In this document: positions 1-64,000 of the stretch, in pieces
Layout: each line of letters begins with the position of its first letter
Numbering within the stretch: the first letter of the stretch is position 1
Assembly: GCA_029577135.1 (NCBI GenBank)
Contig: JARQPW010000004.1
Span: 1-64,000, forward strand
From: Acidimicrobiales bacterium
GTDB lineage: Bacteria > Actinomycetota > Acidimicrobiia > Acidimicrobiales > MedAcidi-G1
Direction of reading: 5' to 3'
Length of the DNA: 64,000 nt
Program-made: the position numbers and the translations under genes
Notes under the pieces: model-generated
Told to the model about the DNA's origin: nothing
Databases searched by the model: none
What the model saw: only the letters and a program-made list of their open reading frames with translations

Positions 1-746
1 TCAGCATCATGTCGGGTTGGAACCCGCGGCGCTACGAGTGCTTCCCCGACATCGTCGATGCCTGCGCCGAAGGGGGCTCGTCACTATTCGGGACCGGGCT
101 GAACCCCGGCCTGAGCTACGAGTTGGCGCTCCTCGGTTCGTCCATCTGCCATGAGGTCGAGTCCGTCTACATCAGCACCTGCGAGCGCCAGTCGACGCTG
201 AGTCCGGTGTTCCTGGAGAAGTTCGGATTCGGTCGGACCGAGGAGGAACTTGCACGGACCGAGGGCGGTGCCAAGGCGATCTTCGACAACCTCCTGCAGG
301 TCACCGACCTCATCTGTCGGGAACTGGGCCTGGCCCACGACGGCAACGAACTCACCCACGAGTACGAACCGGCGACGAGGGACTACGACGAGAAGATCCT
401 CATCCGCAAGGGGACGATGGCCGGACTGGTCGTCAAGGCCTCGTCGACGCACGGTGGCGTCCCGAAGGCGACCATTGAACTCAGGTTCCTGCTGGGCACC
501 GACTACGTCAGCCAGGAGTTCTTGGCAGGGGCCCCGAAGCAGGGGTGGATCGAGGTTGACGTGCGCGGAACACCGGGCAGCAGGCTCACCCACGAGATCT
601 ATGCGGACGAAAAGATCGTCAAGACGCGTTCGACCGGCACGAAGGCTGTCAATGCCATTCCGTTCGTCTGTGCTGCCGCGCCCGGTCTCGTCTCACCCCT
701 GGATCTGCCGCTGCCCCGGATGCTCAAACTCCCAGGAGGCATCTGA
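1..746 (+). CDS. DAPDH/DapB-like NAD(P)-dependent dehydrogenase, C-terminal part
   Basis: The reading frame is open to the left edge, so this is the 3' part of a gene; the first ATG at 9 is probably internal. About 245 residues are visible. They resemble the C-terminal substrate domain of the 2,4-diaminopentanoate dehydrogenase / dihydrodipicolinate-reductase-like family, with a GTGLNPG loop near the start and a mixed alpha/beta domain after it. The N-terminal Rossmann domain would lie outside the window. The stop codon overlaps the ATG of the following P450 (TGATG), so the two are translationally coupled and probably act on the same substrate (inference). The substrate is not readable from the sequence. 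Confidence 0.6.
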   Translation, partial: SIMSGWNPRRYECFPDIVDACAEGGSSLFGTGLNPGLSYELALLGSSICHEVESVYISTCERQSTLSPVFLEKFGFGRTEEELARTEGGAKAIFDNLLQVTDLICRELGLAHDGNELTHEYEPATRDYDEKILIRKGTMAGLVVKASSTHGGVPKATIELRFLLGTDYVSQEFLAGAPKQGWIEVDVRGTPGSRLTHEIYADEKIVKTRSTGTKAVNAIPFVCAAAPGLVSPLDLPLPRMLKLPGGI

Positions 747-2005
747 TGTCGATCACCGACGGCCACGAGCTGATCTCGCCGCAGGCGTACGGGGAACACG
801 GTGTACCGCACGACCTCTGGACTCGTCTGCGGGCCGAGTCGCCAGTTCATCGATGCGAACCGGGGATGTTCGAGCCCTTCTGGGCGATCACGAAGCACGC
901 GGACATCAGTGAGATTTCCCGACATCCCGAGAGATTCCTCTCCGAGCCCGGCATCACTGTGCTCTCCGGGGGTCAACAGGACGCGTTGGAGAGCAGTGCG
1001 TTCAACTCCATGCGCGTCGTCATCCAGATGGATCCGCCCGAGCACCGCGATGTACGCAAGGTCGCGAGCCATATCTTCACGCCACGCGCAATCCGAGCCC
1101 TCAATGCCGACATCGATCGCAGCGCACGCGAAGTCGTGGACCGGCTGGCGGGCGAGAGTGGCGAAGGGGAGTGCGAGTTCGCAAGCGATGTCGCCGCCGC
1201 CCACCCACTTCGCATCCTGTCCAACATGCTCGGCGTGCCCCGCGAGCAGGAGCCCGACATCCTGCGCCTCACCAACGAACTGTTCGCACTCGATGACCCC
1301 GACCTCCAGCGTGAGGGCGCTGATCGACAACAAGCGATCATGGACCTGGGGATGGAGCTCTACGCGCTGTTCGACAGCATCATCCAGGACCGCCGAGCCA
1401 ATCCGACCAGTGACCTCGCGAGCGTGCTGGCGAACGCGACGATCGACGGTGAACCGCTCGGGCCGATGGAGACCATCGGCTACTACCTGATCATCTTCAG
1501 CGCTGGCCACGACACCACCAAGAACGCGCTGGTCGGGGGGATGCGCACCTTTCTCGAACACCCCGACGAGTTCCGCAATCTGCAAGATCATCCTGAACTC
1601 GTGGAGTCCGCCGTCGAGGAGGTCGTTCGATGGACGTCGCCCGTCAACTACATGAAACGAACCGCGGCGGTTGACACTGTGGTCCGTGGGCAGGAGATCG
1701 CCAAGGGCGACAGCGTGGTGCTGTTCTATGCGTCGGCCAACCGTGATGAAGATGTCTTCGACGATCCGTTCGGCTTTCGCATCGACCGCGACCCGAACCG
1801 GCATCTCGGGTTCGGAATCGGCGAACACTTCTGCCTCGGCGCGCACATGGCCCGCCGCTCACAACGGGCCCTGTGGCTCGAACTGTCCCGTCGGCTCGAC
1901 TGGGCCGAGTTGGCCGGAGAACCCGAGCGCATTCATTCGTCGTTCGTGGTGGGACTCAAGCACCTGCCCATTCGCTACCGGATCCGTCCGGCCGCCGACC
2001 GGTAG
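746..2005 (+). CDS. Cytochrome P450
   Basis: A 419-residue soluble bacterial P450 monooxygenase. The oxygen-binding I-helix motif AGHDTT is near residue 252, the ExxR motif lies in EEVVRW, and the haem-cysteine loop FGIGEHFCLG matches FGxGxHxCxG. It is full length for the family. The start ATG overlaps the stop of the upstream dehydrogenase-like gene and follows an AGGAGG ribosome site. It needs ferredoxin and ferredoxin reductase partners, none of which is adjacent. Its general architecture resembles actinobacterial CYPs of sterol, lipid or terpenoid oxidation, but the substrate is unknown. Confidence 0.93.
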   Translation: MSITDGHELISPQAYGEHGVPHDLWTRLRAESPVHRCEPGMFEPFWAITKHADISEISRHPERFLSEPGITVLSGGQQDALESSAFNSMRVVIQMDPPEHRDVRKVASHIFTPRAIRALNADIDRSAREVVDRLAGESGEGECEFASDVAAAHPLRILSNMLGVPREQEPDILRLTNELFALDDPDLQREGADRQQAIMDLGMELYALFDSIIQDRRANPTSDLASVLANATIDGEPLGPMETIGYYLIIFSAGHDTTKNALVGGMRTFLEHPDEFRNLQDHPELVESAVEEVVRWTSPVNYMKRTAAVDTVVRGQEIAKGDSVVLFYASANRDEDVFDDPFGFRIDRDPNRHLGFGIGEHFCLGAHMARRSQRALWLELSRRLDWAELAGEPERIHSSFVVGLKHLPIRYRIRPAADR

Positions 2006-2022
2006 CGGTGCCAGGAGGGCAG

Positions 2023-2120
2023 ATGAGACTTGGTGCCATCGCAACGATCGGCCGGGACCGGAAGGCGGACGTTGAACGGGTCCGGATCGCCGAGGACCTC
2101 GGCGACGAACACGTCTTGGT
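2023..2120 (+). pseudogene. Truncated 5' remnant of an LLM-class flavin oxidoreductase
   Basis: After an AGGAGGG ribosome site an ATG opens a frame whose first 33 or so residues (MRLGAIATIGRD..., then RVRIAEDLG and HVLVA) look like the first strand and helix of luciferase-like F420/FMN-dependent oxidoreductases. The similarity ends at the left copy of a 17-bp inverted repeat. The frame then continues into non-coding-looking sequence, and the usual 300 or so residues are absent. I read it as a gene cut by a rearrangement. The family call rests on a short stretch. Confidence 0.4.
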
Positions 2121-2137
2121 GGCGTGTTCGCAGTTTT
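2121..2137 (+). repeat. Left arm of a 17-bp inverted repeat beside ssrA
   Basis: GGCGTGTTCGCAGTTTT occurs here and, as its exact reverse complement, at 2775-2791, two bases before the 3' end of ssrA. The arm sits exactly where the truncated oxidoreductase gene loses similarity, as expected for a recombination junction or integrase-type binding site. Confidence 0.7.
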
Positions 2138-2273
2138 CATTGTCCCCTATGGCTACAAGGGTCAAATGGGGCTCGAAGAGGAGGCTTCACCCGATAAGTG
2201 GGGGAGGCTCCACAGGGGCCACTCGGAAGTTGGCCTGGAGGATTTCGACGCACCTAACCGGTCTTAGTCGGGC

Positions 2274-2630
2274 TCAACAGCGCTGGGTTGGGGTGCCTTG
2301 GTGGAACTCCATGGTCCAGCCCGTGTCTGTCCGGCGCCAAATCGAACTTCGGTTCGATCGTGCTCCGTAGCACTCGATCTGCTAAGTGACCAGCACATGA
2401 GAGTCGCCCAGGCTGGTGCACCTGAAGTCGTTCAGTGGCAGGACGGCATCGATCTCGCCCACTTCGACATCGAGTACCTCGCTTCGGTCGTAGCGGCGGC
2501 CAGATTGTCCGAACTCGAAGAAGTCCGGGCCGAGTTGGGCCTCCATCCACGCACGGTCGCCTCGGGTCTCTGAACACCACATTCCCTCTTCGCGGCGCTG
2601 CAACTGGGCGCGGTGGGGTTGGCTCGTCAC
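2274..2630 (-). pseudogene. DUF4440 (SnoaL/NTF2-like) protein gene interrupted by a TAG codon
   Basis: From a GTG at 2630 the minus strand encodes an NTF2-like DUF4440 protein with the family landmark PDFFEFGQSGRRYDR. An in-frame TAG at 2384-2382 falls after HVLVT, where homologues usually have Tyr. The same frame then continues with recognisable family sequence (a SSIWRR segment, then EFHQGTPT) to a TGA at 2276-2274. Homology on both sides of a single stop indicates one point nonsense mutation, not a chance ORF end. About 118 residues would be encoded. It lies inside the 17-bp inverted-repeat segment next to ssrA. A sequencing error cannot be excluded. Confidence 0.65.
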
Positions 2631-2723
2631 TCGATCAGGATCTCATGCTCGCAGAGGTATTAAAAGCCAAACTCGGCTCAGGCCCATCGCCCGCTTCCCC
2701 TAGTCATTAATCGAAAACCCGAA

Positions 2724-2748
2724 AAGGCAGCGCCAGAAGCGCTGCCTT
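2724..2748 (-). terminator. Rho-independent terminator of ssrA
   Basis: A perfect 10-bp inverted repeat (AAGGCAGCGC / GCGCTGCCTT, 5-nt loop) lies 45 nt past the 3' end of ssrA. On the minus strand it is followed by a T-rich run (TTCGGGTTTTCG). Orientation and position fit ssrA termination. Confidence 0.8.
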
Positions 2749-2752
2749 CTCG

Positions 2753-2791
2753 AAACTGCGAACACGTGCACGCAAAAACTGCGAACACGCC
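2753..2791 (-). repeat. Right repeat cluster: two direct copies, one mirrored at 2121
   Basis: AAACTGCGAACACG occurs at 2753-2766 and again at 2775-2788, 22 nt apart. The second copy extends to AAAACTGCGAACACGCC (2775-2791), the exact reverse complement of 2121-2137. The cluster lies between the ssrA terminator and the mature 3' end of tmRNA, a classic island integration position. Confidence 0.7.
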
Positions 2792-2792
2792 T

Positions 2793-3181
2793 TGGTGGAG
2801 CTGGGGGGAATCGAACCCCCGTCCGTCGACGGGTGGGCGCTCGTGCTACGACCATTCCCGAGTCTGCGGCTCCTGGCTGCCGCACCGCCGGGTCGGTTGG
2901 GCCCGAAGGCCCCGCCACGGGGTCTTTCCCCCGGGTCAGCGGTCTTTCACGCCGTCAGCGGTCTGTCCCTGCGGTCTCCACTGCTTCTGTTGCCGGGCTG
3001 CAGTGGACCGGCCCCGCGTGCCGTCGCCGGTCGCGATGACTCTCTACTGCCTGACTAGGTCAGGCGGCGAGAGCGAGATCGTCCGTGTTGGCGTCTCTGT
3101 TGGTGCCCCGTTTTGGGAGTCTGGGCAACTCCGGTCGCACGTATCGTCCACGAAACGCCGGCGTCGAAACCGATCAGCCCC
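2793..3181 (-). ncRNA. ssrA: tmRNA (transfer-messenger RNA)
   Basis: The 5' end on the minus strand starts GGGGCTGATCGGTTTCGACG, the standard tmRNA opening. The 3' end is a tRNA-like T-arm and acceptor (GGGGTTCGATTCCCCCC, then AGCTCCACCA), so CCA is encoded. Between them is a tag frame ending GCC GCC TGA at 3060 that reads ANTDDLALAA, with resume codon GCC at about 3092. The LALAA ending is the usual ClpXP degradation signal. The RNA is 389 nt, one-piece, and frees stalled ribosomes together with SmpB, which is encoded just upstream on the same strand. Confidence 0.95.
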
Positions 3182-3188
3182 GTGAGTG

Positions 3189-3206
3189 GGCGGCCCGTGG
3201 GCCGCC
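3189..3206 (-). repeat. GC-rich hairpin between smpB and ssrA
   Basis: A perfect 8-bp inverted repeat GGCGGCCC / GGGCCGCC with a 2-nt centre lies 8 nt upstream of the tmRNA 5' end. There is no T-run. It could be a processing hairpin in a tmRNA precursor or an attenuator after smpB. A TTGACA-like -35 hexamer is visible on the minus strand at 3241-3236, but no clear -10. Confidence 0.4.
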
Positions 3207-3325
3207 GACTTGCTGGATGTGCTGGGTGTGCTCGCTTGTCAAGGATCATGCGGGAGCAATCCCGCAGACACAGGGTACCGGCGCCCCGTGACAGCGGCGG
3301 ATGTGCGGTCGGAACGCCGTTGCAC

Positions 3326-3838
3326 TCAGCGGCGCCGCTGGCGGGCCATCGACCGGTCGGCCTCGCGGGCGGCTTCCCGCGCGGCGATCGCCTGGCGCTT
3401 GTCGGCGTGGCCCCGGCCCCGGGCCAGTGCCAACTCGACCTTCGCCCGCCCGTTGGAGAAGTAGAGCGACAGGGGGACCAGCGTGAGCCCCTCCCGCTGG
3501 ACGCGGTCGTTCATGCGGCGGATCTCGGCCCGGTGGAGGAGCAGCTTCTTGGGCCGGTCGGGGTCGTGGCCCGACGCCTCTATGGAGCCGCTGGTCGCCC
3601 AGGGCGAGATGTGCAGGCCCAGCAGCCAGAGTTCACCACCCTCGAAGCGGCCGAACGCCTCGGCGATCTGCACCTTGGACTCACGCAGCGACTTGACCTC
3701 GCCGCCGCGGAGCACCAGGCCGGCCTCCCAGGTGTCGAGGACCTCGTAGTTGCGGCGCGCCTGCCGGTTGGTGGCGACGGTCCGGTCGCGGGCATCGGAG
3801 CGCCCGCTCGTGGATTTGTTCGTGGAATTCGCGCCCAT
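3326..3838 (-). CDS. smpB: SsrA-binding protein SmpB
   Basis: A 170-residue RNA-binding protein that delivers tmRNA to stalled ribosomes. The core beta-barrel shows NYEVLDTWEAGLVLRGGEVKS and later LLLHRAEI, then SLYFSNGRAKVELALARG and a basic C-terminal tail rich in Arg and Ala that folds in the decoding centre. The N-terminus has a 20-residue Ser/Thr/Asn-rich extension before the conserved VATNRQARRNY. It is encoded directly upstream of ssrA on the same strand, so RNA and partner protein are neighbours. Confidence 0.97.
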   Translation of the reverse strand: MGANSTNKSTSGRSDARDRTVATNRQARRNYEVLDTWEAGLVLRGGEVKSLRESKVQIAEAFGRFEGGELWLLGLHISPWATSGSIEASGHDPDRPKKLLLHRAEIRRMNDRVQREGLTLVPLSLYFSNGRAKVELALARGRGHADKRQAIAAREAAREADRSMARQRRR

Positions 3839-3882
3839 CTGGCGAGCGTACCGGTGGGGGTCGCGGGGTTAGCCTCGCTCCC

Positions 3883-4326
3883 ATGTCCGGCGAACGACTG
3901 CGCATCAGCGGCGACGTCCACGCCGCGATGGTCGCCCACGCCCTCGCCGGCGTGCCGTACGAGGCATGTGGGTTGTTCTCCGGCTCCGTGGACGATCAGG
4001 CGGAGGGCCCCTCCGTGGACCGCTTCTTTCCGATGCGCAACGCCGCCGAGTCGAGGACCCTCTACCTGCTCGACGGGCACGAGCAACTCGGCGTCGAGAA
4101 CACCGTCGACGAGGCAGGAGCCGTGCTGGTCGGGGTGATGCACAGCCACACGCACACGCAGGCTTATCCCTCGCCGACCGACGTGGCCGATGCCGCCCGC
4201 TTCGACCCGTTGGGGACCTGGGTCTTCGTGATCGTGTCGCTCGAGCACCCTGATCCGGGACTGAGGGCCTTCCGGATCCTCGACGGTGCCATCACCGAGG
4301 TACCGGTCGACGTGGTACCGGGTTAG
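3883..4326 (+). CDS. mec: Mec-like JAMM/MPN+ zinc peptidase
   Basis: A 147-residue JAMM-domain metallohydrolase. The motif is complete: Glu27 in YEACGLFSG, then H87-x-H89 in HSHTH, Ser97 and Asp100 (HxHx7SxxD). In mycobacteria Mec removes the new cysteine from the sulfur-carrier protein CysO after CysM has loaded it. The same mec-cysM order is seen here, but only 56 bp lie between this stop and the next start, so no CysO gene is present. The cognate ThiS/MoaD-like carrier must be elsewhere, or the enzyme uses another carrier (inference). Confidence 0.88.
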
Positions 4327-4351
4327 AATCCCGACTAGTTCAGTCGGAATT
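4327..4351 (+). promoter_or_regulatory. IscR/Rrf2-type palindromic operator before cysM
   Basis: A 25-bp palindrome with 10-bp arms (one mismatch) around CCGACT-AGTTC-AGTCGG starts at the base after the mec stop codon and ends 31 nt before cysM. The core matches the type 1 IscR half-site arrangement (YYGACT-N5-AGTCRR), and Rrf2-family regulators often control cysteine or Fe-S genes. No T-run follows, so it is unlikely to be a terminator. The binding protein is not in the window; the assignment is by motif only. Confidence 0.6.
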
Positions 4352-4382
4352 CAAGTCGAAATCATCCGGAGACCTGCCTGCC

Positions 4383-5342
4383 ATGACCGTCTACTCCTCG
4401 GTGCTCGACCTCATCGGCGACACCCCGATGGTCGACGTCAGCACGCTCAGTCCCCATCCCGGGGCGCGGATCCTCGTCAAGCTCGAGGGCCAGAACCCGG
4501 CCGGCTCGGTGAAGGACCGCATCGCCAGGGCGATGGTCGAGGAGGCCGAAGCGGACGGAACGCTCCTCCCCGGCCGCACGATCATCGAGCCGTCGTCGGG
4601 CAACACGGGAATCGCACTGGCGATGATCGCCCGCCTCCGCGGCTACCCGATCAAGGTCGTGCTGCCCGAGAACGTCTCCGTCGAGCGACGGCAGATGCTC
4701 GAGGTGTTCGGTGCCGAGATCATCTCCTCGCCCGGCGCCGAGGGGTCCAACGGCGCCGTCCGGCTGGCCCGGCAACTCGCCGACGAGAACCCCGACTGGG
4801 TCTTCCTCTACCAGTACGCCAACGAGGCCAACCCCCGGGCCCACTATGCGACCACCGGCCCCGAGATCCTGCGAGACGTCCCCGACATCACGCACTTCGT
4901 TGCCGGACTCGGCACCAGCGGCACCCTGATGGGCGTCGGCACCTACCTCAGGGAACAGCGTCCCGAGGTCCAGGTGCTGGCCGTCGAGCCGCCGTCGGGC
5001 GAGCTCGTCCAGGGCCTGCGCAGCCTCGAGGACGGCTACATCCCGCCCGTCTTCGAGAAGTGGAACGGCAACGAGCTACTCGACGGCAAGCGCATCGTGC
5101 GTTCCCGCGAGTCCCTCGAGTGCACGCGGCGCCTTGCCGACGAGTGCGGGATCTTCGCCGGTATCTCGTCGGGTGCCGCGTTGGCCGGCGCCCTCAAGGT
5201 GGCCGAGCGCCTCAGCGCCGACGAGCGGGCCACCATCGTGTTCGTCGCCAGCGACGCCGGATGGAAGTACCTTTCCACGGGCGCCTGGACCGCCGACCTC
5301 GAGGAGGCCGTCGCCAACGCGGACGCCATCGTCTACTTCTAG
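4383..5342 (+). CDS. cysM: Cysteine synthase, CysM type (O-phosphoserine sulfhydrylase-like)
   Basis: A 319-residue fold-type II PLP enzyme. The PLP lysine is Lys44 in NPAGSVKDR, the substrate loop is EPSSGNTG, and the phosphate loop is GLGTSGT. The sequence follows mycobacterial CysM closely ([10 protein letters not shown], then [23 protein letters not shown] and [12 protein letters not shown]), the enzyme that uses O-phosphoserine with thiocarboxylated CysO. Co-location with mec supports that specificity. It is probably controlled by the IscR-like palindrome 31 nt upstream. Confidence 0.92.
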
Positions 5343-5389
5343 GTCGCAAGCACCCGAACATTCCCCAGCCACCTCGAGGAAGGATCCTG

Positions 5390-6109
5390 ATGCGACCGGA
5401 CGGACGCCGAAACGACGAACTGCGCACCTTTACGTTCGAGCGCGACTTCACCGATGCCGCCGACGGCTCGTGCCTGGTGGCGTTCGGGCGTACCCGGGTC
5501 CTGTGTACCGCCTCGATCGGTGACGATGTGCCGCGCTGGCTGAAGGGGACGGGCAGGGGCTGGGTCACCGCCGAGTACTCGATGCTGCCGGGCTCCAGCG
5601 GCGAGCGGATCCGCCGACGGGTCTCGGGCCGCAGCCAGGAGATCCAGCGTCTCATCGGCCGGTCCCTGCGGGCCGTCTGCGACCTCGAGGCGCTGGGTGA
5701 GCAGGAGGTCACCGTCGACTGCGACGTCATCCAGGCCGACGGCGGCACCCGCACCGCATCCATCTGTGGAGGCTTCGTGGCACTGCACGACGCCCTCGAG
5801 CGACTGGTGATCGCCGGTGACCTGGCTGCCAATCCGCTCACCGACCAGTTGGCCGCCATCTCGGTCGGGATCGTCGAGGGGGAGCCATTGCTGGACCTTC
5901 CCTACGTCGAGGATGCGGCGGCGGAGGTCGACTTCAACGTGGTCATGACCGGGTCCGGTCGGTTCGTCGAGGTGCAGGGCACCGCTGAGGGCGAGGCCTT
6001 CGACCGTGCCCAACTCGATGCGCTCGTCGACCTGGCGTCGGGCGGCATCGCCGAGATCGTCGACGCCCAACGGGCGCTGCTGGCAGAACCGCCGCCGGTG
6101 AGGGCCTGA
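5390..6109 (+). CDS. rph: Ribonuclease PH
   Basis: A 239-residue phosphorolytic 3'-5' exoribonuclease that trims tRNA 3' ends. It opens with [11 protein letters not shown], continues with [10 protein letters not shown], and has the catalytic and phosphate-binding region [16 protein letters not shown] and [18 protein letters not shown]. Length is normal for the family. ATG at 5390 follows GAGGAAGG. It sits 8 nt upstream of rdgB, a common rph-rdgB pairing in actinobacteria. Confidence 0.96.
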
Positions 6110-6117
6110 CCCGCCGT

Positions 6118-6723
6118 ATGGCGTCGATCCGTCTCGTGGCGGCCACCGCCAACCCCCACAAGTTGGCCGAGATCGCCCTGGTCCTGGGCGACGCTGTCGA
6201 CCTCGTGCCCCGACCGGTCGACCTCGCCGATGTCATCGAGGACGGCGACACCCTGCTCGACAACGCTCGCCTGAAGGCGGTGGCTGTCTGTGTGGCGAGT
6301 GGCGCCGCAGCCGTGGCCGACGACACCGGCCTCGAGGTCGATGCCCTGGGCGGGGCCCCGGGCGTGCACTCCGCACGGTTTGCCGGCGAGCACGCCACCT
6401 ATGCAGACAACGTCGAGCGCCTGCTGGCCGAGATGGACGGGGTCGCCCCCAGACGTCGGACGGCACGCTTCCGTACGGTCGCCCTGGTCCACCACCCCGA
6501 CGGGTCCGAGGTGTTCGCCATCGGCACCGTGGAGGGGTGGATCGCCGAGCAGGCCCGAGGGGAGGGCGGCTTCGGCTACGACCCGTTGTTCGTGCCCGTC
6601 GAGGGCGACGGCCGTACGTTCGCCGAGATGGGCGACGAGAAGCACGCCCTCTCGCACCGGGGCCGGGCGTTCCGCGTCCTGGCGCGGAAGCTGGTCGGAG
6701 GGGGCGTCGGCGAGGGCGCCTAG
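6118..6723 (+). CDS. rdgB: Non-canonical purine NTP pyrophosphatase (XTP/dITP diphosphatase)
   Basis: A 201-residue Ham1/RdgB protein that hydrolyses ITP, dITP and XTP to keep deaminated purines out of nucleic acids. Visible family motifs are the N-terminal ATANPHKLAEI (usually SxNxxK), ADDTGLEVDALGGAPGVHSARFAG, the GGFGYDPLF loop and FAEMGDEKHALSHRGRA. It follows rph by 8 nt and overlaps the 3' end of the convergent GGDEF/EAL gene by 4 nt. Confidence 0.96.
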   Translation: MASIRLVAATANPHKLAEIALVLGDAVDLVPRPVDLADVIEDGDTLLDNARLKAVAVCVASGAAAVADDTGLEVDALGGAPGVHSARFAGEHATYADNVERLLAEMDGVAPRRRTARFRTVALVHHPDGSEVFAIGTVEGWIAEQARGEGGFGYDPLFVPVEGDGRTFAEMGDEKHALSHRGRAFRVLARKLVGGGVGEGA

Positions 6724-9203
6724 TTGGGCGACACGCTGCTCGGGGTCCAGGTGCGGTCGAGGAAGCGGTCGAACTCGGCGTCGGTCACAGGTTCGGAGAA
6801 GTGGTACCCCTGCGCCAGGTCGCAGCGGAGTGCCCTCAGGCGGTCCAGCTGCTCCTTGGTCTCGACGCCCTCGGCCACGACCTGGAGTCCGAGGCTGTGG
6901 GCCAGTGCGATGGTGCCGGTGACGATCGCCGTGTCGCCGACGTCGTCTCCCAGGCCGGCGACGAACGAACGGTCGACCTTGAGGAAGTCGATGGGGAAGC
7001 GCTTGAGGTAGGCGAGCGACGAGAAGCCGGTGCCGAAGTCGTCGAGTCCGATGCGGACGCCCAGCCCGGTGAGTTCGTCGAGCACCCGCTCGGTGACCGG
7101 GTTGGCGGCGATGAGGGCGCTCTCGGTGAACTCGAGCGCCACCCGTGCCGGATCGAGGCCGCTGCCCTCGAGGGCGGCGGCCACCACGCCGGGGAAGGCG
7201 GCGTCGGCCAGTTGGCGGGCCGACACGTTGACGGCCATCGTCAGGCGCTCGTCGGTCCGGTGGCCCCAGGCGGCGAGGCGCTCCAGGGCGAGCCCGAGGA
7301 CCCGACTGCCGAGCTCGGCAATGACCCCGCTGTCCTCGGCGATGTCGATGAACTGGTCGGGGAGGAGCAGCTCTCCGGTCTCGGCCCGGAGGCGGGCCAG
7401 GGCTTCGGCGCCTGCAATTCCCCCGTCGGCGATCCTCACGATCGGCTGGAAGTACACCTCGATCCGGTCGGCGTCGATGGCGAGCCGGAGTTCCTGCTCC
7501 ACGGAGTGCCGGCGGATGGCCTGTGCCCGCAGGTTGTCGTCGAACAGTTCGGCCCGGTCGCGGCCCTGTTCCTTGGCCCGGTACATGGCGATGTCGGCGT
7601 CGCGGAGCAGGTCGCTGGGGGACTCGTCGCCGTGGGCGATGGCGATGCCGATGCTGGTCGAGACCACCGTCGACTCGGCGCCGAGATCGACCGGCCGTGC
7701 CAGCGAGCGACGGACCCTTTCTGCGGCGGTGAGCGCATCGGTCGGGCGGAGCATGTCGCCGATGACGACCACGAACTCGTCGCCGCCGAGGCGTGCCACC
7801 GTGTCGCCGGGGCGAACCGTCCGCTCGAGGCGGCGTGCGACCTCCCGGAGGAGGTCGTCGCCCGCTCCGTGGCCGAGCGAGTCGTTGACCACCTTGAAGC
7901 GGTCGAGGTCGAGGAACAGCACGCCGACGGATCGCTGGTGGCGGGACGCCCTGTGGAGGGCGTCCTGGAGCCGGCCGAGGAGGCGGGCACGGTTGGGAAG
8001 CCCGGTCAGGTCGTCGTGGAAGGCCCGCTCCTCGAGTTGGGCCGCAACCTCGACGCGTTCGGTCACGTCCCTTGCGTTCACGACGATGCCCTCGACCGCC
8101 GGGTTCTCGAGGAGGTTCGTGGCGACGATCTCCATGTGCCGCCATCCGCCGTCGGTGTGGACGACCCGGGCGTCGAAGGCCGGCGACATGCCGGGTGTCG
8201 CGACGACGTCGGGGACCTGCTCGAGGAGCCGGTCCAGGTCCTCGGGGTGGACGAGGTCGGCGACGGGGACCCCCTCGAGGTCGAGTGGCTCGAGTCCGAG
8301 AACTCGGGCGACCGCCGGGCTGGCGTAGACGATGCGCCCGTCGGAGCCGACGACACAGACCATGTCGGAGGCGTGCTCGACGAGGGCGGCCAGGCGGACC
8401 TCGGTGGCCTCGACCCGCTGTCGAGCCGCATAGAGGTCGCTGAGGTCGCGGGCTACGAGGGAGATCGCCTCGATGAGCCCCTCGGAGTCCCGGTGTGCGA
8501 CCAGTACGGCCGAGACGGGCAGCGTTGAGGTGGGGGCTTCATCCTGTGTGGTGAGCCGGAGCTCGCCCCGCCAGGTTCCCCCCGAGCGGACGGCAGGCAG
8601 CGCCGTGGCCGCGTAGCGGGCCTGCGACCATCCGTCGAGGTGGGTCAGCAGGCGGGAGCCGGTTACCCGGGCGTCGGGCAGGAAGCGCCGGAAGGCGTCG
8701 TTGGCCCAGACCACGGTCCGTCCGAGGGAGTCGAGCACGGCGACGAGGTCCGGGCTGGCCTCGAGTACGCGGGTCAGTTCGTGGGCGCGTCGGGCCTCGT
8801 CGAGTTCGTCCGTGACGTCGTCGAAGGTCAGGAGGGCTCCGCCCGACCCATCACCGAGTGGCGTCATCGACAGGTCGATCCAGCGCACATCCTCACTCGG
8901 CGTGACGAGGCGCAACCGCCCCTGGACTCCGCGACCTGCGGCGAGTGCCTGCCGTGCGGCCTTGACGAAGTCGTCACGGCCGTCGGCGTCGATGGCGTCG
9001 AGCCAGCCCTCCTCGAGCGCCGCGTCGACCGGCTGGCCGGTGAACTCGGTCCAACGACCGTTGGCGTGCCGAAGGCCGAGGTCGGCGTCGAGCAGGGCCA
9101 TCCCCCTGGGGCTGGCGTCCACCAACCGGGTCAGGTAGCGGTCGTCGGGCGCGTCATCAGTTGCTCGAACAACAGCATCATCGGGTAGGGGCGGGTCGCT
9201 CAC
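6720..9203 (-). CDS. PAS-PAS-PAS-GGDEF-EAL cyclic-di-GMP signalling protein
   Basis: An 827-residue cytoplasmic protein without visible membrane segments. Three PAS-like sensor regions fill roughly residues 20-130, 140-260 and 270-385. A GGDEF domain follows with an intact RLGGDEF active site (diguanylate cyclase), then an EAL domain (phosphodiesterase) with GAEALARL, NVSARQL, DDFGTGFSSL and AEGVET. Both catalytic signatures are intact, so net activity cannot be predicted; the PAS domains presumably set the balance. It is a single gene between tRNA-Leu and rdgB. Confidence 0.94.
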   Translation of the reverse strand: MSDPPLPDDAVVRATDDAPDDRYLTRLVDASPRGMALLDADLGLRHANGRWTEFTGQPVDAALEEGWLDAIDADGRDDFVKAARQALAAGRGVQGRLRLVTPSEDVRWIDLSMTPLGDGSGGALLTFDDVTDELDEARRAHELTRVLEASPDLVAVLDSLGRTVVWANDAFRRFLPDARVTGSRLLTHLDGWSQARYAATALPAVRSGGTWRGELRLTTQDEAPTSTLPVSAVLVAHRDSEGLIEAISLVARDLSDLYAARQRVEATEVRLAALVEHASDMVCVVGSDGRIVYASPAVARVLGLEPLDLEGVPVADLVHPEDLDRLLEQVPDVVATPGMSPAFDARVVHTDGGWRHMEIVATNLLENPAVEGIVVNARDVTERVEVAAQLEERAFHDDLTGLPNRARLLGRLQDALHRASRHQRSVGVLFLDLDRFKVVNDSLGHGAGDDLLREVARRLERTVRPGDTVARLGGDEFVVVIGDMLRPTDALTAAERVRRSLARPVDLGAESTVVSTSIGIAIAHGDESPSDLLRDADIAMYRAKEQGRDRAELFDDNLRAQAIRRHSVEQELRLAIDADRIEVYFQPIVRIADGGIAGAEALARLRAETGELLLPDQFIDIAEDSGVIAELGSRVLGLALERLAAWGHRTDERLTMAVNVSARQLADAAFPGVVAAALEGSGLDPARVALEFTESALIAANPVTERVLDELTGLGVRIGLDDFGTGFSSLAYLKRFPIDFLKVDRSFVAGLGDDVGDTAIVTGTIALAHSLGLQVVAEGVETKEQLDRLRALRCDLAQGYHFSEPVTDAEFDRFLDRTWTPSSVSPN

Positions 9204-9204
9204 G

Positions 9205-9286
9205 TGCGGACGGGGGGACTCGAACCCCCATGCCTCGCGGCGCCGGCTCCTAAAGCCGGTGCGTCTACCAGTTGCGCCACGTCCGC
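9205..9286 (-). tRNA. tRNA-Leu (anticodon UAG)
   Basis: An 82-nt class II tRNA on the minus strand. The acceptor GCGGACG pairs with CGTCCGC, the D-arm holds TGGTAGACGC, and the anticodon stem-loop CCGGC-TTTAGGA-GCCGG gives UAG. It has a variable arm and the T-loop GGTTCGAGTCC. The 3' CCA is not encoded. It lies 2 nt upstream of the GGDEF/EAL start. Confidence 0.95.
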
Positions 9287-9323
9287 AGTGGTGCAGCCTA
9301 GGACGATCGTGCTTCCCGTCGGG

Positions 9324-9938
9324 TCAACGCATCTCGCCGCGGCGGACAGTCACCTGGTCGATGATTCCGTACTCGCAGGCTTCTTCTGCGGTGAACCAGC
9401 GGTCGCGGTCGCTGTCGGCCTCGATGGTCTCGACGGACTGGCCGGTGTGGTCGGCGATGCGCTCCTGGAGCTGCTTCTTCGTGTAGGTCATCTGCTCGGC
9501 CTGGATGGCGATCATCGAGGCGTCGCCCTGCACGCCGCCGAGGGGCTGGTGCATCATGATCCGGGCGTGGGGGAGGGCATAGCGCTTGCCGGGGGCGCCG
9601 GCGCACAATAGGAACTGTGCCATCGAGGCACCGAGGCCCATGCAGATGGTGCCCACCTCGGGTCCGACGAACTGCATGGTGTCGTAGATCGCCATGCCGG
9701 CCGTGACCGACCCTCCGGGCGAGTTGATGTAGAGCCAGATCGGCTTCTCGGCGTCCTGCGCCTCGAGGAACAGCATCTGGGCGATGATCTCGTTGGCCAC
9801 GTCGTCGTTGACATCGGTGCCGAGGAACACCACCCGGTTCTTGAGGAGCCGGTCGAAGACGTCGAAGCGGCCCGAGGTTCCGGTGTCGAGGTCGGAGGCG
9901 ACAGCGGCAACAGGTGCAGGGACGTGCGGTTCGGTCAT
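9324..9938 (-). CDS. clpP: ATP-dependent Clp protease proteolytic subunit
   Basis: A 204-residue ClpP from the ATG at 9938; an in-frame upstream ATG at 9989 is less likely because it adds a non-conserved tail. The catalytic triad is readable: Ser105 in GLGASMAQ, His130 in MMHQPLGG, and Asp179 in SDRDRWF. The oligomer and substrate-channel segment [17 protein letters not shown] is conserved. It forms tetradecamers with ClpX/ClpC and degrades, among others, tmRNA-tagged proteins. Only one clpP copy is in this window, whereas actinobacteria often have a clpP1P2 pair. Confidence 0.95.
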
Positions 9939-9992
9939 GTGGGTGAGGGTAGCGGCGGCCCGTGAGGGCCGGACGGTATGTTCGCCCAATGA

Positions 9993-10667
9993 TCAGGCCC
10001 GGGCGGCCTCGGCACGCTGTCGAAGGTCGGCAACGGCGTGGGTGAGGCCCTCCGGATCGCGGAACAGGGCGCTTCCCGACACGAGCACGTTGGCCCCTGC
10101 GGCGACGGGGCCGGCGACGGTGGAGGGGCCGATGCCGCCGTCGACCTCGAGGTCGATGTCGTGGCCTTCGACCATGGCGGCCACCTCGGCCACCTTGGGC
10201 TCCATCGTCGGGATGTAGGCCTGGCCGCCGAATCCCGGGTTGACGGTCATGACAAGCACGTGGCCCAGCAGGTCGAGCACGTGTCCGATGACGTCGGCCG
10301 GTGTGTGGGGGTTGATCGACACGCCCGGGGTGGCGCCGAGGTCGGCAATGTGGGCCAGCGTGCGGTGGAGGTGGGTGCATGCCTCGGCGTGCACGATGAC
10401 GGTCTGGCAGCCTGCCTCGACGTAGCGGTGGAGGAGGCGGTCGGGTTCGACGACCATGAGGTGCGCCTCGAAGGGCACCGACACGTGGGGCCGGATCGAG
10501 GCGATGACGTCGGGGCCGAAGGTCAGGTTGGGGACGAACACGCCGTCCATGACGTCCCAGTGGATCCGGTCGACGCCGGCATCTTCGAGGGCGCCGCATT
10601 CCTCGCCGAGCCGCGAAAAGTCGGCGGGCAGGACCGACGGTGCGATGTGGATGGGCCGGCTGCTCAT
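9993..10667 (-). CDS. rpe: Ribulose-phosphate 3-epimerase
   Basis: A 224-residue TIM-barrel enzyme that interconverts ribulose-5-phosphate and xylulose-5-phosphate. Landmarks are IAPSVLPADF, the catalytic Asp region WDVMDGVFVPNLTFGP, EAHLMV, VNPGFGGQ with a metal/substrate loop, and the phosphate-binding VDGGI and SGSALF motifs. Its ATG overlaps the stop codon of aceK by 4 nt (ATGA), so translation is coupled to that gene. It ends 54 nt before the clpP start. Confidence 0.96.
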   Translation of the reverse strand: MSSRPIHIAPSVLPADFSRLGEECGALEDAGVDRIHWDVMDGVFVPNLTFGPDVIASIRPHVSVPFEAHLMVVEPDRLLHRYVEAGCQTVIVHAEACTHLHRTLAHIADLGATPGVSINPHTPADVIGHVLDLLGHVLVMTVNPGFGGQAYIPTMEPKVAEVAAMVEGHDIDLEVDGGIGPSTVAGPVAAGANVLVSGSALFRDPEGLTHAVADLRQRAEAARA

Positions 10668-12481
10668 CGCTCCGACCCTACCTTTGGTGAGGTGGGGCCA
10701 CCGCGGCGAAATCGGAGTCGGTCCGGGTAGGGGTAGAACTCGGGGACGTCGTTCTCGGCGAGTCGGCCCTGCACGTCGATCCAGAAGTCGGGGGTGAACA
10801 GGTCTCCGTGCACCGTCTGGAACCGCTCCCAGATCTCTCGGGGTACGTCGGTGGGGAACGACATGAATATCGGGAACTGTTCGGGGAAGACGTCGCCGGG
10901 CTCGACGGCGAACCACGGAGTGGACCGCATCTCGTGCTCGTGGTCGTCGGACTGCGGGATGCGTCGGAAGCGGCAGGCGTCCAGCAGCGTGATCTCGTCG
11001 TAGTCGTAGAAGACGACGCTGCCGTGGCGGGTGACGCCGAAGTTCTTCGTGAACAGGTCGCCCGGCCAGATGTTTGCGGCCGCCAGGTCCTTGATCGCCC
11101 AGCCCCAGTCGAGGGCTGCCGCCTCGGCCCGGTCGGCCGACATCTCGCGGAGGTACAGGTTGAGCGGATACACCTGCCGTTCCGTGTACACGTGCGAGAT
11201 GACGACCTGGTCGCCCTCGACGCGGACCGTCAGGGACGCCTCGGTCAGGAGTTCGTCGAGCAGGTCTGGATCGAAGCGGTCGCGGTCGAAGGAGAGGTTC
11301 TCGAACTCGTGGGCGTCGACCATGCGGCCCACGCGGTCGTGCTGAGCGACGAGGCGGTAGCGGTCGCGCACCGCCTGGCGGGTGGTGTTCTTGGGTGGGT
11401 CGAAGCGGTCCTTGATGACCTTGAAGACGACGTTGAACGACACGAGCGTGAAGACCGACATGACCATCCCGGGCGTGCCGCGTGCCCGCACGATCTTGTC
11501 GTGGGAGTTCTGCATGTGCCGGTACAGCGAGCGGTAGAGGGTGGTCTTGCCGTGCTGGTGGAACCCGACCGAGGTGTAGAGCTCGGAGATCGACTTCATC
11601 GGCAGCATGGACTTGCAGAAGCCGACCAACTCGGCGGGTGTGGGCGTCTCGACGAAGAAGTACGAGCGGGTGAAGCTGAAGAGTCGGCTGGCCTGTGATT
11701 CGGTCAGCAGGACAGTGTCGGGTTGGATGCCGCCGTCACCGTGGATGATCGGGAGGACGATCGGGGTGACGCGGTTGAGGTGTCGAAGCCTGCCGACGAG
11801 GTAGGCGCCCTTGTTGCGGTAGAAGACCGTGGCGAGCATATCGACGCCGTCGAGGTCGAGGGTGTCCCAGGAGTCGAGCAGGAAGGCGTCGATCCGTGCG
11901 CCGGCCCTCCGGGCATCGCCGCCGAGGTCGACCCAGGGAACCCCGAAGTCGTACGACTCCAGGATCGACTGCACCATGGCCGCAGAACCCCCGGTACGGG
12001 TCCAGGTCTGGAACAACTCGGAACGGCCCACGCCCCGTGGCAGGGTGGAGGCGCCGAACCAGCGCAATTCCACGTTGTTGTCGACCCCGATGGTCGTGAA
12101 GATCCGGCGGGTGACCGAGTTGAAGAACGTCTCGGCCAGTTCGAGGTCGGTCCGCTGGGTGATCCGACGCTTGTAGGCGGTGCGGGCCGTGCGCCAGGTG
12201 CCCCGACGGTCCGGGGTGGTGCGCAGGTGTGGATGGATCTCGGCCACGGTCCTCTGGACGATCTCGGTATGGACCAAGAGGCGCTTGACGGCGTCTGCGT
12301 CCTGCGAGGTCCAGGAGCGGCGGGTGAAGTTGGCGGCCGCCCGACGGGTCAGGTTCTGGAAGGCGGCGATGTACTCGACGTAGCCGGCGTACACGGTGTC
12401 GGCGATCCACGCCGCGACATCGTCGGGGTCGGCCGCCTGCAGGTCCGCGGCGGCTTCGCGCCGGGGCTCCGTCGTGGTCAT
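10664..12481 (-). CDS. aceK: Isocitrate dehydrogenase kinase/phosphatase
   Basis: A 605-residue AceK, the bifunctional enzyme that phosphorylates and dephosphorylates isocitrate dehydrogenase to direct carbon into the glyoxylate shunt. The N-terminal regulatory half includes WFGASTLPRG and MLPMKSISELYTSVGFHQHGKT. The kinase/phosphatase half has TPGMVMSVFTLVSF and FKVIKDRFDPPK near residues 336-365, HDRVGRMVDAHEFEN, and the very conserved ATP/metal segment IKDLAAANIWPGDL plus KNFGVTRHG plus FYDYDEI at about 463-497. Family length and motifs are full. It is best known from Proteobacteria, so its presence here is unusual. It is coupled by 4-nt overlaps to a SnoaL-like gene upstream and to rpe downstream. 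No isocitrate lyase, malate synthase or isocitrate dehydrogenase is in the window. Confidence 0.93.
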   Translation of the reverse strand: MTTTEPRREAAADLQAADPDDVAAWIADTVYAGYVEYIAAFQNLTRRAAANFTRRSWTSQDADAVKRLLVHTEIVQRTVAEIHPHLRTTPDRRGTWRTARTAYKRRITQRTDLELAETFFNSVTRRIFTTIGVDNNVELRWFGASTLPRGVGRSELFQTWTRTGGSAAMVQSILESYDFGVPWVDLGGDARRAGARIDAFLLDSWDTLDLDGVDMLATVFYRNKGAYLVGRLRHLNRVTPIVLPIIHGDGGIQPDTVLLTESQASRLFSFTRSYFFVETPTPAELVGFCKSMLPMKSISELYTSVGFHQHGKTTLYRSLYRHMQNSHDKIVRARGTPGMVMSVFTLVSFNVVFKVIKDRFDPPKNTTRQAVRDRYRLVAQHDRVGRMVDAHEFENLSFDRDRFDPDLLDELLTEASLTVRVEGDQVVISHVYTERQVYPLNLYLREMSADRAEAAALDWGWAIKDLAAANIWPGDLFTKNFGVTRHGSVVFYDYDEITLLDACRFRRIPQSDDHEHEMRSTPWFAVEPGDVFPEQFPIFMSFPTDVPREIWERFQTVHGDLFTPDFWIDVQGRLAENDVPEFYPYPDRLRFRRGGPTSPKVGSER

Positions 12482-13011
12482 GACGGCTTTCCGGGGTCGT
12501 CGGTCGGTGCGGTGAACTCCTGCCAGGTGGCGTCGTCCCAGGGGAGGGTGCCCAGGCCGGTGTGGCTTGCCGGCCAGTTCGCCGGGCCTAGGGTGAGCGG
12601 GTTCTCGCCGACCTGGGCGCCATAGAAAAGGCGGTGGATGCGCCGGACGAACAGCCAGCGTTCCTCGACGCGGCGGTACGTGTCGTCGTAGCGGATGGCC
12701 TGGTGGATCCAGCAGTCGCCGTCCTGGATCTCGGCCTTGCAGTACACGTGACCCGTGGCCATGTCGTCGTCGCCCAGGTCGATCTGGTGGGTGCCCGTGT
12801 TGAGGATGGTGACGCCGACCGTGGCGAGTTGGGCGGCGAACGACTCATGGAGCGCCGCCTGCCCCGAGGAGTCGCGACCGACCCGCACGTCGGGCACGAA
12901 GAGGTCGACGAGGCCGTCGAGGTCGCGCTTGTCGAGGCAGACCGCATAACGGGCGACCAACTGCCGGATGTCTGCCTCGGCAAGGAGGCGGTCGAGTGGA
13001 TCGAGGCTCAC
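12478..13011 (-). CDS. SnoaL-like / NTF2-fold protein
   Basis: A 177-residue protein with the NTF2-like alpha+beta cone. The opening helices read DPLDRLLAEADIRQLVARYAVCLDKRDLDGLVDLFVPD, followed by sheet strands and RYDDTYRRVEERWLFVRRIHRLFYG. GTG at 13011 is chosen because it overlaps the TGA of the upstream gene. Such proteins act as small dehydratases, isomerases or hydroxylase partners, or bind ligands; nothing here fixes the role. It overlaps aceK by 4 nt. Confidence 0.8.
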   Translation of the reverse strand: MSLDPLDRLLAEADIRQLVARYAVCLDKRDLDGLVDLFVPDVRVGRDSSGQAALHESFAAQLATVGVTILNTGTHQIDLGDDDMATGHVYCKAEIQDGDCWIHQAIRYDDTYRRVEERWLFVRRIHRLFYGAQVGENPLTLGPANWPASHTGLGTLPWDDATWQEFTAPTDDPGKPS

Positions 13012-13457
13012 GAGTCGGCCCCGAGGCGCTGGTCGGCCCACCCGCCCGGCGTCCGTCCGTCGACCCGGACGCGCCGTGACCCGAAGCGCCAGGCGCCGTC
13101 GACGCGGAGGTAGGCGTCGCGGTAGCGCCCCCAGTGGTCGATGCCCCGGTCCGACATCACCGTGAAGTAGGCGTCGCCCGAGGCGTGGTCGCTGTCCTCG
13201 AAGGAGACATGGACACGGGTGGTGTGGTGCTGCAGGAACTTGGGCCCGGAGCCGTCCCGTAGCGAGTCTCGGGTACCGGTGAAGATCCGCTCGATACCGA
13301 CACGGCCCTCGTAGGAACTGCCGTCGCCGATGTCCATGGTGGCGTCGTCGGCGAAGAGGGCGAGGAGTTCGTCGAACCTGCCCCGGTCCCCGAGCGCGTT
13401 GTAGGCGGTCACGAGCGCGGCGATCTCGACCCTTGCCTCGACCTCCCATGTGTCCAT
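13008..13457 (-). CDS. SnoaL-like / NTF2-fold protein
   Basis: A 149-residue second NTF2-like protein, starting at the ATG at 13457 after a strong GGAGGAC ribosome site. The fold signature is ALVTAYNALGDRGRFDELLALFADDATMDIGDG, and later a His-rich strand QHHTTRVHVSF and GRYRDAYLRVDGAWRFGSRRV. It is paralogous to the next gene and overlaps it by 4 nt; the pair heads a run with aceK and rpe. Function is unknown; a heteromeric enzyme is possible. Confidence 0.78.
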   Translation of the reverse strand: MDTWEVEARVEIAALVTAYNALGDRGRFDELLALFADDATMDIGDGSSYEGRVGIERIFTGTRDSLRDGSGPKFLQHHTTRVHVSFEDSDHASGDAYFTVMSDRGIDHWGRYRDAYLRVDGAWRFGSRRVRVDGRTPGGWADQRLGADS

Positions 13458-13512
13458 CCGGTCCTCCCCGGGGTCACGATCCGTTCCGTCCACACCACTA
13501 GCGTGCCCCAGC

Positions 13513-14685
13513 ATGGCTGAACTCCACGACATCCGGCACCGCTTTCCGGGTCTCGCCGGAGGATGGGCCCGTTTCGACGGTCCTGCCGGAACTCAGGTGC
13601 TCGACTCGGCGATCGACGCGATGGCCGACTGGCAGCGCAGCGGCAACAATGCCAACGCCCACGGTGCGTTCCCCGCCTCGCAGGCCTGCGACGCCCTCGA
13701 AGAGCGTACGACGGCGACCATGCGCGAGTTCTTCGGCGCCGGGTCGGGCGGAATCGTCTTCGGCCCCAGCACCACGGCCAACCTCATGGCCCTGTCGCGT
13801 GCCGTGGGCCGCACCCTCGGGCCGGGCGACGAGGTGGTCTGTACGACGCTCGACCACGACTCCAACGTCACCCCCTGGGTGCTGGCCGCCGAGGACTCGG
13901 GGGCGACGGTGAGGATGGCGGAGTTCGACGGCGCAAGCGGTCGCCTGGCCACCGGGGCGGTCGTCGACCTGATTGGACCAGCGACGCGCTGGGTAGCGGT
14001 CACCGGTGCCTCGAACGTGATCGGCACCATGCCCGACCTGCCGGCCATCGCCGAGGCGGCCCATGCCGTCGGCGCCCGTGTTGTGGTCGACGGCGTGCAC
14101 CGGACCCCCCACGTCGCCGTCGACGTCGGAGCCCTGGGATGCGACGTCTACGCCACATCGTCCTACAAGTGGTACGGGCCCCACGCCGGGGTGATGTGGA
14201 TGGCCGACGACCTCGTCGACGACCTGCCCGCCTACAAGGTGCGACCGGCACCGGCGACCGGAGGCGCCCGTTGGCAGTACGGGACGGCCTCGTACGAGGC
14301 CCTCGCCGGCATCGACGCCGCGGCGCGCTTCCTGCTCGACACCGGCATGGACGCCATCGAGGCGCACGGCCAGAACCGTCTGAAGCGCCTCCTCGCCGGC
14401 CTTCACGGCCTCGTCGGGGTCCGGGTCATGGCGTCGACCGGGCCCGACGACGTCGACGACCGGGCACCGACACTCCAGTTCCTCGTCGAGGGCCATGCCC
14501 CACACGAGGTGGCCGGGCACCTCGCCACCGCACGGGTCGCCGTATGGGACGGCCACAACTACGCCGTGGAGGCGATGGTCCCCCTCGGCCTCGACCCGGA
14601 GGCCGGGGCGGTGCGGGCCGGGATCTCCGCCTACACCACCGACGAGGACGTAGACCGACTCCTGGGGGCGGTCGCGGCGCTGTGA
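13513..14685 (+). CDS. Cysteine desulfurase-like class V aminotransferase (NifS family)
   Basis: A 390-residue fold-type I PLP enzyme. Conserved parts are the N-terminal FDGPAGTQV, the cofactor region TTLDHDSNVTPW, VDGVHRTPH with the PLP Asp, and the Schiff-base lysine in SSYKWYGPHAG. It belongs to the NifS-like subgroup without an obvious mobile-loop cysteine, so activity on cysteine, selenocysteine or another substrate is open. It lies 70 nt upstream of selD on the same strand, so a role in delivering selenium as selenide is tempting but inferred. Confidence 0.72.
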   Translation: MAELHDIRHRFPGLAGGWARFDGPAGTQVLDSAIDAMADWQRSGNNANAHGAFPASQACDALEERTTATMREFFGAGSGGIVFGPSTTANLMALSRAVGRTLGPGDEVVCTTLDHDSNVTPWVLAAEDSGATVRMAEFDGASGRLATGAVVDLIGPATRWVAVTGASNVIGTMPDLPAIAEAAHAVGARVVVDGVHRTPHVAVDVGALGCDVYATSSYKWYGPHAGVMWMADDLVDDLPAYKVRPAPATGGARWQYGTASYEALAGIDAAARFLLDTGMDAIEAHGQNRLKRLLAGLHGLVGVRVMASTGPDDVDDRAPTLQFLVEGHAPHEVAGHLATARVAVWDGHNYAVEAMVPLGLDPEAGAVRAGISAYTTDEDVDRLLGAVAAL

Positions 14686-14755
14686 GGCTCCTGGGTCCGA
14701 TCCCGCCCCTGATCTACCCTGACCGGCGTATGGGACCAGCGAAAGGGGGCGATTC

Positions 14756-15781
14756 ATGCGACGACTGACACAGTTCAGCCACGGCGCCGGTTGAGGCTGC
14801 AAGCTCGCCCCCGGTGAGCTGGCGTACGTCGTGCGCCGCCTGGCACCCGTCGACGATCCTGCCCTCCTCGTGGGGGCCGCCACCGGCGACGACGCCGCCG
14901 TCTACCGGCTGGACGACGGCCGAGCGCTCGTGGTGACCGCCGACTTCATCACTCCCGTCGTCGACGATGCCCGGATGTGGGGCCGCGTCGCCGCCGCCAA
15001 TGCGGTGTCGGACGTGTATGCCATGGGCGGCCGGCCCCTGCTGGCGCTCAACCTCGTGGGGTGGAACAGCGAGGAGCTGTCGATCGACCTGCTGGCCGAG
15101 GTCCTCCTCGGCGCGCAGGATGTCGCGTCCGAGGGCGGATTCGTCATCGCCGGCGGCCACACCGTCGACGATCCCGAGCCAAAGTTCGGGCTGGCCGTGG
15201 TGGGGGAGGCCGATCCGGATCGGCTCCTCACCAACACCGGTTTCCGCCCGGGTGACGCCCTCGTGCTCACCAAGCCGCTCGGCATCGGGGTCATCACCAC
15301 GGCAATCAAGGCCGGCACGGCACCCGACGACGTGGTCCACGGGGCGCTGGACTCCATGACACGGCTGAACGCCGAGGCGGCATGGGTGGCGCTCGATGCC
15401 GGGGCCACCGGCGCCACCGACGTCACGGGCTTCGGGCTCCTGGGGCACCTCGGCCGTGCCGTCATGGAGTCCGGTGTCGACGCCGAGATCGACGTCGGCG
15501 CCGTGCCGCTGCTCGACGGCGCCCGGGTGTTGGCCGAGGCCGGTTCCATCCCCGGGGGCAGTCGCCGCAACCTGGCCTGGGTCGACGAGCGGCTCGACCG
15601 CGGGGGCCACGACGAACCCGACGTGCTGCTCCTGGCCGACGCCCAGACCTCGGGTGGCCTGGTGTTCGGCGCTGCACCGGCGGCGGCACACGAGGCTATC
15701 GAGCGGCTCGAGGGCTCGGGCCACACGGCCTCGGTCATCGGCCGCGTAGCCGAGGGGGACGGCCGCCTCCGTCTGGCCTGA
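14756..15781 (+). CDS. selD: Selenophosphate synthetase containing selenocysteine (TGA at 14792)
   Basis: SelD makes selenophosphate from selenide and ATP. The true start is ATG 14756, after AAAGGGGG. Residues 7-17 read FSHGAG-U-GCKL, with TGA (14792-14794) at the catalytic position that is Cys17 in E. coli SelD, followed by GCK with the conserved Lys. The frame then runs unbroken to 15781, giving 341 residues with ATGDDAAVY, FITPVVDDARMWGRVAAANAVSDVYAMGG, GGHTVDD and the ATP-binding VTGFGLLGHL. A standard gene caller would start after the TGA and lose the active site. A hairpin follows the TGA at SECIS distance. It implies selA, selB and selC elsewhere in the genome. Confidence 0.93.
14792..14820 (+). 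promoter_or_regulatory. UGA codon plus candidate bacterial SECIS hairpin
   Basis: Seven nt after the UGA, AGCTCGCC (14802-14809) pairs with GGTGAGCT (14813-14820) around a CCC loop, with one G-U pair. Bacterial SECIS hairpins lie directly downstream of the Sec codon inside the coding region, and SelB binds their apical loop. The geometry fits, though the small loop is unusual and a longer alternative fold is possible. Confidence 0.6.
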
Positions 15782-15810
15782 CGGCCGGACGTGCTCTAGC
15801 GTTGGGGACC

Positions 15811-17028
15811 GTGCCCAAGCGACTGCCAATCGGCATCCCCCAGTCCGCGGAAGAACTGACGGCCGACTGGCTGACCGACGCACTGCGCGGGTCGTCCGGT
15901 CCGGCTGACGCCCGGGTGGTCGGCTTTACCACAGCAGAGCCGGGCGCCGGCGTCGGGTTCTCGGGGCTGACGGTCCGGGTCGACCTCACCTGGGAGCCGG
16001 CCGACCCTTCACTGCCCGCAACGGTGCTCGCCAAGTTCCCGACGGACATCGCCAGCAACCGTGGCCTGGTGGAGAGCGAGGGCTGCTACGACCGGGAGGT
16101 CGACTTCTACGAGCGCTTCTCCGACGAGTTCCCCACACGGATCCCCCGACTGCTCCACGCCGTGCGCGACCCGGGTCGTGCCTGGTCCTCGATGGAGCGG
16201 CAGTTCCGGATCCTCAACCGGGTGCCGGACTGGACTGCCCGCCTGATCGGAAGGTACTCGCACAAGATGGTCCGACCGACGAAGCGCCGCTTCGCCATGC
16301 TGCTCGAGTACGTGGAGGGTGCGCGGGTCACGCCCCTGGACCAGGTTCCCCCGGAGGCGGACCTCCAGGAGGTCCTCAGGGCCCAGGCCCGCATCCACGC
16401 CCACTGGTGGCGGGCACCGCTGCTGCTCGACGAGTCACCCTTCGGCTGGCGGACCTGCAGTCAGGTGCCCCACATCCTCAACGGCACCTACGCGGTGCAC
16501 CGGGACGCCGTCGTTGCCGACTATCCGGACCTGCTCACTCCTGAGGTCATGCGGTTCGCCGACTGGGTCGATGCGAACCTGACCGCCGTGGTCGACCACC
16601 TCAACGACAAGATGGCGTTCCTGCACGGCGATGCCCGCAGCGACAACATGTTGTTCACCGGGGTGGGCACGGGGGAAGGCCTGGTCCTCATCGACTTCGG
16701 CATGGTCAGCTCGGGGCGACCGGCCTGGGATGTCGGATACCTGCTGTCGTCGACGCTCCCGCCGGGGCCGTCTGCCCGGTCGGAGCTCCTGCGACTGTGC
16801 GCCGACTACCACGCCAACCTGGTCGCCGCCGGGGTCGCGAGCCACTCGCGCGAACAGTTCCGCAACGACATCGACCTCTGCCTCGGCGTCCAGATCCACC
16901 GGATGATCCTGACGGCGGCGATCTTCGCCGGCGAGGGCTACGGCGACGCCACGCTCGCAGAACTCTGGATGCGCAAGGTCATCGACCAGTTGCCGGAGGA
17001 GTTCCCCGTGATCGGCGAGGTCGGCTGA
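15811..17028 (+). CDS. Aminoglycoside-phosphotransferase-fold / ecdysteroid-kinase-like protein
   Basis: A 405-residue protein kinase-like fold enzyme. The catalytic loop FLHGDARSDNMLF carries the Asp and Asn of the APH family, and the metal-binding motif is LIDFGMVSSGRPAWDVGYLL. The N-lobe shows VDLTWEPADPSLPATVLAKFP with the ATP-binding lysine. Related actinobacterial proteins are annotated as phosphotransferases and often sit beside acyl-CoA genes; the substrate is unknown. GTG 15811 is chosen by position 29 nt after selD and by the start of conservation. It is not an antibiotic resistance determinant on this evidence. Confidence 0.75.
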   Translation: MPKRLPIGIPQSAEELTADWLTDALRGSSGPADARVVGFTTAEPGAGVGFSGLTVRVDLTWEPADPSLPATVLAKFPTDIASNRGLVESEGCYDREVDFYERFSDEFPTRIPRLLHAVRDPGRAWSSMERQFRILNRVPDWTARLIGRYSHKMVRPTKRRFAMLLEYVEGARVTPLDQVPPEADLQEVLRAQARIHAHWWRAPLLLDESPFGWRTCSQVPHILNGTYAVHRDAVVADYPDLLTPEVMRFADWVDANLTAVVDHLNDKMAFLHGDARSDNMLFTGVGTGEGLVLIDFGMVSSGRPAWDVGYLLSSTLPPGPSARSELLRLCADYHANLVAAGVASHSREQFRNDIDLCLGVQIHRMILTAAIFAGEGYGDATLAELWMRKVIDQLPEEFPVIGEVG

Positions 17029-17041
17029 CGGACGGGGCGCT

Positions 17042-17863
17042 TCAGCGCAGGCGAGGCTCGGTGCGGGCGCCGGAGTCGAACGCCTCGGCACCCTCGGCCA
17101 TCGCATCGGAGTCCATGGCCGCTGCGTAGATGGCGGCCGCCACGTCCCGGGCGGCGAGGCGCCCGAGATCCTGGGCCGCCCAGATCGCCCGCAGGGTCCC
17201 CTGCACGGCCCACGGCGGGTTGGCGGCGATGGAGTCGGCGAGCCGGGCTGCTGCGGCCTCGAGCTCGTCGCCGGGCACGACCTCGGACACGAGGCCCATG
17301 CGCAGGGCCGAGTCGGCCGTGATGCGCTCGGCGTTGCCCGTGAGCGACATGCGCATGACCTCGCCGAACGGCATCTTCGTGAGCATCTTCATCGGCTCGT
17401 AGACGGCCGCCATGCCGTAGGTGACGTGCGGGTCGAAGAAGGTGGCGTGCTCGGCGGCGATCAGGATGTCGCACTCGGCGAGGAAGTAGAAGGCGCCGCC
17501 GCAGGCCATCCCGTTGACGGCGCCGATCACCGGCTTCCAGAGGTCGTTGGCCTTCGGGCCGAGGGCATCGCCGGGGTCGTCGTACATGAAGTTGTTGGAG
17601 GTGCCGTAGATGGCCCCGCCGTCGAGCGCCGTGAACGGCTCGTTGCGGTCGGTGCCGACGCAGAAGGCCCGGTCGCCGGCACCCGTCAGCACCACCGCTC
17701 GGATGTCGTCGTTGGTCCGGAGCCCCTGCCAGACGGTGCGGCACTCGTCCTGCATGGTCGCCGTGAAGGCGTTGAGCGCATCGGGTCGGTCGAGGGTGAC
17801 CCATGCGACGCTCCCGCGTTCCTCGTAGCGGAGGGTCTCGAAGTCCGGGAACCGACTGCTCAC
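17042..17863 (-). CDS. Enoyl-CoA hydratase/isomerase family protein
   Basis: A 273-residue crotonase-fold protein. It shows VAWVTLDRPDALNAF, the oxyanion-hole segment VVLTGAGDRAFCVGTD, and KPVIGAVNGMACGGAFYFLAECDILIAAEHATF. The usual catalytic Glu positions are not clearly present: the loop after the oxyanion hole reads TYGMAAVYEPMKML. It may therefore be an isomerase, hydrolase or lyase of the superfamily instead of a classic hydratase. It converges on the kinase-like gene and starts back-to-back with the amidohydrolase gene. Confidence 0.85.
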   Translation of the reverse strand: MSSRFPDFETLRYEERGSVAWVTLDRPDALNAFTATMQDECRTVWQGLRTNDDIRAVVLTGAGDRAFCVGTDRNEPFTALDGGAIYGTSNNFMYDDPGDALGPKANDLWKPVIGAVNGMACGGAFYFLAECDILIAAEHATFFDPHVTYGMAAVYEPMKMLTKMPFGEVMRMSLTGNAERITADSALRMGLVSEVVPGDELEAAAARLADSIAANPPWAVQGTLRAIWAAQDLGRLAARDVAAAIYAAAMDSDAMAEGAEAFDSGARTEPRLR

Positions 17864-17929
17864 GATGTGGACCCTAGCGTTGCGTCCCCATTGGCCCGGG
17901 TTCCATGTGTCCCACTAACGTCGTCGGCG

Positions 17930-19165
17930 ATGGATGCAGGACCGGAAACAGAAGCGGATCCAGGAGCGGATCCAGGAGTTGGGCTGGGCTACCGACCCTT
18001 CGACTGCGACAACCACTACTACGAGGGCCACGACGCCTTCACCCGCCACGTGCCCGCCGAGATGCAGCACCGGGTCGTCCAGTGGTGCGAGATGGACGGT
18101 AGGAGATACCACGTCGTCGGCGGCAGGGTCAGCCACGCCGTGGTCAACCCGACGTGGAATCCGATCGCCAAGCCCGGGGCGCTGTACGACTACTTCCGGG
18201 GCAACCCGGACGGTAAGAGCCCGCTCGAACTGCTCCGTGCCCGGGAACCGCTGCCCGCCGAGTACGTCGACCGCGAGGCGCGGCTGCGGACGGTCGAGGC
18301 GCAGGGACTCGAGGCGGTGTGGCTGTTCCCCACGCTCGGCGTGCTCTATGAGGAGCTCCTGAAGGAGGACACCGAGGCGGTGGGTGCCCTCATGGTCGGC
18401 TTCAACCGTTGGCTTCAGGAGGACTGGGGCTTCGCCCACGAGGACACGATCTTCGCCTCCCCGTACCTCTCGTTGGCCGATCCCGACCTGGCCGTCCGGG
18501 AACTCGAGTGGTGCCTCGCCGAGGGGGCACGCACCATCGTGATGCGCCCTGCGGCGGTGTGGACCGCCCAGGGGCCACGCTCGCCTGGGGACTGGACGTT
18601 CGACCCGTTCTGGTCCCTCGTGAACGATGCGGGCATCACGGTGGTGGTCCATGCCGGCGACAGCGGCTACAGCTCGCAGGGCTACGCCGACGACGGGTTC
18701 TCGTCGCAGATGGCGAAGGTGACGAGGGTGTCCCGTCCCTCGATCAAGGCCTTCAACATCGAACGGGCCGCCCACGACTGGCTCATCACCATGTCGATGG
18801 AGAAGATGTACACGCGCTTCCCGAACCTGCGGGTGGCTTCGGTCGAGAACGGCTCCGACTACCTGGCGCCGATGTTCCGCAAGCTGCGACAGCAGGCCGA
18901 CAAGTCCCCCCACTGGTACGACGAGGATCCGGTGGCGCTGTACCGCGAGCACGTCTGGATGAACCCCTTCTGGGAGGACGATGTCAGGGAGGTGGTCGAG
19001 TTCATGGGCGCCGACCACGTGATCTTCGGCTCCGACTGGCCCCACATCGAGGGGCTCCCGGAGCCGCTCGACTACCTCTGCGAGGTCGAGGGGTTCGACG
19101 AGGACGATCGACGCAGGATCCTGCGCGACAACGTCCGCTCCCTCAACGTCCGACGACCGGCGTGA
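17930..19165 (+). CDS. Amidohydrolase-2 family metal-dependent hydrolase
   Basis: A 411-residue TIM-barrel hydrolase. The N-terminal metal motif is FDCDNHYYE (DxDxH-like), VVVHAGDSGY gives the second histidine, and FGSDWPHIEGLPEP carries the catalytic/metal Asp near the C-terminus. Proteins of this subgroup decarboxylate or hydrolyse and often sit in catabolic clusters. The first 20 residues contain a short duplicated ADPGADPG segment from a GGATCCAGGAGC direct repeat. The stop codon overlaps the start of the carboxyltransferase gene (GTGA), so they are coupled. Confidence 0.85.
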   Translation: MDAGPETEADPGADPGVGLGYRPFDCDNHYYEGHDAFTRHVPAEMQHRVVQWCEMDGRRYHVVGGRVSHAVVNPTWNPIAKPGALYDYFRGNPDGKSPLELLRAREPLPAEYVDREARLRTVEAQGLEAVWLFPTLGVLYEELLKEDTEAVGALMVGFNRWLQEDWGFAHEDTIFASPYLSLADPDLAVRELEWCLAEGARTIVMRPAAVWTAQGPRSPGDWTFDPFWSLVNDAGITVVVHAGDSGYSSQGYADDGFSSQMAKVTRVSRPSIKAFNIERAAHDWLITMSMEKMYTRFPNLRVASVENGSDYLAPMFRKLRQQADKSPHWYDEDPVALYREHVWMNPFWEDDVREVVEFMGADHVIFGSDWPHIEGLPEPLDYLCEVEGFDEDDRRRILRDNVRSLNVRRPA

Positions 19166-20790
19166 CCCCCGCTCCCGGCGACGGGTCCCCGGACAGCACC
19201 TGGGGTCCCGAACTGGACGAGCTCCGCTCCCGCGGGGCCCTCGCCGAGAACATGGGCGGCGACGAGAAGGTCCGGCGCCAGCACGACCGCGGAAAGTTGG
19301 ACGTGCGCCAACGGATCGACGCACTCTTGGACGACGGCTCGTTCCACGAGATCGGCAAGATCGCCGGCACCCCCACCTACGACGACGAGGGGAACCTGGC
19401 CGACCTGCAAGCCTCGAACTTCGTGTTCGGCCGGGGACGCATCGACGGTAGGACGGTGGTCGTCGCCGCCGACGACTTCACGGTTCGTGGCGGGGCCGCC
19501 GACGCCTCGATCATCACCAAGCAGATCGCCGCCGAGCAGATGGCACTCGAGCTGCGGCTCCCCCTGGTCCGTCTCATCGACGGCACCGGTGGTGGGGGAT
19601 CGGTCAAGACGCTCGACACGGACCCGAAGAAGCAGTCGGAGAACACGTCGGGCGGCTACGGCCGCGGTGCCCGCACATACGTTCCGGCCAATCCCGGGTG
19701 GGAGCACGTGGTGGCCAACCTCGCCACGGTGCCGGTCGTGGCGCTCTGCCTCGGTCCGGTGGCCGGACTGGGCGCCGCCCGGGCGGTCAGCAGCCACTAC
19801 TCGGTGATGGTGAAGGGCCTTTCCCAGCTGTTCGTGGCCGGCCCGCCCGTCGTCAACCGCCTGGGCCTCGAGGAGGTCGACAAGGAGAGCCTCGGTGGGA
19901 GCAGCATCCACACCCGCAACGGCGCCGTCGACAACGAGGTCGGTTCAGAAGAGGAGGCCTTCGAGAACGCCCGGCGGTTCCTGTCCTACCTGCCTTCGTC
20001 GGTCCACGAGCTTCCCGAACGGGGGCCGGCCACCGACGACCCGCAACGGACGGACGACTCACTCCTCGACGTGGTGCCCCGCGACCGTCGACAGGTGTAC
20101 CGGATGCGCGACATCCTTAAGTCGGTGCTGGATCAGGGGTCCTTCTTCGAGATGGGCGCCCGCTTCGGAAGGTCGGCGATCACCGGCCTGGCCCGGCTGG
20201 ATGGCTGGCCGGTGGCGGTGCTGGCGGGCGACCCCTACCACTATGGCGGTGGCTGGACCGCCGACGCCTCCCAGAAGGTGACCCGGTTCATGGACCTGGC
20301 GGAGACCTTCCACCTGCCGGTCGTGCACCTCGTCGACAACCCGGGTTTCGTGATCGGGAGCGAGGCGGAGCGGGCGGCCACGATCCGGCACGGTTGCCGT
20401 GCGTTGGCCGCCGTGTACCAGGCGACGGTGCCGTGGTGCTCGATCCTGGTGCGCAAGGCCTTCGGCGTGGCCGGGGCGGCCCATTCGGCGGCGCACCGCT
20501 TCCAGTACCGCTACGCGTGGCCTTCGGGCGACTGGGGATCGCTGCCCGTCGAGGGGGGGGTGGAGGCTGCCTACCGGTCGGACCTTGAGCAGTCCGACGA
20601 CCCAGAGGCGCTGCTCGCAGAGATCACGAAGCGGCTCAACCGGGTGCGTTCGCCGTTCCGGACCGCTGAGGCCTTCCTCGTCGAGGAGATCATCGACCCA
20701 CGTGAGACCCGGCCCCTGCTGTGCGAGTTCGCCAACCTGGCGGCACCCCTGCGGACGACGGGTCCGTCGAGCTTCGGCTACCGGCCCTGA
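19162..20790 (+). CDS. Acyl-CoA carboxylase carboxyltransferase (beta) subunit
   Basis: A 542-residue carboxyltransferase of the propionyl-/methylcrotonyl-CoA carboxylase type. It moves CO2 from carboxybiotin to an acyl-CoA. Two crotonase-like halves are visible: VVVAADDFTVRGGAADASIITKQ and GTGGGGSVKTLD in the N-half, VAVLAGDPYHYGGGWTADASQKVTRF and VDNPGFVIGSEAE in the C-half. GTG 19162 overlaps the amidohydrolase stop. A biotin carrier gene is on the opposite strand just downstream; no biotin carboxylase is in the window, so that subunit must come from elsewhere. Confidence 0.92.
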   Translation: MTPAPGDGSPDSTWGPELDELRSRGALAENMGGDEKVRRQHDRGKLDVRQRIDALLDDGSFHEIGKIAGTPTYDDEGNLADLQASNFVFGRGRIDGRTVVVAADDFTVRGGAADASIITKQIAAEQMALELRLPLVRLIDGTGGGGSVKTLDTDPKKQSENTSGGYGRGARTYVPANPGWEHVVANLATVPVVALCLGPVAGLGAARAVSSHYSVMVKGLSQLFVAGPPVVNRLGLEEVDKESLGGSSIHTRNGAVDNEVGSEEEAFENARRFLSYLPSSVHELPERGPATDDPQRTDDSLLDVVPRDRRQVYRMRDILKSVLDQGSFFEMGARFGRSAITGLARLDGWPVAVLAGDPYHYGGGWTADASQKVTRFMDLAETFHLPVVHLVDNPGFVIGSEAERAATIRHGCRALAAVYQATVPWCSILVRKAFGVAGAAHSAAHRFQYRYAWPSGDWGSLPVEGGVEAAYRSDLEQSDDPEALLAEITKRLNRVRSPFRTAEAFLVEEIIDPRETRPLLCEFANLAAPLRTTGPSSFGYRP

Positions 20791-20820
20791 GTGGCCGGGC
20801 ATCGAGCCCGTTGCAGCGGT

Positions 20821-21045
20821 TCAGGCGGGATCGATGCGGGCCACGACAGCGTCCTCACCGACGGCGTCCCCCTCGGTGACGAGGAGCTCGGCGACGGTTC
20901 CCGCCACCGGTGACTCCACGGGAATCTCCATCTTCATGGATTCGACGACCAGCAGGACGTCGCCCGCCGCCACGGCGGCGCCGACGGTGGTCCGGACCTG
21001 CCAGACCACGCCGGTGACCGGCGACTCGGCCTCGACAAGATGCAT
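20821..21045 (-). CDS. Biotin carboxyl carrier protein
   Basis: A 74-residue single-domain biotinyl protein with the biotinylation motif ESMKMEIPV, where the second Lys-side residue (K of MKM) carries biotin, and a symmetric beta-hammerhead (SPVTGVVWQV, SPVAGTVAELLV, EGDAV). The ATG at 21045 is preferred over upstream codons because conservation begins at HLVEAESP. It converges on the carboxyltransferase and presumably serves it, together with a biotin carboxylase outside the window. Confidence 0.9.
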   Translation of the reverse strand: MHLVEAESPVTGVVWQVRTTVGAAVAAGDVLLVVESMKMEIPVESPVAGTVAELLVTEGDAVGEDAVVARIDPA

Positions 21046-21106
21046 CGACGCAGTCCAGCAGCAGCCCGACCGCGATGCCACCCCGGCTCCGGGGCAGACT
21101 CGTGGC

Positions 21107-21640
21107 GTGGGTGCCTGTCCGACCATCGAGACCGATCGCCTCGTCCTGCGTCCGTTCCGGGACGACGACCTCGACGACTACTTCGCCATGATGGACACGC
21201 CCGAGGTGCGGCGCTGGTTGCACCTCTCGGACAAGTTCGACCGCGACGCCGCCTGGGCGCAGATGGCGGGACTCGTCGGCCAGTGGACGCTGCGGGGCAC
21301 CGGCCTCTGGGCACTCGAGGAGCGGAGCACCGGTCGTTTCGTGGGGCGGGCCGGCCTCTACAACCCGGTCCGCGTCGACTGGCCGGGGGTCGAGGTCGGG
21401 TGGACCCTCGATCCGTCCTCCTGGGGGAACGGATACGCCACCGAGGCGGGAATCGCAGCCCGGGACCACGGCTTCGGCGAACTCGGCGTGGACCGCCTGT
21501 ATTCGTTCATCCTTCCCGACAACCTCGCCTCCCAGGCCGTTGCCCGCAGACTCGGGTTCAGGTTGCTCGAGGAGCGCGTGATGGCGTGGTATCTGGATGC
21601 CCCCCACGGCATCTGGGTGGGCGAGCGGGGGAACGGCTAG
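21107..21640 (+). CDS. GNAT-family N-acetyltransferase (RimJ/RimL type)
   Basis: A 177-residue acetyltransferase. It opens with ETDRLVLRPFRDDDLDDYFAMM, typical of RimJ/RimL-type GNATs, and the acetyl-CoA site is near VGWTLDPSSWGNGYATEAG followed by the NLASQAVARRLGF helix. GTG 21107 is the most plausible start. The substrate may be a protein N-terminus, an amino acid or a drug; nothing decides. It diverges from the biotin carrier gene and converges on the pseudokinase gene. Confidence 0.85.
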   Translation: MGACPTIETDRLVLRPFRDDDLDDYFAMMDTPEVRRWLHLSDKFDRDAAWAQMAGLVGQWTLRGTGLWALEERSTGRFVGRAGLYNPVRVDWPGVEVGWTLDPSSWGNGYATEAGIAARDHGFGELGVDRLYSFILPDNLASQAVARRLGFRLLEERVMAWYLDAPHGIWVGERGNG

Positions 21641-22665
21641 CCGACGACGACCGGGATGCGTCGATCCACGCTGTCGACGACCAGCAACTCGTCGCACCCA
21701 CCCGTCACCACCGCGAGGTCGACGGCGTCGAGATGTGTGCCCAGCCGGCTTGCGACCAGTTCGCCGGTCTCGGCCCAACCGGAGAAGGCGAACAACTCGC
21801 CGGTTCCGGGGCGGAGGAGCACCACCGTGGAGGTCCCGTCGCAACCCCCGTCCGTGACCGCCCAGTCGCCGACCACGGCGACGTCACCGGGTCGTCCCAC
21901 CTGGTAGCGCTGGCCGTCGAACACGACGACCGGTCCGTCGGGGGCGAGCACGGGTCGGCTCTCCCGACCCTGGCTCATGGCGTAGAGGATTCCGACCATG
22001 GCAACCATGGCAACCAGGGCGATGAGTGCCGTGCTCAGGCGCGGCAGGTTCGGCTTCGTGCTGATGCGCGAGCGGAGGTCGTTGGTCGTTGCATCGCCTG
22101 CCGATGAAGCTGTGGATAGGGGCGCATGCGCCTCGAACTCGGCGGCGAGATCCGCCAGGGAGGATGTCAGGTCGAACGTGTCTTCGTGTCGCCGTGGGCG
22201 CAGTGCCCGTGCAAGGCGGCGTCGGCAGCGCCGTTCGTCGGCTCGTTCGGTCGCCGGGAGCAGGGCGAGCACCCCGGCCAGCAGGGCGACCAGTGCACGC
22301 AGGTCCTCCCGTCTGGCCTCAGGTGTGGCCTGCGTTGCATGGTCGAACCCGCTCAGGAGCGGTCGGCCCCCGGAGTCCAGGAGGATAGTGTCGGATCGGA
22401 GGTCGCGGTGGACGAAGCCGGCCCGGTGGACCTCGCCGAGCGTCCGACCCAGGGCTGCGCCGAGTGCGGCACATTCTGCGGCACTCCCCGGGGGTTGCTC
22501 GCCCAGTGGAGGAAGGTCGTCGCCGAGGCGGAGCGTCACGGTGTCGCCCTGACGGTCGAATCCCTCGAGGGGGACGACGCCGGGGAACTGGAGGCGACGC
22601 AGGACCTCGACCTGCGCTTCGATGCACACCGCCTCCCGGGGGTCGGCGGTCCTGCGGGTGCTCAC
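21637..22665 (-). CDS. Membrane-anchored protein kinase-like protein (probable pseudokinase)
   Basis: A 342-residue protein. The first 190 residues are a Ser/Thr-kinase-like domain with VHRDLRSDTILLD (HRD present, but the Mg-binding Asn of the loop is Thr) and LLSGFDHA where DFG is expected. No clear VAIK lysine or glycine loop is visible. One transmembrane helix (LIALVAMVAMVGILYAM) precedes a C-terminal domain with two GGCD motifs that probably lies outside the membrane. GTG 22665 overlaps the stop of the CpaE-like gene, so both are co-translated. I infer a ligand-sensing or scaffold role without catalysis. Confidence 0.65.
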   Translation of the reverse strand: MSTRRTADPREAVCIEAQVEVLRRLQFPGVVPLEGFDRQGDTVTLRLGDDLPPLGEQPPGSAAECAALGAALGRTLGEVHRAGFVHRDLRSDTILLDSGGRPLLSGFDHATQATPEARREDLRALVALLAGVLALLPATERADERRCRRRLARALRPRRHEDTFDLTSSLADLAAEFEAHAPLSTASSAGDATTNDLRSRISTKPNLPRLSTALIALVAMVAMVGILYAMSQGRESRPVLAPDGPVVVFDGQRYQVGRPGDVAVVGDWAVTDGGCDGTSTVVLLRPGTGELFAFSGWAETGELVASRLGTHLDAVDLAVVTGGCDELLVVDSVDRRIPVVVG

Positions 22666-23963
22666 GACGGATCCTCGTCCTGGTCGACCTCGGAGGAGGT
22701 GCCGAGGCTGCCGGGCACGACCGGGATGAGGCCGCCCATGTCGATCCGGTCGGGGAGGCGGTCGAGGTGCCGCAGGAGGATGCGGGCCAGTTGCGCCCCG
22801 TAGGCGGGCTCGGGGTCTGGGCCGGGGTCGGGCAGGGTGACCGTCCCGTTGGCGTCGTCGACATGGGCGGCGACAACCGCACGGGCCCTCCGGCGGTCGC
22901 CACGACGTGGACGGTCCGGCGCATCGGTGAGGCACAGCGGCAGCAGGCGCTCCTGGGGGAGGCCGGCCTCGAACAGGTTGGCGAGGGTGCGGCCGAGGGC
23001 GGCCCCGCCCTTGCGGCCGCTGTGCCCGCCGGTTCGTCCGACCACCACGACCAGGTCGGCGAGGTCGCAGACGACCAGCGCCGGCTCGCCCGGCGTCGAG
23101 GGGCCGGTCGGCTGCTCGTCGGGGGCGAGGTCGACGTCGGGATCCACGTCGACGACCGTGACGAGATTGTGTCGACAGAGGTTGGCGAGTGTCGCCCGCA
23201 GGCTCGATCCGCCGATCGTCGGCCAGTCCCGGCGTCGTCGGATGCCCGGGAGAAGGCGGTACGACAGGCCGGCGGGGGATACGAGGAAGCGGTCCAGGTC
23301 GGTGGCGTCCGGGAGTCCGCCCCGATGCGCCTGGGTCGCCTCCTGGAGGGTCAGGGGTGCGTCGACGATTCCGTGGAGGAGGGCCTGGTCGGCTTCCAGG
23401 CAGGCATCGACGAGGGTGACGGAACCGCGCAATCGGGGGTCGCGGGCGAGGCCGTCGCTGAGGCTCCGGGCGATCGTCGAGGCGCCCGTGCCTCCGGGTC
23501 CGGTGACGGCGACGAGCCTTCCGGTCCACCGGCTGTCGGTGGTCTGCGCCGGTGCTCCGAACTCGAGTCGGTCGATGCGGCCGATGGGTCGGGCCTGTCG
23601 CTCGAGGGTACGGGCGAAGTCGTCGGGGGCGAGGTCGACGGGCAGCACGGCCGCCGCTCCGAGCCCGGTCCAGCGGTCGGCATCGCCGCCGACGACCAGG
23701 ACGGGGCATGAGGCGGAGACGGCCCGGCTGATGAGCTCCCGGTCGAGCCCGACGGTGCGGTGGTCGACGAGGAGGGCCGAGAAGGGGCGACCGGAGGCGA
23801 GGCGGTTGAGCAGGTCGGCGATGCCGGCGCAGGGAAGGAACTCGTGGCCGGTCCCGAGGTCCGCCAGGCGGAGGTCGACGGTCGGCATCCAGGGCGGCGC
23901 CCCGGAGGCCAGGCCCAGGAGCACATAGCGGTGGACGCTTCCCGGGCCGGTCGTTTGCGTCAT
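22662..23963 (-). CDS. CpaE-like P-loop ATPase (MinD/ParA superfamily)
   Basis: A 433-residue protein with a receiver-like N-terminal half and a SIMIBI ATPase half. The nucleotide loop is TGPGGTGASTIARSLSDGLA: it keeps the GGTGxST core but has Ala where the Walker lysine stands, as CpaE proteins often do. Later segments TLVDACLEADQALLHGIVDAPL and VVCDLADLVVVVGRTG fit switch regions. CpaE localises type IV/Tad pilus machinery at poles; no other Tad genes are in this window. It is co-translated with the downstream pseudokinase, hinting at a two-protein positioning or signalling unit. Confidence 0.72.
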   Translation of the reverse strand: MTQTTGPGSVHRYVLLGLASGAPPWMPTVDLRLADLGTGHEFLPCAGIADLLNRLASGRPFSALLVDHRTVGLDRELISRAVSASCPVLVVGGDADRWTGLGAAAVLPVDLAPDDFARTLERQARPIGRIDRLEFGAPAQTTDSRWTGRLVAVTGPGGTGASTIARSLSDGLARDPRLRGSVTLVDACLEADQALLHGIVDAPLTLQEATQAHRGGLPDATDLDRFLVSPAGLSYRLLPGIRRRRDWPTIGGSSLRATLANLCRHNLVTVVDVDPDVDLAPDEQPTGPSTPGEPALVVCDLADLVVVVGRTGGHSGRKGGAALGRTLANLFEAGLPQERLLPLCLTDAPDRPRRGDRRRARAVVAAHVDDANGTVTLPDPGPDPEPAYGAQLARILLRHLDRLPDRIDMGGLIPVVPGSLGTSSEVDQDEDPS

Positions 23964-24056
23964 CGTCGCTGGACGCTAGCCGTGCACCGGAAGCGGCTCT
24001 CGGAAGCAGGTGCGGAACGCTTGCATGGGTACGGAGAATGATGGAAAGATCATGAG

Positions 24057-24284
24057 ATGACAGAGATGACACCACAGAAAGTGGAATGGCTCAACACGAA
24101 ATCGGCGGCGGCGATGCTCGGCATCACGCCCCGCACGCTCTACAAGCTCGTCGACCAGGGGCAGGTCCCCGGCTACCGCATGGGACGTGTGCTCCGGTTC
24201 AAGCGCTCCGACATCGAAGAGGCCACCGAGAACTTCCGCATCCAGCCCGGCTCGCTCCAGCACCTGTACCAGGAGGCGCCGTAG
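24057..24284 (+). CDS. Small MerR/excisionase-type HTH DNA-binding protein
   Basis: A 75-residue winged-helix protein (HTH_17 family): WLNTKSAAAMLGITPRTLYKLVDQGQVPGYRMG then VLRFKRSDIEEAT. Despite the excisionase name, such one-domain proteins are mostly chromosomal regulators (BldC-like) in actinobacteria. Start ATG 24057 gives a compact domain with a 10-residue lead; the next ATG at 24066 is possible. It lies between the CpaE-like gene (divergent) and the SUF run (same strand, 190 nt away). Confidence 0.82.
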   Translation: MTEMTPQKVEWLNTKSAAAMLGITPRTLYKLVDQGQVPGYRMGRVLRFKRSDIEEATENFRIQPGSLQHLYQEAP

Positions 24285-24337
24285 AAGGATCGGGGGGCCG
24301 CCTGGCAGGCGTTCGGCGCTGGATCGCCGGCCGGGGA

Positions 24338-24361
24338 TTTCTCCTATGGCGATAGGGTAAA
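24338..24361 (+). promoter_or_regulatory. Palindromic operator/promoter upstream of the SUF operon
   Basis: CCTAT-GGCG-ATAGG (24343-24356) has outer TTT/AAA arms forming a 24-bp dyad. It overlaps a TAGGGT hexamer at 24353-24358 that fits a TAnnnT -10 box. It lies about 65 nt before the likely SufD start. Position and symmetry suggest a repressor site for Fe-S-cluster control (Rrf2/SufR-like); no regulator gene is adjacent. Confidence 0.5.
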
Positions 24362-24475
24362 TCCCGCGTCGGCATCATCCGGCGCCGTCAGCTTCACCAG
24401 CCATCTTCCGCCCGAGGTCGTGCCCTGAACCGCTTCACCCCCGACGTCTCCGCCGCGCTTCCCGGGCCGGACTGG

Positions 24476-25705
24476 ATGTGCGACCGGCGTGCCTCCGCGG
24501 CCGCCGGCCTTGCCGATGTCGCCCACCCTGACGTCGGCGAGGAGGTCTGGCGCTATTCCCGGATCGACGAGTTGGACCTGGATCGGTTCAGCCCGTCGAC
24601 CGTGCGACCTGATGCCGGGACGGGCATCGACGCCGCCCTCGCCGAGTCGGCGGCCGCCACGATCATCCTGTGCGACGGTTGGATCGAGGCGGTCCATGTC
24701 TCGGACGCGGCGGTCGAAGCCGGCGTGTCGATCGGATCCGTTGCCGACATGGGCGACGGAGTGGACCTCCACGGTTCTGTCCTCGAGGTGCCGGTCGACC
24801 TCTTCGGCCACCTCAACCGTGCGTTCTGCCCGGGACCCCTCGCCGTGGTGGTCCCCGACGGCGTCCGCCTCGACGGGCCGGTCGTAGTCGTGAGCCATGT
24901 CGCCACCGAGGGCGTGGCGGCGTTCCCCCGACTGCTGGTGCACTGCGGTGACGATGCGCAGGTCTTGGTCGTCGAAGTCCAGACCTCCGACGACGTCGAG
25001 GCGCTGGTGGTCCCGGTCCTCGAGGCGACCGTCGGTCGCGCTGGGCGACTGCGCCTTGCGGTCCTCCAGGAGCTTGGACCGCGGGTCTGGCAGCTGGCCC
25101 ACCAGGAGGTCCATGTCGGGCAGGGCGCCTCGGGCGAACTGTTCCACGCCGGTCTCGGCGGCTACTACGCACGCACCCGCACAGACTGCCGACTGGTGGG
25201 GCGGGGAGCCGAAGGTCGGATCACCGCCGCCTACTTCGGCGACGGCGAGCAGGGACTCGACTACCGCACCTTCCAGGAACACGCCGCTCCCGACACGGTC
25301 AGCGAGCTCCTCTTCAAGGGTGCTGTCGACGATTCATCACGTTCCGTCTACACGGGCCTCATCCGCGTGCTTCCTGAGGCGGTCCGGACCCGGGCCAACC
25401 AGACCAACCGCAACATCAAGCTCTCGCCCGATGCCTGGGCCGAGAGCGTTCCGAACCTCGAGATCGAGACCGACGACGTGATGTGCAGCCATGCCTCGAC
25501 GGTCTCACCCGTCGACGCGGATCAGCGCTTCTACCTCGAGAGTCGGGGCGTGCCGACGGTCGTGGCCGAGCGACTGCTGCTCGAGGGGTTCTTCGCCGAG
25601 GTGGTGGCGGCAGCACCCCATCCCCAGGTCGCCTCCCGGCTTCGCAGGGGGCTCCTAGCGAAACTGGACCGCCACGCGACGGTCGGGGAAAGGGGGGCCG
25701 CATGA
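24476..25705 (+). CDS. sufD: Fe-S cluster assembly scaffold SufD (SufB/SufD family)
   Basis: A 409-residue SufB/SufD beta-helix protein. EEVWRYSRIDELDLDRF marks the N-terminal part; the C-terminal signature is RTRANQTNRNIKLSPDAWAESVPNLEIETDDVMCSHAST in pieces, then DADQRFYLESRGVP, which is the SufD version rather than SufB (CGHGSA-type). Start is uncertain. ATG 24476 is the first usual codon, but conserved-looking residues (FTPDVSAALPGPDW) continue upstream to a CTG at 24425 with a well-spaced GAGG site, and there is no ATG/GTG/TTG between. It is first gene of the plus-strand SUF run; no SufB is found. Confidence 0.87.
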   Translation: MCDRRASAAAGLADVAHPDVGEEVWRYSRIDELDLDRFSPSTVRPDAGTGIDAALAESAAATIILCDGWIEAVHVSDAAVEAGVSIGSVADMGDGVDLHGSVLEVPVDLFGHLNRAFCPGPLAVVVPDGVRLDGPVVVVSHVATEGVAAFPRLLVHCGDDAQVLVVEVQTSDDVEALVVPVLEATVGRAGRLRLAVLQELGPRVWQLAHQEVHVGQGASGELFHAGLGGYYARTRTDCRLVGRGAEGRITAAYFGDGEQGLDYRTFQEHAAPDTVSELLFKGAVDDSSRSVYTGLIRVLPEAVRTRANQTNRNIKLSPDAWAESVPNLEIETDDVMCSHASTVSPVDADQRFYLESRGVPTVVAERLLLEGFFAEVVAAAPHPQVASRLRRGLLAKLDRHATVGERGAA

Positions 25706-26028
25706 GCGAGGTCCGGGCCTGTGCCCTCTCAGAACTCGCCGACGCCGTGGCCCACCGGGTCGAGGTCGGCGGATGCCCGGTCGCCCTGGTGCGCCTGGGC
25801 GACACCGTGCACGCCATCGGCGACACCTGCTCGCACGCCGAGGTTTCCCTGGCCGAGGGGATCGTCGACACCGACGAGTGCGCCCTCGAATGCTGGAAGC
25901 ACGGCAGCCTCTTCTCGCTCGAGTCCGGCGAGGCCCTGACGATGCCGGCCACCCGACCGGTGCCCGTCTACGTCGTGCGGGTCGACGGTGACGACGTCTT
26001 CGTTGCCCTGCCGGGGGAGGCTCGATGA
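25702..26028 (+). CDS. Rieske-type [2Fe-2S] ferredoxin of the SUF operon
   Basis: A 108-residue single-domain Rieske protein. Cluster ligands are C-x-H in DTCSHAEVSL and C-x-x-H in ECWKHGSLF, with the usual beta-barrel and no transmembrane helix. ATG 25702 overlaps the sufD stop and its own stop overlaps sufC. Such non-haem-ferredoxin subunits often travel with SUF genes in actinobacteria and may move electrons for cluster assembly; this role is inferred from context. Confidence 0.9.
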   Translation: MSEVRACALSELADAVAHRVEVGGCPVALVRLGDTVHAIGDTCSHAEVSLAEGIVDTDECALECWKHGSLFSLESGEALTMPATRPVPVYVVRVDGDDVFVALPGEAR

Positions 26029-26849
26029 CCGGCGAGCATGTCCTGCGCATCGAGGGACTGTGGGCGGGTGTCGCCGACACCGAGATACTGCGGGGCATCG
26101 ACCTTGAGATCCGGCCCGGGGAGGTCCATGCCGTAATGGGACGGAACGGCTCGGGAAAGTCGACGCTCTCCCACGTCCTGATGGGACGACCCGGCTATGA
26201 GGTCACCGCAGGCTCGGTGACGCTCGACGGCGTCGACCTGCTCGGCCTGGCTCCCTGGGAGCGGGCACAGGCGGGCCTGTTCCTGTGCCTCCAGCATCCG
26301 ACCGAGGTACCGGGGGTGAGCCTGGAGGCGTTGCTGACCGAGGCTGCACGTGCCGGCGGCCGCGACCCGGACACGGTGCGCGAGGCACTGGTCGCCGAGG
26401 CCGAGCGCCTCGGCATCGACGAGCGCCTCCTCGAGCGGCCCCTCAACGTCGACCTCTCAGGCGGCGAGAAAAAGCGCAACGAGGCGCTCCAACTGGGCGT
26501 GACCGGTGCCCGCTATGCGGTGCTCGACGAGATCGACTCGGGCCTAGACGTCGATGCCCTGGCGACGGTGTCCCGTCGTATCCAGGAGGCCACCGATGAG
26601 GACGGCCTCGGGGTGCTCGCCATCACGCACTTCAGCCGGCTGCTCGAGGTGCTCGAGCCCGACCGGGTCCACGTGCTCTCCCAGGGTTCGATCCGGGTAT
26701 CGGGTGGCCCGGAGTTGGCCGAGCAGCTCGAAACGGAGGGCTATGTCGGCGTGCTCGGCGATGCTGCGGCCGACGAGCCCGAGACCCTGGTGGGCCTGCC
26801 CCACGCCGCCGGCTTCGGCGAGGATCCGTTCGCAGACCCGCTGGCCTGA
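26025..26849 (+). CDS. sufC: SufC ATPase of Fe-S cluster assembly (first copy)
   Basis: A 274-residue ABC-type ATPase that drives the SufB/D scaffold. Walker A is GRNGSGKST, then the Q-loop region CLQHPTEVPGVS, the signature DLSGGEKKRNE, and Walker B YAVLDEIDSGLDVDALA. The DEIDSGLD box replaces the common DETDSGLD. The C-terminal 30 residues (about 245-274) extend past the second SufC. It is translationally coupled to the Rieske gene by ATGA. Confidence 0.93.
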   Translation: MTGEHVLRIEGLWAGVADTEILRGIDLEIRPGEVHAVMGRNGSGKSTLSHVLMGRPGYEVTAGSVTLDGVDLLGLAPWERAQAGLFLCLQHPTEVPGVSLEALLTEAARAGGRDPDTVREALVAEAERLGIDERLLERPLNVDLSGGEKKRNEALQLGVTGARYAVLDEIDSGLDVDALATVSRRIQEATDEDGLGVLAITHFSRLLEVLEPDRVHVLSQGSIRVSGGPELAEQLETEGYVGVLGDAAADEPETLVGLPHAAGFGEDPFADPLA

Positions 26850-26865
26850 GCAGTCTCCCCGAACC

Positions 26866-27168
26866 ATGGATCGCTCGCCCCTCACTGCCAACGAGGTTGC
26901 GACCCTCGACACGCGCCTGCCGGACTGGGCTTGCGACGGTGCATCGCTGGCCCGTGACTTCACCTTCGCCGACTTCGCCGAGGCGTTCCGGTTCATGGTC
27001 GCCGTGGCGGAGGTCGCCGAGTCGCTCGACCACCATCCCGACTGGTCCAACACCTGGAACCGGGTGTCGGTCTCGCTCACGACGCACAGCGCGGGCGGGC
27101 TCACCGAAATGGACGTAGCCCTGGCCGAGGCGATGGACAGGCTCGCGGAGGGCGATTCCCCGGGCTAG
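26866..27168 (+). CDS. 4a-hydroxytetrahydrobiopterin dehydratase (PCD/DCoH)
   Basis: A 100-residue single-domain protein. The catalytic pattern DHHPDWSNTWNRVSVSLTTH followed by GGLTEMDVALA is the pterin-4a-carbinolamine dehydratase signature, with the three histidines present. In bacteria it recycles pterin cofactors or helps molybdopterin/folate steps. It comes 17 nt after sufC and overlaps convergent sufU by 4 nt. The link to the SUF genes may be only positional. Confidence 0.9.
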   Translation: MDRSPLTANEVATLDTRLPDWACDGASLARDFTFADFAEAFRFMVAVAEVAESLDHHPDWSNTWNRVSVSLTTHSAGGLTEMDVALAEAMDRLAEGDSPG

Positions 27169-27638
27169 GGGTGCGCCTCGGCGAGCGCCTGGTCGAACGT
27201 GTTCCAACCCAGGGTGGCGCACTTGATGCGGACCGGGAACTTCACCACGCCACGTAGCGCCTCGAGGTCGCCGAGGCCGGAGGGAACCTCCGGCGAGCCA
27301 TCCTGTGGGGACTCGTGGCGGTCGAGCCCGTGTTCGTGGATCGACATCATCTGCTTGAACGAGCGGAGGGTGTCGCGGGCCTCGACGACGGTCCTGCCGA
27401 TGACGGCGGTCGTCATCATCGATGCGGACGACTGGCTGATCGAGCAGCCTTGGCCGCTGATCCGGACGTCGGTGACGGTGTCGCCGTCGAGTTGGACGTA
27501 GACCTTGACCTCGTCGCCGCACAGGGGGTTGAAGCCCTCGGCCAGCAGTGCCGGCGGAACCTCGAGTTCGCCGCGGTTGCGGGGGTTCCGGTAGTGGTCG
27601 AGGATGACCTCCCGGTAGAGGTCTTCGAGTCCTGGCAT
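27165..27638 (-). CDS. sufU: SufU sulfur-transfer protein / scaffold
   Basis: A 157-residue IscU-fold SufU protein. Zinc/sulfur ligands are visible: FNPLCGDEV (Cys and Asp), GQGCSISQSSASMM, and RIKCATLGW. SufU takes persulfide sulfur from SufS in Gram-positive and actinobacterial SUF systems. Order on the minus strand is sufC, sufS, sufU, with sufU 49 nt after sufS. The C-terminal part contains an acidic insert typical of SufU compared with IscU. Confidence 0.94.
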   Translation of the reverse strand: MPGLEDLYREVILDHYRNPRNRGELEVPPALLAEGFNPLCGDEVKVYVQLDGDTVTDVRISGQGCSISQSSASMMTTAVIGRTVVEARDTLRSFKQMMSIHEHGLDRHESPQDGSPEVPSGLGDLEALRGVVKFPVRIKCATLGWNTFDQALAEAHP

Positions 27639-27687
27639 GGGTCAGTGGTTCCTGGCTGGTGTGGGTGAAGAGGTCAGGGGTGGGATT

Positions 27688-28916
27688 CTAGAAATCAAAG
27701 AACCGCGCTGCTTCTTCGAGGGCGTATCCGAGGGCGTCGACGTCGGATTCGTCGTTGTAGAGGTAGAGCGAGGCGCGTGAGGTGGAGGTCACGCCCAGTT
27801 CCCGCATGAGGGGCTTGGCGCAGTGGTGGCCGGCCCGGACGCAGACCCCGTGCTGGTCGAGGACCTGGCTGAGGTCGTGGGCGTGGATCTCGCGCAGGCA
27901 CATCGAGAGGATCCCGCCGCGGTGGGCGGTGTCGGTCGGGCCGTGGATGAGGAGGTCGTCGCCGAAGCGGTCGTCGAGGGTGCGGAGCGCATAGTTGGTG
28001 AGGGACACCTCGTGCTTCCGGATGGCTTCCATGTCGAGACCCTCGAGGTAGTCGACGGCGGCACCGATGCCGATCATCTCGGCGATCGGCGGTGTGCCGG
28101 CCTCGAAGCGCCAGGGCACCTCGTTGGGGGTGAAGCCGTCCTGGCGGACGTCGAGGATCATCTCGCCGCCTCCGAGGAACGGCGGCATGGCGTCGAGCAG
28201 CTCGCGGCGGCCCCAGAGCATGCCGATGCCGGTCGGTCCGCACATCTTGTGGCCGGTGAACGCCAGGAAGTCGCAGCCCAGGTCCGCCACGTCGGTGGCC
28301 AGGTGGGGGACGTACTGGCTGCCGTCGACGAGGCAGAGGGCGCCGACCGCGTGGGCGGCGTCGGCCAGTCGGCGGACCGGCGGGATGGCGCCCGTGACGT
28401 TCGAGACGGCGGTCACGGCGACCAACTTCACGTCCTGGAGGAGGCGGTCGAGGTCGTCGAGGTCGAGGCAACCGTCGTCGGTCAGCGGAATCCAGCGCAC
28501 CTCGATGCCCCGCTCCTTGGCCAACTGGTGCCAGGGGACGATGTTGGCGTGGTGCTCGAGGAGGCTCAGAAGCACGACGTCGCCCTCAGTCAGGTTGGCC
28601 CGCCCCCACGCGTGGGCCACGAGGTTGATGGCCTCGGTGGCGTTTTTCGTGAACACCACCTCGTGCTCGTCGGTGGCGCCGATGAATCGGCCGATCGACC
28701 GTCGGGCATCTTCCGAGGCCGTCGTGGCCAACTCGGCGATGTGGTAGGCGCCGCGGTGGACGTTGGCATTGATGGTCTCGTAGTAGCGGTTCATGGCGTC
28801 GAGGACGGCCTGTGGCTTCTGCGAAGTGGCGCCCGAATCGAGGTAGACGATCGGGGTGCCGTGGACCTCACGGCCCAGGAGGGGGAAGTCGGCCTTGACG
28901 GCGGCGACGTCGAGGG

Positions 28917-28920
<4 letters not shown>
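27688..28920 (-). CDS. sufS: SufS cysteine desulfurase
   Basis: A 410-residue fold-type I PLP enzyme. It takes sulfur from cysteine as a persulfide. PLP lysine is Lys225 in FTGHKMCGPTGIG; the nucleophilic Cys367 sits in RAGHHCAKPLMRELG, the group II (SufS) motif. TSQKPQAVLDAMNRYYETINANVHRGAYH is the family N-terminus. Start ATG 28920 overlaps the sufC stop (ATGA), so SufC, SufS and SufU are expressed together on this strand. Confidence 0.96.
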
Positions 28921-29696
<776 letters not shown>

Positions 29697-29779
29697 GCCT
29701 CTGAGTCTAGGGAGCAGGGTGGATTAGCACTATGCGCGTAGTGGTAATCGGCGAGTGCTGGCTGGCCAGGGGTTCCCGT

Positions 29780-30190
29780 TCAGGGACTTGCGACGAGACT
29801 CTGCTTCCAGGCCCGGAACCGCTCGTACCCGACGCCATCGGGGCCTACGCCTGCGCCGGAGCCGTCGGGGAAGAGTCGGAATGTCACGATCCGGGTCAGT
29901 TCGTCGGCGTGGACGGCCACGTATCGGGCATCGGCGCCCCGAGCCGGTCCGGCCCGCCAGAGCAGCCAGGAGCCCAGGCGGCGCTTGTAGGCGATGCGTG
30001 GTCGGCCTCCGTCCGGTGCCATCAGGTCGTCACCGCCGGCGAGGAGCTCCCGTGGGGCCTCCACCCATGCCTCGGCCGGGATGTTGCGGTCCCGGATCGG
30101 GGTGGGCGGCAGGTCGACGGTGTGGACGGGGGTGTCGTCGTAGGGGCGCTGGTCCGCTGGAAGCGGGCCGGTGGGGGTCGGGCTGCTCAC
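29780..30190 (-). CDS. Conserved hypothetical protein
   Basis: About 136 residues from GTG 30190, which overlaps the stop codon of the upstream MBL gene (GTGA); an in-frame start at 30208 is also possible. The sequence is soluble with a predicted beta-rich middle (AYKRRLGSWLLWRAGPARGADARYVAV) and no family I recognise. Composition and codon use look like the neighbours. It is probably co-transcribed with the MBL hydrolase, but no function can be stated. Confidence 0.55.
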   Translation of the reverse strand: MSSPTPTGPLPADQRPYDDTPVHTVDLPPTPIRDRNIPAEAWVEAPRELLAGGDDLMAPDGGRPRIAYKRRLGSWLLWRAGPARGADARYVAVHADELTRIVTFRLFPDGSGAGVGPDGVGYERFRAWKQSLVASP

Positions 30191-30879
30191 CAGCCGCGGG
30201 CGGCCCACTCGTCCAGATGCGGCGATTCGTTGCCGATCAGGGTGTCGTCGCCGTGGCCCGGGAGCACGATCGTCTCGGGCGGGAGTGCCGCGAAGAGGAG
30301 TTGGTCGATCGTCTGGATGAGCGTGTCGAAGTCGCCGCCCTCGAAGTTGGATGCACCGGGCCCACCCGGGAAGAGCGTGTCGCCCACGAACACTATCGGC
30401 GAGCCCTCGAGGCGGAAGCTGATGCTCCCCGGCGTGTGTCCGGGGGTCTTGATGGTGTGCAGCCGGAGTCGACCCACCTCGATCACCGACTCGTCCTCGA
30501 GCAGGTAGTCATAGGCGTCGAGCATCGACGCGTCCTCGGCCGTGACCCCCACCTGGTAACCGGCGTCCCGGACGGCGGGCACGGCACCGATGTGGTCCCA
30601 GTGGCCGTGGGTCTCGAGGACGGTGCGCACGTCGAGGGTCCGGCAGAGTTCCAGGAGCTTGTCGTGCTCGTTGGCGGCATCGATCAGCACGGCCTCGCCG
30701 GTTGCGCGGCATCGCAGCACGAACACGTTGTTGAACAGGTCGCCGACGACGATGCGGTGGATCTCGGACTGCGTGTCGCACCAGTGCAGCGAGGTGCCGG
30801 GCACGCCACTCTCCGCATGGTCAGTATGGCCGCACGCGTGGTGCTCCCCGGTGGGAACGGGTGTGGGTTCGTTGCTCAT
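30187..30879 (-). CDS. MBL-fold metallo-hydrolase (glyoxalase II-like)
   Basis: A 230-residue metallo-beta-lactamase-fold enzyme, starting at ATG 30879. The zinc motif is ETHGHWDHIGA (HxHxDH), followed by TPGHTPGSISF with the third His, GDTLFPGG, and PGHGDDT near the C-terminus. This is the glyoxalase II / persulfide-dioxygenase-like branch; substrates could be S-lactoylglutathione-like thioesters or others. The N-terminus has a His/Cys-rich stretch (EHHACGHTDHAE) that is unusual. It is divergent from the acyl-CoA dehydrogenase gene. Confidence 0.85.
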   Translation of the reverse strand: MSNEPTPVPTGEHHACGHTDHAESGVPGTSLHWCDTQSEIHRIVVGDLFNNVFVLRCRATGEAVLIDAANEHDKLLELCRTLDVRTVLETHGHWDHIGAVPAVRDAGYQVGVTAEDASMLDAYDYLLEDESVIEVGRLRLHTIKTPGHTPGSISFRLEGSPIVFVGDTLFPGGPGASNFEGGDFDTLIQTIDQLLFAALPPETIVLPGHGDDTLIGNESPHLDEWAARGW

Positions 30880-31021
30880 GCCGGCATCATGCCGCATCGG
30901 GGGGCCGTAGAGCGGATTCCACGCCAGTTCCCCGGTGTGGAGCACCCGGTTACCGGCTGGTAGAAACGGGTCCGCCACGGGCGGAGGCCCGGGATCCGCG
31001 CCACCGAGACGGGAGTATCAC

Positions 31022-32137
31022 GTGAACTTCGCATTCAGCGAGGAACAGGAACAGCTGCGGGAGTTCGTCCGCCAGTTCCTCGAGAACTACTCGTCGGAGA
31101 CCACGGTCCGCGAGTTGATGGAGACCGACGAGGGGTACGACCCGGAGACCTGGCAGATGATGGCCGAGCAGCTCGGCCTGCAGAGCCTGATCATCCCGGA
31201 GGAGCACGGCGGACAGGGCTTCGGCTACGTCGAGCTCATCGTGGTCCTCGAGGAGATGGGCCGGGTGCTGCTGTGCGCCCCGTTCTTCTCGACGGTCATC
31301 CTCGCGGCCAACACGCTCATCCACGCCGGCGACGACGAGGCGGCCGCCCGCGTGCTGCCAGGCATCGCCTCCGGCGAGACCATCGCCACGCTGGCGTTCA
31401 CCGAGGAGAGCGGCCGCTGGGACGAGGAGGGCATCGAGATGGAGGCCACCGCCGACGGCGACGGCTGGACCCTCAGCGGCACGAAGATGTACGTCCTCGA
31501 CGGCCACCTTGCCGATGTGGTGCTGGTGGCGGCCCGCACCCCCGGCGGAGTCTCGCTCTTCGAGGTCGCCGGCGACGCCGACGGCCTCACCCGGACGGCG
31601 CTGGCCACCATGGACCTCACCCGCAAGCAGGCCCGCCTCGAGTTCTCCAACGTGGCGGCGACGCTGGTCGGCACCGAGGGCGCCGGCTGGGGCGTGCTCG
31701 AACGGGTCCTCGACCTGGCGGCGGTCGCACTGGCCGCCGAGCAGGTTGGCGGGGCGCAGGTGTGCCTCGACACGGCCGTCCAGTACGCCAAGGACCGCAT
31801 CCAGTTCGGCCGTCCGATCGGCAGCTTCCAAGCCATCAAGCACAAGTGCGCCGACATGCTGCTCGAGGTCGAGTCGGCCAAGTCGGCCGCCTACTATGCC
31901 GGCTGGTGCGCCGCCGAGTTGAACGACGAACTGCCGTCGGTCGCCTCGCTCGCCAAGGCCTACTGCTCGGAGGCCTACTTCCACACCACCGCCGAGAACA
32001 TCCAGATCCACGGCGGCATCGGCTTCACCTGGGAGCACCCGGCCCACCTGTACTTCAAGCGGGCCAAGAGCTCCGAACTGCTGTTCGGCGACCCGACCTA
32101 CCACCGGGAACTGCTCGCCCAACGCATCGGAATCTGA
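31022..32137 (+). CDS. Acyl-CoA dehydrogenase family protein
   Basis: A 371-residue FAD enzyme of the FadE/ACAD fold. It shows the N-terminal helix FSEEQEQLREFVRQFLE, AFTEESGRWD near the FAD-binding strand, RIQFGRPIGSFQAIKHKCADMLLEVESA, and IQIHGGIGFTWEHPAHLYFKRAK. The last pattern is typical of actinobacterial paired FadE subunits used in sterol or lipid catabolism. A catalytic Glu at the classical place is not obvious, and no second FadE is adjacent, so this may be one half of a heteromer. GTG 31022 is preceded by GGGAG. Confidence 0.88.
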   Translation: MNFAFSEEQEQLREFVRQFLENYSSETTVRELMETDEGYDPETWQMMAEQLGLQSLIIPEEHGGQGFGYVELIVVLEEMGRVLLCAPFFSTVILAANTLIHAGDDEAAARVLPGIASGETIATLAFTEESGRWDEEGIEMEATADGDGWTLSGTKMYVLDGHLADVVLVAARTPGGVSLFEVAGDADGLTRTALATMDLTRKQARLEFSNVAATLVGTEGAGWGVLERVLDLAAVALAAEQVGGAQVCLDTAVQYAKDRIQFGRPIGSFQAIKHKCADMLLEVESAKSAAYYAGWCAAELNDELPSVASLAKAYCSEAYFHTTAENIQIHGGIGFTWEHPAHLYFKRAKSSELLFGDPTYHRELLAQRIGI

Positions 32138-32185
32138 TCCCAGGGCGCGCCCCCGGGTGCGTACCCTCTCTGCAATGATCCACCC

Positions 32186-32641
32186 ATGATCTGGGTCCTC
32201 GTCGCGGTCGGCGTGCTGCTCGTCGTCGCCATCGGCCTGTTGGCCGTGGGTGGCGCCGTCCACCGCACGGAGGGCGAGTTGGTGCCGGCGGTGTTCGAGG
32301 TGCATGACGCCGTCGACTGGATCGCCGAACGACTCCCCGAGGAGGCGGCCTCCCGGCTCACGTACGACGACGTCGTTCTCGTGGCCGGCTGGTGGCTGGA
32401 GTACGTCGACGCGCAGGGGTTGGCCTCCGAGTACGGCCAGGACCTGGGCGGTGCACAAGCCGGCGGTGCCCCGGCCGACGACGAGGCGGCGGTCGACCAC
32501 GTGGTGGCCCGGGCACTCGACGTGCCCGAGGAGCAGGGCGGGGCGCTCGACCCGGTGGCGGTCGTGGTGGCGCTCGACCTGCTCGGCGTCTACCTGAGGG
32601 AGATGGGCGCCATCGGCGGGCCCGTCGGGGACCGGGACTAG
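32186..32641 (+). CDS. Hypothetical membrane-anchored protein
   Basis: About 151 residues. The first 25 form one transmembrane helix (WVLVAVGVLLVVAIGLLAV) that anchors the rest, presumably in the cytoplasm. The soluble part is acidic, with LTYDDVVLVAGWWLEYVDAQG and a C-terminal helix DPVAVVVALDLLGVYLREMG. It recalls small actinobacterial membrane proteins of unknown role. It lies 48 nt after the acyl-CoA dehydrogenase and 9 nt before fcl. Confidence 0.65.
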   Translation: MIWVLVAVGVLLVVAIGLLAVGGAVHRTEGELVPAVFEVHDAVDWIAERLPEEAASRLTYDDVVLVAGWWLEYVDAQGLASEYGQDLGGAQAGGAPADDEAAVDHVVARALDVPEEQGGALDPVAVVVALDLLGVYLREMGAIGGPVGDRD

Positions 32642-32650
32642 CGTCGGTCC

Positions 32651-33601
32651 ATGCTCGAGCGCAGCGCCCCGGTCTTCGTGGCGGGACACCGGGGACTCGT
32701 CGGCTCGGCGATCCTGCGTCGCCTCGAGGACGAGGGGTTCACCGACCTGCGGACTGTGGGCCGGGACCAGCTCGACCTCCGCGACCAGTCGGCGGTGGAC
32801 GCCTGGTTCGACGCCGAGCGTCCCCGCTACGTGATCCTGGTGGCCGGAACGGTCGGCGGGATCCTCGCCAACAGCACGCGGCCTGCGGAGTTCCTCTACG
32901 ACAACCTCATGATCCACGGCACCGTGGTTCACGCCAGCCACCGGGTCGGCGTCGGGAAGCTGCTGTACCTGGGCAGTTCGTGCATCTACCCGCGGCACGC
33001 CGAGCAGCCCATCACCGAGGAGGCCCTGCTGAGCGGGCCCCTCGAACCCACCAACGAGGGCTATGCGCTGGCCAAGATCGTCGGCATCAAGCTCTGCGAG
33101 ACGTATCGCCGCCAGTACGGGTGCGACTTCATCTCGGCGATGCCGACGAACCTCTACGGGCCGGGCGACAACTTCGACCTCGAGGGCGGCCATGTGCTGC
33201 CGGCCCTGATGCGGCGCTTCCACGAGGCGGCACAGGCCGGTGTCGACACGGTGGAGGTGTGGGGGAGCGGTTCACCACGTCGCGAGTTCCTCCACGTCGA
33301 CGACCTCGCCGATGCGTGCCTCCACCTCATGGACCACTACTCCGACGCCGGGCACGTGAACGTCGGGACCGGCGTCGACGGCACGGTCCGGGAACTGGCC
33401 GAGGCGATCCGCGACCTCGTCCATCCGACGGCGACCATCGAGTTCGACACCTCGAAGCCGGACGGCATGCCCCGCAAGGTGCTCGATGTCTCCAAGCTCG
33501 AAGCCCTCGGCTGGATGGCGAGCATCCCCTTGGAAGAGGGCCTGAGAACCACCTACGACTGGTACGTGAACGCCCTGAGAAAAGGCGACGCCCGGCTCTG
33601 A
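32651..33601 (+). CDS. fcl: GDP-L-fucose synthase
   Basis: A 316-residue short-chain dehydrogenase that converts GDP-4-keto-6-deoxymannose to GDP-L-fucose, a sugar donor for envelope or exopolysaccharide. The NADP loop is [11 protein letters not shown], and the SDR catalytic set is Ser in LGSSCIYPR, Tyr and Lys in [20 protein letters not shown] and [17 protein letters not shown] are family-specific. The partner GDP-mannose 4,6-dehydratase (gmd) is not in the window. Confidence 0.92.
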
Positions 33602-33639
33602 AGCTCCCAGCGCTGACAAAGCGGGATGCAAAGACCACA

Positions 33640-33665
33640 GCCCTCCTCCCCATTCAGCGGAGGGC
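33640..33665 (+). terminator. Possible terminator hairpin downstream of fcl
   Basis: GCCCTCC (33640-33646) pairs with GGAGGGC (33659-33665) across a 12-nt loop, 39 nt after fcl. No T-run follows, so it is a weak prediction. The surrounding 205-bp gap (33602-33806) between fcl and the HhH-GPD gene shows no coding sign. Confidence 0.35.
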
Positions 33666-33806
33666 ACTGCCCCGCTTGACGACAACCCACCTGGGAAAGT
33701 TTCGGGGAGGGTGGAGTGTCGGGAGGGGATGCGAGCGACGTTGTGCCAGCCGGAGCGAGTAGCCCGTCTCGGCGATCCGCCCGATCAGGTCAGGTGCGCC
33801 GGGAAA

Positions 33807-34406
33807 TCACTCCTGCTTTGTCTTGCCCTTGGCCTTCTGTGCCTTCTTCCATTCCCTGACCGTGGCCAGGGCTTCGGGGCTGTCGATGTCGGCCACGGAG
33901 CGGGGGACCTTGTCGGCGAAGGGACCTGCCGCCTCCTCCCAGCCGTCCGGCGTCACGCCGAAGCGCTTGGCGAGGATCGCCAGGAAGATGCGCGTCTTCT
34001 CGGGGCCGTAGCCGGGCAGCGACCGGAGGCGTGCTGCCACCTCTTCGGCGGAACCACCATCGGCCCAGATCGCCCCGGCGTCACCGTCATGGTCGTCGAC
34101 GATCTCCTGGCACAGCGCCTGGATGCGCTTGGCCATGGAGGCGGGGAAGCGGTGGATGGCCGGCTTCTCCCGACAGGCGGCTTCGAAAGCCTCGGGATCC
34201 ATTGCGGCGATCGCCGAAGGGTCGAGTGACCCCAGTCGCTGGACCAGGGTTGCGGGTCCGCGGAACGCCCATTCCATGGGGACCTGCTGGTCGAGCAGCA
34301 TGCCGATGACGAGGGCCAGTGGGTCGGTGTTGAGGAGGAGGTCCGCCTCGGGGTCGCCGGTGACTGCGAGGGTGCCTGGAGAGCTCGTTGGATCAGCCTT
34401 GCCCAT
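33807..34406 (-). CDS. HhH-GPD base-excision DNA repair protein
   Basis: A 199-residue helix-hairpin-helix GPD protein, related to endonuclease III but without the C-terminal Fe-S cysteines. N-terminal ALVIGMLLDQQVPMEWAF is the family opening; the HhH is LRSLPGYGPEKTRIFLAILAKRFG, which replaces the usual LPGVGxKTA. The catalytic Asp/Lys pair cannot be fixed by eye. Related actinobacterial proteins are annotated as uncharacterised DNA glycosylases. It ends with a Lys-rich tail. It is alone on the minus strand, 37 nt upstream of aceE's end. Confidence 0.8.
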   Translation of the reverse strand: MGKADPTSSPGTLAVTGDPEADLLLNTDPLALVIGMLLDQQVPMEWAFRGPATLVQRLGSLDPSAIAAMDPEAFEAACREKPAIHRFPASMAKRIQALCQEIVDDHDGDAGAIWADGGSAEEVAARLRSLPGYGPEKTRIFLAILAKRFGVTPDGWEEAAGPFADKVPRSVADIDSPEALATVREWKKAQKAKGKTKQE

Positions 34407-34443
34407 GCGCCGAACCTAGCAACGGCGGATCAGTTTCGGGGAA

Positions 34444-37188
34444 TCAATCCGCCCAGCCGACGCTGCTGCCGGGTGCGGGCACCGTGTCGTGGCGTCCCGG
34501 GTCGGCGATCTCGGTGTCGAGTTCGTGGAGGGCGATGGCCTGGGTGACCACCGACGGGTCGATCGACCCCTCCCGGGCGAGGGCGTGGAGGACTGCGACG
34601 ACGAGGTGGCCGGTGTCGACCTCGAAGAAGCGGCGCAGATCCTCGCGTGTGTCACTGCGTCCGAAACCGTCGGTGCCGAGGGTGTGGTAGGGGCGGGGGA
34701 TCCAACGCGCCACCTGTCCGGGGATCAGCTTCATGAAGTCGGTGACCGCCACGACCGGGCCCTCGCCGTCGGCGAGCAGTCGGGTGACGAGGGGGACCTC
34801 GGCGGTCCGGTCCGGGTGGAGGCGGTTGCGCCGTTCGACGGCAAGCGCCTCCTCTCGGAGCCGCTTGTAGGAGGTGGCGCTCCAGAGGTCGACGCCGACC
34901 CCCCAGCGCTCGGCCAGTTCGTCGGCCGCCTCCCGGGCTGCGATCTGTGCCGGGCCGGAGAACACCAGGGTCGCCCGGACGGGACGGTCGGGGGAGTCGG
35001 CCCACTGGTAGAGGCCCCGGACGATGTCCGTGTCGTCCACGTGGTCGGGCCGGGGAGGCATCTCGTAGGCCTCGTTGTAGATCGTCAGGTAGTAGAAGAC
35101 GTCCTCGTTCTGGTGCGGGTCGGCATGGCCGTACATGCGCTGGAGGCCGTCGTCGATGATCGCGGCCAACTCGTAGGCGAAGGCGGGGTCGAACGCCTGG
35201 CAGGCGGGCACGGTGGCGGCCAGCAGCAGGCTGTGCCCGTCCTGGTGCTGGAGCCCCTCGCCGGCCAGCGTCGTGCGTCCGGCCGTCGCCCCGAGCAGGA
35301 AGCCACGTGCCCGTGAGTCGGCGGCCGACCAGATCAAGTCGCCCACCCGCTGGAAGCCGAACATCGAGTAGAAGGTGAAGAAGGGCACCATGGGTACGCC
35401 GAGGTTGGCGTAGCTGGTGCCGGCGGCGATGAAGCTCGACATCGATCCGCACTCGGTGATGCCCTCCTCGATGAGCTGCCCGTCGGAGCTCTCGGTGTAG
35501 GAGAGCAGCAACTCGTGGTCGACGGGCTCGTAGAGTTGGCCGAACGGGGCGTAGATGCCGAACTCCCGGAACAGGGAGTCCATGCCGAAGGTCCGGGCCT
35601 CGTCGGGGACGATCGGCACTACCCGGGCTCCGAACGTATCGTCGCGCATCAGGTCGCGCAGCAGGCTTGTCATGGCCATGGTGGTCGAAACCGCCCGGCC
35701 CCCCGATCCCTTGGTCAGGCCGCTGAAGACGGAGGGATCCGGCAGCGTGATCGGTCGCCGGTTCCGGATGCGACGCTTCGGGATCGAGCCGCCGAGGGCC
35801 CGACGCCGTTGGACCATGTACTGGTACTCGTCGCTGTCCTCGGCGGGCCGGAAGTAGGGGGCCCGGTCACCCTCGAGGAGCTCCTCGGGGATCTCCTCGG
35901 TGAGGCGGAGCCGCTCGCGCAGGGCCAACAGCTCGGCCTTGGTCATCTTCTTTATCTGGTGGGTGGCGTTGCGGGCCTCGAATCCCTCGCCCAGGGTCCA
36001 ACCCTTGATCGTCTTGGCCAGGATGACCGTGGGTGCCTCGTTCTCCTCGGTGGCGGCTCGGAATGCGGCGTAGACCTTCTGGTAGTCGTGGCCGCCGCGC
36101 GGCAGCGTCTCGAGTTGTTCGTCGGAGAGGTGCTCGACCATGGCCCGGAGCCTCGGATCGGGTCCGAAGAAGTTCTCGCGGATGTAGTCGCCGGACTCGA
36201 TGGCGAGGCGCTGGTACTCGCCGTCGACGGTGGTGTTGAACTTCTTGAGCAGGATCCCGTCGACGTCCTTGTGGATCAACTCGTCCCACCCCGAGCCCCA
36301 GATCACCTTGATCACGTTCCAGCCGGCGCCCCGGAAGACCCCTTCGAGCTCCTGGATGATCTGGCTGTTGCCGCGCACCGGTCCGTCGAGGCGCTGCAGG
36401 TTGCAGTTGACGATCCAGATGAGGTTGCCGAGTCCGGACCGACCGGCCAGCGAGATGGAGCCGAGGGTCTCGGGTTCGTCGCACTCGCCGTCGCCGAGGA
36501 AGCAGAAGACGCGGTTGTCGACGGTTTCGTCGATGCGACGGTTCTGGAGGTACCTGTCGAACCTGGCGTGGTAGATGGAGTTGATCGGACCGAGTCCCAT
36601 GGACACGGTCGGGAACTCCCAGAAGTCGGGCATCAGGCGGGGGTGTGGATAGCTCGAGAGGCCGCCACCGCCGATCTCCATGCGGAAGCGGTCGAGGTGC
36701 GCCTCGTCGAGCCGGCGCTCGATGAAGGCCCGCGCGTAGACGCCGGGGGCGGCGTGCCCCTGGTAGTAGACGTGGTCGCCGGGCTGGCCGTCGTCCTTGC
36801 CGCGGAAGAACCAGTTGAAGCCGACCTCGTAGAGCGAGGCGGACGAGGCGAAGGTGGAGAGGTGGCCGCCGATCCCGTCAGCGGTCTTGTTGGCGTTGAT
36901 CACCATGGCGGCGGCGTTCCAACGGATGAACCTTCGGATGCGCCGCTCGATGAACTCGTCGCCCGGGAACCAGGGCTGGTCCTCGGTGGCGATGGTGTTG
37001 ACGTAGGGGGTCCAGGTGGGTGGGGCGTTGCCGACGTTGAGCTGCCCGGCCCGCTCCATGAGCTTGGCCAGCATGAAGCGGGCACGGCTGCGTCCGGACC
37101 GGTCGACGAGGGAGTCGAACGAGTCCATCCACTCCTTGGTCTCCTCCGGGTCGCCGTCGGGGAGTTGGCGGGTGAAGCCGTCGATCAC
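34444..37188 (-). CDS. aceE: Pyruvate dehydrogenase E1 component (homodimeric)
   Basis: A 914-residue thiamine-diphosphate enzyme that decarboxylates pyruvate for the PDH complex. The ThDP/Mg motif is GDGECDEPETLGSI...NCNLQRLDG; N-terminal FIRWNAAAMVINANK and GHVYYQGHAAPGVYARAF, and the later GLQHQDGHSLLLAATVPACQAFDPAF, match the single-chain AceE type of proteobacteria and actinobacteria. It diverges from rnhA across about 74 nt. E2 and E3 genes are not in the window. Confidence 0.96.
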   Translation of the reverse strand: MIDGFTRQLPDGDPEETKEWMDSFDSLVDRSGRSRARFMLAKLMERAGQLNVGNAPPTWTPYVNTIATEDQPWFPGDEFIERRIRRFIRWNAAAMVINANKTADGIGGHLSTFASSASLYEVGFNWFFRGKDDGQPGDHVYYQGHAAPGVYARAFIERRLDEAHLDRFRMEIGGGGLSSYPHPRLMPDFWEFPTVSMGLGPINSIYHARFDRYLQNRRIDETVDNRVFCFLGDGECDEPETLGSISLAGRSGLGNLIWIVNCNLQRLDGPVRGNSQIIQELEGVFRGAGWNVIKVIWGSGWDELIHKDVDGILLKKFNTTVDGEYQRLAIESGDYIRENFFGPDPRLRAMVEHLSDEQLETLPRGGHDYQKVYAAFRAATEENEAPTVILAKTIKGWTLGEGFEARNATHQIKKMTKAELLALRERLRLTEEIPEELLEGDRAPYFRPAEDSDEYQYMVQRRRALGGSIPKRRIRNRRPITLPDPSVFSGLTKGSGGRAVSTTMAMTSLLRDLMRDDTFGARVVPIVPDEARTFGMDSLFREFGIYAPFGQLYEPVDHELLLSYTESSDGQLIEEGITECGSMSSFIAAGTSYANLGVPMVPFFTFYSMFGFQRVGDLIWSAADSRARGFLLGATAGRTTLAGEGLQHQDGHSLLLAATVPACQAFDPAFAYELAAIIDDGLQRMYGHADPHQNEDVFYYLTIYNEAYEMPPRPDHVDDTDIVRGLYQWADSPDRPVRATLVFSGPAQIAAREAADELAERWGVGVDLWSATSYKRLREEALAVERRNRLHPDRTAEVPLVTRLLADGEGPVVAVTDFMKLIPGQVARWIPRPYHTLGTDGFGRSDTREDLRRFFEVDTGHLVVAVLHALAREGSIDPSVVTQAIALHELDTEIADPGRHDTVPAPGSSVGWAD

Positions 37189-37262
37189 TTGTTGATCATG
37201 CCAGTGTCCGGTCCCTTTGTGTCGGCCCTTGGGAAGGTTCCTTGTGGCTAGGGTCGCCCTCC

Positions 37263-37751
37263 GTGACGCTGTTCGAACCCGATGACCCCGAGGACGCCGA
37301 TTCGGCGCTCGCCGACGAGCCCACGACCATCTACACCGATGGCGCCTGTTCGGGGAATCCCGGACCCGGCGGCTGGGCCTGGGTGGTGCCCGACGGGGCC
37401 TACGCCGCGGGGTTCGATCCCGACACCACGAACCAGCGGATGGAGGTCAACGCCGTCCTCGAGGCGCTGAGGGCCTTCGAGGGACCGGTGTTGATCGTGA
37501 GCGACTCGACGTATGTCGTCCACTGCTTCCGGGACCACTGGTGGCGGAACTGGATCCGGCGCGGCTGGAAGAACAAGAACCGGCAGCCGATCGCCAACCG
37601 GGACCTCTGGGAGCCGCTCATCGAGTTGTACCGGGGGCGCGACAACGTGGCGTTCCGGTGGGTCAAGGGACACTCGGGCGACCGCTGGAACGACGAAGCC
37701 GACCGCCTGGCGGTTACTGCCATCGGGCGCAGGTCGGGCTTGTCCGGCTAG
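37263..37751 (+). CDS. rnhA: Ribonuclease HI
   Basis: A 162-residue RNase H1 that removes RNA from RNA-DNA hybrids. The four acidic catalytic residues are readable: Asp in IYTDGACSGNPGPGGWAWV, Glu in NQRMEVNAVLEAL, Asp in VSDSTYVV and Asp in DRWNDEADRLA. The GTG at 37263 has an AGGG site at proper distance; an in-frame TTG at 37242 is possible. The stop overlaps the convergent CobW-family gene by 4 nt. Confidence 0.94.
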   Translation: MTLFEPDDPEDADSALADEPTTIYTDGACSGNPGPGGWAWVVPDGAYAAGFDPDTTNQRMEVNAVLEALRAFEGPVLIVSDSTYVVHCFRDHWWRNWIRRGWKNKNRQPIANRDLWEPLIELYRGRDNVAFRWVKGHSGDRWNDEADRLAVTAIGRRSGLSG

Positions 37752-38701
37752 AGGATTCCCAGCCACTTCACGAGCGCCGCCCGCTGTGTGCCGGGGACGG
37801 CGATCGCGACGACAGCACCGGCGCCGTCTCCGGGTTCGTCGCCCGTCCAGGGACCGGAGACCGTGATCGAGGTCGAGTCGCCGACCGACTGGACGACGGT
37901 TCTGGCCTCCGGCTCGTCGCTGGTGCGCACGATGCCCTTGGCCCGCACGACGCCCCGGGGGCGCACCTGCCGCCAGAGTTCGAGGGTCGCCCGGGGCACG
38001 GGGTGCGCCAGGGGCAGCGAACAGGTGACGTGGTCGGCATGGGCTGCGTGGCCGACCGGCCCGTGGACACCGGTGACCGGCTCCATCCCGAACAGCAGCG
38101 TGGGGTCGACGGGGGAGCGGAGCACCGGGGCCGCCGAGAGGTCGGCCAGTGCGCGCTCGGCGGCGCTTAAGCCGTCGGGGGCGAGCAGGTCGCCGTGGGT
38201 GAGCAGCAGAAGGTCGGCGTCGGCGACCTGTCCGGCGACCGTCTGGCCGATGCGGGGGTCGGCGAGTTGTACGCGGACCCGGGAACCGTCGACCACGACG
38301 AGCACGCCGTCGGGGCTGAAGCCGGGGGTCTTCGCCCACTGTGCGACCTTCCCCGGTTCGCCGACTCCGCTCACCTCGACCACGACCCGGTCCAGGCGGT
38401 CGGCCATGGTCCGGACCCGGTCGAGGGCGGTCGCGAACCCGTCGGCCAGGGAGCAGCACACGCAGCCGTTGGCAAGGGAGATCACGTTGCCTTGTTTGCC
38501 TTGTTTGCCTTGTTTGCCTTGTTTGCCTTGTTCCGCGGCGAGCAACGCCTCGTCGATGCCGATCTCGCCGAAGTCGTTGACGAGTACGGCGATGCACTGG
38601 CCCTGCGGGTCGTTGAGCAGGGTGTTGATGAGCGTGGTCTTGCCGGCGCCGAGGTATCCCCCGACCACCAGGAGGGGGAGGCGCTGTTGCCGGGTGTCCA
38701 T
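37748..38701 (-). CDS. CobW/COG0523 GTPase with internal QGK repeat
   Basis: A 317-residue metal-chaperone-type GTPase. P-loop GGYLGAGKTTLINTLL, the CxCC metal motif in NGCVCCSLADGF, and the C-terminal CobW_C region (GVVRAKGIVRT). Such proteins insert or traffic zinc, cobalt or nickel. Between strand 2 and CxCC, where the family has a short loop, lies a tract of five Q-G-K triplets from a perfect 9-bp tandem repeat. Copy number changes would stay in frame, so the loop length could vary among strains. No zinc or cobalt site is visible upstream. Confidence 0.9.
   Translation of the reverse strand: MDTRQQRLPLLVVGGYLGAGKTTLINTLLNDPQGQCIAVLVNDFGEIGIDEALLAAEQGKQGKQGKQGKQGNVISLANGCVCCSLADGFATALDRVRTMADRLDRVVVEVSGVGEPGKVAQWAKTPGFSPDGVLVVVDGSRVRVQLADPRIGQTVAGQVADADLLLLTHGDLLAPDGLSAAERALADLSAAPVLRSPVDPTLLFGMEPVTGVHGPVGHAAHADHVTCSLPLAHPVPRATLELWRQVRPRGVVRAKGIVRTSDEPEARTVVQSVGDSTSITVSGPWTGDEPGDGAGAVVAIAVPGTQRAALVKWLGIL
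38487..38531 (-). repeat. Five perfect tandem copies of a 9-bp unit inside the CobW-family gene
   Basis: TTGCCTTGT is repeated exactly five times (45 bp) on the plus strand. On the coding strand this is CAAGGCAAA-type codons giving Gln-Gly-Lys five times. The low GC and perfect identity stand out against GC-rich surroundings and suggest recent slippage expansion. Confidence 0.9.
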
Positions 38702-38745
38702 ACGTGCAGTCTTGCGCGGGTCGGGGAGGATGGGCGCCGGGCGAC

Positions 38746-40404
38746 TCAGTCGGCGGGGAAGAGCCTTCCTCCGAGCATGGTTCCCCAGACGGGGACGTCG
38801 CGGAGGCCGGCCGGGTCGATGGCGAAGGGGTCGGCCTCGAGGATCGCCAGGTCTGCGTGCTTGTGGGGCGAGATGCTTCCGATCTCGTCGTCCATCTTGA
38901 GCTGGTGGGCGGCACCCAGGGTGATGGCGTGGATCGCCTCGGCCACGCTGATGCGCTCGTCGGGGCCGAGCAGCACACCGGTGGCGGTGAGGCGGTTGAC
39001 CGCGGACCAGGCGACGTGGAGGGATCCGAGCGGAGTGACCGGCGCGTCGCTGTGCATCGACAGGGGAACGCCCAGGTCGAGTGCCGTTCGGGCCGAGTTC
39101 ATGCGGGCCGCCCGATCGGGACCGACGGTCGAGGATGCGTGCTGGTCGCCCCAGAAGAAAGTGTGGTTCGAGAACAGGTTGGCGCACATGCCGAGTGCTG
39201 CGATCCGGCGGTACTGGTCGGGGCTGGTGAGTTGGCAGTGCTGGACAGTGTGGCGGTGGTCGATTCTGGGTGTCTCGGCCAGCAGCGACTCGACGGCCTC
39301 GAGCCAGACGTCGACTGCCTCGTCGCCGTTGCAGTGGACGTGGATCAGGAGCCCGGCCTCGTGGTAGGGGCGCAGGATGTCGGTGACCTGTTCGGGCGGG
39401 ACCACCCAGATGCCGTTGCCGCCGTCGAGGTAGTGGGGCCAGCGGAGGCGGGCGGTCCACCCCTGGATCGAGCCGTCGATGACGAGCTTGACGTGTCCGA
39501 AGCGGAGCTTGGCGCTCGAGGCACCCCTGCTGGCGACGACGTCGGCCGCTGCCTGTTCGAGCGCCTCGGGTGTGCCGGGGACCGGCATGTGGAATACCGA
39601 GACGCGTGCAGGGAAGCCTTCCTGGTCAACCACCCAGCGAAAGCGCTCGATCTCGGATTCCTTGGCCGACTCACGGTTGCCGAGGTCGGTGAGGGTGGTG
39701 ATGCCGGTGTTGCGGGCCTTGTTGCCGAAGTTCCGAAGGGAGTCCTCCGACTTCGTGCGGCCCCAGAACTTGCGGAAGGCGGTGCCGGCGAGGGACATTG
39801 CCGCCGGCTCCCGGAGTTCGCCGATGGGCCAGCCGGAACCGTCCTTGGGGACGCCGTCCATGTCGGTGTCGGGAGTGATGCCTTCTGCCTCCATGAGGGC
39901 TTTGTTGACCGTGGCCAGGTGGAGGCTGGCGTGCATCACGAGAATCGGGCGGGCGGTCGAGACCCGGTCGAGGTGCCTGGCGACGAGGCGCTCACCCGGG
40001 AAGTAGATGGGGTCGAGTCCCCAGGCCAGCAGCGGCTCATCCGGGCCGGCACCTTCACTGGTCATCCGGGCATCCGCCTTGAGCAGGCGCTCGATCACGT
40101 CGTCCATCGATCGGCAGCCGGACCACACTCGGCCGTCGGGGCCCTGGCGGTCGAAGTAGCCGCAGTAGGTGTGCAGCCACATGCCGCCGGCCATTGCGTG
40201 GCAGTGCGCCTCTACGAAGCCGGGCAGCAGCGTGAACCGCTCGAGCGAGCCGTCGACGGTGGCTCCCTCGATGCGCTGCAGTTCCTCGACGCTGCCGACG
40301 GCGAGCACGCGTCCGTCGCGCACGGCAACCGCCTTGGCATCGGGTCGTGAGGGGTCGAGCGTGTGGATCGCAGCAGCCGTGTAGATCGTGGTGGGCGAAG
40401 CCAC
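38746..40404 (-). CDS. Amidohydrolase family protein (YtcJ/NfdA-like)
   Basis: A 552-residue metal-dependent hydrolase of the amidohydrolase-3 group. The first metal site is GFVEAHCHAMAG, then the carboxylated-lysine region HVKLVIDGSIQGWT, LIHVHCNGDEAVD and MHSDAPVTPLGSL with the metal Asp. It is a full-length homologue of N-substituted-formamide deformylase-like enzymes; the substrate is unknown. It is a single gene, 44 nt from the CobW gene. Confidence 0.88.
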   Translation of the reverse strand: MASPTTIYTAAAIHTLDPSRPDAKAVAVRDGRVLAVGSVEELQRIEGATVDGSLERFTLLPGFVEAHCHAMAGGMWLHTYCGYFDRQGPDGRVWSGCRSMDDVIERLLKADARMTSEGAGPDEPLLAWGLDPIYFPGERLVARHLDRVSTARPILVMHASLHLATVNKALMEAEGITPDTDMDGVPKDGSGWPIGELREPAAMSLAGTAFRKFWGRTKSEDSLRNFGNKARNTGITTLTDLGNRESAKESEIERFRWVVDQEGFPARVSVFHMPVPGTPEALEQAAADVVASRGASSAKLRFGHVKLVIDGSIQGWTARLRWPHYLDGGNGIWVVPPEQVTDILRPYHEAGLLIHVHCNGDEAVDVWLEAVESLLAETPRIDHRHTVQHCQLTSPDQYRRIAALGMCANLFSNHTFFWGDQHASSTVGPDRAARMNSARTALDLGVPLSMHSDAPVTPLGSLHVAWSAVNRLTATGVLLGPDERISVAEAIHAITLGAAHQLKMDDEIGSISPHKHADLAILEADPFAIDPAGLRDVPVWGTMLGGRLFPAD

Positions 40405-40809
40405 GGCGGCAACCTAGTTCAGGAGTACGGAGGTGTACTTGCCGGGAGAGCCCAGAGAGCGCGTGGCAAGAATCAAGCAATCTGACCAATTGCCCTGTTC
40501 ACGGACTGGGTGCAGGCGTAAGGTCCGGGTATCCGAAGAGAGGAGGTGGTCCAGATCAACGGTGAACGATATGGGACCTCGGAGGTGGTCGGCCGCTAGG
40601 TCGAGTGATCCGCCCGGCGAATCCCCGCCGGCCACCCCTGAATCCTGACCGCCGGAAGACGGTCCCCTCCGGCAGACCAGGCCGGGTTCAGGTAGAGAAG
40701 CAGAAGTTTTGTTCAATAACGAGCAATCCCAGATGCGGGGGCGTGTCTCCACACGTCCCCGCATCGCGTGTTGGTTCCTTGATCAGGCGCGCCGAGTACT
40801 CTCCTGGCG
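40405..40809 (+). other. 405-bp gap with a likely small transcript (sORF leader or ncRNA)
   Basis: No ordinary gene fits here. A TAAGGT -10-like hexamer (40519-40524) precedes a segment with two identical GGAGGTGGTC repeats (40542-40551 and 40581-40590), both resembling a Shine-Dalgarno site. A GTG at 40546 would read a 17-residue peptide VVQINGERYGTSEVVGR, ending at a TAG (40597-40599). The unit ends at a strong hairpin (40732-40765). The first 100 nt of the gap show nothing clear. The segment may be a regulatory RNA, a translated leader or two tiny ORFs; similar leaders may exist in related genomes, but I cannot name one. Confidence 0.4.
40732..40765 (+). terminator. Strong hairpin terminator
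   Basis: GATGCGGGGGCGTGT pairs with ACACGTCCCCGCATC across a 4-nt CTCC loop (15 bp, one G-T mismatch). It stands 44 nt before the next small gene. There is no T-run, but the stem is long and GC-rich as in actinobacterial terminators. Its position marks an independent transcription unit in the gap. Confidence 0.7.
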
Positions 40810-41013
40810 ATGAAGCGCCCGACGTCATTCGCCCACCATCGCTATCTTGGCGACAAGCGCACCCAGCAGGTCTACGACCTCGATGAGGTCGCCGACGAGG
40901 ACGCCATGTCCGTGGTGCTCGACGAACTCATGTCCAGCGACGCATTCCTCTGTTTCGGCCCGGACACCCTCGCCGAGGCCCGCAACCGCGGCTACAAGTT
41001 GCAGAAGGTCTAG
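40810..41013 (+). CDS. Small conserved hypothetical protein
   Basis: A 67-residue acidic protein: MKRPTSFAHHRYLGDKRTQQ then YDLDEVADEDAMSVVLDELM, and a conserved-looking C-terminus GPDTLAEARNRGYKLQKV. No known domain is recognised, but the charge pattern and the downstream coupling to the cupin gene (20 nt) suggest it is real. Start ATG 40810 is the first after the terminator. Confidence 0.6.
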   Translation: MKRPTSFAHHRYLGDKRTQQVYDLDEVADEDAMSVVLDELMSSDAFLCFGPDTLAEARNRGYKLQKV

Positions 41014-41033
41014 GCCGGAGAACTGGACCCGGC

Positions 41034-41663
41034 TTGATACTCGACGAACTCCGGGGCTTGTTCAGCGCCCTGGCGCGCTTCTACGACGAGCAGGCGACAC
41101 ACGCAGGCCCGGCGATGTTGGCGCAGGTCGCTGAAGAACTGGCCCGGGTCGCAGTCGGCGACATCACCGTTCCAGAGCCGGCACCCCTTCCGGCCACGCA
41201 GCTGATCGAGCGACTCGATCCGGGTGCCGATCCCGTGCTCGGAGGGTTCCTGGGGCTGGCCGATGGGCTGGCCTGGACGCAGACGGCGGCGTACGCCGAG
41301 ACGCTGTCATCCCATTTCCTCGACAACTACGGCTACGTGCGCTTGGTGGGCCCGACCGCGACGGCCTTGGTCAGCAGCACACGCGTGGCCGTTGGCGTGG
41401 GGGTGTGGGGCTCGGGGCTGTACTACCCCCGGCACACCCATCCGGCCGAGGAGGCGTACCACGTGCTCGCCGGCGATGTGGGCTTCAGCGGCGCCGACGG
41501 CGTGCGCCGGGAACTACACCCGGGAGACTGCGCCCACAACGCCCCCTATGAACCGCACGAACTGTGGTTCGGTGCACCCGGGGAGGATCCCGACCGGTCT
41601 CCGCCCTGTGTGCTGTTGTGGGCCTGGGTCGGCGAGATCGGCGTGGACGCGCGGCTCGTGTAG
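41034..41663 (+). CDS. Cupin-fold DMSP lyase-like protein (DddL/DddQ/DddW type)
   Basis: A 209-residue single-cupin protein. The metal motif is YYPRHTHPAEEAYHVLAG: His134, His136, Glu140 and Tyr142; a second motif HPGDCAHNAPYEPHE supplies His175. This HxHPAxExY pattern with an adjoining Tyr is the hallmark of DMSP-cleaving cupin lyases (DddL, DddQ, DddW, DddK), which make dimethylsulfide and acrylate. The N-terminal 100 residues are helical, as in DddQ-like enzymes. TTG 41034 is the only start consistent with the family; its ribosome site is weak. DMSP lyases are best known in alphaproteobacteria, so the function is a prediction. Other cupin hydrolases could share the motif. Confidence 0.68.
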   Translation: MILDELRGLFSALARFYDEQATHAGPAMLAQVAEELARVAVGDITVPEPAPLPATQLIERLDPGADPVLGGFLGLADGLAWTQTAAYAETLSSHFLDNYGYVRLVGPTATALVSSTRVAVGVGVWGSGLYYPRHTHPAEEAYHVLAGDVGFSGADGVRRELHPGDCAHNAPYEPHELWFGAPGEDPDRSPPCVLLWAWVGEIGVDARLV

Positions 41664-41687
41664 GCAGGGGGGGCCGGGAGTGGGTTC

Positions 41688-43964
41688 TCAGGAGCCGGTC
41701 TGTTGGCGGATGAGGTTGAGCGCACTGCCGGCGTGGAACCAGAGGATCTGGTCCGCCGAGAACGTGTGGTTGGTGCGAATCGAGGAGACGGAGCCGTCTG
41801 CATGATGGATCACGACCTCGACAGGGTCACCCGGGGCCAACTCGCTGAGGCCAATAAGGCTGATGCGATCGCGCTCGCCAATGAGTTCGTAGTCGACAGG
41901 ATCAGCAAAAGTGAGCGGCAGCACGCCCTGCTTCTTGAGGTTGGTCTCGTGGATGCGGGCGAACGAGCGGGCGATCACGGCTCTGGCGCCCCGAAAGCGG
42001 GGCTCCATGGCGGCATGCTCGCGTGACGAGCCCTCGCCCATGTTCTCGTCGCCGATGGCGACCCACTCGATGCCGGCCTCGTGGTATCGCCTGGCGATCT
42101 CGGGGTAGGGGCGGCGCTCGTCGTCGGTGACGTCGAGGCCGATGCCGACCTCGCCTCCGTGGGCGTTGACGGCGCCCATGTAGACGTTGCCGGAGATGTT
42201 CTCGAGGTGGCCGCGGTAGCGCAGCCAGGGGCCGGCCATCGAGATGTGGTCGGTGGTGCACTTGCCCTGCGCCTTGACCAGCACGGGCAGGTCGGCGAGG
42301 TCCTCGCCGTTCCACGCCGGGAAGGGGGTGAGCACCTGGAGGCGCTCGCTGGTGGGCGACACCACGACCTCGATGTCGCTGCCGTCCTCGGGCGGGGCCT
42401 GGAAGGTGTCGGCACCCGGGTCGAAGCCCTGCGCCGGGAGTTCCTCTCCGGTGCCGACGGTGAGGCGGACCTCCTCGCCGGCGTCGTTGGTGATCGTGTC
42501 GTTTGCCGGGTCGAAGTCGAGGTGGCCGGCCAGCGTGAGGGCGATCACCGTCTCGGGGGACGTCACGAAGGCGTGGGTGGACGCGTAGCCGTCGTTGCGC
42601 TTCGGGAAGTTGCGGTTGTAGCTGGTGACTATCGAGTTGGGGACGCCGTCCTCGACGTCCTGGCGGTCCCACTGGCCGATGCACGGCCCGCAGGCGTTGG
42701 CCAACACCGTGGCGCCCAGCGCCTCGAAGTCGGCCAGCAGGCCGTCGCGCTCGATGGTGGCCCGCACCTGCTCGGAGCCGGGGGTGACCAGCAGGGGCAC
42801 CTTGCAGGAGACGCCCTTGGCGATGGCGTCGCGGGCGATGCTGGCAGCCCGGGTGATGTCCTCGTAGGAGGAGTTGGTGCAGGACCCGATCAGGCCGGCG
42901 CTGACCTCGAGCGGCCAGCCGTTGGCCCGGGCCTCGTCGCCCAGGTCGGCCACGGGGCGGGACAGGTCGGGAGTGTAGGGGCCGTTGATGTGGGGCGACA
43001 GGGTCGAGAGGTCGATCTCGATGATCTGGTCGAAGTAGGCGCCGGGGTCGGCCTCGACCTCGGCGTCGGCCCGCAGGTGGTGGGCGACGGCCTCGGCGGC
43101 GTCGGCGACGGCCTCGCGGCCGGTGGCCTTGAGGTAGCGGCCGACGGCGTCGTCGTAGGCGAACAGCGACGTGGTGGCGCCGATCTCGGCACCCATGTTG
43201 CAGATGGTGCCCTTGCCGGTTGCGGACAGGCTGCGGGCGCCGGGTCCGAAGTACTCGACGATGGCGCCGGTGCCACCCTTCACGGTGAGGATCTGGGCGA
43301 CCTTGAGGATGACGTCCTTCGGGGCGGCCCAGCCGTTCAACTCGCCGGTGAGGTGGACGCCGATGAGCCGGGGCCACCTGAAGTTCCACGGGAAGCCGGC
43401 CATGACGTCGACGGCGTCGGCGCCGCCCACGCCGATGGCGACCATGCCGAGGCCGCCGGCGTTCGGGGTGTGGCTGTCGGTGCCGATCATCATCCCGCCG
43501 GGGAAGGCGTACTGTTCGAGCACGACCTGGTGGATGATGCCCGAGCCGGGCTTCCAGAAGCCGGCGCCGTAGCGGGCACACACGGACTCGAGGAAGTCGT
43601 AGACCTCGGCGTTGCCGTCGACGGCCGCCTGGAGGTCGAGCTTGGCGTTGTCGCGGGCCTGGATGAGGTGGTCGCAGTGTGTGGTGGTGGGGACCTGGAC
43701 CTCGTCGAGGCCGGCGGTCATGAACTGCAGCCAGGCCATCTGGGCGGTGGCGTCCTGCATGGCCACTCGATCGGGCCGCATGTCGACGTACGACTCGCCG
43801 CGTTCGAGATCGGTGGTCGTCGGGTCGTCGAGGTGGTTGACAAGGACCTTCTCGGCCAGCGTCAGCGCCCGTCCGAAGTGCGCCCGGCCCGCCGCGATGC
43901 GCTCGTCGAGCGTGGAGTAGACGCCCTGGATGAGTTCGATCGGCGTGCTGGCGGCGACGGGCAT
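41688..43964 (-). CDS. Aconitate hydratase, mitochondrial type
   Basis: A 758-residue [4Fe-4S] aconitase. The cluster cysteines lie in [15 protein letters not shown] and [12 protein letters not shown]. The order of domains, the opening [16 protein letters not shown] and the substrate loop [12 protein letters not shown] match the mitochondrial/ACO2 type, not AcnA/IRP or AcnB. That type occurs in Bacteroidetes and some actinobacteria. It has no operon partner here; it converges on the DMSP-lyase-like gene and is 110 nt from plsC. Confidence 0.92.
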
Positions 43965-44074
43965 GGGGTGGAAGGAACTCCTCTGTGGGACGGATGGACG
44001 GGGCCAGGAGACCGGGTCTGGGACGCCGATGTCCCTCCCCTGAGGCTACCGGCGGGGACCAGGGCTCGAAGGGG

Positions 44075-45022
44075 TCACAACTCCGGCCAGTGGCGCTTGT
44101 TGCGCCTGGCCCGGCGGTCGCGGTCGCCCAGCGCCCAGACGCGGCGCCAGGCGCCGATGTCGGGGCCGGTGAGGTCCGGCGACGTGCCGGCGTGTGCACG
44201 CACCCTGGCCTGCCACCAGTCGGAGGTGGCTTCGTCCGCCAACGCCGCGACCGCGGCCTCCAGGCGGGCGGCGAACGTCCGTGAGTTCTCGTCCTCGCCG
44301 GGCAGCAGCGGGTCGCCGAACGTGACCGTGGTGCGCGACGGCTGTGGCAGCTTCTTCCCCTTGCGCAGGATCCGTCCCGTGCCCTGTAGGTGAACCGGCA
44401 CGACCGGCACGTCGCACCGGATCGCCAGGTAGGCGGCGCCTCCCCGGAACGGCTGGCCCCACCCGTCGGGGCTGCGGCCCCCCTCGGGGAAGATCAGCAG
44501 GCTCCATCCGTCGCCGATGAGGTCCGTGGCGAGTGTCGCCGACTGGCGTCCGACCTTGGTGCGCTCGATCGGGATCGCGCCCATGGCGAGGGCGGCGATC
44601 GAGCCGCCGATCCGGGTGCGGAAGAAGTAGTCGGCTGCGGCCCCGACCACCAGCCGGTGTCGCCACGGTTCGGGCACCGTGGTGAGCATCAGCGGTGTGT
44701 CGACGTGGCTGTGGTGGTTGGCGGCGAAGATCACCGGGCCGTCGAGGCCGTCGAGGCCGTCGAGGCGGTCGAGGCGGTCGAGCCCCTTGACGGCCGGGGA
44801 GGCGACGACCGACATGACCGGTCGCATCACGCCCTCGACCAGCGCCAGGCGGGCCACCCGTGCCGGCTGCGAGCGGGCCCAGTCGGTTTCGAAGTCGGTC
44901 CCCGTGTGCCGCATGGGAGGTGGTGGCTCCACGCCGTTCGGCACCGGGGCGGCACGCAGCGGGAAGCCCAGTCGGGCCACCCGGGCCCTGGCCTTCGCCA
45001 CCTGCAGTCGGACGTGGTTCAC
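44075..45022 (-). CDS. PlsC-like 1-acylglycerol-3-phosphate acyltransferase
   Basis: A 315-residue glycerolipid acyltransferase. Catalytic motif I is NHHSHVDTP (HX4D), motif II/III includes LIFPEGGRS, then PVVPVHL. There is a 50-residue N-terminal extension. Ahead of motif I, LDRLDRLDGLDGLDG comes from five in-frame 9-bp repeats. It is the last gene of the minus-strand lipid run: the LarA-like gene is 28 nt upstream. It would acylate lysophosphatidate or an ether/alkyl analogue. Confidence 0.88.
   Translation of the reverse strand: MNHVRLQVAKARARVARLGFPLRAAPVPNGVEPPPPMRHTGTDFETDWARSQPARVARLALVEGVMRPVMSVVASPAVKGLDRLDRLDGLDGLDGPVIFAANHHSHVDTPLMLTTVPEPWRHRLVVGAAADYFFRTRIGGSIAALAMGAIPIERTKVGRQSATLATDLIGDGWSLLIFPEGGRSPDGWGQPFRGGAAYLAIRCDVPVVPVHLQGTGRILRKGKKLPQPSRTTVTFGDPLLPGEDENSRTFAARLEAAVAALADEATSDWWQARVRAHAGTSPDLTGPDIGAWRRVWALGDRDRRARRNKRHWPEL
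44741..44785 (-). repeat. Five tandem 9-bp repeats in the plsC-like gene
   Basis: GTCGAGGCC-type 9-mers occur five times, with the third base of the last codon varying (GTCGAGGCC twice, GTCGAGGCG twice, GTCGAGCCC once). They encode LDG/LDR steps just before the HX4D motif. As in the CobW-family gene, slippage would preserve the frame. Confidence 0.75.
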
Positions 45023-45050
45023 GCGCGCAGCACGTCCCGTACCGTCACCC

Positions 45051-46664
45051 TCACGTCACGTCCGCCATCAGGATCGGCGGGTTCTTGAGGTGGGTAATGG
45101 TCGGCTGTGGCCCGACGACGTCGGTCGCCATCTCGAGGGCATCCTGCAGGGTTGATGCCGGCTGGAACCCCATGCGCCGCACGGCTGCGGTGTCGCCGCC
45201 GACGACGATCACCCGCCCGAGGTGTTGCAGGGCGTGCGCCCCCCAGTACCACATGTAGAAGGGGTGGGCGCCGTGGTAGGCGTACGAGGTGCGGTACAGG
45301 TGGATGTACCACTCGTCCTCGGCGAACTGCTTCTCCCATTTCTTCTCGATCTCGGCCGGGTCGGTGGTGTCGGCCAGGACCTGTTCGAAGAAGTCGATGT
45401 AGCTGGGGTGGTGGACGGGGTGGAACTCCCACGGCGTCGGGTGCCCCATGATCAACACGCCGCCCTCCCGCACCAGCGGCTTCCCCCGGTACAGGTTGAA
45501 GAAGTAGCCCAGCCCCAGGCACATCACGAGGATCGGGTTCATGATCGAGTTGACGTTGTAGGGGCAGATGTAGGGGAGCCCCATGGTGAGCACATCGGTC
45601 TGTCCCTCGACGGGCACGAGCTGCTGCCGGTAGACGTTCGCCGTGGTCACCTCGTGGACGGCCTCGACCTCGCCGGCCTGCACGGAGGTGAGTTCGTAGG
45701 GCGCCAGCCACGACGAGAACGCCTTGCGCTTCGCCTTCGCCGGCATGAGCTTGAGGCCCTGTTGCATGGTGAGGAATCCCGCCCGGTCCTTCGGCGACCA
45801 TTCCCATTCGCGCTTCTGGAGCATCGACAGCGGGCCCTCGCGGCCAAACGTGTTGTTGTTGACCGTGGTCTCGATCTGGAAGATCTTGACGTCGGCGTCG
45901 CGCAGCACCTTGCCCATCCGCCAGTTGGAGGCGTGCAGCGCCGAGTTCTCCCGGTCCATGAAGGAGCGGGAGTTGAGCATGGTGTGGACGTTGTGGTGGT
46001 GGCGCAGGCCGGTGTAGCCGGACAGGCCGGTGGCGGTGCTCTTGTGGCCGCCGTCCATGGCCACGAGGTTGATGTTGACGTAGACGACGAGGTCGCTCTC
46101 GGCGGCCCGGCGGCTGAACTGCACGTCCTCGCCGTGCGGGGTCTGGCCGAGTACCACCATGCCGTCGGGGTCCTCGGCGTCGTGGTTGTAGAGGCGGCCG
46201 GATGGTGCGAAGGCGTCGTAGACGCGGTCGCCCACGGCATGGCGGAGCTCGTCCTCGGTCATCCGTCGGTGGATGGCGAGCGCAGCGATGAGGTGGACGT
46301 CGTCGACGCCGGCCTCGGCGGCCAGGTCGAGGACCGCCTCGATGACCCGTTGGCGGATGTCGGGTCGGCGCATCGGCGGCAGCGGGAGCGAGATGTCGTC
46401 GAAGGCGATGGTGAGCTTCATGCCCGGCCGGAGCAACGCCGGGAGGGGTTCGGAGTCGCCGAGCGGGTTGAGGAGTGCAGAGCGGATGGCACCGTCGGGG
46501 TCGGTGAGGCCCTCGAGCGGCTCGGCCGGGTAGATCACCCGGGTGCGGTCGGCCGGCAGCTTCTCCAGCCGGAAGCCCTCGCCGTGGTGGAACACGATCG
46601 GCGGACTGGTGCGGTCGACGTCGAGGACGAAGCCGGGTCGGGGGGCCAGATGGCCGTTGCTCAC
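45051..46664 (-). CDS. LarA-like (DUF2088) protein
   Basis: A 537-residue protein. The N-terminal part (residues 75-200) matches the LarA/DUF2088 nucleotide-like domain: TIAFDDISLPLPPMRRPDIR and VDDVHLIAALAIHRRMTEDEL, then NHDAEDPDGMVVLGQTPHGEDVQF. The loop near the pincer-cofactor lysine is GGHKSTATGLSGYTG; the Lys is retained. The C-terminal half lacks the canonical LarA look and holds WYWGAHALQHLGRVIVVGG. No larB, larC or larE is nearby, so nickel-pincer racemase activity is not assured. It may be a different redox or isomerase enzyme. GTG 46664 overlaps the stop of the dehydrogenase gene. Confidence 0.65.
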   Translation of the reverse strand: MSNGHLAPRPGFVLDVDRTSPPIVFHHGEGFRLEKLPADRTRVIYPAEPLEGLTDPDGAIRSALLNPLGDSEPLPALLRPGMKLTIAFDDISLPLPPMRRPDIRQRVIEAVLDLAAEAGVDDVHLIAALAIHRRMTEDELRHAVGDRVYDAFAPSGRLYNHDAEDPDGMVVLGQTPHGEDVQFSRRAAESDLVVYVNINLVAMDGGHKSTATGLSGYTGLRHHHNVHTMLNSRSFMDRENSALHASNWRMGKVLRDADVKIFQIETTVNNNTFGREGPLSMLQKREWEWSPKDRAGFLTMQQGLKLMPAKAKRKAFSSWLAPYELTSVQAGEVEAVHEVTTANVYRQQLVPVEGQTDVLTMGLPYICPYNVNSIMNPILVMCLGLGYFFNLYRGKPLVREGGVLIMGHPTPWEFHPVHHPSYIDFFEQVLADTTDPAEIEKKWEKQFAEDEWYIHLYRTSYAYHGAHPFYMWYWGAHALQHLGRVIVVGGDTAAVRRMGFQPASTLQDALEMATDVVGPQPTITHLKNPPILMADVT

Positions 46665-47887
46665 TTGCTCATCTCCATGAGGGCTTCTCGTTCCTTTTCG
46701 TCGCGCAGGTCGAAGGCGACCTTGACGGCGCCACGTCGGCCGGCGGCTGCGGCGTGCTCGAGTGCGTCGCGGTAGCGGTGCAGGGGATAGGTGGCCGACA
46801 CGAGGCGGCCGAGGTCGGCGGCCCGCACGAGTCCGGCGGCCAGGTCGAAGGTCCGGGCCGTGGAGCCGTCTGGCAGGGTCTCGGTGCCGTAGGTGTAGGC
46901 GCCGACCAGTTCGATCTCGCGGTGCCACAACGGGGTGAGTTCGAGGCTGACGGAGGCGGGCATGCCGACCAGCACGATGCGTCCCCGGGGGCGGGTGATG
47001 GCCAGGGCGTCGGTGAGGCTGGCCGAGGAGCCCACGCAGTCGACGACCACGTCGGTGCCTCCGCTGAGCCGGTCGACGGCGCCGTCGTCGACCGCGAGGC
47101 TGACGGCCCGGCTGCCGGTGGCCCGCCGTACCGCACGCCGGACGTCGTCGGGCTCCACCACCAGGTCGGCACCGAGCTCTGCGGCGAGCCGTCGTTGGCT
47201 CGGGTAGCGGGCGGTCGCCACGATCGTCCGGGGGTTGGCGAAGGTGCGGAGGGCGGCGATCGTGAGCAGGCCGAGGGTGCCGGCGCCCAGCACCGTGACG
47301 ACGGCGCCGTCGGGGACGCCGGCGAGGATGGCGGCGTGGACGGCGCAGGCCGTCGGCTCGACCATCACGGCCGACTCGTCGCTGAACGAGTCGTCGACGG
47401 GGTGGAGTTGGCTGGGGTGGGCCGAGAAGGCGGTCGCCCATCCACCGCCCGTGTCGTGGCAGGAACCGGTCTGGATGCCCGGCTCGAGGTCTCCGAACGT
47501 CGTGTGCTCGCAGTTGCCGAGGTGGCCGGCGGAGCACGGGTCGCAGGTGGGGGCGAGGTTGCGGCTGACACAGCCCAGGACCGGCTCGAGCACCATCCTG
47601 GTGCCGTCGTCGAGGTCGCCCACGACCTCGTGGCCCGGCACGAACGGGAACGAGACGAGCGGTTCGAAGTAGCGGGCCGACCTGCCGTCGATGGTGGCGA
47701 GGTCCGATCCGCAGATGCCCGACAGGCGGGGTCGGACCCGCACCCAGTCGGGGCCGGGGGCAGTCGGCGGCTCGAGGTCGGCGAGGCGCAGCGGCCCGAC
47801 GGAGGCGCCACGGCCCGGCGTGAGGCTGCCGGCCAGGCGCGCCGCGGCGAAGCGGGGAACGTTGCGGCGAAACTCCAGAGCCTTCAT
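46661..47887 (-). CDS. Zinc-dependent alcohol dehydrogenase (MDR family)
   Basis: A 408-residue medium-chain dehydrogenase. The catalytic zinc motif is SGICGSDLATIDG and GHEVVGDLDD; structural zinc cysteines are PTCDPCSAGHLGNC. The Rossmann loop is VLGAGTLGLLTIAAL. An alcohol/aldehyde step fits the neighbours, where a fatty acyl-CoA reductase makes an aldehyde or alcohol. GTG/ATGA overlaps couple it to the LarA-like gene; 10 nt separate it from the reductase-HAD gene. Confidence 0.9.
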   Translation of the reverse strand: MKALEFRRNVPRFAAARLAGSLTPGRGASVGPLRLADLEPPTAPGPDWVRVRPRLSGICGSDLATIDGRSARYFEPLVSFPFVPGHEVVGDLDDGTRMVLEPVLGCVSRNLAPTCDPCSAGHLGNCEHTTFGDLEPGIQTGSCHDTGGGWATAFSAHPSQLHPVDDSFSDESAVMVEPTACAVHAAILAGVPDGAVVTVLGAGTLGLLTIAALRTFANPRTIVATARYPSQRRLAAELGADLVVEPDDVRRAVRRATGSRAVSLAVDDGAVDRLSGGTDVVVDCVGSSASLTDALAITRPRGRIVLVGMPASVSLELTPLWHREIELVGAYTYGTETLPDGSTARTFDLAAGLVRAADLGRLVSATYPLHRYRDALEHAAAAGRRGAVKVAFDLRDEKEREALMEMSK

Positions 47888-47897
47888 CGTCGAGCCT

Positions 47898-50228
47898 TCA
47901 TCGGACGGCCGTCCGCGGGGGGGCGAGGGGCAGCAGGCGCCGGGTCATGCCGGGCGACTTACGGAAGTCCTCGACCAGCCAACCGCGCTTGCGGGCGATG
48001 GAGGCGAGGCGGGTCTCGGGGTTCACGGCGACGGGGAAGCCGACGGCCTCGAGCATCGGGAGGTCGCTGGCCGAGTCGGCGTAGGCGATCGACTCGCGAA
48101 GGTCGCAGTTGTGTTCTTCGGCTAGGTCCACGAGCGCCTGGTAGCGGGCCTCGCCGGTGGGGGGCACGGAGGTGAGCTGCCCGTCGTAGGTGCCGTCGTA
48201 GGTGCCGAGTCGGGCGCACACCACGTCGTCGAAGAGGGGGCGCAGCGGCTCGACCACGAAGTCGAGGGCGCCGGTGATGAGGACGGTGCGGTGTCCGAGT
48301 GCCCGGTGCTCGCGCACCCGTCGGATGGCAGCGGGAAACGACTTGGCGAGGAGCAGTTCGTTGACGTGCTCGAGGGCGTCCTCTGCGATCTGGTCGACCG
48401 GGGCGCCGTCGTAGCGCCGGTAGAAGTAGCGCAGGAAGTCGCTTCGGTCCCTGCGGTCGAGGGCCAGGAGGCGGGGGGCCTCGGCGATGGTCTTGAGCAC
48501 GAAGCGGGCCCGGTCGCGGGTGTCGAGGTGGCGACTCGCCAGCCACGAGTACGAGGCCACGACGTTCGAGGCGATGAGCGTGTTCTCGAGGTCGAAGGCG
48601 GCGAGGTGCCGGTCGGGGGAGAGGATCTGGGTGCGCAGCCGCTCGGACCGACTCTGACCGCCCCGGGTCGGTGGGCGCATCGGCGCACGGGCGGCCTTGA
48701 CCACCGACGGGAGGTGAACCTTGGGGACGTAGTAGTCCCAGTCGATGGTGCGGGGGTCGAAGCAGAACGCCGCCCGGTCGTCGTCGTCGAGTTCTTCCCA
48801 CAGGGTGATCAGCCGGTCCAGGCCGTAGACCGCCTCGCATTCCGCATAGGCGCCGTAGAGGTCGACGTAGCCCATAGCCCGGTCGACGAGCTCGCGCCTC
48901 TCCTCCAGCCGGGCGGAGGTCATGGCGTAGCGCCCCCGCACGGGGAGCACGTCGAGGGCCTTGTGCGCCCGGTCGAGCATGGAACCGGCCCGTTCGAGTT
49001 GCTGCTTGACGCGTCCCCGTCCGGGGAACGACCACTGGGGCACGGAGATGGGCTGGCCGTGTTCGTCGTAGATGGGGTGCTCGGTGAACCACTCCCGCAC
49101 CAGGTCTACGAGCTTTCCGTAGCGGAGGGGATTCTCCGCACCCGAGGCGACCTGGACGATGTCGCCACCCGGGGGTGCGTCGGGGTCGGGGCCGCGGGCG
49201 GCCACTGCACAGATGGCGGCGACGACGAAGTCGACCGGGATGACGTCGACGGTGCCCTCGGGGACTCCCGGGAACTCCCTGAGGAGGCCGCGGGCATACG
49301 AGACGATGACGGGCTCGGCCATGCGGAAGCCGCGGATCCAGCCAGGTGCTGGCTCGGCGAAGGCCGATTCGATGATCGAGGGGCGCACGATGCTGACCGG
49401 CACGTCGCCGGCCGACTCGGTCAGGGCGACCTCGCCGAGGGCCTTGGTATAGGCGTAGGCGTCGGGGAAGCCCAGCGAGGAGGCGCGGGAGCGGCCGGCC
49501 TCGGCCATGCGGTCCTCGACCCAGCGGGTGCGGAGCTGTTCGGTCTTGGCGGCCAGGACGGGGGTGCCGGCGGCGCCGAGTTCCTTGTGGGCGGCTTCCC
49601 GGAAGCCGGCCAGCTTCTCGGGAGTGCGGCTGGCGGTCTCGGTCTCGGATCGGATGCGTCGGGCGTTGTCGACCTCGGTGCGCCAGTCGACGTTGACGAA
49701 GAACGGGCTCTGGTCGACGGGCTCCTCGGGTGCGGCGCCCCGACGGCTGCCGGCCACATAGCAGGTCGAGACGGCGACCAGGTGGGGTGCGATGCCGAGG
49801 TCCTGGAGCGTCTCGACGATGCGCACGGAGCCCAGCAGGTTGATCTCGACGGCCTGGTCGAGTGGCGAGTCGAAGCTGACGATCGCCGCCGAATGGATGA
49901 AGAGGTCGCAGCCGGCGAGGGTGGCGCGGCCCTTGTCATCGAGGCCGAGGCCGTCGTCGGTGACGTCGCCGGCGAGCGCGGTGATGCGACGGGCGACCAT
50001 CTCCTCGAAGCCGTCCTTGCCGAGTTGCTCGCGGAGGCGGTCGAAGGCGTTGTTGTGGAGGATGTCGCGGTTGACCCGCCGCTCGGCGCCCCGGCGGCCG
50101 GGTCGGACGATGAGGACCAACTCGCAGTCGGGGGCGCTGCGAAGGAGTCGCTCGACGAGTGCGGTGCCGAGGAAGCCGGTGCTTCCGGTGATGGCGATCC
50201 GGCGACCAGCCAGCGACTCAGCGATCAT
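47898..50228 (-). CDS. Fatty acyl-CoA reductase (NAD_binding_4) fused to HAD-IB phosphatase
   Basis: A 776-residue two-domain protein. Residues 1-450 form a male-sterility/FAR-type SDR: ITGSTGFLGTALVERLL, AYAYTKALGE (YxxxK) and SIVRPSIIES. Residues 540-776 are a HAD-IB (SerB-like) domain: FDLENTLIASN as motif I, where the second Asp is Glu, TVLITGALDF as motif II, and AYADSASDLPMLE as motif IV. FAR enzymes reduce acyl-CoA to fatty alcohol or aldehyde; HAD-IB domains in actinobacteria are fused to PlsC for phosphatidate metabolism. Combining both in one chain next to a separate PlsC suggests a linked lipid pathway. Expressed from the operator region at 50239-50276. Confidence 0.85.
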   Translation of the reverse strand: MIAESLAGRRIAITGSTGFLGTALVERLLRSAPDCELVLIVRPGRRGAERRVNRDILHNNAFDRLREQLGKDGFEEMVARRITALAGDVTDDGLGLDDKGRATLAGCDLFIHSAAIVSFDSPLDQAVEINLLGSVRIVETLQDLGIAPHLVAVSTCYVAGSRRGAAPEEPVDQSPFFVNVDWRTEVDNARRIRSETETASRTPEKLAGFREAAHKELGAAGTPVLAAKTEQLRTRWVEDRMAEAGRSRASSLGFPDAYAYTKALGEVALTESAGDVPVSIVRPSIIESAFAEPAPGWIRGFRMAEPVIVSYARGLLREFPGVPEGTVDVIPVDFVVAAICAVAARGPDPDAPPGGDIVQVASGAENPLRYGKLVDLVREWFTEHPIYDEHGQPISVPQWSFPGRGRVKQQLERAGSMLDRAHKALDVLPVRGRYAMTSARLEERRELVDRAMGYVDLYGAYAECEAVYGLDRLITLWEELDDDDRAAFCFDPRTIDWDYYVPKVHLPSVVKAARAPMRPPTRGGQSRSERLRTQILSPDRHLAAFDLENTLIASNVVASYSWLASRHLDTRDRARFVLKTIAEAPRLLALDRRDRSDFLRYFYRRYDGAPVDQIAEDALEHVNELLLAKSFPAAIRRVREHRALGHRTVLITGALDFVVEPLRPLFDDVVCARLGTYDGTYDGQLTSVPPTGEARYQALVDLAEEHNCDLRESIAYADSASDLPMLEAVGFPVAVNPETRLASIARKRGWLVEDFRKSPGMTRRLLPLAPPRTAVR

Positions 50229-50238
50229 GGCCCTCTTT

Positions 50239-50276
50239 CTACCAGATGGTCAGGGGACTTACCAGATGGTCAGGAA
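50239..50276. promoter_or_regulatory. Paired palindromic operators in the divergent promoter
   Basis: ACCAGATGGTCAGG occurs twice, at 50241-50254 and 50261-50274, 20 bp apart (about two helical turns). The core ACCA-GA-TGGT is an inverted repeat, and the second copy extends to the palindrome CTTACCAGATGGTCAG. It sits between a TetR gene and the four-gene lipid run, 13 nt upstream of the run's first start and 20 nt before the TetR ATG, so the TetR product is the expected binder. Confidence 0.8.
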
Positions 50277-50294
50277 AAGGACTACGGTGCAGGC

Positions 50295-50957
50295 ATGGCC
50301 GAACCGACGACCCTCCGGGAGACGGTGCGTGACACGGTGCGCGGTGCCGGCCGGTCCTCGGGACGCGGCGCCGAGACCCGGGAGCGCATCCTCGACGCCG
50401 CCCTCGCGTCCTTCGGCACGATCGGCTACGACGGAACGTCGCTCGACGACCTGGCCGGCGGTCTCGGCATCCGCAAGCAGACGATCCTCTACCACTACGT
50501 CAGCAAGCGGGGCCTGCTCGGCGCAGTCGTGGACCGCAGCGCTGCCGACCTCAACGTCGCACTCCTCGAGGTGCTGGCGGGTGAGGCCACCGACTGGGAA
50601 CGGGTGGAGGCGCTGGTGCGCTCCGTGTTCCGGGTGGCGCTCGAGCAGCCGCTGCTCATGGGCCTGCTGCGCGAGGTGTCCCGACCGGGCTCGCCTGCGG
50701 CGCCCCGCCTCAAGGGCGCCATGGGGCCGCTCATGGACCGGGCGCAGGCCTGGATGGAGCGCGAGATGGACGCCGGCAGGATGCGCCGCACCGACGCCCA
50801 ACTGGTGCTGATCAGCGCCTACTCGACGGTGGTGGGCCTGGCGACCGAGATCGAGGTACTGCGCGCCGCCGGCCTCGAGCCGACGATGCGCACCGTGGCG
50901 ACCCGTCGCCGTGAACTCCTGCGGTTCCTACGCGCCTCCCTCGACCCCCTGCGCTGA
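50295..50957 (+). CDS. TetR-family transcriptional regulator
   Basis: A 220-residue regulator: N-terminal HTH with RERILDAALASFGTIGYDGTSLDDLAGGLGIRKQTILYHYVSKRGLLGAVV and an all-helical ligand domain (ALVRSVFRVALEQPLLMGLLREV). A basic 25-residue lead precedes the HTH. It is read opposite to the FAR-HAD gene over a 66-bp promoter with two identical palindromes, so it most likely represses itself and that run; the ligand is probably an acyl-CoA or lipid. Confidence 0.92.
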   Translation: MAEPTTLRETVRDTVRGAGRSSGRGAETRERILDAALASFGTIGYDGTSLDDLAGGLGIRKQTILYHYVSKRGLLGAVVDRSAADLNVALLEVLAGEATDWERVEALVRSVFRVALEQPLLMGLLREVSRPGSPAAPRLKGAMGPLMDRAQAWMEREMDAGRMRRTDAQLVLISAYSTVVGLATEIEVLRAAGLEPTMRTVATRRRELLRFLRASLDPLR

Positions 50958-50973
50958 GGCGGGGCGGGGTTCC

Positions 50974-52077
50974 TCAGCGGCGGGTGTTGCGGCGGCGGCG
51001 GGCGTGGCGTTCGACGGCGAGGTCGACCAGGCGGTCGACGAGGGCCGGGTAGGACAGGCCCGCCTTCTGCCAGAGCCGGGGGTACATCGAGATCGGCGTG
51101 AATCCCGGAATCGTGTTGACCTCGTTGAGCAGCGGGCCCCGGCCGTCGTCGGCGAGGAAGAAGTCGACCCTCGCCATGCCCGAGCAGCGCAGCGCCAGGA
51201 AGGCCCGTGCGGCGAGTTCCTGGAAGCGGACGGCGGTCTCGGCGTCGAGGTCCGGGTCGTCGATCAGTTCGGCGTCGTCGGTCTCGTACTTGTCGGCGTA
51301 GTCGTAGAACTCGGCACCGGGACGGATCTCGCCGGGTCCCGACACCTGCGGCACCCGGTCGCCCAGCACCGCCAGTTCGATCTCGCGGCCGGAGATGGCC
51401 TCTTCGACGATGATCCACTCGTCGTAGGCGGCTGCGGTCTTGAGGGCCACTTCGAGGGTTGCGGCGTCGGTGGCCTTCGACACCCCGATGGACGATCCCA
51501 GGTTGGCGGGCTTCACGAACACCGTCGGGCCCAGGTCGGTGAGCAGCGAGACGAGGAGGACGGCGAGGGTGTCGGTATCGGGAGCGCCGAGGTCGTCTGC
51601 GTGGAGCCCCCGGTAGCGGGCCAGGGGCAGGTCGTGCTGGGCCAATACCTCCTTGGCGGCCAACTTGTCCATCGCCAGCGACGAGCCCAGCACCCCCGCG
51701 CCCACATAGGGCACGTCGGCCACCTCGAGCAGGCCCTGGACGGTGCCGTCCTCTCCCAACGGGCCGTGCAGCAGCGGGAACACGATCACGGGTCCGGCGG
51801 CGGACAGTTCGGCGAGGCGGGGGAGCGGGTCCCAGGCGGGCCCGGTCGGGTCGAGCGCCTCGGGCAGTTCGCCGGCGGCGTGGGCGGCGGCAGCGGCCTC
51901 GGCCAGCGACCAGCGTCCGTCGAGGCTGATGCCCACCGGGACGATGTCGTAGCGGTCGGTGTCGACGGCGGCCAGCACGTGGCGGGCCGATACGCACGAG
52001 ACGTCGTGCTCGGCGCTGCGCCCCCCGAACAGGAGGACGAACGTGCGCCGGGGTGACTCAGGAGAGGCGCCGGGCAT
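50974..52077 (-). CDS. ddl: D-alanine--D-alanine ligase
   Basis: A 367-residue ATP-grasp ligase making D-Ala-D-Ala for peptidoglycan. FGGRSAEHDVSCVSARHVLAA opens it; FVKPANLGSSIGVSK is the ATP loop and LLNEVNTIPGFTPISMYP carries the metal-binding Glu-x-Asn. EEAISGREIELAVLG, and HGPLGEDGTVQG are family hallmarks. It diverges from murF with 73 nt between the starts. An Arg-rich 9-residue tail ends the protein. Confidence 0.96.
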   Translation of the reverse strand: MPGASPESPRRTFVLLFGGRSAEHDVSCVSARHVLAAVDTDRYDIVPVGISLDGRWSLAEAAAAAHAAGELPEALDPTGPAWDPLPRLAELSAAGPVIVFPLLHGPLGEDGTVQGLLEVADVPYVGAGVLGSSLAMDKLAAKEVLAQHDLPLARYRGLHADDLGAPDTDTLAVLLVSLLTDLGPTVFVKPANLGSSIGVSKATDAATLEVALKTAAAYDEWIIVEEAISGREIELAVLGDRVPQVSGPGEIRPGAEFYDYADKYETDDAELIDDPDLDAETAVRFQELAARAFLALRCSGMARVDFFLADDGRGPLLNEVNTIPGFTPISMYPRLWQKAGLSYPALVDRLVDLAVERHARRRRNTRR

Positions 52078-52150
52078 GGGCAGATGGTACGGCCGGGCCG
52101 GTCGGGCGAGGTGGCACCTTCGGCGGGTCCCGGGCTGAGAGACTCCCCCC

Positions 52151-53461
52151 ATGCGCTTCCGGGCCTCGCAGGTGGCCGCTGCCGTGGGCGGCGAACTGGT
52201 TGGTGACGACGCCTGGCTCGAAGGCGCCACCCAGGACTCGCGTGCGGTCACGCCCGGCTGCCTGTTCGTGCCGATCGTCGCCGAGCGCGACGGCCACAGG
52301 TTCATCGCTGCGGCCCTCGAGGCCGGTGCCGGCGGCTACCTGACGGGCGACGGCACGATCGGGGAAGGGGCCGGAACGACGGCGATCCGGGTGGCGGACA
52401 CGGGTGCCGCCCTCCTCGCCCTCGGTGCGGCCGCCCGCGGCTCGTTGTCGGGCCCGGTGGTCGGCATCACCGGCTCGGTCGGCAAGACCTCGGTCAAGGA
52501 CCTGGCCCGGGCGGTGCTGGCCCGACGTGGGCCGGTCCACGCCAGCCACCGCTCGTTCAACAACGAGATCGGCGTGCCGCTGACGCTCCTCGGCTCTCCG
52601 GAGGACGCGGCGGTCGTGGTTGAACTCGGGGCCCGCCATGTCGGAGACATCGCCGCACTGTGCGAGGTGGCCCGGCCCGACGTGGGCGTGTTGACCACGG
52701 TGGCCGTCGCCCATACCGGCGAGTTCGGCTCGGTCGAGGCCGTGGCGCGCACCAAGGGCGAGCTGTTCGATGCCCTGCCTCCCGACGGCTGTGCGGTGCT
52801 CAACGCCGACGTGCCCGAGGTCGTCGAGCAGGCGGGCCGTGCGCGCTCCCGGGTCCTCACGTTCGGCGACGCCGGCGAGGTCAGGGCCCGTGACGTCGTG
52901 CTCGACGACGACCTGCGGGCTTCGTTCCGCCTGGAGTCGCCGTGGGGCCGGGCCGAGGTGCGGTTGTCGGTCCACGGGGCGCACATGGTGCCCAACGCCC
53001 TCGCTGCTGCGGCCGTGGGGCTGGTACTCGACATTCCCCTCGCCGACGTGGCGGCTGGCCTTGCCGAGGGAGTGGCCTCACCGTGGCGCATGGCGCTGGG
53101 CTCGGCACCGTCGGGCCTGCGGGTCCTCAACGATGCCTACAACGCCAACCCGGCCTCGACGGCGGCGGCACTCGACGCACTGGCTGCGTTGCCGGTGACC
53201 GGCCGGCGGGTGGCTGTGCTGGGCCTCATGGCCGAACTGGGCGACCGGGCGGCCGACGAGCACCGGGCCATCGCACAGCGGACCGCCGACCTCGGCGTCG
53301 AACTGGTGGCCGTCGGCACCGACCTCTACGGCGTCGAGCCGCTGGCGGACGTCGACGCCGTCGGCGAGGCGCTGGACCTCGGCACTGACGACGCCGTGCT
53401 GGTCAAGGGCAGCCGGGTGGCCGGCCTGGAGGTGCTCGCCGAACGCCTGCTCGACGGCTGA
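52151..53461 (+). CDS. murF: UDP-N-acetylmuramoyl-tripeptide--D-alanyl-D-alanine ligase
   Basis: A 436-residue Mur ligase that joins the Ddl product to the muropeptide. N-terminal substrate domain DSRAVTPGCLFVPIVAERDGHRF; ATP loop GITGSVGKTSVKDLA; the Mur signature SFNNEIGVPLTLL and LNDAYNANPASTAAAL, then VLGLMAELGD. Length is normal. It pairs with ddl divergently, an arrangement that links the two steps of terminal dipeptide synthesis and addition. Confidence 0.96.
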   Translation: MRFRASQVAAAVGGELVGDDAWLEGATQDSRAVTPGCLFVPIVAERDGHRFIAAALEAGAGGYLTGDGTIGEGAGTTAIRVADTGAALLALGAAARGSLSGPVVGITGSVGKTSVKDLARAVLARRGPVHASHRSFNNEIGVPLTLLGSPEDAAVVVELGARHVGDIAALCEVARPDVGVLTTVAVAHTGEFGSVEAVARTKGELFDALPPDGCAVLNADVPEVVEQAGRARSRVLTFGDAGEVRARDVVLDDDLRASFRLESPWGRAEVRLSVHGAHMVPNALAAAAVGLVLDIPLADVAAGLAEGVASPWRMALGSAPSGLRVLNDAYNANPASTAAALDALAALPVTGRRVAVLGLMAELGDRAADEHRAIAQRTADLGVELVAVGTDLYGVEPLADVDAVGEALDLGTDDAVLVKGSRVAGLEVLAERLLDG

Positions 53462-53478
53462 CCGGCGCCTGACCCGGG

Positions 53479-53820
53479 TCAGCGGGGGTCGAAGGGGAGC
53501 TCGGCCGGCGCCAGCGGGGTGTTCGACCGGTTCCAGGCTGCCAACTGTTCGGTGTCGCACACACGGCAGAGGTGTACGACTCTCATCGACTGGATCGACA
53601 GCTGTGTGCCCCTCGACTTGTCGACGATCGACTGCAGCGCGGCCCGTACGTCATCGGTGCCGCAGGTGGGGCAGCGGGGCGTGAGATCGCGGTCCCAAAC
53701 CAGCCCACAGGCGCCGCAGGTGACGGTGATGGTCTCCGAACCCGGATCGCCCCGCCGGTCGCCCGACAGGTCCTCGTCCTCGCCGCAGCCCGGGCACTCG
53801 ATCACGCTCACCGGCCCCAC
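53479..53820 (-). CDS. Zinc-ribbon hypothetical protein
   Basis: About 113 residues with four CxxC-type pairs: ECPGCG, TCGACG, RCPTCGTD and LCRVCD. The arrangement resembles a double zinc ribbon. Several GTG starts are possible (53820, 53811, 53805); 53820 gives the longest frame. The family is unknown to me. Converges on murF with 17 nt between stops. Confidence 0.55.
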   Translation of the reverse strand: MGPVSVIECPGCGEDEDLSGDRRGDPGSETITVTCGACGLVWDRDLTPRCPTCGTDDVRAALQSIVDKSRGTQLSIQSMRVVHLCRVCDTEQLAAWNRSNTPLAPAELPFDPR

Positions 53821-53863
53821 GGTAGCGACGGCCCCCCTCCCGCCACGCTCCTAGGGTGGCCGG

Positions 53864-54463
53864 ATGCCCCCCGGTTCCGGCCCCGACCACTACCGCACGC
53901 TCGGCGTGTCGCAGGACGCCTCGGTCGGCGAGATCCGTGCTGCCCACCGAGCCCTGGCCCGCCGCCACCACCCGGACCTGGTCACCGACCCCGCGGAGCG
54001 CCGTCGGGCCGAGCGTCGTATGGCGGCCATCAACGGGGCCTGGCATGTGCTCGGCGACCCCGGCCGCCGGGCCGAGTACGACCTCGCCCGGCGACCACCG
54101 GCCCCGCGGCCGTGGCCGGCACCGGAGCCCGAGTACCGCTCCGATGCCTTTCAGGACGTCGCCGTCTCGCCGGCTGTCGGGTGCGCGCTGCGCCTCGGTC
54201 CGGTCCTCCTCGCCGTCGGACTCCTGTTCGCCATCCTGATCGTCACGGCTCTGATGACGGGCGACGGCAACCGGCCGCCAGCCTTCCAGGTCGGACAGTG
54301 CGTGCGCGTCTACGACTACGGCATGGAGGTGGTCCCGTGCACCGGCACCGAGCCGAAGATCGTGGCCCGTGGCGTGGCCGGGACGTCGTGCCCGATCGGA
54401 GCGATTGCCGTTGTGCTCCCGACCCGTACCGAGCAGATCTGTGTGGCCCCGGCCGGAGGCTGA
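53864..54463 (+). CDS. DnaJ-domain protein with one transmembrane helix
   Basis: A 199-residue protein. Residues 6-75 are a J-domain: DHYRTLGVSQDASVGEIRAAHRALARRHHPDLV contains the HPD motif. A Pro-rich linker leads to one hydrophobic helix (VLLAVGLLFAILIVTALM), then about 55 residues with three cysteines (QCVRVYD, VPCTG, TSCPIG) outside the membrane. It could recruit DnaK to the membrane for an unknown client. It is alone, between the zinc-ribbon and desaturase genes. Confidence 0.82.
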   Translation: MPPGSGPDHYRTLGVSQDASVGEIRAAHRALARRHHPDLVTDPAERRRAERRMAAINGAWHVLGDPGRRAEYDLARRPPAPRPWPAPEPEYRSDAFQDVAVSPAVGCALRLGPVLLAVGLLFAILIVTALMTGDGNRPPAFQVGQCVRVYDYGMEVVPCTGTEPKIVARGVAGTSCPIGAIAVVLPTRTEQICVAPAGG

Positions 54464-54513
54464 ATCGAGGAATCAACAGTTGGAAACGGCGACGCCGCTG
54501 AGTCAGCCTCGTG

Positions 54514-55563
54514 TCATTCGGCAGCGCTGTACGGCAGCCAGCGGCCGGCTTCGAAGTCGTAGAGCTTGCAGGTCCGGGTGCCTTCGACGAACTCGCGGAT
54601 GCGCAGCTTGCGGTCGATCGTGCGGTCGGGGAAGGCATCCCTGATGGCCCCTGCCGCTTCGGACAGGTGGTAGCAGGGGATGCGCATGTCCACGTGATGG
54701 GGGGTGTGCAAGAAGATCCAGTGGAAGAAGAAGTCCATCACCCGGGGGATCCGCAGGATGGTGGTGCCATCGAGTTGCCCCTGCACCTTGGTCCACTCCC
54801 TGCGCGTGTACCAGCGGATCTCGGGAGAGATGTGGTGCACGTAGACCGTCCAGCCGATCAGGAACGTGAACAGCAGGAACGGGATCACCAACAACTTGGT
54901 GATCATCCAGGCGGCACCCAGCACGTCGCCCGAGCCCAGGCCTCCCAGGAATCCGGCACCGGTGGCCGCGGCCAGCAACGCCAGGTAGAGCATGATGCGG
55001 TCGCGCCGGATGGCGGCGACCCACTTGGCCGGCGGCTCCCGGTAGCGGATCATCTTGTTCCACCACACCTCGCGCAGGTAGTAGGGCAGGGGTCCCAGGG
55101 CCGACCACTCGATGCGGTGGCGCAGCCGTCCCAGCGAACCCATGCTCCGGTACTGCTCGACGGTGACCGGATGCCACACGAAGTCCATTCCCTGTCGCAC
55201 CGTGTGCCCGTGGTGGATGCGGTTGTGGCCGAGCACCCATGCCTCGTAGATGTGGAACGAGGGCACCAGCAGCGCATGTCCGAGTACCGAGTTGAGGCGG
55301 TTGTCGTCGGTGAGGACCCCGTGGGCGGCGTCGTGGCCCAGCACGAACAGCGCAGCGACCGTGAGGCCGGCCAGCAGCAGCAGCGGCAGGGTGACCCACC
55401 AGGCCGGGCTCAGCACCAGGCCCGTGAGCACGAGTGCGTACAGGACCAGGTCGCGGCCGACCAGGGAGAGGCCCCGGGAAGTCGACCGCCGACGACAGGA
55501 CGCCGGCACGACGTCGATGACCTCCTTGAGGGTCAGGACCGGTACTTCCTGCGTCTGTGACAT
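54514..55563 (-). CDS. Membrane fatty acid desaturase/hydroxylase
   Basis: A 349-residue integral membrane di-iron enzyme. Three histidine boxes are clear: GHDAAHG, HNRIHHG and HTPHHVD. Transmembrane helices surround them (LVLYALVLTGLVLSPAWWVTL and LVIPFLLFTFLIGWTVYV). Start ATG 55563. It may introduce a double bond or hydroxyl in acyl chains or carotenoid-like substrates; actinobacterial relatives are annotated as fatty acid desaturases. It diverges from the PEP-mobile-domain gene across 236 nt, with no strong palindrome seen. Confidence 0.85.
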   Translation of the reverse strand: MSQTQEVPVLTLKEVIDVVPASCRRRSTSRGLSLVGRDLVLYALVLTGLVLSPAWWVTLPLLLLAGLTVAALFVLGHDAAHGVLTDDNRLNSVLGHALLVPSFHIYEAWVLGHNRIHHGHTVRQGMDFVWHPVTVEQYRSMGSLGRLRHRIEWSALGPLPYYLREVWWNKMIRYREPPAKWVAAIRRDRIMLYLALLAAATGAGFLGGLGSGDVLGAAWMITKLLVIPFLLFTFLIGWTVYVHHISPEIRWYTRREWTKVQGQLDGTTILRIPRVMDFFFHWIFLHTPHHVDMRIPCYHLSEAAGAIRDAFPDRTIDRKLRIREFVEGTRTCKLYDFEAGRWLPYSAAE

Positions 55564-55799
55564 TGGCCTCGGGTGAGGGTCGGGGGTCGGCGTCCAGCCT
55601 GAACGATACGGCCATGCGGTCGAATGGAGGCTGCACGTCCCACCGTCGGGGCGTGACTGATCGCTCATGTTGCGGGCTGTCCGTCCCGCTGGAGACGCGC
55701 CGACTCCTTGTGGCACACTCCTTGGCCTGCCGGATGTCGATGTTCGACGCCCGGTTGCAGAGCACGGGCAGGGGTGTCCGGCAGAACGGGGGATGACCG

Positions 55800-57551
55800 A
55801 TGGCCGAGCAGTACTTCCTGGGGACCGAGACCTCCGAGCGCTTCCCGCTCTGGACGCGGGCCAACGTCGGTGAGGTGTTCCCCGACCCGGTAGCCATGAG
55901 CTCGTTCGACTTCGCCTTCCTCAACGCCGACGGGATCCGCATGGCCGAACTGGGCTGGCGTGATGCATACGTGCGCCTCGGGGCGTTCTCCGAGGACGAG
56001 TTCGATCCCGATCGCCCGGTGATCCTGGGTGTCTTCGGTGGCTACGCCTACCTGAACGCCTCCGTGATGCGCATCTTCGGCGAGCGGGCGCCCGGGCTGT
56101 CCGCAGCCGACATCGACGCACAGTTCTTCGGCGTCCAGCCGGGCATCCCCGACTACGAGGCCCACCCGGACGACGCCAATCCGGAGGCTGAGGCCGCCAT
56201 CGGGGCGACCTTCGGCTGGGCGCTCACGACCGAGGAACTGTCGGACGTGCTCGCCGACGAGGGGGTGGTCGATGCCCTGCGCGCCGACCGGCCGAACTTC
56301 GGGGCGATGGGAGACGGCGAGCTCCTGGAGTGGGCCGAGCAGGTCCTCGACGACCACTTCCGGCACCTGTTCAGCCAGCACCTGTTCGTCACCATGCTGG
56401 CCACCCTGCCGGCGGGGATCATCACCGAGGTCAGTACGGTGCTGGGTCGCCCACAGGACGCCCTCAAGTTGCTCTCCGGCCTCGGTGATGTGGCGTCGGC
56501 GGCACCGTCGATGGCCATGTGGGACCTGGGACGGCAGGTGGCCGCCAGCGCATCCCTGGGGGAGGCGTTCGACGCCGGTCTCGACGACCTCGAGGCGCGC
56601 CTGCGGGCGCTGGACGGGGACGAGGCGGCCGGCTTCCTCGCCGCCTTCGACGAGTTCCTCTACGCCTTCGGTTGTCGGGGGCCCAACGAGTGGGAGACCA
56701 GTTGCCCAACCTGGGAGACCGAGCCCGTCCTGGCCCTGGCGGCCATCGACCGCATGCGCCTCTCGCCCGAGGGAGCGGCACCCACCGGCAATCAGGCCCG
56801 GATGGCCGCCGAGCGGGAACGCCTCGGCGCCGAGATGTTCGAGATGTTGGCCGCCGACCCCGAGGCACAGGGACAGTTCGGCGCAGCGCTTCACTCGGCC
56901 GGGATCTTCATGCCGGGCCGGGAGCGCACCAAGACGAACTGCATCAAGCTCGTCCACGAGGTGCGCATGGCCTACCTGGAGTTCGGCCGGCGCATGGTCG
57001 AGCAGGGCGTGTTCCCCGAGGTCACCAGCTACGGAATGCTCACGTTCGCCGAGGCTCGAGAGCTGCTCGACGATCCCACCGGCTGGCGCGAGGTGATCGA
57101 GGATCGTCAGGCGATCTTCGACGAGGTCCGGGACCTCCAGGAGCCGTTCGTGGTCTTCGGCGAGCCGCCGCCGCTCTCCACGTGGCCGCGCCGAGATTCC
57201 GTGGAGGTCGACCCATTGGGCGTCGGTGAGTCCATCCAGGGCGTGCCCGGATGTCCGGGTGTGTCGCAGGGCCGGGCCCGGGTGATCCTCGACAGCCACG
57301 ATCCGACGGACTTCGCCCCGGGCGATGTCCTCGTGGCGCCGCTGACCGACCCGTCGTGGACGCCCCTGTTCGTGCCGGCGTCCGGGGTGGTCGTCGACGT
57401 GGGCGCCCCGCTCAGCCACGCCATCATCGTCAGCCGAGAGTTGGGCATCCCGTGCGTTGTGTCGGCCACGGACGCCACCAAACGGATCCCCGACGGGGCA
57501 CTGGTCGAGGTGAACGGCGAGACCGGCGTGGTCACGGTCCTCGAGGCGTAG
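55800..57551 (+). CDS. PEP-utilising enzyme mobile-domain protein (PEP synthase/RPH-like)
   Basis: A 583-residue protein. The C-terminal 100 residues are a swivelling phosphohistidine domain: GAPLSHAIIVSRELGIPCVVSATDATKRIPDG, with the phosphorylated His in LSHA. The preceding 450 residues are helical and resemble the middle, substrate-binding domain of rifampin phosphotransferase or PEP synthase. The N-terminal ATP-grasp domain is missing, so the protein cannot charge its own His; an ATP-binding partner or an altered role is needed. It is full-length in frame with its own ribosome site, so it does not look truncated. Its start lies 236 nt from the desaturase start. Confidence 0.7.
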   Translation: MAEQYFLGTETSERFPLWTRANVGEVFPDPVAMSSFDFAFLNADGIRMAELGWRDAYVRLGAFSEDEFDPDRPVILGVFGGYAYLNASVMRIFGERAPGLSAADIDAQFFGVQPGIPDYEAHPDDANPEAEAAIGATFGWALTTEELSDVLADEGVVDALRADRPNFGAMGDGELLEWAEQVLDDHFRHLFSQHLFVTMLATLPAGIITEVSTVLGRPQDALKLLSGLGDVASAAPSMAMWDLGRQVAASASLGEAFDAGLDDLEARLRALDGDEAAGFLAAFDEFLYAFGCRGPNEWETSCPTWETEPVLALAAIDRMRLSPEGAAPTGNQARMAAERERLGAEMFEMLAADPEAQGQFGAALHSAGIFMPGRERTKTNCIKLVHEVRMAYLEFGRRMVEQGVFPEVTSYGMLTFAEARELLDDPTGWREVIEDRQAIFDEVRDLQEPFVVFGEPPPLSTWPRRDSVEVDPLGVGESIQGVPGCPGVSQGRARVILDSHDPTDFAPGDVLVAPLTDPSWTPLFVPASGVVVDVGAPLSHAIIVSRELGIPCVVSATDATKRIPDGALVEVNGETGVVTVLEA

Positions 57552-57620
57552 TCGCCCTGGCTCGAACATCCCCGTGGGGTGCATCTGGCCGCCGAGCCGG
57601 GGATACCCTCCTCGCCCGAC

Positions 57621-57697
57621 GGACCGTTAGCTCAGTTGGCTAGAGCGCCCGCCTCACACGCGGGAGGTCACTGGTTCGAGTCCAGTACGGTCCACCA
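57621..57697 (+). tRNA. tRNA-Val (anticodon CAC)
   Basis: A 77-nt tRNA with the acceptor pair GGACCGT/ACGGTCC, D-arm GCTCAGTTGGCTAGAGC, anticodon stem-loop CCCGC-CTCACAC-GCGGG (CAC), and T-loop GGTTCGAGTCC. CCA is encoded. A short intergenic stretch with no gene (57698-57861) follows. Confidence 0.95.
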
Positions 57698-57861
57698 CCG
57701 GCGGATCCACGGGCGTTGCCGTGGCGAGAGGTTCGGCGTGGAGGTGTCGGTCGGGTCGTCGGATCATCGGGTCCCGCCGGTGCAACCTGGTGCCTCGAGA
57801 ATCGATCAACCAGGCCGTTGGCGGGATTACTGCTGGTGGCCAGACAGGTGCCACCGGGAAA

Positions 57862-58953
57862 TCAGACGACGTAGTGCTCGTTCGGATGCTCGGCGAAGTA
57901 ACGGTCCCGCCGATCGACGATCACGGTGACGACCCCCGATCCGGTACCCAGCGTTCGGGCCAGCTCGATTGCTGCGCACACGTTGGCCCCCGATGACATC
58001 CCGCAGAAGAGGCCCTCCTCGCTGCAGAGCCGGCCGGCCATCTTCCTGGCGTGCGCGTCTTCGATCGTGATCTCCGCATCCATGACGTTGCCCTCGAGCA
58101 GGTCCTCCATCAGGAACCTCGGGTCGGGAACGCCGAACCGATCCAGGGCACGGTGGATGGTGCGGGATCGAACCCATTCGATTCGTGGATCGTCGGTTGG
58201 GACGACGCCGTGCACCTTCATCTCCGAGTTTCCGGAGCGCAACGCCTGGACGATTCCGAGCAGCGTGCCACCGGTGCCGACCGAGTCCGCAAGCCCGTCG
58301 ATCGGTCCTTCCACCTGTTCGAGGATCTCCCGCCCCGTGTGCTCCCGATGGGCCCTGGTGTTGTCCGCGTTGCAGAGCTGGTTGGCCCACCAGTATGTGG
58401 GTTCGACCTGTTGAAGATCATGGCACTGCTTCATGCGAATGGCGACGAACGCCGCCACTCGCTCCAGGTCGCTGAGCCGGCCCACGTCTTCCATATGGTC
58501 GTTCAGGTCGATCGAGGTGACCTCACAGCCGTAGAGGCGGGTGATCCGGATGCGATCCTCCGGGTTGTAGGCGCTCGACATCTGGGCAGGCAGAAACAGC
58601 CGGACGTCGTAGCCCTTCACGGCGCCGACAAAGGACAGGGCCGGGCCGGTGTTGCCGGTGGACTGGTCCAGGATCGCCCCGCCGGGGAGAAGGTCGCCGT
58701 GCCGCCCGGCCTCCTCGATCATGCAGAGGGCCATCCGGTCCTTGATGCTCCCGCCGGGGTTCATGAACTCGCATTTCACGAGAATGTCCGCGTCGAGCGA
58801 ATCGGTGACGTGGTTCAGCCTCAACAGCAGGGTGTTGCCGATTTGATCGAAAATCGATGCGGTGGCACTTACCGGCCGATAGTACTGCTGGCCCTCGCGG
58901 CGGCCGAGTTGTCGCGGCGGGGCGGCTCTGCGCGACCTACGGGTCGGCTGCAT
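57862..58953 (-). CDS. Cysteine synthase-like PLP enzyme (fold type II)
   Basis: A roughly 363-residue beta-family PLP enzyme: FDQIGNTLLLRLNHV, PLP lysine in NPGGSIKDRMALCMIEEA, STGNTGPALSFVGA and SVGTGGTLLG. It differs from CysM in the window. The first 30 or so residues are poorly conserved and no good start codon lies between 58953 and the conserved start; ATG 58953 or 58971 would overlap the divergent P450 gene. Substrate (cysteine, siderophore precursor or D-alanine derivative) is open. It follows tRNA-Val; codon use is somewhat less GC-biased than in the surrounding genes. Confidence 0.75.
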   Translation of the reverse strand: MQPTRRSRRAAPPRQLGRREGQQYYRPVSATASIFDQIGNTLLLRLNHVTDSLDADILVKCEFMNPGGSIKDRMALCMIEEAGRHGDLLPGGAILDQSTGNTGPALSFVGAVKGYDVRLFLPAQMSSAYNPEDRIRITRLYGCEVTSIDLNDHMEDVGRLSDLERVAAFVAIRMKQCHDLQQVEPTYWWANQLCNADNTRAHREHTGREILEQVEGPIDGLADSVGTGGTLLGIVQALRSGNSEMKVHGVVPTDDPRIEWVRSRTIHRALDRFGVPDPRFLMEDLLEGNVMDAEITIEDAHARKMAGRLCSEEGLFCGMSSGANVCAAIELARTLGTGSGVVTVIVDRRDRYFAEHPNEHYVV

Positions 58954-58969
58954 CGTGGGAGAGTGGGCC

Positions 58970-60145
58970 ATGGCCCCGGACCCGCTGCCCGACTTCGGGA
59001 CCGGCCGGCTGCCCGGCGAGGCGTTCCACCGGGCGTGCGCCGTCGTGCGTGCGATGGGGCCGGTGGTGGAGGTGCCCTACTTCGGCGGCACGGCACTGTT
59101 CCTCGCCCGCCACGGGGACGTGGTCGGCGCCTTCCGGGACAACGAGCGGTTCCCCGCCGGCGCCCACTACGAGATCGTCATCGAACCCGTCCAGGGTCGC
59201 ACCTTCGAGAGCATGGACGGCGACGACCACAACCTCTACCGTCAACTGGCGCAGCCGGCGTTCCGGTCCCGTGCCATCGAGCGCTTCGACGCCGGCGGCC
59301 TGGCGGCCACGGCGAACGAGGTGGTCGACGGCTTCGCCGGTCGGGGCCGGGCGGACCTCATGGCCGACTTCTGCGCCGTCTTCCCGTTCTGGGTGATCAG
59401 CCGGAAGCTGGGCCTCCCGCCGGCCGGCGACGAGAGCCTCCGGCGGTGGTCGTTCGACCTGCTCGGGTTCGTCAGCGACCCGGGGGCCGCCCGGGCGGCC
59501 CGCGACGAGTTCGACGAGCACCTGGCCCCGGTGATCGAGGAGCGGCGGAGGCAGCCGACCGATGACGTGCTCTCGGCCCTGCTCCACCACGAGGTGGACG
59601 GACGCCGGCTGGACGACGAGGAGGTCGTCGCCCACGTCCGGATGTTCTTCGCCGCCGGCGCTGCCACCACCTACCACGCGTTCGGAAACCTGCTCTACGT
59701 GCTCCTCACGCACGAGTCGGCGCTGGCCGCTGCCCTCGACGATCCGCAGCGACGTCCGGCAATCGTCGAGGAGCTCCTGCGTTGGGAGCCGCCGCTGGGC
59801 GCCCTGCCGAGGATCGCCACCCGGGACGCCGAGTGGCAGGGCACCGCCATCCCCGCCGGTTCGATGCTGCTGTTCGGGATCGCTGCGGCCAACCGGGATC
59901 CCGCGGTCCACGACCGCCCGGACGAATTCGACCCGGACCGCGACCCGGTGGGCCTCATCAGCTTCGGCTCGGGCCCGCACTTCTGCCCCGGTTCACACCT
60001 GGCCCGTCGAGAGCTCCTGACCGGCCTCGACGTTCTCCTCGAACGCCTCCCCGGCCTCCGCCTCGACGACCCGGCCGGAGTAGAACCGGTATCGACGACC
60101 CTGCGCGCCCCCGAAGCCGTCCACGCCGCATGGAACCCCGCCTGA
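58970..60145 (+). CDS. Cytochrome P450
   Basis: A 391-residue P450. I-helix motif FAAGAATTYH, ExxR in EELLRWEPP, haem loop SFGSGPHFCPGSHLAR. The HxCxG motif has Pro between Cys and Gly, less common. Start ATG 58970 or GTG 58955; either start is inside the upstream reading frame of the divergent cysteine synthase-like gene. No redox partner adjacent. Confidence 0.92.
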   Translation: MAPDPLPDFGTGRLPGEAFHRACAVVRAMGPVVEVPYFGGTALFLARHGDVVGAFRDNERFPAGAHYEIVIEPVQGRTFESMDGDDHNLYRQLAQPAFRSRAIERFDAGGLAATANEVVDGFAGRGRADLMADFCAVFPFWVISRKLGLPPAGDESLRRWSFDLLGFVSDPGAARAARDEFDEHLAPVIEERRRQPTDDVLSALLHHEVDGRRLDDEEVVAHVRMFFAAGAATTYHAFGNLLYVLLTHESALAAALDDPQRRPAIVEELLRWEPPLGALPRIATRDAEWQGTAIPAGSMLLFGIAAANRDPAVHDRPDEFDPDRDPVGLISFGSGPHFCPGSHLARRELLTGLDVLLERLPGLRLDDPAGVEPVSTTLRAPEAVHAAWNPA

Positions 60146-60390
60146 GCGACGGTGGCGTTCCGGTTAGCGCACGTACTGGTAGGGGCGACACGAAGGAGGG
60201 ACCGCTCTCGCAGGAGCCGTTCTGCCACTCGATCCGCAGCGTCGAGGCGTCGACCACCTCGATCAGAAACAGGTCGGCCGCCTCACCCATCTTCGAGTTG
60301 TGGCCGGTGCGGAGTCGCCAGAATCGCCGCCTCCGCAGGCGCCGAGGAGTGCCACAAGTCCAAACGCCAGGGTCAGCCGCCCCGGATCAC
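60146..60390 (-). pseudogene. Frameshifted lipoprotein gene
   Basis: On the minus strand a GTG at 60390 begins VIRG, and one base later the frame reads LTLAFGLVALLGACGGGDSGDSAP, a textbook lipoprotein signal with lipobox LLGAC. It then shifts again to WRLRTGHNSKMGEAADLF and IEWQNGSCESGPSF, a coding-like sequence. Two frameshifts within 150 nt indicate decay or sequence error. The 3' end runs into the convergent P450 gene and no clear terminus remains. Confidence 0.45.
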
Positions 60391-60445
60391 CTGCGCAGAC
60401 TACTCGTCGACGTGGAACCGGTCGACGGCCCGGCCGGGGTGGGGA

Positions 60446-61090
60446 TCACGGCTGTTCCCGGCCCGGCTGAACGACGAGGAGGGTGCCGGTGGCGACGGTG
60501 ATCGTGGCGGTCGTGTCGGTCATCAGGTTCGAAAGGCCGACGGCGACGCCGGGGGACATCGTGGCCTCGGCCAAGCGCCAACGAAGGCCGGTGGAGGTCA
60601 CGCCGGTTGCCGCGCCGCCGACGGCGAGGAGGCTGACCACGTCGTCCGGTTCGCCCTCGATCTCGAGGTGGTCTCGGACGATCCAGGCCCTGGCGGCGTC
60701 GATCCGCAGGTCGATGCGCAGGTCCGCCCAGCGCTCGCTGGCGCCGGCCAGCAGGATGCCGAGGGCGTGGTCGAGGCGCCCCGAGGCCGAGCCGACGATC
60801 GTGACCGACGTGGCCCCGGCGGCGAGCGCCTTGGCGAGCGCCAGTTCGAGGTCGGTGTCGTCCTTGTCGACGGGGTGCGGCTCGATCCGGGTGCCCGCCT
60901 CCACGAGTTCGGCCAGCGTGTCGGGGTCGATCGAGTCGAGGTCGCCGACGACGACGTCGACGTGCAGCCCGAGGGCGAGGGCGTGTTCGGCTCCCCGGTC
61001 GGCGGCGATGACGAGGTCGGCCGCGGGCAGGCCCATGATCCCGTTGGGCGAGGGTCCGCCGGCCACCACGAGGGCGTGTCGCACTCTCAC
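60446..61090 (-). CDS. Thiamine pyrophosphokinase-like protein
   Basis: A 214-residue ThiN/TPK-fold kinase that transfers pyrophosphate from ATP to thiamine, making the cofactor used by AceE. Motifs: VIAADRGAEHALALGL, VGDLDSI, DKDDTDLELALAKAL and SASGRLDHALGILLAG, and STGLRW near the C-terminus. GTG 61090 overlaps the ABC ATPase stop (GTGA). The canonical TPK substrate is likely but not proven; related proteins act on other pterins. Confidence 0.82.
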   Translation of the reverse strand: MRVRHALVVAGGPSPNGIMGLPAADLVIAADRGAEHALALGLHVDVVVGDLDSIDPDTLAELVEAGTRIEPHPVDKDDTDLELALAKALAAGATSVTIVGSASGRLDHALGILLAGASERWADLRIDLRIDAARAWIVRDHLEIEGEPDDVVSLLAVGGAATGVTSTGLRWRLAEATMSPGVAVGLSNLMTDTTATITVATGTLLVVQPGREQP

Positions 61091-61887
61091 GTTGCCGGCG
61101 CCACCCGGACCGACCACCGACCGGCGTCACAGGCCAGCCGCAGGTCGAGCCCGTAGCAGTCCGCCAGGGTCTCGTCGGTGAGCACGTCCTCGAGCGGCCC
61201 GGCGGCGACGACCCGTCCGCCGGCCAGCATCAGGCAGTGGCTGAACCCGGGCGGGATCTCCTCAACGTGGTGGGTGACGAACGCCATCGGCGGAGTGTCG
61301 GCATCGGCTGCCAACGTCGCCAGGGTGCCGACCAACTCCACGCGGCCTCCCAGGTCGAGGGCCGCCGTCGGCTCGTCGAGCAGCAGTAGCTCCGGGTCGG
61401 TCATGAGTGTGCGAGCCAGCAGCACCCGCTGCCGCTCGCCCGACGAGAGCGTGCCGAAGGCATGGTCGCCCCGGTCGCCGCACCCCACCTGCTTGAGCAG
61501 TTCCCGGGCCCGTTCGCGGTCGGCGTCGTCGTACTCGTGCCACCAGGGTTCGAGGGCACCGAACCGGGCCGTCATGACCACGTCGGCGGCGCCGATGCCA
61601 GGACGCAACGAGTCGGCCAGTGCGGCGGCTGCGTACCCGATGCGGCGTCGCAACATCCGGGTGTCGCTGCGGCCCAGGGTCGCGCCGAGGACGTGGACGG
61701 CCCCCTCGGAGGGGTGCAGCTGCAGGGCCGCCAATCGCAGCAGGGTACTCTTGCCCGATCCGTTGGGACCGAGCACCACCCAGTGCTGTCCGGGCTCGAT
61801 CCGCCAGTCGACCCGGTCGAGCAGCAAGGTGTCGCCCTGCCGGACGGACACGCCGTCCAGGTGCAGTACGGGTTCGCTCACGTCCAA
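61087..61887 (-). CDS. ABC transporter ATP-binding protein
   Basis: A 266-residue ABC ATPase: Walker A GPNGSGKST, signature FGTLSSGERQRVLLARTLM, Walker B LLLLDEPTAALDL and the H-loop AFVTHHVEEIP. It resembles the ModF/YvrO-type stand-alone ATPases; no dedicated permease with a matching coupling motif is adjacent, though the TauE/SafE gene is 18 nt upstream. The N-terminal GQHWVVLGPNG is typical of iron-chelate/molybdate import. Confidence 0.9.
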   Translation of the reverse strand: MDVSEPVLHLDGVSVRQGDTLLLDRVDWRIEPGQHWVVLGPNGSGKSTLLRLAALQLHPSEGAVHVLGATLGRSDTRMLRRRIGYAAAALADSLRPGIGAADVVMTARFGALEPWWHEYDDADRERARELLKQVGCGDRGDHAFGTLSSGERQRVLLARTLMTDPELLLLDEPTAALDLGGRVELVGTLATLAADADTPPMAFVTHHVEEIPPGFSHCLMLAGGRVVAAGPLEDVLTDETLADCYGLDLRLACDAGRWSVRVAPAT

Positions 61888-61905
61888 AACCTTACGAGAG
61901 TGCGC

Positions 61906-62622
61906 TCAGGCGAGCGAGCGGACGAGGAGGGTGACGGCGGCGACCGTGGACAACGCATAGACGGCCGTTGTGGTCCGACCGGCGTCGATGTGGGAACGCA
62001 GGGGTCCCGACAGCAGCGCGCCGGCGATAACGCCAGGCATCAGCCAGGCGGCGATGACCAGGTCGTCGACGCCGAACTGGCCGCCCAGTGCCAGTGCCAC
62101 CACCGACAGCGATGTCCCGACAAGGAAGTAGGGGGACATGGTCGCCCGGAAGGCGGGCCCCGGCAGGTCGCTCAGCACCATGGCCACGGGCGGTCCGCCC
62201 ACGCCGACCGTGGTTCCCATGAAGCCGCTGGTCGTGCCGGCGGCGAACAGCGTGCCCCGGTTTCGACGGGGGTGCATCCCACATGCCTTGAGCGCCACTG
62301 CGCCGAGCAGGAGCACCCCGAAGAGCACACCCAGCCTGTCCTTGGAGACCAGGTTGAGGGCCACGACGCCGCCGACGATGCCCGGCAGGCGGCCGGTCAG
62401 GGACCAGCCCAGAGCCTCGCCGTCGACGTGGCCCCGCTCCCGGCAGGTCAGCATGGCGTTGAGGACCGGGTTGATCATCAGAACCGGGCCGGGCACGAAG
62501 CCCGGGTTGACGAGGGCGAGGATCGGGACGGCGAAGAGGTTGGCCCCGAACCCGATGGCTCCCTGGATGACACAGCCGACCAGGTAGACGAGCATTCCGA
62601 CGGCGGTCTCGAACGGGGTCAT
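61906..62622 (-). CDS. TauE/SafE family anion permease
   Basis: A 238-residue multi-pass membrane protein of the sulfite/sulfoacetate exporter family: GAIGFGANLFAVPIL near the N-terminus and TSGFMGTTVGVGGPPVAMVL in the middle, with seven or eight hydrophobic helices. It exports or imports sulfite, sulfonates or other organic anions. The stop of the ABC exporter gene overlaps its ATG by 4 nt; it is probably co-transcribed with it. Confidence 0.88.
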   Translation of the reverse strand: MTPFETAVGMLVYLVGCVIQGAIGFGANLFAVPILALVNPGFVPGPVLMINPVLNAMLTCRERGHVDGEALGWSLTGRLPGIVGGVVALNLVSKDRLGVLFGVLLLGAVALKACGMHPRRNRGTLFAAGTTSGFMGTTVGVGGPPVAMVLSDLPGPAFRATMSPYFLVGTSLSVVALALGGQFGVDDLVIAAWLMPGVIAGALLSGPLRSHIDAGRTTTAVYALSTVAAVTLLVRSLA

Positions 62623-64000
62623 GGCGCCGTCTCGGCGGACGTCTGCGCCATCCAGGTCCCGTGCATCGCCGCATACTGCCCGCCCAGCGCCACGAGTTCC
62701 GCATGAGACCCGATCTCGGCGATCCTCCCCCCGTCCACGACGGCGATGCGGTCGGCACGCAGCACCGTTGCGAGGCGGTGCGCGATGATCACCGCCGTGC
62801 GGCCCTCAAGCACTGTGTCGAGCGCATGCTCGATGACTGCCTCGGAGAGCAGGTCCAGGTTCGACGTGGCCTCGTCCAGCACCAGCATGCGAGGCTTTGA
62901 CAGGAACACGCGGGCCAGGGCCAGCAACTGCCGCTCGCCGGCCGACAGCGAGGCGCCGCGCTCATGGACCGGCGAGTCGATGCCGGCCGGGAGGCGGTCG
63001 AGCAGTCGGTCGAGGCCGACGGCGGTGCAGGCGGCATGCACCTCGTCCTCGTCGGCGTCCGGACGGGCGAACGCCACATTCTGCCGGATCGACCCATTGA
63101 ACAGGAACGGCTCCTGGGGGACGACGCCCACCTGACGGCGTAGCGACTCGAGCGTGACGTCGCGCAGGTCGTGGCCGTCGAGACGGACGTGGCCGAAGTC
63201 GGGGTCATAGAAGCGGGTGACCAGTTTGGCGACCGTGGACTTGCCGGCGCCGGTGGGGCCGACCACGGCCAGGACCTCGCCGGGCGCCACTTCCAGATCG
63301 ACCTCGCGCAGGACGAGGTGGTCGGGGTCGTAGCCGAACGTGACCGAGTCGAGCACCAGGTGGCCCTCGACGGGAGGCAGGTCGTGTGCGTCGTGCCGCT
63401 CGGGGACAGTGGGTTCGGTGCCGAGCACGCCCCGCAACTTCGTGATGGCGGCGCTGCCCTGCTGGTACTGGTTGAACAGCTGCACCAGGGTCTGGATCGG
63501 GGCGAAGAACGAGGTCAGGAACAGCAGGAAGGCGACCATCTCGCCGAGGCTGAGCTCGTTGCGTAGCACCATGCGGCCGCCGACCAGGAGGATCACGGCC
63601 TGCGAAACGATCCCGAAGGCCTCGGTGCCCGGCCCGTAGAGCGCCTGCGCTCGGCTGGTGGTGAGGTTGGCGTCGAGGTGGGCGCCGACGATGTTGTGAT
63701 GGCGAACGGTGTTGTGGCGGCGCCGGTTGAAGGCGGTGATGAGCCGGATGCCGTCGAGGCCCTCGGAAAGGTCGGCGAGCACATCGGAGATGCAGTCCCG
63801 AACCCGCAGGTAGCCGACCTGCGAGACCCGGCGGAACCAGAGCGTGAGGAGCACGTTCACCGGGACCACGACGGCGAGGCAGACCAGCGCCAGGGTGGGG
63901 TTCAGCACGAGCAGGTAGACGGTGACCACGACGAGGGTCATGCCCTGCACGACGAACTGGATCAGGCCCTCCTGGAACAGCACGGTCAGCGCCTCGATGT
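62619..64000 (-). CDS. ABC exporter, MsbA/multidrug type, C-terminal part
   Basis: At least 454 residues; the frame stays open beyond the window, so the N-terminal helices are missing. A transmembrane part shows LVLNPTLALVCLAVVVPVNVLL. The nucleotide domain carries Walker A GPTGAGKST, Q-loop VVPQEPFLFNGSIRQNVAF, signature ASLSAGERQLLALARVFL, and Walker B MLVLDEATSNLDL. It is a type I lipid/drug exporter half; such genes often come in pairs, and a partner would be upstream. Confidence 0.93.
   Translation of the reverse strand, partial: IEALTVLFQEGLIQFVVQGMTLVVVTVYLLVLNPTLALVCLAVVVPVNVLLTLWFRRVSQVGYLRVRDCISDVLADLSEGLDGIRLITAFNRRRHNTVRHHNIVGAHLDANLTTSRAQALYGPGTEAFGIVSQAVILLVGGRMVLRNELSLGEMVAFLLFLTSFFAPIQTLVQLFNQYQQGSAAITKLRGVLGTEPTVPERHDAHDLPPVEGHLVLDSVTFGYDPDHLVLREVDLEVAPGEVLAVVGPTGAGKSTVAKLVTRFYDPDFGHVRLDGHDLRDVTLESLRRQVGVVPQEPFLFNGSIRQNVAFARPDADEDEVHAACTAVGLDRLLDRLPAGIDSPVHERGASLSAGERQLLALARVFLSKPRMLVLDEATSNLDLLSEAVIEHALDTVLEGRTAVIIAHRLATVLRADRIAVVDGGRIAEIGSHAELVALGGQYAAMHGTWMAQTSAETAP

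Follow-up and report, generated by a model that had tools for sequence, protein, structure and literature searches.

A predicted selenocysteine-containing selenophosphate synthetase with an in-gene SECIS hairpin in an Acidimicrobiales genome

Selenophosphate synthetases (SelD) that carry selenocysteine (Sec) in place of the catalytic cysteine were counted 38 times by Zhang et al. (2006, PMC1794560), where they were described as being, with FdhA, the selenoprotein family of widest distribution. Of the SelDs of a prokaryotic reference set, 19% had Sec, always at the position equivalent to Cys17 (PMC4561486). Known bacterial Sec-SelDs, such as those of Pasteurellales and the 38 of Zhang et al. 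2006 (PMC1794560), combine Sec at Cys17, a bSECIS within the gene and a genome carrying selA, selB and selC. The selD gene analysed here, from a genome of the order Acidimicrobiales, resembles them in all three respects and differs in lineage, but in nothing of principle. It also belongs to the same family as the E. coli-type Cys-SelD (3u0o) and, by sequence, has the same fold, but Sec is predicted where that enzyme has its catalytic Cys; because of this Cys, E. coli SelD needs no SECIS. An earlier note on this DNA had described a Sec-dependent SelD in an actinomycete. Its observation and interpretation hold, but to see a surprise in it would be an overstatement, as the actinobacterium Rubrobacter xylanophilus was already listed among the Sec-SelD carriers in 2006 (PMC1794560). 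Sec-SelD is among the commonest bacterial selenoproteins and has been reported in actinobacteria before, and the present gene is a well supported addition to it.

In the window, i.e., the whole stretch of 64,000 nucleotides analysed, the selD frame begins at ATG 14756, reads MRRLTQFSHGAG, reaches a TGA at 14792-14794 and continues with GCKLAPGEL (Table 1). After this TGA come 328 sense codons and a TGA stop at 15779-15781, which confirms the frame proposed in the earlier note. The product matches the SelD family models TIGR00476 (364.4 bits, cut-off 125) and NF002098 (341.5 bits, cut-off 299) over its full length, and both AIRS domains were found in it. The closest solved structure is 3u0o (selenide, water dikinase; E 9.9e-77), with an alignment spanning residues 3-332. 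In the alignment, the first Cys of the HGAGCGCK motif of this structure stands opposite the TGA, and the sequence FSHGAGUGCKL carries the N-terminal catalytic loop HGAG(C/U)xCK, including the Sec/Cys position and the Lys after it. We take this site to be Cys17 in E. coli numbering, an equivalence that had already been suggested and that the alignment supports. With very high confidence, we regard the gene as encoding a functional selenophosphate synthetase with Sec in the catalytic loop in place of Cys17, its insertion being directed by a SECIS at 14821-14837. We infer the actual insertion of Sec and the enzyme activity from the frame, its conservation, the covariation of the hairpin, the presence of selA, selB and selC and the other genes with an in-frame TGA.

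Table 1. Features of the selD locus and further genes of the genome with an in-frame TGA.
Feature	Position	Strand	Basis or remarks
Cysteine-desulfurase-like PLP enzyme (TIGR01976/PF00266)	13513..14685	+	Profile match, place conserved
G-rich ribosome-binding-site-like stretch, 5' of ATG 14756	14745..14755	+	Sequence; GGAGGTG at the equivalent place in relatives
selD, predicted selenophosphate synthetase with Sec at codon 13	14756..15781	+	341 aa and stop
In-frame TGA, predicted to be read as selenocysteine, codon 13	14792..14794	+	Alignment, conservation in relatives
Proximal hairpin AGCUCG...UGAGCU, probably not SECIS	14802..14820	+	Paired in most sequences, no covariation
Distal hairpin (bSECIS) GGCGUAC-GUC-GUGCGCC	14821..14837	+	Covariation, published bSECIS model
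Formate dehydrogenase alpha subunit, TGA in SCNRTUHAPS	G000:C13:3412-4686 (L050)	-	GGUCU-loop hairpin behind the TGA
SelW/Rdx-like, CVPU	G000:C64:50049-50261 (L138)	-	One in-frame TGA at redox residue, bSECIS-like hairpin
Peroxiredoxin, TPGUT	G000:C1:5523-5900 (L141)	-	One in-frame TGA at redox residue, bSECIS-like hairpin
TlpA-like, SUPIC	G000:C9:6423-6755 (L144)	+	One in-frame TGA at redox residue, bSECIS-like hairpin
AhpD-like, CHYU	G000:C66:679-840 (L150)	+	TGA at second position of CxxC-type motif, GGCGC-GGUCU-GCGCC-like hairpin
AhpD-like, CFYU	G000:C21:12037-12147 (L151)	+	TGA at second position of CxxC-type motif

Conservation of the TGA site was searched for in 247 genomes of the same class. 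Exactly one TGA was present in the selD gene of all four other genomes of the same genus or family, and most of the remaining good matches in the class also had one, the others having none. The codon at the site was TGA in 18 and TGT or TGC in 12 of 30 class loci. A set of 110 SelD loci that takes in named genomes of other phyla had TGA in 34 and TGT/TGC in 76, with no TAA, TAG or other residue. The TGA is aligned with the Cys of homologues, and its flanks are conserved on both sides. Chance does not account for it, since the TGA and the codons ahead of it recur in all four close relatives and in much of the class. These 12 codons are kept as protein in relatives, and the sequence 5' of the ATG diverges among near relatives, in which a GGAGGTG ribosome-binding site lies 7-8 bases 5' of the upstream start. 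Aligning the N-terminus with homologues had been proposed earlier as a check, and the claim passed it.

These results bear on an alternative in which the TGA simply ends translation, or has arisen by a pseudogene mutation, and GTG 14831 is the start of a shorter SelD. A 316-aa ORF does begin at this codon, which is the first ordinary start 3' of the TGA, 75 bp from ATG 14756, and a conventional gene caller would start there and report a truncated enzyme, as the earlier note had expected. However, a site restricted to TGA or Cys codons is not expected of a plain stop or a pseudogene, and the conserved codons ahead of the TGA, the divergence 5' of the ATG and the ribosome-binding site of the relatives also argue against it. 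A SelD begun at GTG 14831 would be missing the catalytic loop HGAGU/CGCK, and the genome carries selA, selB and selC. We consider a simple stop very improbable; in practice, conservation has already refuted it.

Two hairpins lie behind the TGA, and the earlier note, which had claimed a hairpin at SECIS distance, was silent on which of the two it meant. The distal one, whose 3' arm contains GTG 14831, has a 7-bp stem and a GUC loop, with 33 nt from the UGA to the 3-nt loop and an energy of about -11 to -12 kcal/mol. It fits the published bSECIS model, which has a 3-9 nt loop with G in its first two positions, 4-16 bp in the stem, a spacing of 16-37 nt and an MFE of at most -7.5 kcal/mol (PMC13188914); the spacing here is in the upper part of that range. 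Since 15.6% of the TGAs in this GC-rich window, counted on both strands, are followed by a bSECIS-like hairpin of -7.5 kcal/mol or better, the hairpin counts as evidence only through its covariation. Among 17 distinct Sec sequences, it pairs in 95.6% of cells, and four pairs show two-sided changes. The covariation score was 0.322 versus 0.175 +/- 0.025 for shuffled alignments (0 of 500 as high), and versions slid along the alignment reached at most 0.121. A covarying hairpin was common to all 18 aligned class-level Sec loci, with an invariant apical-loop G-U. No consensus fold was found at this place in 12 Cys homologues, 11 of which lack the hairpin. The proximal hairpin was rejected as a SECIS for want of covariation. 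A hairpin of almost identical sequence (GGCGCAGGU..UGCGCC) occurs in two SelDs with a TGA, from a Chloroflexota MAG (L067) and a Gemmatimonadota MAG (L084), which points to a SECIS that is anciently conserved or was transferred.

The complete Sec machinery that had been predicted was found in the genome. The selA (388 bits) and selB (266 bits) genes are neighbours on contig C23, the SelB product having a SECIS-binding winged-helix domain, and a tRNA-Sec gene (selC, anticodon TCA, 67.5 bits) is located about 12 kb before them. The genome thus holds selA, selB, selC (anticodon UCA) and selD together, the set that defines the Sec-decoding trait. Across 50 genomes, selA was present in 22 of 23 with Sec-SelD, in all 17 with Cys-SelD and in none of the 10 lacking SelD. 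The single Sec-SelD relative without selA (G188) is 79% complete, and its lack of the gene is most simply a gap in the assembly. No match to TIGR03167, the model for the tRNA 2-selenouridine synthase SelU/YbbB, was found in the window's genome (about 93% complete); of the two selenium traits looked for, Sec and selenouridine, Sec is therefore the only one seen. In a genome from another family of the order (G087, contig C12:194195-196677), selA is immediately preceded by a Cys-selD, which is not the arrangement in the window's genome.

Readthrough of the SPS UGA with an amino acid other than Sec is known in some insects (PMC4561486). Such a reading, through near-cognate suppression or a reassigned code, is hardly credible here, given the dedicated tRNA-Sec with its TCA anticodon and SelA/SelB, the termination of selD itself and of other genes by TGA, the alternation of TGA with Cys and a SECIS hairpin that covaries only in the TGA forms.

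Besides selD, six further genes of the genome have an in-frame TGA, each followed by a hairpin that fits the bSECIS model. The formate dehydrogenase is a near-certain second selenoprotein, and the SelW-like, peroxiredoxin, TlpA-like and two AhpD-like proteins are candidates. These rank with the commonest selenoprotein families of bacteria (PMC2398784). The earlier expectation of other missed selenoproteins was thereby borne out, with a Sec formate dehydrogenase and five candidates having a TGA at the redox site. Six is a lower bound, because the search went family by family. A covariance model of the SelD SECIS, run on the genome, returned SelD alone at a meaningful E-value (next best 0.2), so SECIS elements outside selD escape this model. 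When the window and 40 kb around selAB were scanned by coding potential for read-through of TGA, only ordinary intergenic stops and chance frames came up, and a search for the GRDB family (PF07355) gave short C-terminal matches only, without a TGA.

A tree of 54 SelDs contained four changes between Sec and Cys, whose direction we infer because the tree is rooted at its midpoint. The clade that holds the window SelD is well supported and consists of 30 rows, of which 27 are Sec. Genome G083 and two Pseudonocardia have Cys forms nested in this clade, most simply explained by two Sec-to-Cys reversions, and Sec seems to have preceded Cys there. In the Cys-SelD of G083 (L030), a hairpin (GGCGA-GGUCG-UCGCC) still stands where the SECIS would be, and the genome retains selA. 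This hairpin is likely a Sec-to-Cys fossil, like the SECIS fossils described in 2006 (PMC1794560).

The gene directly upstream of selD matches TIGR01976 with 360 bits (cut-off 352). The gene holds the same position 5' of selD in the same-genus and same-family genomes, in MedAcidi-G2B and in two further Acidimicrobiales MAGs. A plausible role of this cysteine-desulfurase-like enzyme would be that of selenium donor to SelD. A PF00266-type gene next to selD was named earlier as a selD-linked candidate in genomes with orphan selD (Peng et al. 2016, PMC5029168). The gene just before selD in the window is likewise of the PF00266 family, but the orphan selD genomes lack other selenium traits, whereas this genome has the full Sec trait.

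For the Sec-containing SelD, we propose that, at the UGA (14792-14794), SelB on the hairpin 14821-14837 would bring Sec-tRNA-Sec to the ribosome, and translation would go on to 15781. The enzyme would then make selenophosphate from selenide and ATP, its predicted activity, and SelA would use selenophosphate to convert Ser-tRNA-Sec to Sec-tRNA-Sec. As SelA uses the selenophosphate of SelD, SelD would be needed for its own synthesis and for that of the other selenoproteins of the cell. Because the enzyme depends on Sec in this way, the amount of SelD might serve as a built-in selenium switch in this clade, with the conserved upstream desulfurase-like enzyme as the dedicated selenium donor of the loop, an idea that we consider speculative and rather unlikely. 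If it were true, UGA 14792 would terminate translation when selenium runs out, SelD would be lost and the whole selenoproteome would go off together.

The understanding of selenocysteine insertion is unchanged by these results, which bring no new mechanism. Annotated without regard to Sec, this genome would have a truncated SelD and at least one, and probably six, other broken genes. Selenocysteine use in this actinobacterial class is widespread and apparently old.
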